40,149 nt of DNA from an uncultured Pirellulaceae bacterium (lineage in GTDB: Bacteria > Planctomycetota > Planctomycetia > Pirellulales > Pirellulaceae), in the NCBI GenBank assembly GCA_938003615.1, contig CALKXO010000258.1, positions 1 to 40,149 of the forward strand. Reading direction: 5' to 3'. Positions 1 to 40,149 of the stretch are shown here, piece after piece. The first letter of the stretch is position 1. Every line of letters begins with the position of its first letter. The position numbers and the translations under genes are program-made. The notes beneath the pieces are model-generated. The model did no database searches. It saw nothing but the letters and a program-made list of their open reading frames with translations, and was not told where the DNA came from.

Positions 1-344
1 CTGTCATCGCGGTTCCAAGCCATGCCTGTTTTGGCTCCGATCCAATCGGTGATTCCATGACGCGCCGTTGCTTTTCCCGTCATGATGCTCGCGCGCGATG
101 GGCTGCACACTCGGCACGCCGCGTAGCCTTGGTTGAATCGCATACCGCTGGCGGCGAGCGCATCGATGTTCGGGCTTTCGTAAAACTGACTGCCCGCATA
201 GCCCAAGTCCTGCGAGCCAAGGTCGTCAACAAGCACAAACAGAAAGTTAGGGCGCTCTGCTTGAGACACTGACGCAAATGGCAGAATCGCAAAACAAACC
301 AACGTGAGAAGTCTTGCAAAATTTGGTGAAGGTGATTTGTTCAT
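1..344 (-). CDS. Sulfatase, N-terminal part (gene continues past the left edge of the window)
   Basis: Reverse-strand translation from ATG at 344: [97 protein letters not shown]. Signal peptide, LVDD metal site and C-S-P-S-R formylglycine signature. Missing from the ORF track because it has no stop in the window. Confidence 0.93.
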
Positions 345-422
345 TGGCTATCAAAACCTGTTGCGAGTTGTGTGTTGTTGTAGTGTGATATTGTGCTGGA
401 CGTGCCGGCCCCGACTCGGGAA

Positions 423-960
423 CTATCCTACATAGCCACTTTGGGCGGCGAGGCTTTCTTGTCGTGTTTTGTGGCCTTTTTCTTCTCTTCCCACATACGG
501 GATGATCGGACGAGCCGCCTCGTCTTCGGTCTTCCGAAAGACGTACCGCTCCCGTTGAGAGCGCACTTGCTTCCACTCTTCCAAGTTGCGAGTTGGATAC
601 CAAGCCGGCCAGCCAGTGACTTTGAAATCGTACTTCTCGGCGTTTACCTTAGCCCATTCTCCGGCAGTCGTCATCGGGTTTTCTTTTGGATAGGTGCTTG
701 CGGCGCGGAACAGTTCCGAGACCCCTTGGTCTTGAATTACCGTCTCCCGCCAATTGACGAACTCCGAAAGAAGCTCTTTTTTCGTGGAAGCGAATTTTGT
801 ATCGTCGGCAAGATTCTTTAGCTCATGAGCATCGTTTTTAAGATCGAACAATTGTCCATCTTGTCCCGTGCCGAAAAAATGTACTTGCGGTTCTTTACTT
901 CATCAACGTTTTCATTCAATTTCTCTTTGTCGCTCGATTTGCGGTTTGGTGTCTGAATGG
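423..960 (-). pseudogene. Sulfatase C-terminal remnant
   Basis: FGTGQDGQLFDLKNDAHELKNLADDTKF...FVNWRETV has the usual sulfatase C-terminal L(Y/F)DLKNDxxEL(x)NLA motif. There is no catalytic domain upstream. The adjacent frame reads DEVKNRKYIFSARDKMD, also sulfatase-like, which suggests a frameshift. Confidence 0.65.
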
Positions 961-991
961 CCACTGAAAAAATTGTCCTTTGTAATCGGGG

Positions 992-2506
992 TTAGTGTGG
1001 CATCAGTGGCCGTTGTTCCTGACCTTCAATGACGGGGTAAAGCGCGTCCATCTCTTCGAGGCTTGTTATCATCGCTGCCATCAGACGACCGACTTCTTTA
1101 GGTTTGTCTTGGGATAAGTTGTTAGATTCCGAAGGATCGTTACGTAGATTATACAGCGCGTACCTGCCTGATTCTTTGCCCGATTCTGGAAAGTAGCGAT
1201 AGATGACTTTCCAATCTCCGTCACGGTAGGTGGTGAAGTAGTTGCTCGTGTGATCATGAGGGAAATGAGATAGAAAAACGGCGTGTTCTTCCTCTGGCTC
1301 TTTGCCACATAAAAGGTGCTTTAAGTCACGGCCATCAACAACATGATCGTGCGGGATTTTTGCACCTGCAATCGCAGCAATGGTTGGGAAGACGTCGTAG
1401 CAAATTCCAATATGAGTCTGAATGTCTCCGGGGTTGATTGGCGTTTGTTCTTGCAATGCATGGCCCGACAACGGTTTGCCCCAAGCAACGATAAACGGAA
1501 CGCGTGTCCCGCCCTCCCACAGTGACCCTTTTTTGCCTCGCAGCGGGGCGGAAGAAGCAATCTCATTTCCGCTGCCAGCGGGGCATGCAGACCCGTTATC
1601 GCTCATGAAGATGATCAGCGTGTTTTCGGCAATGCCTTTGGCGTCGAGATGGTCCATGAGATCACCGAGCGATTTGTCCATTCCTTGAACCAGCGTCGCA
1701 AACGCTTTGTTTCGTTTGTCTTTGTGGGATCCGGCGTAATTGTCACAAAAACGAGGATCAGATTGAAACGGGGAATGAACCGCATAATGTGACATGTAGA
1801 GATAGAAGGGTTGTTCAGAGGAGAGTGATTTGTCGATCTCGGCTTTGGCTTCGATCGTAAGTGCTTCGGTCAGAAAGGTGTTGGTCTTGTGGTATTTTTC
1901 CAATCCCGGGACTCCGCGCTGCTCGCGCTTTGGGTTCAAGTTTCCGTATCCGTCTTCGCCAAAATAGCTACCGGGTCGCCCGTAGGCGCAGCCCGCAACA
2001 TTGACATCGAAACCAAGGGCCGTGGGGTTCTCCCCTTGGTGGCCCGGCGGTGCGAAATGAGCTTTCCCGATGTGGATGGTTCGATAACCCGCCTCACGCA
2101 TCAATGCGGGTAAAGTCACATCGGTGGAACGAAGCCCTTCCCAATTCCATGCTGCAGGACCGTGTTCTCCCGTATTCTTCTCTTTAGGACTGATGAACTG
2201 AGTGGTCCGATGCCGCGCCGCATTTTGGCCCGTCATAATCGATGTGCGCGTTGGTGAACAAACGGTGTGCGCATAGAAATTACTGAAGCGCACACCCCGA
2301 GCGGCAAGTCGTTCCATGTTGGGCGTGCGATACCAAGAGTTAAGCGCTTGATGTACGGGATTACCCTCACCGTCAGTGAACATTGGCACCGAAGTATCCA
2401 TCAGCCCCATGTCGTCGACGAGGAATAGGATGAAGTTAGGTTTTTGCGCTTCGGCCGATGAGTTCGAAAACAAAGCTAACAGAAGGAAGAGCAACGTGTA
2501 TTTCAT
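992..2506 (-). CDS. Arylsulfatase (complete, secreted)
   Basis: 504 aa; signal peptide; FILFLVDDMGLMD; CSPTRTSIMTGQ signature; HIGKAHF; MSDNGS; C-terminal ALYNLRNDPSESNNLS. Confidence 0.95.
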   Translation of the reverse strand: MKYTLLFLLLALFSNSSAEAQKPNFILFLVDDMGLMDTSVPMFTDGEGNPVHQALNSWYRTPNMERLAARGVRFSNFYAHTVCSPTRTSIMTGQNAARHRTTQFISPKEKNTGEHGPAAWNWEGLRSTDVTLPALMREAGYRTIHIGKAHFAPPGHQGENPTALGFDVNVAGCAYGRPGSYFGEDGYGNLNPKREQRGVPGLEKYHKTNTFLTEALTIEAKAEIDKSLSSEQPFYLYMSHYAVHSPFQSDPRFCDNYAGSHKDKRNKAFATLVQGMDKSLGDLMDHLDAKGIAENTLIIFMSDNGSACPAGSGNEIASSAPLRGKKGSLWEGGTRVPFIVAWGKPLSGHALQEQTPINPGDIQTHIGICYDVFPTIAAIAGAKIPHDHVVDGRDLKHLLCGKEPEEEHAVFLSHFPHDHTSNYFTTYRDGDWKVIYRYFPESGKESGRYALYNLRNDPSESNNLSQDKPKEVGRLMAAMITSLEEMDALYPVIEGQEQRPLMPH

Positions 2507-2572
2507 GGGCGGGAATGCGGGAGGAATGCGCGGGACAGGACAGAATTGGGAGGTCGGGGCGTAAACAAGTGA

Positions 2573-3314
2573 TCAGCGCACCTTCGATACTGGTGGCAGT
2601 GAAACATCGTTTTGGGTACGCCAGTCAACCAGCGCCTTCAGTAGAGCTTGAGTTTGTTCAGGGGGCGATTGCGCGAGATTGTGTTCCTCACGCGGATCAT
2701 TCTTTAAGTCGTACAATTCTAGTTTTCCATCAGCAAGGAATTGAATCAGTTTCATGTTGTCCTTGCGGATTACCGAGCAGGCTCCATTTCTGTAGCAGCT
2801 GGCCAAGTGCCAAAACAATGGGCGCGTCTGCAATGGGGCGGGCTCATCCTGAAAAAGCCCAGTGATCGAATTGCCGTCTAGTACGCCGTTATACTCAATT
2901 CCGGCGACGTCCATGAATGTTGGGAACAAGTCGAGTCCGGTCTGCGTGCGTTTCGCGTCGATTTTTCCCGGCCAGTTAATACAAGTTGGGACGCGGATAC
3001 CGCTTTCGTAGATAAAGCCCTTCTTACCTCGAAGGGTGTCGTTGCGACCGACGTTTTGCCCATTATCCGATGTGAAAACAATCATCGTATTTTCACGCAA
3101 GTTGTTGTCGTCCAAGAATTTCACAATTCGTCCGACGTTGTTATCCAACGTCTGCATTGCCGAGTTCGTCCACCAAGATAAAGACGATGTTCGGTTTGGC
3201 ATCACCGCTAGTTTCACCAACCGCATCGGCACTGCCTCCTATGACTAGGGCGCTGATCGCAAGAGTGAACGGTAGCAACCCTGTGAGCGCGAGTTTCAAA
3301 AAGTCGTTGTTCAT
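2573..3314 (-). pseudogene. Sulfatase with internal deletion and frameshift
   Basis: From ATG at 3314 one frame reads MNNDFLKLALTGLLPFTLAISALVIGGSADAVGETSGDAKPNIVFILVDELGNADVG* and stops. The other frame resumes MQTLDNNVGRIVKFLDDNNLRENTMIVFTSDNGQNVGRNDTLRGKKGFIYESGIRVP...LELYDLKNDPREEHNLA. The CxPxR region is absent. Confidence 0.85.
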
Positions 3315-3319
3315 TTAAG

Positions 3320-3603
3320 TTACGGTCTCGGTGAATTGAGTTCGCATTTAAGAACTTGGTTGAAATGCTCGGATTTCTTTGGGTGCTTTGCGGCCAGTTC
3401 AATTCGTTCTTTGTTGTCGTCTAGCATATTGTACAGTTGAAAGCCGCTCTTTTCATTTCTGCCTTGTCGTATGCTTCGACGAGTCTAAATCCCTGACGCG
3501 TGATCAGGGCGTCGCTGCCCATTCGTTTGTTGCGATTATAGGTGACAATATGTTCATGTTGTTTTATTTGCGGCTTGCCAGGTAGCGTCGGTAAGTTAAG
3601 CAA
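3320..3603 (-). pseudogene. Sulfatase C-terminal remnant, frameshifted
   Basis: HIVTYNRNKRMGSDALITRQGFRLVEAYDKAE in one frame continues as KSGFQLYNMLDDNKERIELAAKHPKKSEHFNQVLKCELNSPRP* in another. Typical of a sulfatase C-terminus. Confidence 0.65.
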
Positions 3604-5083
3604 TCAGATCTTCGATCACTCGGGCGGGGAGTACACCTGTCAATTTTTGGTCGAGTCCTTGGAATGGAACAGATAGTTTTTGTGGGTCGAACCCGAGCAA
3701 TCGTAACATCGTTGCGTGAAAGTCTCGTAGGTGGACCGGATTCTCGGCAGCCGTATAGCCAACTGAATCCGTCTCACCGTAGCTGAACCCACGCTTCACT
3801 CCTCCACCTGCCATCCAAGTGGTGAACGCGGACGGGCTATGGTCTCGGCCGACAAACTTCATCTCCTTGCCGCCTCGGTTTTCACGCATCGGTGTGCGGC
3901 CGAACTCTCCGCTCCAAACGACAAGCGTATCGTCGAGCATTCCCTGTTGCTTTAGGTCCTTCAGCAATGCTGCGATCGGCTGGTCGACGGACTTGCATTT
4001 GTTTTTGAATCCGTCATTCAATGCTTCGTTTTTGTTGGTGCCGTGCGAATCCCAACCCCAGTCGAACAATTGAATGTAACGAACGCCCTGTTGAGCGAGT
4101 CGCCGCGCGAGCAAACAGTTATTCGCAAAAGATTCTTTACCGGGTTCGGCCCCATACATTTCGACAATATGTTTGGGTTCCTTGGTGATGTCCATCACTT
4201 CGGGCACTGCAGTTTGCATTCGAAACGCCATCTCGTACTGAGAGATACGCGTCAACGTTTCTGGATCGCCAAACTCGTCGTAGGAGCGTCGGTTGAGTTC
4301 ACCGATTGCTTCGAGCATTGCCCGTCGATCATCGCGCGATGTGTCTTTCGGATTGGCGATATTAAGAATCGGACTACCTTTGGCCCGGCATTGAACACCT
4401 TGGTAGACCGACGGCAACATTCCAGCACTCCAAAGTGCTTTTCCAACGCGCGGTTGTCGGCCGCCCGAGAGCAGTACCATATAGCCCGGCAAGTTTTCGT
4501 TCGCGCTTCCGAGCCCCCAAGTGACCCACGAGCCAATCGACGGGTAACCCATACGCGATTGCCCGGTGTGGACCATCAGTTGAGCCGGTCCGTGATTGAA
4601 CTGGTCCGTCTGCATCGTTTTGATGAAGCACACGTCGTCAACGTGCTCAGAGAATTTCGGCAGGCGATCCGAAACCCACATGCCACTTTTGCCGTGTTGT
4701 TTGAAAGGGTATTGTGGCCCCAGCATTTTCGGCGTCCCTTGAATAAACGCAAAACGCTTGCCCTCGAGAAATTCCTGCGGGCAATTCTTGCCATCTAGTT
4801 TGACAAGATCGGGTTTGTAGTCGAACAACTCAAGTTGGCTTGGAGCGCCAATCATGTGCAGAAAGATCACGCGCTTCGCCGTTGCAGGAAGCGGCGGGTC
4901 AACAGCGCTCAGTGGATTGTCTCCAGTCCGTTTCTTCGATGGAGCATCGTTGGCGAGTGCTTGCTGTTGGCTTGCCAGCCAGATTGCACCGAGACCCGTT
5001 GCACTTCCCTGTAGGAAATGACGTCGGGTTGTTTGGCGCAATCGACCAATTTCAAGTTCAGCTTTTAATTTGTCATGGTTCAT
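3596..5083 (-). CDS. DUF1501 domain-containing protein
   Basis: 495 aa with TRRHFLQGSATGLGAIWLASQQ (Tat-like signal), RVIFLHMIGAPSQLELFDYKP, VVWSGEFGRTP, GRDHSPSAFTTWMAGGGVKRG; typical DUF1501 motifs. Confidence 0.93.
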   Translation of the reverse strand: MNHDKLKAELEIGRLRQTTRRHFLQGSATGLGAIWLASQQQALANDAPSKKRTGDNPLSAVDPPLPATAKRVIFLHMIGAPSQLELFDYKPDLVKLDGKNCPQEFLEGKRFAFIQGTPKMLGPQYPFKQHGKSGMWVSDRLPKFSEHVDDVCFIKTMQTDQFNHGPAQLMVHTGQSRMGYPSIGSWVTWGLGSANENLPGYMVLLSGGRQPRVGKALWSAGMLPSVYQGVQCRAKGSPILNIANPKDTSRDDRRAMLEAIGELNRRSYDEFGDPETLTRISQYEMAFRMQTAVPEVMDITKEPKHIVEMYGAEPGKESFANNCLLARRLAQQGVRYIQLFDWGWDSHGTNKNEALNDGFKNKCKSVDQPIAALLKDLKQQGMLDDTLVVWSGEFGRTPMRENRGGKEMKFVGRDHSPSAFTTWMAGGGVKRGFSYGETDSVGYTAAENPVHLRDFHATMLRLLGFDPQKLSVPFQGLDQKLTGVLPARVIEDLIA

Positions 5084-5088
5084 GATGG

Positions 5089-8022
5089 TTACTTTGTGAG
5101 AACCTCGTCTAGATTTAGTAGCACAGTGGCCACTTGTTTCATACCCAATTCGACGTTTTCGCTCCCGTGACGTTCGAACAGCTTCACTAATTGATCCACC
5201 TCTTCTTGATCGGGTGTTCGATAAGTTGCCATTACGAATCCACTTTTAATTTGCTCCACCGGTTCTTCACTCGAATCCATCATGCGCTGCGCTAATGCCG
5301 CCGCACACTCTGATAGGCATTGGTCGTTGAGCATCATCAGCGACTGCAGTGGCGTGTTGGATTGGAGACGCCGCGGAGTACAAAACTCGCGTGAGGGGGC
5401 ATCGAATGCCGCAAACATAGGGTAGGGGATGCTCCGTTTGGTATACGTGTAAATCGAACGGCGATAACGATCTTCTTCCCCCACTTGAGCCACCTCCCAT
5501 TTGTCTTTCGCTGCGAAGGGCTTCCAAACACCTTCGGGAATTGTTGGACGTACTGGAGGCCCAAACTGCTTTTTGCTCAGCAGACCAGAAATGGCTAACG
5601 CTTGATCACGAACCATCTCAGCAGACAGACGCCCCCGTGGCCCGCGCGCTAGCAACCGATTGGCGGGGTCTCGTTCGAGTAATTCCGGAGTCGATTTAGA
5701 GCTTTGCCGATACGTGCTGGAGAGAACCATTTCTCGAAGTAGAGATTTGACGCTCCAGTTGAGCTCGGTTTGAAATCGAACGGCCAAGAAATCCAATAAC
5801 TCGGGATGGGTTGGTGCTTCTCCAGAAGAGCCAAAATCTTCTTCGGTTCTAACGATCCCCGCGCCAAAGAGTCGAGCCCAAAAACGGTTTACCGCCACAC
5901 GCGCTGTTAGAGGGTTCTCCGAGCTGACCAACCACAGGGCGAGGTCCAATCGATTGGGCTCCTTGCCGACGAGCAATGGCGGGAATGATGCTGGAGTATC
6001 CGGTTCGACAAGCTTGTCTTTTGTAAGGAAGTTTCCTCGCGCGAAGACGTGGGAAGGACGTCTGAACTTCTCTGGCCGTTCTTGAAGGATGGGTAACGGC
6101 GTCGATTTGATTTCCATACGCTTCTCTGAGAGCGTCGCGCGTTTGTTTCGTAAGTCCGTTACCGCGCTGCTACGACCCAAACTTATAATTTTCAGATCGT
6201 CAGAAACGGAAATGCTGCCTCGACGGGTAACCAATGAAAAAGCCGAAAGAAGATGAATTTGATGTTTCAGTGTCACTCTTAGTTTGGCATGCTCGGGAAC
6301 TGCCAGCGGTTCCTTCAAAACGAAAGCAGCCGACCTCGGATAGTGGATTCTGCTATAGGCTGCGAACCCTCTGTTCGATTCAGGGTTTAGGCTCTCGTTA
6401 GGATCGAAAAAAGGTTCCAGTTCATCGACCATCACGCGAGCGAGTTCGATTTTCTGCGGCTCCTTATCACCGGGGACGGTTAGTGAAGCTTCAAAGTGAG
6501 AAACGCAAAATCCCCACTCGGAATCGATAACGGCTTTGGCAGGATCCAGCGGCAACGCGTCAAGGCGAATGGCGGTCAGTTGCTCAAGGCTCTTGGGCAG
6601 TTTCGATTCGATGGTGATCGCAGTGTCTTGGCTGATTGTTCCGGTGGTGTAGAACTCTTCTCTGTCATTATTTTTTTCGATCTCTAGCTTCGTCGCGTTG
6701 TTGGAAGACACAGATGTTCCATGCAAGGGTTGCCACAGGCTTGCATCTGCAAGCAAAGTGTTTTCTGGTTCCCAGATCTTTTGATTCAGATCCGAAATGT
6801 CGTCGTCCAGCCGTTTTGCTTTTTTGTAATCATTGGTGTCGAGAGGCACGTTGATCGTCGGCCATTCTTCATTGATGTCGCAGTCCGCCGTATTGTTGAA
6901 AAAGGCAGCGAACTTGTAGAACTCATCATGTTCAAACGGGCCGTACGGATGACTGTGACATTGCACACAACCAAACGTTACTCCCTGCCATGTTTGCCAA
7001 GTTGTACTAACGCGATCGAGAACGGCAGCAACGCGAAACTCTTCATCATCGGTGCCGCCTTCCTCATTCGATTGACTCAAGCGATGCGCCGCTGTCGCGA
7101 TCAGGTCTTCCATCTTGGGTTCGGAAAGCAAATCCCCTGCGATCTGTTTGATCGTAAATTGGTCAAAGGGAAGATCCCGATTCAGCGCATCAATGACCCA
7201 GTCGCGATACTTCCACGCATTGCGTCGCCCATCCACGCCAAGCCCTTTCGAATCCGCGTACCGCACTTGGTCGAGCCAAACGCTGGCCCAGCGTTCGCCG
7301 AAACTGGGTGACTCCAACAGACGATCAACAGCGTTTGAGTACGCTTCGTTTGACCACGCTTCGTTTGACCACGCTTCGTTTGGGTGTGCGACCGCAGGCT
7401 GACTGTGTAGATCATTGATGAACTGATCGAAGTCAGCTTGGTTGGGCGGAAGCCCGGTCAAATCAAGGCTGACACGGCGTAGCCACCGGGCTGGTTTTTC
7501 TTTCGCCGATGGGCGCAGGCCTTTTTGTTCTAATGTTGCTAGGACAAAGTCGTCAATCGGTTGGTTACTCCAATCCTTTAGTACGACGTTTGGCGACGGG
7601 GGCGCGACGGGTTTTTCGTATGCCCAATGTTCTTGCCAGTGGGCTCCTTGGCGGATCCACTCGGCCAGCAGTTTGACATCTTCTTCAGAGAGCTTACTGC
7701 CATGCTCGGGCGGCGGCATAACAGATTCGGGATCGTCTGAGGTGACGCGCTCTATCAAGATTGAGTCTTCAGGATTTTCGGGCTCAACGATCCAGCCGTT
7801 GGGTGGCAGCACGGATTCACGATACACGAAGGAAATGTCAGCCGCTTGTTTGACCCCACCGTGGCAAGCCGTGCAGTGCTTGTTGAAGATAGGTCGGATC
7901 TGTCGGTTGAACTGAATCGATTTGCTATTCAGTGTTGGTTCGTCTGCCGATGCAAATGGACCGCTGGCAATCGAGACTGACGCGACGATCAAGCAAGATA
8001 GGAGGAATGGACGTGTATACAT
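5089..8022 (-). CDS. PSD1-type protein: planctomycete cytochrome C / DUF1549 / DUF1553
   Basis: FNKHCTACHGGVKQ haem-binding motif near the N-terminus; DUF1549-like RRVSLDLTGLPP; DUF1553-like NPLTARVAVNRFWARLFG...; C-terminal FCTPRRLQSNTPLQSLMMLND. Track ORF runs to 8163, but MYTRPFLLSCLIVASVSIASGPFASA at 8022 is a better signal-peptide start. Confidence 0.92.
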   Translation of the reverse strand: MYTRPFLLSCLIVASVSIASGPFASADEPTLNSKSIQFNRQIRPIFNKHCTACHGGVKQAADISFVYRESVLPPNGWIVEPENPEDSILIERVTSDDPESVMPPPEHGSKLSEEDVKLLAEWIRQGAHWQEHWAYEKPVAPPSPNVVLKDWSNQPIDDFVLATLEQKGLRPSAKEKPARWLRRVSLDLTGLPPNQADFDQFINDLHSQPAVAHPNEAWSNEAWSNEAYSNAVDRLLESPSFGERWASVWLDQVRYADSKGLGVDGRRNAWKYRDWVIDALNRDLPFDQFTIKQIAGDLLSEPKMEDLIATAAHRLSQSNEEGGTDDEEFRVAAVLDRVSTTWQTWQGVTFGCVQCHSHPYGPFEHDEFYKFAAFFNNTADCDINEEWPTINVPLDTNDYKKAKRLDDDISDLNQKIWEPENTLLADASLWQPLHGTSVSSNNATKLEIEKNNDREEFYTTGTISQDTAITIESKLPKSLEQLTAIRLDALPLDPAKAVIDSEWGFCVSHFEASLTVPGDKEPQKIELARVMVDELEPFFDPNESLNPESNRGFAAYSRIHYPRSAAFVLKEPLAVPEHAKLRVTLKHQIHLLSAFSLVTRRGSISVSDDLKIISLGRSSAVTDLRNKRATLSEKRMEIKSTPLPILQERPEKFRRPSHVFARGNFLTKDKLVEPDTPASFPPLLVGKEPNRLDLALWLVSSENPLTARVAVNRFWARLFGAGIVRTEEDFGSSGEAPTHPELLDFLAVRFQTELNWSVKSLLREMVLSSTYRQSSKSTPELLERDPANRLLARGPRGRLSAEMVRDQALAISGLLSKKQFGPPVRPTIPEGVWKPFAAKDKWEVAQVGEEDRYRRSIYTYTKRSIPYPMFAAFDAPSREFCTPRRLQSNTPLQSLMMLNDQCLSECAAALAQRMMDSSEEPVEQIKSGFVMATYRTPDQEEVDQLVKLFERHGSENVELGMKQVATVLLNLDEVLTK
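7341..7385 (-). repeat. Three tandem 15-bp copies, in frame inside the PSD1 gene
   Basis: acgcttcgtttgacc x2 followed by acgcttcgtttgggt; encodes PNEAWSNEAWSNEAY. Confidence 0.9.
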
Positions 8023-8226
8023 TTGTGATTGATTCAGCAGGACGCTCACCGAGAAATCGCTTGTGTTTGGTGTTTTGACATCAACCGCTACTAAAAAATG
8101 CGGTTGGTATGAACGCAAACAAAAGCAATTACAAATTATAAAGGCTTGGGGCCGCAACCCCAATCCTATTTTAGTAGCCTCAGATCAACGCAACCCAAAA
8201 AAAAGTTGCGGAACCAAGATAAGATG

Positions 8227-8300
8227 TACCCCCAGCAGGATTCGAACCTGCGACCTATTGATTAGAAGTCAATTGCTCTATCCAGCTGAGCTATGGGGGC
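8227..8300 (-). tRNA. tRNA-Arg (anticodon TCT)
   Basis: Reverse complement GCCCCCATAGCTCAGCTGGATAGAGCAATTGACTTCTAATCAATAGGTCGCAGGTTCGAATCCTGCTGGGGGTA: acceptor stem, D-loop AGCTGGATAGAGC, anticodon loop CTTCTAA, T-arm GGTTCGAATCC. Confidence 0.96.
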
Positions 8301-8731
8301 AAAGGTCAACCTGCCTCAAAAATTTCGTTCGTTAGCAAATGACCAGTGGGGTATTTTAGTGGTTCGCGCTAAAGCTGGATACCCATTTTAATGGGTGCTT
8401 ATTTCGCCCCGTATTGATAATCGTTGATGGTGTCGCTATCGATCGCTTTTTCCAGCCTGATTCTTATTTTGGGCTTCGTTAGGGACGTCCTCCAAAACGT
8501 ATTGGCGAAAAGATGTTTCGTCATCGTCGTCCCAACCAATGAATCCGTAATGGGCAGAAAACCCCCAGTCTTCAGGCGATTTTAGGACCCCCAGAGGATC
8601 CGGACTGACATATCTCTTCTCTTTCCATGTCTTCTTTGGGAGGGGACCGTAACATGTTGGAATTTCAGCGGCTCGTCATTTTCGGGCGTCAGTTTCGTTC
8701 ATCAGCCAAGAAAAAATTTCATCTATCGCAC

Positions 8732-10141
8732 TTAATACGCGTTCTGCCGTGAAAATACGACCAAGAACGTTTTGAGGATAATTTTGATGTCCAACCAAAT
8801 TGACCACTCGCGAATGTACTGGTGATCGAAGAAGACGCGCTTCTCCATCTTGTCCAGCGTTTCGGTCTCGCCGCGGCAGCCATTGACCTGAGCTAGACCT
8901 GTCATGCCGGGTTTGACTTTGTGCCGCAACATGTATCCGTCGATCTGGGTGCGGTAGAATTCGTTGTGCGCGTTGGCATGTGGACGAGGTCCTACCAGTG
9001 ACATTCTACCGGCCAGCACATTGAAGATCTGTGGCAGTTCGTCCAGTGAACTCTTTCGCAAAAATCCGCCAATCGCGGTCAGGCGACTGTCATTTTTTTT
9101 CGCCTGAGTCACCTTCGCACCGTTTTCGCAAACTTTCATGCTGCGAAACTTCCAAACATCAATCTCGCGCCCGTCAAGTCCGTAACGCTTCTGTTTGAAG
9201 AGGATCGGTCCCTTGGAGGTTAGTTTCACGGCGGCGGCGATGATTGCCATTGGAATTGCGGCCACCAACAATGCGGCCGTTGCGATCCCAACATCCAAAA
9301 CGCGCTTCATCATACCATCAACGCCAAACAGCGGATTTTCAAAAACGCTGACAACGGGAACACCTTCGATATCTGACCACCGTGAATTGAGTAACTGAAA
9401 CACGAACAGATCGGGAACAATGTAAACCGATGCGGTCGTGTCAGCCAATTCTTGGATGACAGAACGAATTCGCGCTTCTGCTCGCATCGGCAGCGTGATG
9501 AAGACAACTTGAACCTTACCCGCTTTTGCCGCGGTGATGAGGTTTTCGATTATCCCTAATTGCTTTTCAACATCGTCGGGCAGTGTTGAAGTTCTTGCTT
9601 CAGGGCGATCATCGTAATAACCCAACAATTTTAAACCCAACGAGGGTGTTTTCCTAATGTTGCGGGCAAGTTGAATACCCAGCTCATTAACCCCAACAAT
9701 CGCGAAAGACCGGACGTTGAATCCTTTTTCAATCATCACACGCGAGTACCAGCGATACATCACTCGTACTGAGAGCGCGAAAACGGGTGTCACGATTAAC
9801 CAGATCCCCAACGCCGGCGCGGAAAGTTCGGTCGAATAGACTGTGAACAGTCCGAGTGCTTTGAGCAGTACGAGCGTCGTTGCCCACGACATCAATAGAG
9901 TCACAGATTCTCGAGTGAACGCGATGCCGTTCCATTTTCGGTAGACACCGAACAATTCGGCCAGCATATGGAAGACACCGATCGCTAACAGCGCGACAAC
10001 AATGGTCGACTTGCTGTTGAACTCAGGTATCTGATTGACGATTAGCAGTAGACCTGTGCCTATCGCTAAAGCATCGGCTAATTTGAGCAAAGCTATTGAG
10101 AAATCTACGGTGGGACGGACTTGCGTCGGTGTTTGATTCAT
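8732..10141 (-). CDS. Undecaprenyl-phosphate glycosyl-1-phosphate transferase (exopolysaccharide polyprenyl glycosylphosphotransferase)
   Basis: Multiple N-terminal TM segments, CoA-binding-like domain, C-terminal sugar transferase motifs KRVLDVGIA..., GPILFKQKRYGLDGREIDVWKFRSM, SLDELPQIFNVLAGRMSLVGPRPHA, KPGMTGLAQVNGCRGE. Confidence 0.94.
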   Translation of the reverse strand: MNQTPTQVRPTVDFSIALLKLADALAIGTGLLLIVNQIPEFNSKSTIVVALLAIGVFHMLAELFGVYRKWNGIAFTRESVTLLMSWATTLVLLKALGLFTVYSTELSAPALGIWLIVTPVFALSVRVMYRWYSRVMIEKGFNVRSFAIVGVNELGIQLARNIRKTPSLGLKLLGYYDDRPEARTSTLPDDVEKQLGIIENLITAAKAGKVQVVFITLPMRAEARIRSVIQELADTTASVYIVPDLFVFQLLNSRWSDIEGVPVVSVFENPLFGVDGMMKRVLDVGIATAALLVAAIPMAIIAAAVKLTSKGPILFKQKRYGLDGREIDVWKFRSMKVCENGAKVTQAKKNDSRLTAIGGFLRKSSLDELPQIFNVLAGRMSLVGPRPHANAHNEFYRTQIDGYMLRHKVKPGMTGLAQVNGCRGETETLDKMEKRVFFDHQYIREWSIWLDIKIILKTFLVVFSRQNAY

Positions 10142-10462
10142 ATCGAATTAGAGGAGTTTCGGCAACGGGTGGGAGTGTCCACGCAGCCTTGGTTTCGGCT
10201 TAGATGAGACCTATAAGAGTAGATTGCAGCCTTCCGATGTGAATCAGATTGCGCGAAATGTGCCAGAACAATCTGCAAAGCTGTGCGCGTTTTACCGGTT
10301 GTCCGTGTGAGGTCGATCGTGACGATCGACGCTTTTAGCAGTCAGAAGCAAAGAACATTCGCCAATCGTGTCCATCACCAGCGTGTACCGCCGGAGCTCG
10401 CGCGTAACTCTGGCAGGCGCGTCAGGAAAGAGCCCCGTGATTAGAAGGTATTACGCGACAAA

Positions 10463-11473
10463 TTAGGTATCGCAAAGTGCCATGGCAAGCCGGACTGCTG
10501 AGTAGAGGCTGGCGGGATCAGCGATGCCTTGCCAAGCGATATCATTGGCCGTGCCGTGATCGACGCTGGTGCGGACCATGGGAAGGCCGAGCGTTACGTT
10601 CACGCCACTGTCAAAGTTAAATGCTTTGAAGGGGATCAGTCCCTGATCGTGGTACATGCAAATATAAACGTCGGTGGCGTCGCGTTTCTTGGGAAGGAAA
10701 CCGGTGTCCGGTGGCAACGGTCCAGTAGTGACAATCCCACGTTCTTTGGCGGTTTGCATCGCAGGAACAATCAGTTTTTCTTCTTCTTGATTCCCAAAGA
10801 GCCCGTGTTCACCGGCGTGCGGGTTAAGCCCTAACACTGCAATCTCCGGCGTACGTTGCTCAATGCGTTTGATGGCGTCGTGCGAGAGTTCGATCACCTC
10901 GACGATCCGGTCTTGCGTCATTTCCTCTGGTACCGAGGTGTAGCCCGTGTGAGTCGTCACTAGCGAACAGCTGAAATCGGGCGAATACATCATCATGCAA
11001 AAACGTTCGCACTGGCAGCGGTCGGCGAACAGTTCAGTGTGTCCCGGGAAAGGAATGCCAGCCGCGTCCCAAGCTTCCTTATTGATTGGGCCTGTGACGA
11101 CGGCATCGATGTAGCCTGCATGAGCGGCTGCAATGGCGGCTTCGATGAAATCAAAACTACCCTGCCCTGTGTTGGCGTCCATCTGTCCGGGTTCGACCGA
11201 CGCAACATCGAGTGAACGGATATGCGCGATCGCCGGTCCGTCGATGCCCTCAAGACGTTCGAGAGATAGATGACCTATAGAGCCGGCCTCGATCCATTGA
11301 AAATCAGACTCGAGGCCAATGGCGGCGCCGACTTGCTCTAGCAGATCCCGATCGCCAAAAATGATCGGGCTGCAGGATGAGCAGATTTCTTTGTTGGCAA
11401 GAAGTCGGAGACACAGTTCGGGGCCGACGCCAGCGGGGTCGCCCATCGTGATTGCGATGCGTGGTTTGGACAA
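10463..11473 (-). CDS. pdxA: 4-hydroxythreonine-4-phosphate dehydrogenase
   Basis: MSKPRIAITMGDPAGVGPEL; DAVVTGPINKEAW...FPGHTE; GLNPHAGEHGLFGNQE; YHDQGLIPFKAFNFDSGVNVTLGLPMVRTSVDHGTA. Confidence 0.96.
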   Translation of the reverse strand: MSKPRIAITMGDPAGVGPELCLRLLANKEICSSCSPIIFGDRDLLEQVGAAIGLESDFQWIEAGSIGHLSLERLEGIDGPAIAHIRSLDVASVEPGQMDANTGQGSFDFIEAAIAAAHAGYIDAVVTGPINKEAWDAAGIPFPGHTELFADRCQCERFCMMMYSPDFSCSLVTTHTGYTSVPEEMTQDRIVEVIELSHDAIKRIEQRTPEIAVLGLNPHAGEHGLFGNQEEEKLIVPAMQTAKERGIVTTGPLPPDTGFLPKKRDATDVYICMYHDQGLIPFKAFNFDSGVNVTLGLPMVRTSVDHGTANDIAWQGIADPASLYSAVRLAMALCDT

Positions 11474-11482
11474 AGTTGTTTC

Positions 11483-14400
11483 TTACTGATTGGTTTTTCG
11501 ATATAACGGCAGCAATCGGTGCCGCACTTCAAGAGACAACAGATTCATCGTTGTCACGTATAAGCGGCCACCATAAGTGCCCCAGCGATCAGGGACTGGT
11601 TCATAGGGATGCCAACTTCCCGCCTGATCGCCTTTTCTTTCTTGCGTGTTGATCAACATCGGCCGGAGTGTGCTGTTCCACTGATTCCATTGCTCGCCGC
11701 CGACATGTTTTAGCACCTGAGTCGCGTAGTACCAATAATAAGTGTCACGCGTTTTGCGGGTGGTCATGTTGGGCAACTGCTGCATCAAAAGATAGTTGGT
11801 CCCTTCCAGCAGGCGCGGATCATTTCTGTCCCAACCACTATAAATCCGCATCAATAGTCCCACCGAAGTCATCGAGGGCGATGGTTTGAGGCCCCGCACG
11901 CGCGAGACGCCCTGCGAGTTGACGGCGTAGGGATTGTAGCGAAAGGTTGATTGATTGTTCGGGTCAGCGGCAATATCCAGCCATTGAGTCAACCTCTGCT
12001 TCATTCCTTCATCAACCTGCAAGTCGGCCAGCTGAGCACTTTGAATCGCCATCATCATCCAGCCAGATACCGAGGTGTCAGTGGATTGCTTCTTCACCGA
12101 GGCAAAGTAGCGCCAACCCCCTTTTGTCGAGTGCTGAGTCTTTGCCAGATAGTCAATCGCTTTTTGTGCTGGCCCTTTGAGCGCGGGGTCCTGCGTCATG
12201 CCGTAGGCCTCGGTCAACGCCAATGTGGCAATGCCATGACTGTACATTCGACAAGCTTCATCGGATCGCTTGTCCGATTCCAAATACAACCCTCCATCTG
12301 CGGACTGGTGTTCTATTAGCCAGTCAATCGCCTGTTTTAACTGCCCCGCGTATCGGTATTCTCGATGGTTGTATCCGCCGCCCTGAAACGCTAACAGGAC
12401 CAACCCTGTCGCCGCGGTGTCACTGTTGAGCTGACGTTTGGACATTGGGTGGCCTGGATCAAATCCTGCAAGCGCCCAACTGCCATCGGGTTTCTGGTGA
12501 CGCGCAAGAAACTCTAGCCCTAAGTGGATTGCCGCTTCGGTCGAGGGTTCGGAGATCGCTTTGACGGCTGACGGATTGCGTTGGCGAAATGCCTCTTTGG
12601 CAAGTACTACATCTGGTGAGACCGCCAACATGCCGCCAAAGTCGCGGCGCTCGAACCGTTGTTCAATAGTCGGCTGAATCTGCAGGCTGGTTTGGGAAGA
12701 CGGACGTGCATCTGACCCAGTTCGCAGATCCGGGCGTGTGCTCAGCCCCGCTGGCCCTGTATCGGCTTCCACGTCCAGTCTGAAATCAGCCGGTTGGACT
12801 TGGCGGTCAACCCCTACATTCTCGAGTACCGCCATCTCTTCTAACGAGCCGTTTGCTGACTCGTCGGCAATCGTGTCGGTTGCCGATTCGCCGGATGGAG
12901 AAGGTTGATTGATGCGGCTGCTGATGTTGGGGACAACTTGAGAAGTCGCCTCATCAGCCGCAGGAAGTGCTGGAATCAAATCGGCCAGTTGATCACTCTC
13001 ACTCTCACTTGGCTTGGCTCTCTCGCTTGGCTTTGATTTGCCCGGTTCGATCAGCGGCAATGAAGCGGCGGCTGTCATCATTAATCGTGTTGCAGCGGTC
13101 CCAAGTGCAGACGAAGGTGCGACTGTCCTTCTGGCGATTTTGCCCATCAATGAATCAGATAATGCATCGGCGTCGCCCGTCTCGGCCTCGTCAATCCCAC
13201 GCCGCTTGTTGGAGGAATCAGTGAAAACAGGTTCCGCTCGGCTATCGGCGAACAACGCTTGAGAGACCGTTGTCTTACGATTCCCAGCGGCCAGTTTTTC
13301 CAGTTCCTCCTCCAACAACTCTTCGATCAATTTTGAAATTGGATCGCCAGCGAGCATGCGGTCGCTACGTTGATCACTAAAGAGCCTAGCAAATGGATTT
13401 TCTCCGCTGTCGGATTTCGCGCCCTTGGTGATGGCCGACACAAAGTCCATGGTTTCCGATGAATCGCCGCCACGATGAGTCGCCATTTTCGCCAGTTCAT
13501 TTGGACGCAGCTCATCGGAACGAGTGGGTTGGGAAGTCATCGAGGCCGACGAAGCCGTTTCAATCGTCACCTCGGCCATTAGCGACGGTAAAACGTCTGC
13601 CGTTTCAGAAGAACGCTTGGTCAATTCCGTTTTGATAGGTCCGATTTCTGGCATGCCGCCTCCGGAACGCCGTTTGGAGGTTTGGTCAATCACAACTTTT
13701 GTCAGTCCAAGATCTGCCGATGCCTCTCCTTTGGCTGCCGCGATCCTATCACGATTGATGGCCAATGCAGAATCAACTCGAGCAGCCGCCGATTCTAGTG
13801 ATTGTTCTTCCGTCTTTCGTGCCCCCGATAGCTTGGCAGATTTTCTGGTGTCCGCGCGGAGGCTGCTGATGGGGCGCGAGGAACGCGCAAGCGTCCGCGC
13901 CCGTTTGGATTTTCGGCTGGTCGCCATCAAAGTTTCTAGATTCGGCAGGTTGAATGCGCGTTCTCGTTTGGCTGAATCAGAGGCGCGCGGTGCCGGTGTG
14001 GCGATGCCGCCGGTGGCGTTGGAGACATTGTTAGATACACCGACTCCCGAAGTACCTTTTGTGCTGCGCGTCAGCGCGGTAGGTTTCGGATTGAGCGTTG
14101 TCGCATTTGATTTTGCTCCAGGCCGTCGAGATGGCGAGTCCTTGGCTTTGACGGTGACGTCAATTAAGCTTGGGCTGGTGGAGCGTCTAGGTTTGACGGG
14201 AGTTGCCTCTGGGCTAGAGATCGTCGGAGTCAGAACTTTTGTTTTCTTGCGGGTGGATCGTGCCAGTTCCGATGTGGGGCTGCGTTTTTGGTTGGCCGAT
14301 GCGATGGGCGCAATACTGGTGATGTCGGATTTTTGCGGCCGGCGCGTTATCTTTCCGGCGGCAGCTGATAGCTCCGATTGACGAGCGTTTGGCTGTTTGG

Positions 14401-15430
14401 CCGTTTGCGAAGTGGCCATTTGTTTGGAGCTAGTTGGCAAGGGCACGATATTTCGTTGCCGCTTTTTAATGGCGGTGGAGCGTTGCGCTGCCGCCGTCTG
14501 ATCTACCTGTTTCGCAAGGGCGGTGGATGTCTTGATGGAAGTCGTTTTTTGCCGCACTTGTCGATCGGGATTTGCTTGGCCCGTCGTTGGAGCGGAATCT
14601 GGAGCGGAAGCGATGGGCGCTGCCGCAGATTCAGTTGGCTTACGTTTAACAGACGCATTAAGAGAGGCAGTCAGTTGCTGCACAGGCTGCGCGGGCGCAG
14701 TGGGTTGATTGGTGGCCTTTGCAACAGGTTCCTTTTGCCCTGTTGCCACCGAAGCGGTGGACGGCTCAACCTTTGGCGTGACAGACGCGCGTCTGCGTTG
14801 GGCCGGTTCGGTCTGGGAGTCCGTATTGATCACCGACCGCTTCAACTCCGACATGGATTTGGAAAAACGCGGGATCGATTTTCGCGTGCGTTTCTGTCGG
14901 ACCAACTGTGGCTGAGGGGTGGGCGTGACCTCGATCGTGGGCAGTGTTTGCGGTTTCACGTCTGTTTGTGGCGTGTCTTTTTTCTCGATCCTGATATCGG
15001 GTTCAGGAACTGGCTGGGAAACCACTTTTTGCCATGGAAAAGGATTGGAGCGGCGGGTGATTTCGATCGACCGACTGCGGCGCTGAACGACCTTCTGTAC
15101 CGGCAAGGGGTCGGCCCCATGGAAGATGCTGATCGCGGACGTGAAGATCAGGATCGCCAAGTGAACCGATAACGATGTCAGCGCGGCCAGTTGCAAGGAT
15201 CTTTTGAGTTTGGAGTCGTCCATTTGCAGGAGCGCAAAATGAGCTGCCGCAGCAAGCGCTGGCAATAGCAACAACATCGTCCACATCCATGCGCCGTCCA
15301 ACAAAGTGGCGACTGCACCAACAGCCAAGGCGCAGGAAATTGCCAGCGCAACCACTACCGGCCAGACCTGTTCGTCAAACGGCTGGTCCTCGTAGTGGTT
15401 AAGTCTTTCGATAGCACGTCGAATTCTCAT
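11483..15430 (-). CDS. Large envelope protein: N-terminal TM segments with TonB-like Pro/Lys-rich region, long low-complexity linker, C-terminal prenyltransferase/squalene-oxidase-like repeat domain
   Basis: 1315 aa. LTSLSVHLAILIFTSAISIF then VEVTPTPQPQLVRQKRTRKS-type basic/proline-rich sequence. C-terminal repeats GLEFLARHQKPDGSWALAGFDPG, AIDWLIEHQSADGGLYLE, AIDYLAKTQHSTKGGWRY are QW-like alpha/alpha-toroid repeats. Adjacent to ExbD and ExbB. Confidence 0.85.
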   Translation of the reverse strand: MRIRRAIERLNHYEDQPFDEQVWPVVVALAISCALAVGAVATLLDGAWMWTMLLLLPALAAAAHFALLQMDDSKLKRSLQLAALTSLSVHLAILIFTSAISIFHGADPLPVQKVVQRRSRSIEITRRSNPFPWQKVVSQPVPEPDIRIEKKDTPQTDVKPQTLPTIEVTPTPQPQLVRQKRTRKSIPRFSKSMSELKRSVINTDSQTEPAQRRRASVTPKVEPSTASVATGQKEPVAKATNQPTAPAQPVQQLTASLNASVKRKPTESAAAPIASAPDSAPTTGQANPDRQVRQKTTSIKTSTALAKQVDQTAAAQRSTAIKKRQRNIVPLPTSSKQMATSQTAKQPNARQSELSAAAGKITRRPQKSDITSIAPIASANQKRSPTSELARSTRKKTKVLTPTISSPEATPVKPRRSTSPSLIDVTVKAKDSPSRRPGAKSNATTLNPKPTALTRSTKGTSGVGVSNNVSNATGGIATPAPRASDSAKRERAFNLPNLETLMATSRKSKRARTLARSSRPISSLRADTRKSAKLSGARKTEEQSLESAAARVDSALAINRDRIAAAKGEASADLGLTKVVIDQTSKRRSGGGMPEIGPIKTELTKRSSETADVLPSLMAEVTIETASSASMTSQPTRSDELRPNELAKMATHRGGDSSETMDFVSAITKGAKSDSGENPFARLFSDQRSDRMLAGDPISKLIEELLEEELEKLAAGNRKTTVSQALFADSRAEPVFTDSSNKRRGIDEAETGDADALSDSLMGKIARRTVAPSSALGTAATRLMMTAAASLPLIEPGKSKPSERAKPSESESDQLADLIPALPAADEATSQVVPNISSRINQPSPSGESATDTIADESANGSLEEMAVLENVGVDRQVQPADFRLDVEADTGPAGLSTRPDLRTGSDARPSSQTSLQIQPTIEQRFERRDFGGMLAVSPDVVLAKEAFRQRNPSAVKAISEPSTEAAIHLGLEFLARHQKPDGSWALAGFDPGHPMSKRQLNSDTAATGLVLLAFQGGGYNHREYRYAGQLKQAIDWLIEHQSADGGLYLESDKRSDEACRMYSHGIATLALTEAYGMTQDPALKGPAQKAIDYLAKTQHSTKGGWRYFASVKKQSTDTSVSGWMMMAIQSAQLADLQVDEGMKQRLTQWLDIAADPNNQSTFRYNPYAVNSQGVSRVRGLKPSPSMTSVGLLMRIYSGWDRNDPRLLEGTNYLLMQQLPNMTTRKTRDTYYWYYATQVLKHVGGEQWNQWNSTLRPMLINTQERKGDQAGSWHPYEPVPDRWGTYGGRLYVTTMNLLSLEVRHRLLPLYRKTNQ

Positions 15431-15451
15431 GCGGTTCCATCGGTACCGTAA

Positions 15452-15865
15452 TTAGGGATCGTCCATGGTGGCGGTGTATTCAAAAATACCGACTTTCTTG
15501 CAAATGCTCATCGCCGTCGCGACCGATTCCCAATTTGACTTGCGGTCGCCGCGAATAACCACAGTCTGCGTTAGCGGATTGTTGGCTTGGGCGCGGCGGA
15601 GCATTTGTTCCACCTGTTCGGCTTGTCGAAAAGCTCCATCGATAAAGAACCGTCCTGCGCTGTCAATGTTGATCACCAGTTCACTCGGTTCGATCGTCGC
15701 CGGTAGCGCCTCACTCACACTGGGCAAATTTAGGTCCAACTCGCGTTCTTCCTCGGAAAAACGTGACGACACCAAAAAGAAGATCAGCAAGAGAAACACC
15801 ACGTCGATTAACGGCGTGACACTCAGCGATCCAATGGCCGAAGAACGTTTTATTTGAACAGGCAT
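15452..15865 (-). CDS. ExbD/TolR family biopolymer transport protein
   Basis: 137 aa; SLSVTPLIDVVFLLLIFFLVSSRF TM segment and VVIRGDRKSNWESVATAMSICKKVGI C-terminal motif. Confidence 0.95.
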   Translation of the reverse strand: MPVQIKRSSAIGSLSVTPLIDVVFLLLIFFLVSSRFSEEERELDLNLPSVSEALPATIEPSELVINIDSAGRFFIDGAFRQAEQVEQMLRRAQANNPLTQTVVIRGDRKSNWESVATAMSICKKVGIFEYTATMDDP

Positions 15866-15868
15866 GGG

Positions 15869-16927
15869 TCAGTTTGACTTTGGTTTGAAAAACTTTTCCG
15901 GAGCTGGAACAGCCAGTGATCCTGCTGGCCCAGAAGGCGTATTTGAATTTTCCATCGCTCCATTGGCGGGTTGAGCCCGATTGCTGCCGGTTGCCGAAGG
16001 CATCTCGGTCTCGGTTTCTTTTGGCTGTAAGCCTCCAACGGTGAATCGGACTTGCCCTTCATATTTTTCAAGTTGAGGTAGCAAGTGGTACGCCATTTCT
16101 TCGATCTCGTTGATCAATTGCACAATTCGGGTTTCGTAGAAGTGCGAAAGGATGGCGGCGGGAATCGCAATCAACAGTCCTGTCATGGTCGTCACTAGCG
16201 CCGTGTAAATTCCTTGAGCCAGTGCCTCGGCGCGGTTTTGGCCAACGACAAGTTGCGTCGTATCGTAGAACGCTTGAGTGATGCCCCACACTGTTCCCAA
16301 TAGTCCGATCAAGGGCGCGATTGCTGCAGCCAATGTCAGCCAAGATGTCATCCGGGACAACCGGGTCGCCTCACGTTGTGCGGCTTCGGAGACGGCGTTC
16401 TCCATTTCCGATTGAGGTCGACCGACTTTCATCAGCATGGTGCGAAGAACGTAGGTCGCCGAAGAAGGATTGATTTGGCAAAGTTGATAGACACGACGCG
16501 GATCGAGTCCGCCTTTCTGGGCACTCAGCATGGAGATCTGATCGACCAGTTCTGGCGGAAAGATTTTTTCTCGCCGCAGCGCCAAAAATCGTTCCACGCC
16601 GATGGTGACCACTAGGATCGACAAAACCAACAACGGCAACATGAACCAACCGCCGCGCGTCAGTAAAGTCAGAAAGTTGATGCCAGGGCGTCGCTGGGAA
16701 GTTTCGACTTCGATTGCTCCGTTGGGCTGCGCTTGCAGGGCGGTTGCATTAACGATTCCGGTTGAGGTCGACAGCCACTGATTCTCGGCAGGCGCAGCGG
16801 CGCAGGTGTCAATCGACAGCCACGTGAAGGCAATTGCCAATAGCAATAGCAATAGCAATAGCAAAGGCAACCATTGCCGCAATGATGGCGATGGTGAGCG
16901 AAACAGAATTAGCGAAGCGCGAATCAT
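15869..16927 (-). CDS. MotA/TolQ/ExbB proton channel family protein
   Basis: 352 aa; GGWFMLPLLVLSILVVTIGVERFLALRR, LTLAAAIAPLIGLLGTVWGITQAF, LVTTMTGLLIAIPAAILSHFYETRI. Confidence 0.95.
   Translation of the reverse strand: MIRASLILFRSPSPSLRQWLPLLLLLLLLLAIAFTWLSIDTCAAAPAENQWLSTSTGIVNATALQAQPNGAIEVETSQRRPGINFLTLLTRGGWFMLPLLVLSILVVTIGVERFLALRREKIFPPELVDQISMLSAQKGGLDPRRVYQLCQINPSSATYVLRTMLMKVGRPQSEMENAVSEAAQREATRLSRMTSWLTLAAAIAPLIGLLGTVWGITQAFYDTTQLVVGQNRAEALAQGIYTALVTTMTGLLIAIPAAILSHFYETRIVQLINEIEEMAYHLLPQLEKYEGQVRFTVGGLQPKETETEMPSATGSNRAQPANGAMENSNTPSGPAGSLAVPAPEKFFKPKSN
16838..16861 (-). repeat. Hexanucleotide microsatellite (CAATAG)4 in the ExbB signal/TM segment
   Basis: caatagcaatagcaatagcaatag read directly; encodes part of the poly-Leu run LLLLLLLLLLAIAFTWL. 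Confidence 0.95.
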
Positions 16928-16999
16928 ACAGAGGCTTTTTTCGAACAGAAGTTTGTTCCGATAGTGGGAAAGAAAAGGTGGTGAGGGGCGCGAAGTGTT

Positions 17000-19900
17000 T
17001 TATTTTAGTTGCCGGAGAGAGTTGTTTGGATTGTTTTCAATTCTTTTGAGTGTTTCTAGTTGTTTTCTTGCGTCTTTGACAAGACTTTGATTCGGATAGT
17101 TTTTAACCAGATACGTGAAATGCTGGATTGCATCCTTGACCAACTGTGGTTTCATTCTTTCGGACGCCTCGGAGATGCGAACGTAACTGCAGCGGGCCGC
17201 TTCATACACCGCATAAGCCTGCAACGAACGAATCTCCGGCGGCGACTCGGTGCCACCGTGCCCATAAAAGACAAGCTTGAATTCGTCGATGGCCTCGTCG
17301 AATTGCTTTTGTTTGAACAACAAGTCGCCTTTCATCAGACGGGCGCGGGCACCTGTTTTTCCAGTGTTGGCTGCAGCTCGTTGCCACGCATCGATCGCGC
17401 CGTCTTCCTGATTCAGTCCCATTCTCGCCTGACCGATTTCAAACCACGCTTCGTGCTGCGTTGCTTCGTCGGCTTCGATCGTGGTCAGTGGCGTGGCGAA
17501 ATCAATTGCCTGTTGCCACTGCTCCTGCTGGTTCGCACTTTTGGCACCGTTGATCATCGTCAACCACTTCAGCCGATCGGGTGTGCTTTTGGATTGCAGC
17601 ACGATCGGTTTTGCAACTATGTATGCTTCGAGTGCCTTGGCGTAGTTTTCATTTTCGAACCACGATTGAGCCAGCATGAAGCGCCCGTCGACAGCGAGGC
17701 TCCCTTCAGGGAATCGCGCGGTCTGTTTGTCAAACACCTCGGCGGACTGTTCAAAACGGTTCTGTTTGTAGCTTGACCAAGCAAGTTTATAGAGGGCTTT
17801 CTCCATCAATTCGTTGGATACGTTTGGACCGTCAATCACGTTGTTATAGAAGGTCGCCGCATCGTCGTATTTTTTCTGATCGTAGAATGCTGTGGCAACT
17901 TTGAAGTGCGCTTCAGCCGCTAAAGGACTTGCTGGAAACGTATCGGCCAAATCCCGGAACTGCGCAGTTGCGTCATCAAGTCGATTGAGCGACTCCAGCG
18001 TCCAAGCTAATTCATAGCGCGTCCGGTCGGCCAGACGATTCTCATTCGGCAGATTGAGTAAGCTGCGGAAAACTTTTTCTGCTTCCTCCCAGTTTTCATT
18101 TTCGACGTAGGCCAACCCCAGTTCAAAGAGGCTGCTGTTTTTTGTATCGCCCTCAGGGGCAGTTTCGAGGAATTGCTTGAGTGCTTCAATCGCCTCACCG
18201 GCCTTACCCAACTTTCGATGTGCGACGCTTCGCGCCATGCGGGCCTGAGAAGCCATTTGATGGTCAGGGAATCGCTCAATAAGTGAGTTGAAAGATTTTT
18301 CAGCCTCGTCAGCTCGATCTGTTCTCAGCAGCGCCCAACCCTGCCCCAACAACGACGCTGGAACGAATTCTGATTTCGGGAATTTATTTAGTAACAGCTG
18401 ATACTGGCTTAACGCGTCTTCAAGTTCATTGTCGTCGTAGAGCGTCTCGCCGATTCGGAAAACAGATTCTGCGACTGCCGGTGACTGCGGGAATTGGCTG
18501 GTGATTTTGGCGACTGTCAGACGGGCTTCGTCGATCGAGTCAGTCGCCAGCTGACAACGTAGAAATGCCAATAGCGTTTCGTCCGCGCGTTCCCATTGCT
18601 GAACTGAATCGATCGAGTTCTGCAGGGAGACCATTGCGTCTGCATATTTGTTCTGTTGGTACTGACTTGCACCAATCCAGTGTCGCGCTTCTGAAGCGCG
18701 TTTTGGCAGCTTGATCGAATCTAACCGTGCGGTCAGCCACGCTTCGGTTTCAGGATACTTCTTCTGAAGATAGAGTGCCCATCCAGTCCTCAATGTCCAA
18801 TGAGATTGTCGCTTGCTTTTTGGAAAATTCTCGGCCAGCGTGCGAAAGGTTTTCTCTCCAGCGGCATAGTCCTCTTTTACCAGTTGGGCATCTCCCAATA
18901 TGTCCTGCACATCCATTGCTAAAGGATGAGCTGAGTGGTTTTTCATGAACCGCTTTGCTGTTTCAATGGACTTGTCCGTTTCGAAAGACTCCCACCATGC
19001 TGCGGTCGCGTTGAATAGCGCTTCAGGTGCAGCACGGTCTTGAGGGAACTTGTCTGCGATTGCAAGAAACCGCTCTGCGGCCTTGGGTTTCATTTTTGGC
19101 GTGGCGTAGGCCGCTTCCGCATTTTCCATCAACAGGGCGACGTGCAGTGGAGCTTCGGCTGACTTTTCGATCCAAGCCTCTGTCAGCGCGTTTGCTTTTT
19201 CTGGCACGCCGCTGCTGCGGTAGGCGTTGGAAAGTAAAATGACCGCTTCGAGACCGAAACCCGAATCGCCACGGGTCAGAGGTTCTAGTGTCTTTATCGC
19301 GACGGGATATTTTTTGGCCCGTATCCACTCGCGTCCAGCCATCACCATCGCCTGATTGGCATTGGGCGAATCTTTATCCGTCGCTGCTTGTTCAAATAGT
19401 TTGGCCGCGCGCGAAAATTCCTCTAGTTCTCCCGCAACCATTGCTTGGCGGAAACAGGCGTCCGCGTAAAACGCTGAATTCGGATTGTCCGAAATTCGAC
19501 GAAGACGTTGGTCAGCTTTCTTCAATAGTTCAACCGCTTGCACCGATTCTTGCCGACCTCGCGCGGCGGCAGCAAGAAGCATATTTAGTTTGGCGATCTG
19601 AAGATTGATGTCATCGATCGCTTCCGCGTCATCAGTCGGTACGGATCTAAGATACTGTTCAAAAGCCGACAACGCCCGATCGAATTTCCCTGTTTGTTGG
19701 TAAGCGCTTGCGAGATCGTATTGAGCAACCTCTTTGAATTTTGCGTTGTCAAAGGTGTCGAGGCCTTCAAACGCCGCGACCGCTTCGTCATATCGCCCAA
19801 GTTTGTAGAAAGCCTGTCCCTGAAAATATAGGGCTTGATCGGCATCAGGGTAGTCAGGATATTCCTTAACGATTTTGCCCAGTGTTCGGGTGGCTGTTGT

Positions 19901-20377
19901 GAGAAACATACCGCCTTGGGTTTGCTCCTGTTCTGTCTTCGAAAGCGCCAGTTGGTCGCCATGTTTCATTTGAGAGAATCCGAGAAACAGCAGCGACTTA
20001 GGAACGTTAAGCGACTTGTCGCCGGCCTCTATTGCCGCGCGGATTGGTGCAATCGCCTCGGCATATTTATTTTGTTGGAACAAGCAGATACCAAGGTTCA
20101 ATTTCGCAGTTGCAATTTTGGACCAATTGGGGTGCTGCTTGACCAAACTCTCCCATTGTTTCTGAGCGAATTTGAAATCATCGTTGTTCTGCGCATTGCT
20201 GGCGCTGGTTGCAATTTTTTCGGCGGACGCGTTGCCGGCTGTTTCATCGGCTTGCGGCCGCGCAATGAACGCGGCATCGGCCGGTAAAATGACAGAAGCT
20301 GATACGATGAAGGCTGCGACCATCACAGTCGTCTGCCAAGCAGAAGCAGTTCGATTGAAGCGCGGAACGTTTGACAT
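17000..20377 (-). CDS. Large TPR-repeat protein (secreted/periplasmic)
   Basis: 1125 aa; N-terminal signal-like segment; many TPR/YbgF-like units (KFAQKQWESLVKQHPNWSKIATAKLNLGICLFQQNKYAEAIAPIRAAI, ALSQYQLLLNKFPKSEFVPASLLGQGWALL). Confidence 0.92.
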   Translation of the reverse strand: MSNVPRFNRTASAWQTTVMVAAFIVSASVILPADAAFIARPQADETAGNASAEKIATSASNAQNNDDFKFAQKQWESLVKQHPNWSKIATAKLNLGICLFQQNKYAEAIAPIRAAIEAGDKSLNVPKSLLFLGFSQMKHGDQLALSKTEQEQTQGGMFLTTATRTLGKIVKEYPDYPDADQALYFQGQAFYKLGRYDEAVAAFEGLDTFDNAKFKEVAQYDLASAYQQTGKFDRALSAFEQYLRSVPTDDAEAIDDINLQIAKLNMLLAAAARGRQESVQAVELLKKADQRLRRISDNPNSAFYADACFRQAMVAGELEEFSRAAKLFEQAATDKDSPNANQAMVMAGREWIRAKKYPVAIKTLEPLTRGDSGFGLEAVILLSNAYRSSGVPEKANALTEAWIEKSAEAPLHVALLMENAEAAYATPKMKPKAAERFLAIADKFPQDRAAPEALFNATAAWWESFETDKSIETAKRFMKNHSAHPLAMDVQDILGDAQLVKEDYAAGEKTFRTLAENFPKSKRQSHWTLRTGWALYLQKKYPETEAWLTARLDSIKLPKRASEARHWIGASQYQQNKYADAMVSLQNSIDSVQQWERADETLLAFLRCQLATDSIDEARLTVAKITSQFPQSPAVAESVFRIGETLYDDNELEDALSQYQLLLNKFPKSEFVPASLLGQGWALLRTDRADEAEKSFNSLIERFPDHQMASQARMARSVAHRKLGKAGEAIEALKQFLETAPEGDTKNSSLFELGLAYVENENWEEAEKVFRSLLNLPNENRLADRTRYELAWTLESLNRLDDATAQFRDLADTFPASPLAAEAHFKVATAFYDQKKYDDAATFYNNVIDGPNVSNELMEKALYKLAWSSYKQNRFEQSAEVFDKQTARFPEGSLAVDGRFMLAQSWFENENYAKALEAYIVAKPIVLQSKSTPDRLKWLTMINGAKSANQQEQWQQAIDFATPLTTIEADEATQHEAWFEIGQARMGLNQEDGAIDAWQRAAANTGKTGARARLMKGDLLFKQKQFDEAIDEFKLVFYGHGGTESPPEIRSLQAYAVYEAARCSYVRISEASERMKPQLVKDAIQHFTYLVKNYPNQSLVKDARKQLETLKRIENNPNNSLRQLK

Positions 20378-20767
20378 TTTTGATGGAGTGATTCGTGTTC
20401 TCTGATTTGTGTTCTCAAAACGGCGAAGTTACCAGTCTTCAGTCTATACATCCCCATGCCAGCGGGCCAGAAAATACGCATTGCCAACGGCGCAAAGCGG
20501 TTTTTTACCTCTAGATAGCTTTGTCAGTTTTTGCGGGCCTTCAGCTTTCCTTGCTTGACAATCCAGAGTGAGTTTTCCCCTAAATCGCAGGGATATATGA
20601 CACCGGCGACTCTGCCGGGTGGGCAGTTTGTTTGTTCTGGGGGTGTATGGTTTGGCAATTTGGCTTGCCAGAGTGCGCAGGGGTTACTTGAGTTTTTGCT
20701 GGCGATTTTTGGAAGAGAAGTCTTGGGTGAGTTCGCGGTCGGGCACTCGATCGTCGACGGTAAGTGG

Positions 20768-21790
20768 CTATTGGTTGCTGGACGTGAGAGATCGTATTGC
20801 TGCGGAAAAAGTTTCTGAGACACCTGATCGACGCGCTCGAATATCGATACGTGAGTCGTCTTTGATTTCTTCGAAGCTTTGCCTTTTTAGACCGCCGATT
20901 AATCCATTTTCAAACGCGAACCAATCGCTGAACCCCGGCAGAACGATACGCGGGTCGAGCCAATTGATCGGCTCGGGCGTTAATTCGTAAGTCTGCCGAG
21001 TGATGCCGTTGGCACAGTTATTGAGAAACGTGTGATAGAACTCTGGATTTGATTCCAAATGCTTTATCCGATCAACGAAGCCCAGAAACAACTTTTACAC
21101 TTGTTGCGGAGTGGCGTTGAGAGGGTACAGCCAAACCCGATCCTTAGGCCGATGAACGGTCCGCACTCCGATTAAGTCACGCTCATCGCCGATCACATGA
21201 GTTACCTCATAATTTCGGTAGACACCTTTGAGAGGGCCGTAAAACTCTCCTTTTTCTCGTCGCACTTCGATCGAAAGACAGAAGTAGTCCTCCTTTGATT
21301 GGGGGAGTTCTCCGGCAATGCCGAAGCTCAGCATGACATGGGCCAGCCCTTCGAAAGGTGTGAACTTCTGAACGATCAATGAAACGGAATTGAGGTCGTC
21401 CAACCGAAACGTCTTGGTTTCAAAGATAGAGTCGAAGTCGGCTTCGCTGCGATAGTGGAAGTTGCGAAAGTTGTGCAGCGTCACGATACCGTCAGCCACT
21501 TCAGCTTTGGCAACGCGCGTCTGATCTTCCGCCCAGTGGCGATCATTGGACGGCCGAATCAGTAGCGTTAGTAGATAGATCCCAACAATGGACGCGGCAA
21601 GAATTCCGCGCGTTTTGTTTCGATGTTTGGATCGCCAAATCCAAACGATGAAGCCAACAACAAAGCTCAAGCAAGCCACTGGTCGCAGCCACGCCGGCAA
21701 CCAGTGCATGTAGTAAATTGCTCCCGCAGCCCACAGGAAAAAGATGGCAACGGAGAACCAGATCAGACCTTGGAGGCATATTCTCAGCAT
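20768..21790 (-). pseudogene. DUF4105-like membrane protein interrupted by an in-frame TAA at 21095-21097
   Basis: ORFs 21095..21790 and 20768..21091 are in the same frame: ...VWLYPLNATPQQV*KLFLGFVDRIKHLESNPEFYHTFLNNCANGITRQTYEL. Reading through gives one continuous DUF4105-like protein with the NNC motif. Confidence 0.75.
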
Positions 21791-22273
21791 CTAGAGGTAC
21801 TTTTGATAGGCGGCTACAGCCAGTTCGTCGACGCGATCGTTTTCTTTATGGCCGCTGTGGCCAGCAACGCGCGTGTACTTCACTTTATGCCGCGCAATTT
21901 GCTCATCAAGCCGTTTCCAAAGATCACAATTTTTGACCGGAACGTTCTTTCCTTTTTCTTTGCGTTGCCAACCGTTTTTCTTCCACTTAATCATCCACTC
22001 GGTCATACCTTTGCCGACGTAGACACTGTCGGTAAACAGCTCCACGTGACAGGGACGCTTGAGTGCTGCCAGCCCTTCGATAACGGCCATCAATTCCATC
22101 TGGTTGTTGGTGGTGTGTTCCATCCCGCCCGACTTTTCTGCTTCTTTGCCTGAGGGTAGGTGCCGCATTAGGTACGCCCATCCGCCGGGCCCTGGATTGC
22201 CACTGCAACCGCCGTCAGTGTAAAGATGAACCTCGATGTTGGATGACTCAGACATGTTGGAAGACGCATGCAA
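21791..22273 (-). CDS. rnhA: Ribonuclease HI
   Basis: EVHLYTDGGCSGNPGPGGWAY, TTNNQMELMAVIEGL, LFTDSVYVGKGMTEWM, VAGHSGHKENDRVDELA. Confidence 0.96.
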   Translation of the reverse strand: MHASSNMSESSNIEVHLYTDGGCSGNPGPGGWAYLMRHLPSGKEAEKSGGMEHTTNNQMELMAVIEGLAALKRPCHVELFTDSVYVGKGMTEWMIKWKKNGWQRKEKGKNVPVKNCDLWKRLDEQIARHKVKYTRVAGHSGHKENDRVDELAVAAYQKYL

Positions 22274-22334
22274 GCGCGGAACTTTGCGGGCAATGAATAG
22301 GTAAACTGAAACTCAAATTCGTGCCGCTATCGTA

Positions 22335-24476
22335 CTACCCTACGTCGCTGATCGAAAGGGCGCGGCCGTATCTGGCGAAAACTAGTTGTCGCAAACGGGA
22401 GTAGGTTGCGTTTTGCAAGTCCGGGTCAGCATCGATCAACTTTCGCGCGTCTTCCCGCGCACGCACTAAGACTTCTTCGTCCCTGACCAGATCGGCGATC
22501 ATCAATGGAGGAAAACCGCTTTGCTGCGTACTGAACAGATTGCCCGGACCGCGAATCTGTAAGTCAATCTCCGCCAATTCAAACCCGCTATCGGTTTCTG
22601 AAAATGCCGTCAGCCGTTGATTGGATTCCGGATCGTCGCTGGAGGCAAACACACAGACGAACCCCGGATGCTGTCCACGACAGACACGACCGCGCAACTG
22701 GTGTAGCTGGGAGAGCCCAAATCGCTCGGCAGATTCGATTGTCATCACGGTTGCGTTACCCACATCGATACCAACTTCCACCACGGTTGTCGATACGAGG
22801 ACCTGTGTCTTGCCATTGGCAAAATCGGCCATCGCCGCGTCCTTTTGCTCGGCCGTCTGCCGGCCGTGCAGCAGATCGACACGAAAGTCACTAAACGGCC
22901 CGTTGGCCAGCGACTCAAACATGCGCTCGGCACTGCTCAACTGCTCGTCATCATCGCCCTCAACCAGCGGAGCAATCACAAACGCTTGCCGCCCCTCACG
23001 CAATTTCTTGCTGACAAACGCCCACCATTTTTCGCGACTTTCTTCTTTACCCAGATAGGTGTTCACTTTCTGGCCGATGCCGCTGCTGCGTTTAAGCGTC
23101 GACACATCCAGATCACCAAACAGCGTCATCGAGATCGTTCGGGGAATTGGCGTCGCTGTCATCACCAAGTAGTGCGGATCGAATCCAGATTGTTTCAGTG
23201 TGGCGCGTTGTTTGACCCCAAATTTGTGTTGTTCGTCGATGACGACCAGCCCCAGCTGTTTAAATGGAACCTTGGATGCGACGATAGCTTGCGTGCCAAT
23301 GACAATATCGACTTCGCCATTTTCAATGCGCTTCGCCGTTTCTTTGCGTGCCTTCCCTTTTACGCCGCCAGTCCATAGTGCAAAACGGACGCGCGTATTA
23401 CTCAGCAGTTTCTGGATGGTGTTGAAATGTTGGTTGGCCAGCACCGCAGTTGGCGCCATCAGTGCGGCTTGATGACCATGGGCGACTGCCAGCAGCATCG
23501 CGGAAACGGCCACGACCGTTTTTCCACTTCCGACCTCACCGTGAAGCAACCGGTTCATCGGCCAAGGCTGATTCATGTCGGCCGCAATTTCGGTCAATGC
23601 CTGTGATTGTGTGTCAGTCAGCTCAAACGGCAGTCGTCCAAGAATTCGAGCGCGGATCTTGGGCGTCATCTCGATTTCAGGCGCTTTGTTTTCGGCTCGA
23701 ATGCGATGTCGCCGAATCGACAACGCTAGCTGCAGAATGAACAGCTCCTGATAAACCAGTCGGGCTCGCGCCGATTCGACCTGTTCTTGATTTTTTGGAG
23801 CGTGGATCTGGCGGATTGCATCGGAGATTCCACACACGTCCAGACTTTTCCGCAATTCATCAGGAAAGGCCTCCGTTACTATGTCGGCGCATTGCTCGAC
23901 GACGGCACCTGCGATCTTGCGCATTTGTTTCTGGTTGATACCGTCAGTCAATTTGTATACCGGCATCAGACACTGCTGCTGTTGGACCGAATCTTCGGTG
24001 TCTAGCCAAGTAACTTTGGGGTGGTTCATCTGGAACCGACCGCCTTGCCATTTGGCTTTTCCCTGAAACATTACTTTTTGACCGGGCCAGAACTTGCGCA
24101 TCAGGAACTGCTGGTTGAACCAGACCGCGCGCAGATACCTGTCCTCCTGCTTGATCAAGACATAGCAAATGTGCACACCCGATCGGCCAATCTGTTGATC
24201 GACGTCATCGACGACTCCTACGACGTTAGCCAATTGCTCGTTGGCCATTTCGCCAAGGTGATGCAGTTGCGTGAAGTCCTGATAACTGCGTGGGAAGAAG
24301 AATAGGACATCCGCGGCGTTTCGCAGGTGAAGTTTCTCCAGCATTTCAGCCCGGGCTGGCCCAACGTCTTTGAGAAATTGGATCGGCTGCGTCAGCAACT
24401 CCATCGGCGACCGCTGGTCAGCAGCTTCTGCTGGCGAGGCAGGGTTGGGGGGCGGTTTGGAAGACGCGTCTGACAT
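22335..24476 (-). CDS. recG: ATP-dependent DNA helicase RecG
   Basis: LLHGEVGSGKTVVAVSAML, VIDEQHKFGVKQR, VMTATPIPRTISMTLFGDLDVS, VSTTVVEVGIDVGNATVMTIESAERFGLSQLHQLRGRVCRG. Confidence 0.97.
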   Translation of the reverse strand: MSDASSKPPPNPASPAEAADQRSPMELLTQPIQFLKDVGPARAEMLEKLHLRNAADVLFFFPRSYQDFTQLHHLGEMANEQLANVVGVVDDVDQQIGRSGVHICYVLIKQEDRYLRAVWFNQQFLMRKFWPGQKVMFQGKAKWQGGRFQMNHPKVTWLDTEDSVQQQQCLMPVYKLTDGINQKQMRKIAGAVVEQCADIVTEAFPDELRKSLDVCGISDAIRQIHAPKNQEQVESARARLVYQELFILQLALSIRRHRIRAENKAPEIEMTPKIRARILGRLPFELTDTQSQALTEIAADMNQPWPMNRLLHGEVGSGKTVVAVSAMLLAVAHGHQAALMAPTAVLANQHFNTIQKLLSNTRVRFALWTGGVKGKARKETAKRIENGEVDIVIGTQAIVASKVPFKQLGLVVIDEQHKFGVKQRATLKQSGFDPHYLVMTATPIPRTISMTLFGDLDVSTLKRSSGIGQKVNTYLGKEESREKWWAFVSKKLREGRQAFVIAPLVEGDDDEQLSSAERMFESLANGPFSDFRVDLLHGRQTAEQKDAAMADFANGKTQVLVSTTVVEVGIDVGNATVMTIESAERFGLSQLHQLRGRVCRGQHPGFVCVFASSDDPESNQRLTAFSETDSGFELAEIDLQIRGPGNLFSTQQSGFPPLMIADLVRDEEVLVRAREDARKLIDADPDLQNATYSRLRQLVFARYGRALSISDVG

Positions 24477-24641
24477 GCCATCATTCTATGGCAACTTACT
24501 ACACGACGAAATCAGCAGATTGAACTTCTTGCTTGCCTGCTGTCTTGGTGAACTCAATAGTTTCTATGAGCTACGTCGTCCATAATGTTCCTAGCATTTT
24601 GTTACGTGAAATTTTAAAGGCAGTCGAAATTACTTCTACTT

Positions 24642-24833
24642 CTACTTCTCGCTTGACACTATTTTTGTTTTACACCGACCACCTTTTGAAGAAACGTCTC
24701 GAGGTGTCAATACCTTTCCTCGCATACTGTCACGTAGAACCGTTTGCTTCCATTTTGGCCATTTCGAAAAAGTGATTTCAGCTTTTGCAAGCTTTGCTCT
24801 CAAATCATTGGTTGTCATCATGCTATTTTCCAT
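24642..24833 (-). CDS. Small hypothetical protein, last gene of the deaminase island
   Basis: 63 aa MENSMMTTNDLRAKLAKAEITFSKWPKWKQTVLRDSMRGKVLTPRDVSSKG...; start overlaps the stop of the deaminase ORF by 11 nt, suggesting translational coupling. Confidence 0.6.
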   Translation of the reverse strand: MENSMMTTNDLRAKLAKAEITFSKWPKWKQTVLRDSMRGKVLTPRDVSSKGGRCKTKIVSSEK

Positions 24834-26066
24834 TCCTTGGTTCTAAAAGATCTTGGTAGATTTGACTTGCTTCAAACTCTAAATCCAAATAAGAACTGGG
24901 TAGCATTTGTAGACGAAGTTGTGATTCTTCGATATGCCATTCTTTTTTCACACCGGTTTCTTTTTCTTTCCGTGTCATTTTGTACGAAGATCCATGACGC
25001 ATTGAAAATAAGTCAAAGAACTTTCGCGGTCCTACTCCGACAAATGGCTCAAAACAAACTTTATCATATTCAAAGTCATCTGGTTCGACTTTTGCGATTG
25101 AATCGGTATGAAACTCAAATGCTTTGCTTTTAGCGTAAGGTTCAATGTAGACGACGCGATTAATCCCGACAGCTACGATGTGCTTCGCACAATTGTGGCA
25201 CGGGAAAGTCGTAGAGTAAAGAGTAGTGCCAACGGTACCGATGCCGTTTCTAGCACACGAGAGCATTGCTTCCATCTCGGCATGTACAACACGACCGTAC
25301 TCCGTTAGGTCCGCAATAGAACTCGATTCAAGCAAAGTTAAAAGCTCATCACGTTCAATCCCTGAATAATTGTTGAGAACCAAATCCGAACCATGCGTTC
25401 CAAGTCACAATCTAGCCGCGAAAGATCTTTGGTGCTGTGGACGAAAAAATCAGCCTTCTGAAATGAGTTGCGTACCCTCTGGCCGTAATCTTCTTTCTCT
25501 TCGCCTGCATCACGCGCAATCAACTTTTCCGCCGATTCGCGGTCCATGTTTTCATGATATGGTCCACATAGATTGTCTATCCGATCTTCTTCGGTTTCGT
25601 ACACTCCAACCAGAACAAACCCGTGCGGGTAGGTGGCTCGCAAGAAGTCAATCTCTTCCGGCCGTTTAATTGAGTCAATAACGAAAGCGGACTTAAAACT
25701 GGGAACCTTCTGTGTCGTGGTTGGGCCAACTTTAGCCTCGTCTCGATTTGCGAAAATCACAGCCGCCGCTCCACATGCAAGTACGGCATTGCCACCATGG
25801 AGTCCATCAACAGATTTGGCTGACTCTCTCGCCTCATTCCCTGCCTTGATTAATCTATCGTAGCGATCGAATCTATTTAATTCAGAAACTTCAACCTCAA
25901 CCAAATCAGGAATTACGTCTCGAGAGAGCTTAATTTCTTTGACGCAATATCCAGTACTTTCAACATGTTTTTTCAGAACATGCTTGACACCTTTGAGGTT
26001 CGTGCCAATTGGACCAACCAAACCAATGACTAGTTCAGTGTTTCCACTAATGTTTTGAATTGCCAT
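24823..26066 (-). pseudogene. AvcD/DCD-type anti-phage deoxycytidylate deaminase, split: N-terminal NTPase-like ORF (25338..26066) and C-terminal deaminase half (24823..25383)
   Basis: N-terminal ORF: ELVIGLVGPIGTNLKGV, DRYDRLIKAGNEARE, FVIDSIKRPEEIDFLRATYPHGFVLVGVYE, ARDAGEEKEDYGQRVRNSFQKADFFV. C-terminal ORF: EYGRVVHAEMEAMLSCARNG...LYSTTFPCHNCAKHIVAVGINRVVYIEPYAKSKAFEFHTDSI (HAE and PCxxC zinc motifs). Different frames, 46-nt overlap; the stretch expected between them is missing. Confidence 0.8.
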
Positions 26067-26237
26067 GTTGTTTCGTTGCTCTTTTTTCCAATCCCGACGG
26101 ACGAAGAGTCGGGTGAGACAGATATTTGGACAACTACCGAATTGTTAGAGGATGGCAAAAGCCCCGCGTGGTTTCAAACTAAATTTTCATGCCTTGTTTT
26201 GGTCCTAGCAATCCAGCGAAGCGAAAATGCCCTATTC

Positions 26238-27047
26238 TCAGCCGTTAATTGCTGCCATCATCTCTTTGGCGAATTCTGTGACGTCGTCGATGACTTCTTG
26301 TCGGCTTTCGCTGTCTTCTTCGACCGAAGCAATTCGTCGCACGATTGCTGAACCGACGATCATCCCGTCGGCAACTTCCTTGAGAGCGACCGCATGTTTG
26401 GGCTGGCTGATGCCGAAGCCGACGCAGATTGGCAGGTCCGTCTGCGTCTTTAGCCAACGTAAATTCTCAATCAACTCTGGCGGCAACTCGTTACGCTCGC
26501 CAGTAATTCCAGCGATCGATACGTAGTAGATAAACCCGCTTGCCTGTTTGGCGATTTCGATAGCGCGATCCCGGTCGGTCGTCGGCGTGATCATTTGAAT
26601 CAGGCTGAAGTCGAGGGCGCGGCACTTTTCAGCAAACACGGCTGATTCGTCGACCGGCATGTCGGGAACGATCGCTCCGGAGATTCCAGAGGCGATGGCG
26701 TTTTTTAAATAGTTGTCCATGCCTTGGCGGTAGATGATGGCGTAGCTGACCATCGATACGATGGGCATCTTTAGCTTTGGTGTAATCGCTGCCGTCATGT
26801 CGAGAATGGATTCTAGCTTGATCTTTTTGTTCAAGGCGCGCGTGTAAGAAGCCTGAATGACGGGGCCGTCGGCGATGGGGTCGCTGTAGGGGATGCCCAG
26901 TTCAGCCAAGTGGCATCCGGCTTCATCAAGCGACTCAAGCAGCGCGCTGCTAAATTCGACGTCGGGATCGCCGGCAGTGATAAACGGCATGAATGCCTTT
27001 TTGCCCTCGGACTTTAGTTGAGCGAATAGATCGTCGATTGCGGACAT
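26238..27047 (-). CDS. trpA: Tryptophan synthase alpha chain
   Basis: FMPFITAGDPD, HLAELGIPYSDPIADGPVIQASYTRAL, GAIVPDMPVDE, YYVSIAGITGERNELP, CVGFGISQPKHA. Confidence 0.97.
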   Translation of the reverse strand: MSAIDDLFAQLKSEGKKAFMPFITAGDPDVEFSSALLESLDEAGCHLAELGIPYSDPIADGPVIQASYTRALNKKIKLESILDMTAAITPKLKMPIVSMVSYAIIYRQGMDNYLKNAIASGISGAIVPDMPVDESAVFAEKCRALDFSLIQMITPTTDRDRAIEIAKQASGFIYYVSIAGITGERNELPPELIENLRWLKTQTDLPICVGFGISQPKHAVALKEVADGMIVGSAIVRRIASVEEDSESRQEVIDDVTEFAKEMMAAING

Positions 27048-27107
27048 GAGTTTGGTGTGGTTGTGGGTAAGTTGGGTGTTTCGAAAAATTGGCCTTCCCG
27101 TCGTTGG

Positions 27108-27148
27108 CCCTCCCCGTCGGTGGGCCTCCGGCCCTCCTGACGGGAGGG
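27108..27148. repeat. Intergenic GC-rich inverted repeat between trpB and trpA
   Basis: ccctccccgtc (27108-27118) pairs with gacgggaggg (27139-27148) with one bulge; inner gggcctccggccc is a second hairpin. Confidence 0.75.
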
Positions 27149-27173
27149 TGACAGGTGTCGGAGTCTATCCTGC

Positions 27174-28400
27174 TTAGGCCTGCTCTGATCGTAGGCGTTG
27201 GATTTCGTCGGCGTCTTTGTCTCCACGTCCCGATAGGCAGACGACTACGATTTCATCTTTGCCGCGTTCTGATGCGACCTCCATCCCTTTGGCGATGGCG
27301 TGTGAGGATTCGAGGGCTGGCAGAATGCCTTCTGTTTTGGCGATCAAATCAAACGTATCGAGCGCCTCGTCATCGCGGCAACTGCGATATTCGACGCGCC
27401 CCGTTTTCTTCCAGTGACTGTGCTCGGGACCGACGCCAGGATAGTCTAAACCTGCTGATGCAGAATGCACGTCGTCTGTCTGACCGTCTTCGTCCTGCAG
27501 AACGTAGCTGAAACTTCCGTGCAGCACGCCCGGTTTCCCGTAGGTGAGGCTCGACGCGTGGTGGCCGGGTTCGTCATCGTAGCCGCCCGCTTCGACGCCG
27601 ATCAGCGGCACATCGGTTTGAGCGACAAACGGAAAGAACATACCTGCCGCGTTGCTGCCACCGCCGACGCAAGCCACCACCGCATCGGGTAGTCGTCCAA
27701 AACGATCTTGCGATTGAACGATCGTTTCGCGCCCAATGATGGCTTGGAAGTCTCGGACGATCATCGGAAACGGATGCGGCCCGACAACGGATCCTAGGAT
27801 GTAGTGGGTGTCTTCGACGCTGCCCATCCAATCACGCATGGCTTCGTTGACGGCATCCCGCAAGGTGCGCGATCCGGTTGTGACCGGTCGGATTTCGGCG
27901 CCCATACTGCGCATCGATCGAACGTTAGGAGCCTGTCGGCGGACGTCCTCTTCGCCCATGTAGACGATACAAGGCAAACCGAAATGAGCACATGCGGTGG
28001 CGGTTGCCACTCCGTGTTGACCAGCACCTGTTTCGGCGATCACGCGCGTCTTTCCCATGCGGAGCGTCAACAGCGCTTGACCGATGGTGCTGTTGATCTT
28101 GTGAGCACCGGTGTGGTTGAGATCTTCTCGCTTAAACCAGATCTGAGCGCCACCGCATTTTTCGGTCAAGCGTTTGGCAAAATAAAGCGGGGAGGGTCTG
28201 CCCACGAAGTCTCTCAGCAGCACATCCAGTTCAGCCTGAAATTCCGGATCCTGTTTGGCTTTGTGGTATTCCTCTTCCAGTTGATCGAGTGCGGCGACGA
28301 GCGTTTCAGGAACGAAGCGTCCGCCAAATTCACCAAACCGCCCTTGGCTATCGGGTAGAGCGGCGTCGGGGTTGGGTTGTTTTAAAAATGAAGTCGTCAT
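27174..28400 (-). CDS. trpB: Tryptophan synthase beta chain
   Basis: [100 protein letters not shown]. Track ORF extends to 28556; ATG at 28400 ([10 protein letters not shown]) is the likelier start. Confidence 0.97.
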
Positions 28401-28660
28401 GAAAGTCTCGTAGTGCAAACCTATCAGATCGTCGTGTCCTGAGGATGGACCGGCGACCGATCCTCGGGGCAACAGTCTAAACGCCAGCGGGCCAATCGAA
28501 CATACTTGGCCTAGGAAAATGGCCCGGGAAAAAGCTTCAGAAAACCGGGTGAGCAATTTTGTAGCACCTTGCAGGACCGGACCTGCCGGAGAGACAATTG
28601 GCGGCTCCAGTTTGATCCGCGATCCTGATTTCCCATCACCATTTTCTCAATCGCTCCACT

Positions 28661-29500
28661 ATGCCCGAATTACCCGAAGTAGAAACGATGCGCAGGGGGA
28701 TTTTGAAGATCGAGGGTTCGATTGTCGTGAGCGCAGATCGTACGGCTTGCTCAAAACGCCCGATCGCGATCACGCCTCGTATCGATCGACTGAACAAACG
28801 AGTCTCAGGGCAGAAAGTGCTGCGCGTGGACCGGCTTGGCAAGCGTGTCGTGGTCGTGATGGAAAATCTGGATCGGCTGATTTTTGAGCCGAGGATGACG
28901 GGGCTGGTTTTGATCGCCGACCCGCCATCGGATGAGCATCTGCGATTTCGATTGACGTTGAAAAAATCTCCGGTGAAAGAGGTGCTGTTTTGGGACCGTC
29001 GAGGTTTGGGAAATGTTAGCCTGCTGTCGGATAAGGAGTACCAAGAAAAACTGACCAACGGGAAGCTTGGCCCAGACGCGCTGGAAATTACTGCATCGGA
29101 ATTTGTCGAGGCGTTTTCAAAGAAGCAGCGCGAGATCAAAGTTGCGCTGTTGGATCAGGCGGCCGTTGCTGGCGTCGGTAATCTATACGCCAGTGAGATT
29201 CTACATTTGGCCGGCGTCCACCCGCAAGCTAGATGCAATCGTCTGTCAAAGAAACAGTACCAACGCATTCATGCGCGTATGGTCGAAGTGCTGGAGATAG
29301 CGATTGAGCATGAAGGTTCCACGCTCTCCGATGGAACCTACCGCAACGCACTCAACGATCCCGGCGGCTATCAGAACCAGCACCGAGTGTACGATCGCGC
29401 CGGAGAAAAATGCCCTACCTGTCAAAACCAAACGATCGAACGTATTGTTCAGTGCCAGCGTTCGACGTTCTTCTGTAAGAAGTGTCAGAAGAAGCGATAA
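28661..29500 (+). CDS. mutM: Formamidopyrimidine-DNA glycosylase
   Basis: MPELPEVETMRRGI N-terminus; LLDQAAVAGVGNLYASEIL; C-terminal zinc finger CPTCQNQTIERIVQCQRSTFFCKKCQ. Confidence 0.97.
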   Translation: MPELPEVETMRRGILKIEGSIVVSADRTACSKRPIAITPRIDRLNKRVSGQKVLRVDRLGKRVVVVMENLDRLIFEPRMTGLVLIADPPSDEHLRFRLTLKKSPVKEVLFWDRRGLGNVSLLSDKEYQEKLTNGKLGPDALEITASEFVEAFSKKQREIKVALLDQAAVAGVGNLYASEILHLAGVHPQARCNRLSKKQYQRIHARMVEVLEIAIEHEGSTLSDGTYRNALNDPGGYQNQHRVYDRAGEKCPTCQNQTIERIVQCQRSTFFCKKCQKKR

Positions 29501-29583
29501 TCGTTGATCGCGCCGCGGATAGTCGTTGATCGCTCCGCGATCTTATCGTTGCGCGTGGTGATTGCGGAGCAATCAACGACTAT
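29495..29583. repeat. Inverted repeat (19/20 match) plus a related direct copy between convergent mutM and histidine kinase genes
   Basis: atagtcgttgatcgctccgc (29519-29538) versus gcggagcaatcaacgactat (29564-29583); related copy ataatcgttgatcgcgccgc just upstream. Confidence 0.85.
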
Positions 29584-29586
29584 CTT

Positions 29587-30432
29587 CTATCGCGCTTGAG
29601 CTGCCGCGTTCATCTGCGTGACGGCTCCGGCGATGCCGCGTGCTGCCGGGACGGGAGATGACTGCCGTTCCATGGGGAGCTTCAACGTGAAACAGGTTCC
29701 CTTACCTAATGAACTTTCCAAGCGGATCTTACCACCGTGGGCTTCAATGATATTCTTGCAAGTGGCCAGTCCCAAACCGGTGCCGCCTTTGCCCGATTCG
29801 TCTGGACCATTCTTCGTGCTGTAGTAGGGCTCGAATATCTTTCGCATAGTGGCTTCATCCATGCCGCTGCCACAATCACGTACGCTTAGGTCGACTGTTT
29901 TCGCTTGTTCGTCACGGGCAATCCGAATTTGCAGCTGGCCTCCCTCAGACATGGCTTGACGAGCGTTGATGACCAAGTTCATTAGGACTTGTTGGATCTG
30001 GTTACCAATCACCGACGCGGTCGGCAGATTGTCTTCGACCTGAACTTCGACCGAGATACGGTACTTTTGTAGCTCGCGTTCTAGCAAAACCATGGTCTCA
30101 TCAACCAGTTTTGCAACGTCAGTCTGTTCGAAATGTTCGCTGCGATTGCGAGCCATGCCTAGAACGGCGTTGGTGATTTTGGCGGCTCGGTTGCCGGCTT
30201 GGTTGATTTTGTCGAACGCCTTATCACGTGTTGGCTTGTCTTCGTAACGGATGCCCATTTTGGCATAGTTGATGATCGTCATCAGGACGTTGTTGAACTC
30301 GTGCGTTGTTGTGCTGACCAATTCGCCAAGGGCCGTCATGCGCTGGCATTCGTTGAGCCGCTTGGTGAGTACCTCGACTTGGGCGCGAAGTTCATTCAAT
30401 TCGTTTTCGTGGTTGGTTTGATTGGCGCTCAC
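29587..30432 (-). CDS. Sensor histidine kinase (HisKA + HATPase)
   Basis: MTALGELVSTTTHEFNNVLMTIINYAKMG (H box), VLMNLVINARQAM (N box), DCGSGM, GGTGLGLATCKNIIEAHGG. Track ORF runs to 30684; GTG at 30432 (VSANQTNHENELNEL) is a plausible start. Confidence 0.88.
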   Translation of the reverse strand: MSANQTNHENELNELRAQVEVLTKRLNECQRMTALGELVSTTTHEFNNVLMTIINYAKMGIRYEDKPTRDKAFDKINQAGNRAAKITNAVLGMARNRSEHFEQTDVAKLVDETMVLLERELQKYRISVEVQVEDNLPTASVIGNQIQQVLMNLVINARQAMSEGGQLQIRIARDEQAKTVDLSVRDCGSGMDEATMRKIFEPYYSTKNGPDESGKGGTGLGLATCKNIIEAHGGKIRLESSLGKGTCFTLKLPMERQSSPVPAARGIAGAVTQMNAAAQAR

Positions 30433-30703
30433 GCAGGAACCCTTTTTAGGATGCAGTGTTGGATGGATGTTTGGCTTGAGATGAGGCTCACCGATGTGTT
30501 TGCCATCGCACGTTTGTTGCCTAGTGGAGAGGATCGGCAGTTTCAGGAAGTGGATTGACGATTCAATTGTTGGAAAAGAACGTTCACCCACGTCTCCCAT
30601 TTTGAACCCCGAAACCACCTGCCCTGCCCAGCCATACAGAAGACCCTGCTGGCGAGGTAGAAATGCTGATAGCTGCAAGCACAAGTGACAGCATCGGGGT
30701 GAT

Positions 30704-30864
30704 CCTTTTCCCCGTGGTTAGCAAAGCCACGCAATGACAGCGGTGGAGCGTAAGGTCTCTCTGCCCCTTAAGTAGGGAAAAGGCCTAAGTTCCCCTCTAA
30801 GTTGGACCGAAGAGAAAGCATAGCCGTCGTTGCGGCTACGATTCTCGGGTCAATTGACCTGAGA
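30704..30864 (+). promoter_or_regulatory. Structured 5' leader upstream of the glycosyltransferase gene
   Basis: Stems read directly: ccttttccc (30704-30712)/gggaaaagg (30775-30783); cgtgg (30713-30717)/ccacg (30727-30731); taagg (30751-30755)/cctta (30766-30770); tagccg (30821-30826)/cggcta (30833-30838); near-palindrome tctcgggtcaattgacctgaga (30843-30864). Confidence 0.5.
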
Positions 30865-30893
30865 CCTTCCAACCTTTTAAGTGGGCCAAGTCC

Positions 30894-31874
30894 ATGAATG
30901 GGACTCACTCTCGTTATTCCGTTATTGTTCCGGTCGTCGGTCAGCCCTCTGCGGTCGACGATACACTTGCATCGATTCTTCGTGACATGCCCGATGAAAG
31001 CGAAGTAATTCTGGTGCACGATGGAACTTTCGAAGACACCTATAACATTGGCGAAGAGCTAACGCTGGTTGATGCGAGGACAAAGCGTCTGTCGTTTCAG
31101 TTTGCCGCAGCTCTCGATCAGGCAGATGGAGACATCATTGCGTTGGTCCGACCGGGGGTTGAGCTTCCAGAGGGGTGGAGCACGATCGTAGAAGATAAGT
31201 TCTCTGATGCTTCCGTTGCGTCCGCCGCGCCCATCATTGCGGGTCAGGCCAAGCCCGATCAAATTGTTGCTGCTGGTGTCAAGACAAACTATCACTATCG
31301 CCGGATCTTGGTTGGGCAGGGAAACAAAATGGCCCAGCGTGTCTTGGGCCGGCTCAATCCACTCGGGCCAACCAGTTGGGCCGGTTTCTATCGCCGCAGC
31401 ACATTGGCGATGTTTGTGGGATTGGATTTCAAGCTGGAAGACCAGTATCTTGATTTGGACTTAGCCTTGACGCTCAACGCGATGGGCTATTCAAGTGTTT
31501 CTGTGCCGGAGTGTGTCTGTCAGGTAGATCGACCGGCGACAGTCATTAGGGAAGCTGAATCGACACATGGCCAGTCAGCTCAACGCTCGATTGCCAGACA
31601 TGCCAGCCACGAATCCGTGTTTAGTCGCGGTTGGGTTTCCTTCGCCGCAGAGTTGCTTTCGGGCATCATTTCGCCCGGTTCGTTTCAACAAGCAATGGGA
31701 CGATTTGGGGCATCTCGATTTCGGGTAGAAGATGCAGCGTTTGCGGATCGCATTACCGAGATTATCCGTCGCAAGAAAGCGATAGAGAAAACAGGTTTGC
31801 AGGTTCACGAAGAAGAGTTGTCGACTGACGTTAACGCTGCGATCAAGCATCGTCAGCAGCAACGAGCAGCCTAG
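30894..31874 (+). CDS. Glycosyltransferase family 2-like protein
   Basis: YSVIVPVVGQPSAVDDTLASILRDMPDESEVILVHDG... resembles a GT-A N-terminus; ALDQADGDIIALVRPGVELPEGW and later GPTSWAGFYRRS. Confidence 0.75.
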   Translation: MNGTHSRYSVIVPVVGQPSAVDDTLASILRDMPDESEVILVHDGTFEDTYNIGEELTLVDARTKRLSFQFAAALDQADGDIIALVRPGVELPEGWSTIVEDKFSDASVASAAPIIAGQAKPDQIVAAGVKTNYHYRRILVGQGNKMAQRVLGRLNPLGPTSWAGFYRRSTLAMFVGLDFKLEDQYLDLDLALTLNAMGYSSVSVPECVCQVDRPATVIREAESTHGQSAQRSIARHASHESVFSRGWVSFAAELLSGIISPGSFQQAMGRFGASRFRVEDAAFADRITEIIRRKKAIEKTGLQVHEEELSTDVNAAIKHRQQQRAA

Positions 31875-31891
31875 GCTTGGTGACCGGGGCT

Positions 31892-32737
31892 CTAATTTTC
31901 GGTCGGCTTGTTGGACCGCCAGTGCCGTTCGGCCAGTGCGCCAAGTTCGATTGGAAACGAACCAGCGGGGACATGTTCGTAAAGAAATTTGATCAATCGT
32001 CGATCGACGGCTGTTAAATGCGTGGCATCGCCATATTGATTTGTCGCAGGATTCTCATAAAAGAGACTGGCCGGGATTCGTGCCGAGTCTCCGACAAGCC
32101 CCATGACCTGCGTTAATTCTTCCAACAAAAAATTTGACAGGTGTTTTCCGGACAGCTGATCTTCGGCGATCAAAACGACTGCGGTTTCGATTTCATATTT
32201 GTCATTCCAGTCGACGCTGAAGAAACCACGGTTTCCTTTGATGATACTGAAGCCGTGTGCCCGGCCGACTTCAGAAAATTTGTTGGATGCAATAAAGTAG
32301 ATTTTGATTGACGCCGAATCCGTTTCATCGGGCAGCTGTACAATTTTTCTTTTCTCTGGGAGTACTTTATTGATCTCTTTGATCGAACGCCGTAAGAGGA
32401 CTGAATGTCGGTTGCGATCCCCGAAGACCGACAGTTCGGGAACTTTTTCCCAACGCACGGTTCGCGCTTCATTGGAGTTGTCGTACTCCGTTTTTGCCAA
32501 CACATCTGATATGAACAGTAACGTGTTACGGCTGTCTTTTGGTGAGGTTGGTTGAGCAAGGACCGCGACCGTAGATATCCACGACCATGCAAGGAACGCT
32601 ATGAGTGCAAATGGTATGCGAAAATATCGTTGTTTCGGTGCAGAACGTCGGCGAGAATAGTGTTTCAATGTTGTCTCAGCATGGGTCGGCTGGCACTGGC
32701 GGCGGGACGAGCAAACGGTGGGAAGCGCTCCAAGCAT
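31892..32737 (-). CDS. DUF2927-like secreted protein
   Basis: N-terminal hydrophobic segment; FLLEELTQVMGLVGDSARIPASLFYENPA...LTAVDRRLIKFLYEHVPAG resembles the DUF2927 metallopeptidase-like pattern. Confidence 0.55.
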   Translation of the reverse strand: MLGALPTVCSSRRQCQPTHAETTLKHYSRRRSAPKQRYFRIPFALIAFLAWSWISTVAVLAQPTSPKDSRNTLLFISDVLAKTEYDNSNEARTVRWEKVPELSVFGDRNRHSVLLRRSIKEINKVLPEKRKIVQLPDETDSASIKIYFIASNKFSEVGRAHGFSIIKGNRGFFSVDWNDKYEIETAVVLIAEDQLSGKHLSNFLLEELTQVMGLVGDSARIPASLFYENPATNQYGDATHLTAVDRRLIKFLYEHVPAGSFPIELGALAERHWRSNKPTEN

Positions 32738-33049
32738 AAGGCATTTCCGGACTCGCGGTGGTCACCAACGAGAATTTTTCCGAAAACAACTGGCATTGGC
32801 GCCATCAGCGATAAGACATGCTGGATGAACCGCCGTATTGATCGAGCGCGTTGGCTTGTGCGGCGTTTGATGCGCCTTCCTGACTTGGTTGCCGGGAAAT
32901 GTTATCAAACGCAGGGAGAAAACGGTCCTATTTCGGGTACGTTTTCGTTTGTCAGCAGCGTAAAATTGGAGCTTGGAGCAACGCAGGAAACCTCCCACGT
33001 ACGAACCGCCGCATCCCTTACTTTTTCCAAGCACGACTTCAGGATCACG

Positions 33050-34351
33050 ATGTACTTTCGACTTGCCAAACGGATGCTGATGGAAACCGACAAACGCCTG
33101 TTGTGGAAACTGGCGTGGAACATGGGCGTCAAAGGACTTGTCAGTGTGCAGAAGCACAAGAGCCGCCTCGCCAAAGGAAAGTTTTTTCCTCCTTACTTGT
33201 ACATCTCGATCATCAACAGTTGCAATCTGCGCTGCCAAGGTTGTTGGGTAGATGTAGCTCACAAGCAACAGAAGATCGATGTAGAAGCGATGAACCGGAT
33301 GATCAATCGCGCCAAAGAAATGGGCAACTCATTTTTCGGATTGCTTGGTGGCGAACCGTTCATGCACAAAGAGCTGTTCGAGATTTTAGAGGCGCACCCG
33401 GATGCTTACTTTCAGGTTTTCACAAACGGACATTTCATTACCGACGAAGTGGCCAAACGCTTACGAAAGTGCGGCAACGTTACACCCTTGGTTAGCGTCG
33501 AAGGATCGGAAATTATCAGCGACCAGCGCCGCGGCAAGGCGGGAGTGCTGTCGGCGACGATGGAAGGGCTGCAGAATTGTCTCAATAACAAAGTCATGAC
33601 TGGCGTCTGTACCAGTCTCTGTCAGAGCAATATTGACGATCTGCTAACGGAGAAATGGGTCGACCGTCTGATTGATATGGGCGTGATGTACACTTGGTAT
33701 CATGTCTTTCGTCCGGTGGGGCCCGAGGCGTCCCCCGAACTGGTGCTAACACCTGAACAGACCCGAAAAGCGCGTCAGTTCGTGGTTGACATGCGTTGTA
33801 AGAAGCCGATTATCTTCATCGACGCGTACTACGATGCCGATGGCCAAGCGCTGTGTCCGGCGGCGACAGGATTTACACATCACATCAATCCGTGGGGCGA
33901 CATTGAACCGTGCCCCGTGATTCAAATTGCAAGTGAATCGATTCACGACAGTCGGCCGCTGGACGAGGTGTTCAATGAATCTGATTTCCTGCGCGACTTC
34001 CGCAAAACGGCGGCTCAACATACGCGCGGATGCATTGTGTTGGAGCGTCCGGACCTAATCGAGGCGCTGGCTGATCGCCACGGTGCCAAAGACTCAACAG
34101 CGCGCAAGACGGCGATTGCAGAACTTCAGGCAGCCAACGCGCATCGTTCTCAGTATGACCCGGACGCCGTTTCGATTCCAGAAAAGAGCTGGGCTTATCG
34201 AATCGCCAAGAAGATTGCCTATCATGATTACGGCGTTTATGAAGAGCATTTCGAGCGTGAGAACTGGGCTGATCCAGAACTGGAGCAATCTCATCAGGCA
34301 GGATCCCAAGCATCCAATCGGGGCGACGGCGATTTGATCCAGCTGAAATAG
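33050..34351 (+). CDS. Radical SAM protein
   Basis: YLYISIINSCNLRCQGCWVDV (CxxxCxxC), FFGLLGGEPFMHKELFEI, C-terminal CPAATGFTHHINPWGDIEPCPVIQ. ATG at 33050 (MYFRLAKRMLMETDKR) preferred over the track start at 32552. Confidence 0.88.
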   Translation: MYFRLAKRMLMETDKRLLWKLAWNMGVKGLVSVQKHKSRLAKGKFFPPYLYISIINSCNLRCQGCWVDVAHKQQKIDVEAMNRMINRAKEMGNSFFGLLGGEPFMHKELFEILEAHPDAYFQVFTNGHFITDEVAKRLRKCGNVTPLVSVEGSEIISDQRRGKAGVLSATMEGLQNCLNNKVMTGVCTSLCQSNIDDLLTEKWVDRLIDMGVMYTWYHVFRPVGPEASPELVLTPEQTRKARQFVVDMRCKKPIIFIDAYYDADGQALCPAATGFTHHINPWGDIEPCPVIQIASESIHDSRPLDEVFNESDFLRDFRKTAAQHTRGCIVLERPDLIEALADRHGAKDSTARKTAIAELQAANAHRSQYDPDAVSIPEKSWAYRIAKKIAYHDYGVYEEHFERENWADPELEQSHQAGSQASNRGDGDLIQLK

Positions 34352-34377
34352 ACGGCCTCTTCGCTGAATGTTATGCT

Positions 34378-34449
34378 CAGTAGCAGTCGCTTATTAGTAG
34401 ATCCCTCTCTCCCAGAGGGACACGCTTCTCGGGAGAGAAGCGGCTACTG
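34378..34449. repeat. Nested hairpin element downstream of the radical SAM gene
   Basis: Outer cagtagc (34378-34384)/gctactg (34443-34449); inner ccctc/gaggg (34403-34419) and cttctc/gagaag (34425-34440). Confidence 0.7.
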
Positions 34450-34487
34450 ATGCGCTGTGATCGACAACCCTGTTTTGGGGAAACGCA

Positions 34488-34840
34488 ATGGGATTCATTT
34501 GGTTCGTCGTCTTCGGCATTGTTGTGTTTGGCGGGCTTCCTCGTTTTCAATGCGTCAGCAGGGCTTCTTTGATAAATTCGGGAAAGCGTTGGGATTTCAG
34601 GATATCGATTTTACCAGCCACCCAAAGTTCTCGAAGATGTTCGTACTTCAAGGCCCCAATGAAGAAGTCGTACGCAAGTTTTTCACGCCGAGCTTGCTTG
34701 AGTTTTTTGAAACGCAAGACAATGTCAGTGTCGCAGGTGGTTTCGGGCGCGTGATGATGTACAACGGCCGCAAGCTGTTGCCGCCCGAAGAAGTCAAGGA
34801 CGCTCTTGCCAAAGCCTATGAGGTACGGGCACATCGTTGA
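34488..34840 (+). pseudogene. Decayed membrane protein: N-terminal TM in one frame, C-terminal domain in another
   Basis: MGFIWFVVFGIVVFGGLP (frame of 34488 ORF), then RQQGFFDKFGKALGFQDIDFTSHPKFSKMFVLQGPNEEVVRKFFTPSLLEFFETQDNVSVAGGFGRVMMYNGRKLLPPEEVKDALAKAYEV in the 34457 ORF frame. Confidence 0.6.
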
Positions 34841-35035
34841 TGGAGCGTAGAGCATCAACCGCGCCCTCCAACCGGTCTTTTAGGCAAAGTGGTTTGTGCG
34901 CATGGTCATCGCAACGGCCTCAAGAAATTCACGCAGTGTCGCCTCTTCGCATTGAAATTGTTTTTGATGTTGGAGTATTCTCGACTCGTACAAAAATTGC
35001 GATTGTTTGGCAGTGATTGGGTCACTTGCTTTAAT

Positions 35036-35575
35036 GGCCTTTAACTCCGATGATTGATTCTCCTGCTGGCGCGAGTGCCTCACTTCGGTCAATATCCTCA
35101 GGAAGCTCAGTTGTCGCAAAGAATTTTGTATCTGGTATCTCATACAAGTCCACAATTTGCTCAGCGGTGATCGATTTCCCTTTGCCTAGTTCATAAAAGC
35201 GCATGGACGTGTCATTATTTGCCCTCTACTGGATAATGCCTGCCTCGTTGCGGATGTCTATCATCGCTACCCAAGGTTGATAGGTGATCGGCTCCTCAAT
35301 CGGATAATTGTGAATATCGTTTGGTTTGATCGTACGAAGTTCTGCGCGAGACAACTGCGCGTTTAAAACTATCGCTGCATCTTCCTTCAGCACCCAGCCG
35401 TTGGCCCGACAGCGCGGTCTTCCAGCACCTTTTTCACCTCGGCTTCATGCTCTGCGGGAACCTTGAGCTTGACTGAAACGGCTGTTCTCCTCTTGAGCAG
35501 ATGCAGTAGAAACGAAGAGGGCCGTCACAAAAAAAATTAACACCATTTCAAACAACGATAGTTGGGCGCGCATTT
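35036..35575 (-). pseudogene. Decayed secreted protein with several frameshifts and an in-frame stop
   Basis: MRAQLSLFEMVLIFFVTALFVSTASAQEENSRF..., then TAVSVKLKVPAEHEAEVKKVLEDRAVG, then RANGWVLKEDAAIVLNAQLSRAELRTIKPNDIHNYPIEEPITYQPWVAMIDIRNEAGIIQ*RANNDTSMRFYELGKGKSITAEQIVDLYEIPDTKFFATTELPEDI in successive frames. Confidence 0.65.
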
Positions 35576-35746
35576 TGAAAATTTTATCAATTCCACGCGT
35601 TGGGTCTTAAACCCATTCTGATTGATTCAGACAACGGGAGCAACATTGGACGAGTGTTTTTTACCGAAGCCTAGGACGGCGAATGGAATGATTCGTTTTA
35701 TTTTCAGTGCCGGTAAAAAGCGAGGATAGCGCACCTAGGACAACGT

Positions 35747-36802
35747 CTATTTCGTCATGGCGTACGCGTGAGCCAAAGCGCCCAGCACTGGCGCATCGTC
35801 GCCGCACGCTGAAAATTCGAACTGGGTGAGGTTTTTGAATCCGTCTAAACAGTACGTGCGGTAGGCATCTTCGGCCGCTTTGCGATAACGCTCGCGCACG
35901 GATTCGCTAAGGTCGCAGACGCCGCCGCCAATGACTACCAAATCGTAGTCGCCTAAATAATTGATGCTTAACAGACCAATCCCAAGTGCTTTCGCTTGGT
36001 CGTCAAACAATTCTAGCGCCAACGCATCGCCACCATCGGCAAGGTCGCGCAGTTGCTTGGCCTTGTCTTTGAAGCTTCCTGATTGCTGATTGAGAGCGTG
36101 GTCTTTCCAATCTGGCAGCGACAGACGATATTCAAGCTGATGGGTCAGTCCGGTTAGCGACACTGCCGATTCGATTGTCGCCATCGCGTTACCGACGACC
36201 AATTGTCGGTCGTGTTCATGCCGAAAAGCGAACTCGGGAAGCAACACATGTCCCGCATGCCCTGCCCTGCCCTCAAGTCCACGTACCACTTGGCCATTGC
36301 GAACTTCACCACCGCCAAGTCCGGTTCCGACGATCACCATAAACAAAGACGAAACGTTCTCCACACTGCGCTGCCCAAGTTTTGCTTCCCAGTTGAGATC
36401 ACCCTTGCGGATCACGTATTCGCCAAGTGCGGCGGCTTGTCCATCCCCGACATAGTGAACATTAATTTTTGGGTTGAGCTTTTGCAATTCCTTTTCCAGC
36501 TCAAGACGAATCGGGTAACGATCCCAAATGGTTGGATCAAGGTTGGGCGTTTTTAGCAGAATTCCGTCAAGCGTTGCCGGGCCAGGGGTGGCGAGTCCCA
36601 AAGCGCTAATTTGATCTACGGTTCCGCCGAGCCCCTGTATCCCTTGTTGGACTTGTTCAACAATCGCACTGATCGTTGCCTGAGGACCGTCTGACGCGCG
36701 CGTGGCAAACTGGTCTGAGACAAAAAGAACATTCTGCTCGTTTCCGCCAATCGTAACGGTGGTGGTTGTTCCACCAACATCTACACCCACATAAAATGTC
36801 AC
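35747..36802 (-). CDS. ROK family kinase (glucokinase-like)
   Basis: YVGVDVGGTTTTVTIGG, ALGLATPGPATLDGILLKTPNL, VGDGQAAALGEY, VIVGTGLGGGEVRNGQVVRGLEGRAGHAGH. Confidence 0.9.
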   Translation of the reverse strand: MTFYVGVDVGGTTTTVTIGGNEQNVLFVSDQFATRASDGPQATISAIVEQVQQGIQGLGGTVDQISALGLATPGPATLDGILLKTPNLDPTIWDRYPIRLELEKELQKLNPKINVHYVGDGQAAALGEYVIRKGDLNWEAKLGQRSVENVSSLFMVIVGTGLGGGEVRNGQVVRGLEGRAGHAGHVLLPEFAFRHEHDRQLVVGNAMATIESAVSLTGLTHQLEYRLSLPDWKDHALNQQSGSFKDKAKQLRDLADGGDALALELFDDQAKALGIGLLSINYLGDYDLVVIGGGVCDLSESVRERYRKAAEDAYRTYCLDGFKNLTQFEFSACGDDAPVLGALAHAYAMTK

Positions 36803-37035
36803 GGATCTCTTCCTTGATTGTATTGGAATTTTTCAAGACGCGTTTGAACACGATTGTAATGTGCAAATCGTGAATTGTCGCCATCCCATTGCTGAATCGA
36901 TAGGTTAACACACACGAACTATCGGAAGCCGGCGGAATCACAAAGACTCGGGTCCTGTTTGCCGATGGAGTTCAATGCCATAATTCCGACTTGAATGTTG
37001 TCTTCTGTACAAACTAGTTTTTGCAACGATCTGCC

Positions 37036-37593
37036 ATGATTTTTAAGACCTTCCGCTACCTTGAAAACGGTGAACTGGATTCTACAGCATCGATCGACAC
37101 TCAGGATCTGGATCAGACCATCGTTGGTCATTTTACTGGCGATCTAAAGTCACTTTCTGGCGATCTTGAATTGCCGATGGAGCGCCCCGTTCCGGATGTT
37201 GGACATCTTGAGTACAGAATAGGATCAGATCTCAAGGGCGGCGCGTTTGTGCTTTACTACTTTCACGACGAACTGATGATAGCTTCGTTAATGCTGCAGG
37301 GCGTCAACGACCGGCCCGAAATGGATCTCCTGCAGGTCTTTAAGTATCTGCTTTTGGAGCCCGAGGGGATCGACGAAGAAGAGGGGCCTACCGACGAGGA
37401 AATCGACGAAGTGCTCGCCATGGATGCGTTTCAGTTCGAAAGCGTTTCGGAACGACCTGCCCTGCTGTCGGTGGTCTACGAGCTTGAGCCAGACGCGCAT
37501 GAAGAAACGAAGCATGTGGAAAACATGAACGCCCATTTGGCAGCGGCTTTCTTTGGTCTACCGGTCGAGAAGGTCGACGATGACGAATCTTAA
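37036..37593 (+). CDS. Hypothetical acidic protein
   Basis: Open frame from ATG 37036 (MIFKTFRYLENGELDSTASIDTQDLDQTIVGHFTG...), ending convergent with the next gene with a 4-nt overlap. Confidence 0.7.
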   Translation: MIFKTFRYLENGELDSTASIDTQDLDQTIVGHFTGDLKSLSGDLELPMERPVPDVGHLEYRIGSDLKGGAFVLYYFHDELMIASLMLQGVNDRPEMDLLQVFKYLLLEPEGIDEEEGPTDEEIDEVLAMDAFQFESVSERPALLSVVYELEPDAHEETKHVENMNAHLAAAFFGLPVEKVDDDES

Positions 37594-39851
37594 CTTTTCA
37601 CGTGCTGCGCAACGATCTGAAACAGATCATCTAAGTCTAGTGGTTTGACTAGATGGTGATCAAATCCGGCAGCCATGATGGCCTGATGTTCGTGGTCCTG
37701 GCCATAACCCGTCAGCGCAACAAATAGCGTGTCGTTCAAATCTTCGTGTTGTCGTAGTTCTTTGACCAAACTCATTCCGTCCATGCGTGGCAAACCAATA
37801 TCGATCAGGGCTATATCGGGACGCAGCAAAGGTAGTTTTATCGCAGCCGTTTCGCCATCGGAAAAAGTCTGCACTTCAAAATTGCGAGCCGAGAGTGCAA
37901 GTGAAAGTGCAACCCGAGAATCGTCGTTATCTTCCACCAGAACCAACTGACGAAGCGTAGGGCTGGTTGGTTGGTTTGACTCAGGTTTTTGACCGGGACG
38001 TGCGCGAGGAAGACAAACTTCAAAATCACTACCGCCTTGGTTGCCGGGGCTTACAACTCTTACTTTGCCATAGTGCGCTTCAACAATTCGCTTGACCAAA
38101 TACAAACCAATTCCAAGACCACCGGTGGAGCGATCAAGTTCAGGGTCCTCTTGAAAGAACATCTCGAAAATACTTCGTTGCGACTCTGACCTGATGCCCT
38201 GCCCTTGATCGGAAACAACCGTCACGAAATCGCCTGATTTCGGATCGATCCGACAAGTAAGTGTGGTGGTTGTATTGGATGGTGAGTACTTGGAAGCGTT
38301 GTCTAGCAAATTGGTGAACACTTGGTGCAGGCGCACCTCATCGCCGCTAATCATGAACTCGGCGACCTCGAAATGAACGACTAGACGTTGCCTTTTTTCT
38401 GCGAAACGCGGGACGCTGACTTCGGCGATTTCGCGGATCAGCTTAACAAGACAAACTTGTGTGTCTTCAAACAGAATTTCGTTGGAACTGATGCGGTTGA
38501 CATTTAGCAAATCCTTAAGCAGACGTGAGATGATATTGGTCTGCCGCGCGATAATGCCGATGGAGTTTTGGTGGTCTTCGGGAAGTTTGATCGTTTCGTC
38601 AGCTTGACGCTGGAAAATATCTAGAGCGTATTTGATTGCCGAAACCGGATTTCGCAGTTCATGCGACAACATCGATAAAAACGAATCTCGGTGCCTGACT
38701 TGTTCGGCGGCCAGTATCTCGGCCGTTTTAAGTTGGTTGATGTTCGCGATGGTGCCCGCGAGATAAATAACTTCTCCATTGGCATCTAATTCTGATCGTC
38801 CAATGGATCTAAGCCAGCGGTACTCGCCGGAGCGATCCTTCATGCGGAATTCATTGACGTAGAGCGTGCCTGCGCGCAGATTCAGTTGACGATTTCGCAG
38901 TACCCCAGGTAAATCATCCGGATGAATATTCTTAAACGTCAACGATTCCGAGTTCGCGAGATGTCCGGCAGGCAACTGCAACAGTTTTTCAATGTGCTCC
39001 GTCAGAAGCCAATCGTCACGATCTGGATCGACTTCCCAGATGCCTACCATTTGCCCTTGGAGGGCCAAGTCTACATTGCGTTCCCGGCGACGGAGACGCT
39101 GCCGTCCCAATTCCAACTCGGCTTCATCGAAGTTCAGGCAGTAGACACCATTGATGTCTTGAGGATTCTTGGCTCGATCGGGAATCAGATAAACCATGAC
39201 ATTGGTTATGCTGCCATTACGGTCAATAAACTTCTCGCGGTATCTGACAAAGTTACCAGCAAAAGCTCGGTCGATATGTGGCTTTCCAGACTTCCACAGA
39301 TCCTTGCCTACGATATCGGCTAGGCTGACGCCTTTCAAATCACCTTCGGCACGGTAGTCTTCTTGAAATCGACGGTTGGCGTAGGTAATCGCATAGTCGC
39401 GGTTAACCAAGCAGATTCTTCCGGGAGCACTGGCCAAGATCAAAGACAGCGCCTGTTGGCTGGCGCGTTTCCCGGTCACTTCGTTGGAAAGGCAATAGAA
39501 ACCTTTGCTTTTCTTTTGACCGGTTGAGTCTGGAGTTGACTCAAAAAACGGTACCAGCCGAGTCGCAAGAACCACGGACCGTTGGCCGACGCAAAACTCG
39601 GCTTCGTAATTGACCGTTTCTCCGCTGATTGCATCGACGAAACTGTCGAGCGAATTCTCAAAACCTTCGGCCCCCATGATTTCCTTGACGGGTTTCCCGA
39701 TCAGGTCGTCCGGCCGTTTGTTCCACTGATCAGCGTAGGCTTCATTGGCGTACAGAAAAACAAAATCATTGCTGATGGCCGCAAAGCATGCCGTTGTTGC
39801 GGCAAGCATCTCTCGGAAACGATTTTCAGATTCAAAAGGTTCGTGAGGCAC
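37590..39851 (-). CDS. Hybrid PAS histidine kinase / response regulator
   Basis: PAS-like domains; FLSMLSHELRNPVSAIKYALDIF (HisKA); FTNLLDNASKYSP and GLGIGLYLVKRIVEAHYG (HATPase); C-terminal receiver LVLVEDNDDSRVAL...PDIALIDIGLPRMDG...FVALTGYG...FDHHLVKPLD. Confidence 0.95.
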   Translation of the reverse strand: MPHEPFESENRFREMLAATTACFAAISNDFVFLYANEAYADQWNKRPDDLIGKPVKEIMGAEGFENSLDSFVDAISGETVNYEAEFCVGQRSVVLATRLVPFFESTPDSTGQKKSKGFYCLSNEVTGKRASQQALSLILASAPGRICLVNRDYAITYANRRFQEDYRAEGDLKGVSLADIVGKDLWKSGKPHIDRAFAGNFVRYREKFIDRNGSITNVMVYLIPDRAKNPQDINGVYCLNFDEAELELGRQRLRRRERNVDLALQGQMVGIWEVDPDRDDWLLTEHIEKLLQLPAGHLANSESLTFKNIHPDDLPGVLRNRQLNLRAGTLYVNEFRMKDRSGEYRWLRSIGRSELDANGEVIYLAGTIANINQLKTAEILAAEQVRHRDSFLSMLSHELRNPVSAIKYALDIFQRQADETIKLPEDHQNSIGIIARQTNIISRLLKDLLNVNRISSNEILFEDTQVCLVKLIREIAEVSVPRFAEKRQRLVVHFEVAEFMISGDEVRLHQVFTNLLDNASKYSPSNTTTTLTCRIDPKSGDFVTVVSDQGQGIRSESQRSIFEMFFQEDPELDRSTGGLGIGLYLVKRIVEAHYGKVRVVSPGNQGGSDFEVCLPRARPGQKPESNQPTSPTLRQLVLVEDNDDSRVALSLALSARNFEVQTFSDGETAAIKLPLLRPDIALIDIGLPRMDGMSLVKELRQHEDLNDTLFVALTGYGQDHEHQAIMAAGFDHHLVKPLDLDDLFQIVAQHVKS

Positions 39852-39927
39852 TCGGGTCTACTTTAAATTCACTTAGAGAAAATTCACTTAACGTGATTTG
39901 GGGCTGGACGCGTGACGTCCGGTCTGG

Positions 39928-40149
39928 CTACAGCGACGAATAGGCCGTCGGTTTGAGGAACCAGTTTCGGATTTTGGATACGGTATCCTTATATTGCGGC
40001 AAGCCCTTCATCCCCTTCCATCGCGCGGAATCAAGAAACGCCTTGAAGTGATTCTTGTGTTCTTCCTCGTTCTTGGCCCACAACATATAGACAAGATTGG
40101 GCATGTCGGCCCCAACAATGGTCTCGCCAAAAAATACGGGTCCCAATTC
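39928..40149 (-). CDS. NIPSNAP family protein, C-terminal part (gene continues past the right edge)
   Basis: GPVFFGETIVGADMPNLVYMLWAKNEEEHKNHFKAFLDSARWKGMKGLPQYKDTVSKI matches NIPSNAP C-terminal pattern. Confidence 0.8.
   Translation of the reverse strand, partial: ELGPVFFGETIVGADMPNLVYMLWAKNEEEHKNHFKAFLDSARWKGMKGLPQYKDTVSKIRNWFLKPTAYSSL

Follow-up and report, generated by a model that had tools for sequence, protein, structure and literature searches.

A probable AvcD-type anti-phage deaminase pseudogene, with an intact small gene behind it, between trpA and recG of an uncultured Pirellulaceae bacterium

Gene content of the locus

The window analysed here is a 40,149-nt stretch of DNA from an uncultured Pirellulaceae bacterium (assembly GCA_938003615.1, contig CALKXO010000258.1). 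Between two core genes it carries an inserted interval with two overlapping ORFs, assigned to avcD (AvcD-type anti-phage dCTP/dCMP deaminase), and a small ORF:

26238-27047, reverse strand: trpA, flanking core gene
24477-26237, no strand: inserted interval between trpA and recG, 1761 bp, delimited by comparison with related species and GC content
25338-26066, reverse strand: ORF1, 5' part of avcD, P-loop kinase-like (NTPase) half, 242 aa, assigned by profile matches
25371-25377, reverse strand: deletion junction, with ~295 nt absent relative to the intact homologue L026 plus a frame change, located by anchor distances and alignment
24823-25383, reverse strand: ORF2, 3' part of avcD, deaminase remnant, 186 aa, assigned by profile matches
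24642-24833, reverse strand: small ORF, 58-63 aa, with a WPKWK core; downstream neighbour of avcD and an overlooked third part of the same operon
22335-24476, reverse strand: recG, flanking core gene

The trpA-recG junction in related genomes

The GC content of the inserted interval is about 39-47% versus 49-60% in the flanks, and comparison with related genomes showed that the junction is empty in two species and holds other cargo in two more. In the empty species (G008 and G011; junction loci L137 and L110), trpA and recG are directly adjacent, with a gap of roughly 65-110 bp. The junction of G001 (L134, 1581-4643) holds a GmrSD_N (DUF262) protein (PADLOC PDC-M55C, E 2e-50) and a HipA-like kinase, and that of G002 (L135, 212-1053) holds one ORF with no Pfam match, which is read here as RAYT-like because of the motif MPNHAHVLV and the palindromes on either side. 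The two core genes do not sit side by side in more distant congeners. Among close species, three carry a different cargo each at the trpA-recG junction and two carry none, which marks it as a small variable site of defence type.

The deaminase gene was found in none of 27 congeners, which, together with the direct adjacency of trpA and recG in G008 and G011, points to a recent acquisition of avcD. Around the insertion, a search for transposon ends or flanking repeats returned only short, chance-like repeats, the REP-like palindrome of G002 is absent from the window, and no sigma-70 promoter or terminator patterns were detected within the inserted interval. The original prediction placed the deaminase in an island between recG and trpA; the insertion at this position is borne out, although it is a single-gene insertion of 1761 bp, and its third, small ORF had been missed.

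Two ORFs matching opposite ends of one avcD gene

ORF1 and ORF2, both present as predicted together with the motifs quoted for them, overlap by 46 nt in different frames. In the PADLOC dCTPase profile (PDLC02373), ORF1 matches positions 152-336 (E 8e-52) and ORF2 positions 424-548 (E 1e-60). Similarly, in the NCBIfam model NF041025 'anti-phage dCTP deaminase' (437 positions), ORF1 covers positions 1-212, so that the N-terminal P-loop kinase-like domain is present, and ORF2 covers positions 316-434. The NF041025 scores are 151 bits for ORF1, 168 bits for ORF2 and 453 bits for L026, an intact homologue from an uncultured Pirellulaceae bacterium and the closest intact relative (51% identity in the N half and 64% in the C half); the curated cut-off of 400 bits applies to one chain and is reached by neither ORF of the window. 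ORF2 keeps the zinc-binding motifs HAEM and PCHNC, with Pfam PF00383 at positions 48-101, and TTG is the sole start codon on offer. The homology of ORF1 stops at about residue 230 (base 25377), after which 12 frameshifted residues follow. Judging from these matches, the two ORFs are complementary ends of one avcD gene, in agreement with the AvcD/DCD identity proposed for the split gene. Thus, the window matches AvcD (NF041025; PADLOC dCTPase; AvcID of Vibrio) in its two domains, their order and the zinc motifs, but its copy, in contrast to that family (NF041025), is broken by a frameshifting internal deletion.

An internal deletion removes conserved parts of the deaminase fold

In the window, 44 nt lie between the anchors on both sides of the junction, which are in different frames, whereas in the homologues the distance is 294-489 nt within one frame (339 nt in L026). 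Relative to L026, the loss amounts to ~295 nt (98-100 residues), which is not a multiple of three, and the frame changes at the junction, so that the two AvcD domains are not in one reading frame. The NTPase half stops at ...RIWF (L026 residue 230), and the deaminase picks up near L026 residue 332. The missing segment is real relative to all homologues, although at ~98-100 residues it is not the 'roughly 100 or more' first estimated.

To describe what the segment contains, we used an alignment of 35 intact members, in which a column was taken as conserved at at least 90%, and an AlphaFold2 model of intact L026 (mean pLDDT 89, pTM 0.88). The lost stretch holds 25 conserved columns, 18 of them invariant, and all 25 are gone from the window; outside the lost stretch, 71 of 71 conserved columns are unchanged. 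The best solved neighbours of the L026 model are dCMP deaminases for one domain and the adenylate-kinase-like proteins 3h0k and 3lw7 for the other. In this model, the lost stretch comprises a helix (239-251), two strands (262-267 and 270-276) and a further, long helix (312-331). The model places alpha1, beta1 and beta2 of the deaminase fold in the missing piece, consistent with the predicted loss of its first strands; these elements, as well as SADLSRQVGA and GAN..P, are absent from the window, leaving the deaminase core incomplete.

Broken copies of avcD in other genomes

In 96 of 103 homologous loci, a set in which some loci are duplicates, fragments at contig ends or shorter matches to the deaminase alone, the family matches lie within one ORF. 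The remaining broken family loci (L054, L066, L078, L089, L091, L102 and L105) carry stops, frameshifts or deletions. One of them, L054 of Photorhabdus australis, resembles the window in combining an internal deletion with a frame change, but the lesions of all seven are located elsewhere in the gene, and none equals the split in the window. These loci, some of which may be assembly errors, suggest that the avcD gene is often lost.

Weighing alternative explanations

The original prediction had left room for a divergent two-polypeptide version of the system, in which the NTPase and the deaminase would be separate subunits. The 46-nt overlap of the ORFs, as coupled genes can show, and the retention of every conserved residue outside the gap in both ORFs would fit such an arrangement. 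However, the deaminase piece lacks alpha1-beta1-beta2 and the 18 invariant residues of the deaminase core, the second ORF has only a TTG start, and the same two-ORF split was absent from ~90 homologous loci, none of which shares this layout or lacks the segment. A two-subunit AvcD, which we dropped because the split is absent from these loci, is therefore highly improbable. Even less credence can be given to programmed frameshifting that would still decode the gene into one shortened chain: the same overlap of the two frames would accommodate it, but inspection of the sequence by eye showed no classical slippery heptamer at the overlap, and even a perfect frameshift would yield a product in which the core of the deaminase fold is still missing.

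An assembly or strain-mixture artefact, in which case the avcD of the organism would be intact, is unlikely, although it deserves more weight than either of these. The genome is fragmented and probably metagenome-derived, the gene has no second lesion and its conserved positions are undecayed, and two of the other broken loci, L102 and L105, which have frameshift-only breaks, both come from metagenome assemblies. On the other hand, a clean 295-nt loss within a unique gene is untypical of an assembly error, a similar internal deletion is seen in a cultured isolate (L054), and no repeat was found at the junction when the contig was searched, albeit a repeat copy would have vanished together with the segment.

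The reading that we favour, and consider probable, is that the window gene is a pseudogene of an AvcD-type deaminase, with an intact small accessory gene behind it, inserted between trpA and recG. Under this reading, a single out-of-frame deletion of ~295 nt would have taken out the domain junction together with alpha1, beta1 and beta2 of the deaminase fold. Translation would then yield the NTPase half extended by a 12-residue tail; the second product would at best be a weakly started deaminase remnant, unable to form the substrate site. The remnant keeps the zinc motifs, but with the first helix, two strands and the GAN..P loop lost it should be inactive; we infer that activity has been lost, and the window copy is predicted to be most likely dead. 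A search of the genome (532 contigs, 87% complete) found neither an intact copy nor the missing piece elsewhere; the only family pieces were the two fragments, all remaining hits matching generic deaminases over short stretches.

Since 71 of about 428 codons are conserved and none of these has changed, fewer than ~18 amino-acid changes would have occurred since inactivation (a rough 95% bound). So few changes point to either a recent deletion or an assembly artefact, and the pristine state of the rest of the gene fits either. With one lesion, the conserved residues outside it kept and neither an intact copy nor the missing piece in the genome, the predicted recently inactivated defence gene remains the favoured explanation, and the date of inactivation would accordingly be recent.

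A conserved small ORF downstream of avcD

The small ORF at 24642-24833 begins at the avcD stop, with an ATG 1 nt past it, and is intact behind the broken gene. ORFs with a V..WPxWK+ core also stand immediately downstream of avcD at L026, L038, L036, L057, L207 and about 50 other loci. A locus of the avcD family was testable if its sequence ran on for at least 200 nt past the gene; of the 83 such loci, 57, from across phyla, have the WPxW motif on the same strand within the first 250 nt downstream, whereas the opposite strand has it in 1 of 83 and ~0.15 would be expected in shuffled sequence. An HMM search added L003, L010 and, more weakly, L012. At L003 (2105-2248, reverse strand), the microprotein gene is inverted, on the opposite strand to avcD and still adjacent to it, which suggests that the microprotein is an independent unit kept next to the deaminase. 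On the avcD tree, the microprotein occurs on most branches, in a scattered pattern with gaps.

The ORF looks protein-coding, given a dN/dS of about 0.40 in its Photorhabdus copies. Its counterpart in E. coli P4-like elements, annotated 'hypothetical protein' (WP_000021256.1), shares place, size and the WPxWK core with the window ORF and is divergent outside the core. None of the curated Pfam, NCBIfam and PADLOC models matched the small ORF, which is covered by PHROG 38465 (function unknown); a likeness to the Pfam villin headpiece (E 0.006) was below the cut-off and was dropped. Structure prediction gives it a helix-WP-helix shape and a disordered tail (mean pLDDT 72, pTM 0.37). The microprotein was undescribed in our literature search, the coverage of which did not extend to the two founding AvcD papers, so that an earlier mention is possible.

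To assess how closely the microprotein is tied to avcD, we searched larger genome sets. Of 297 genomes from the order, 9 encode the microprotein, and in 8 of them it lies beside avcD; the ninth (G293) has two copies on a short contig that also carries a VapC-like PIN-domain gene, with a microprotein directly downstream of that gene (L189, 222-879). Every candidate was scored in four gammaproteobacterial genomes, and there the sole match adjoins avcD. In 250 Pseudomonas genomes, 5 of 8 matches are beside avcD and 3 of 8 have no avcD nearby; copies away from avcD are undercounted in the larger sets, because only part of the candidates was scored at first and the neighbours of avcD had served to build the profile. 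In view of the PIN/VapC-like neighbour in one planctomycete and the three Pseudomonas matches, exclusivity to avcD was dropped as an option.

Implications for AvcD systems

In intact AvcD, one chain carries a P-loop kinase-like domain and, after it, a deaminase domain; upon infection the enzyme turns dCTP/dCMP into dUTP/dUMP, starving phage replication (PMC10511110). In Vibrio, the phage shuts off transcription, the RNA antitoxin AvcI is lost, and AvcD deaminates dCTP/dCMP (PMC10511110). We take it that intact relatives of the window gene work as such deaminases. As for the RNA antitoxin AvcI, which lies next to avcD in the AvcID type III toxin-antitoxin system, no RNA of this kind was recognised in the window: an Rfam scan, in which AvcI had no model, returned tRNA only, and blastn of the upstream regions of planctomycete homologues revealed no conserved DNA beyond the coding start.

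The product of the small ORF has the look of a microprotein that accompanies AvcD operons as a conserved accessory, and we infer a role for it in these systems. On balance, we lean towards the reading that AvcD-type systems of many phyla are two-protein operons, in which the deaminase is accompanied by a dedicated helix-WPxWK-helix microprotein of 45-70 aa, translated just after it, that would control or assist the enzyme by acting, for instance, as a protein inhibitor or a sensor; in the window, this partner would have stayed intact behind a broken deaminase.

The broken gene is a further example of a costly defence enzyme quickly gained and lost at a variable core-gene junction. More novelty lies in the downstream microprotein, which is worth following: the AvcID papers describe an RNA antitoxin, and most avcD loci studied here also encode a small downstream protein with no curated name. 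If this microprotein regulates AvcD, it would bear on how such deaminases stay silent and get triggered.
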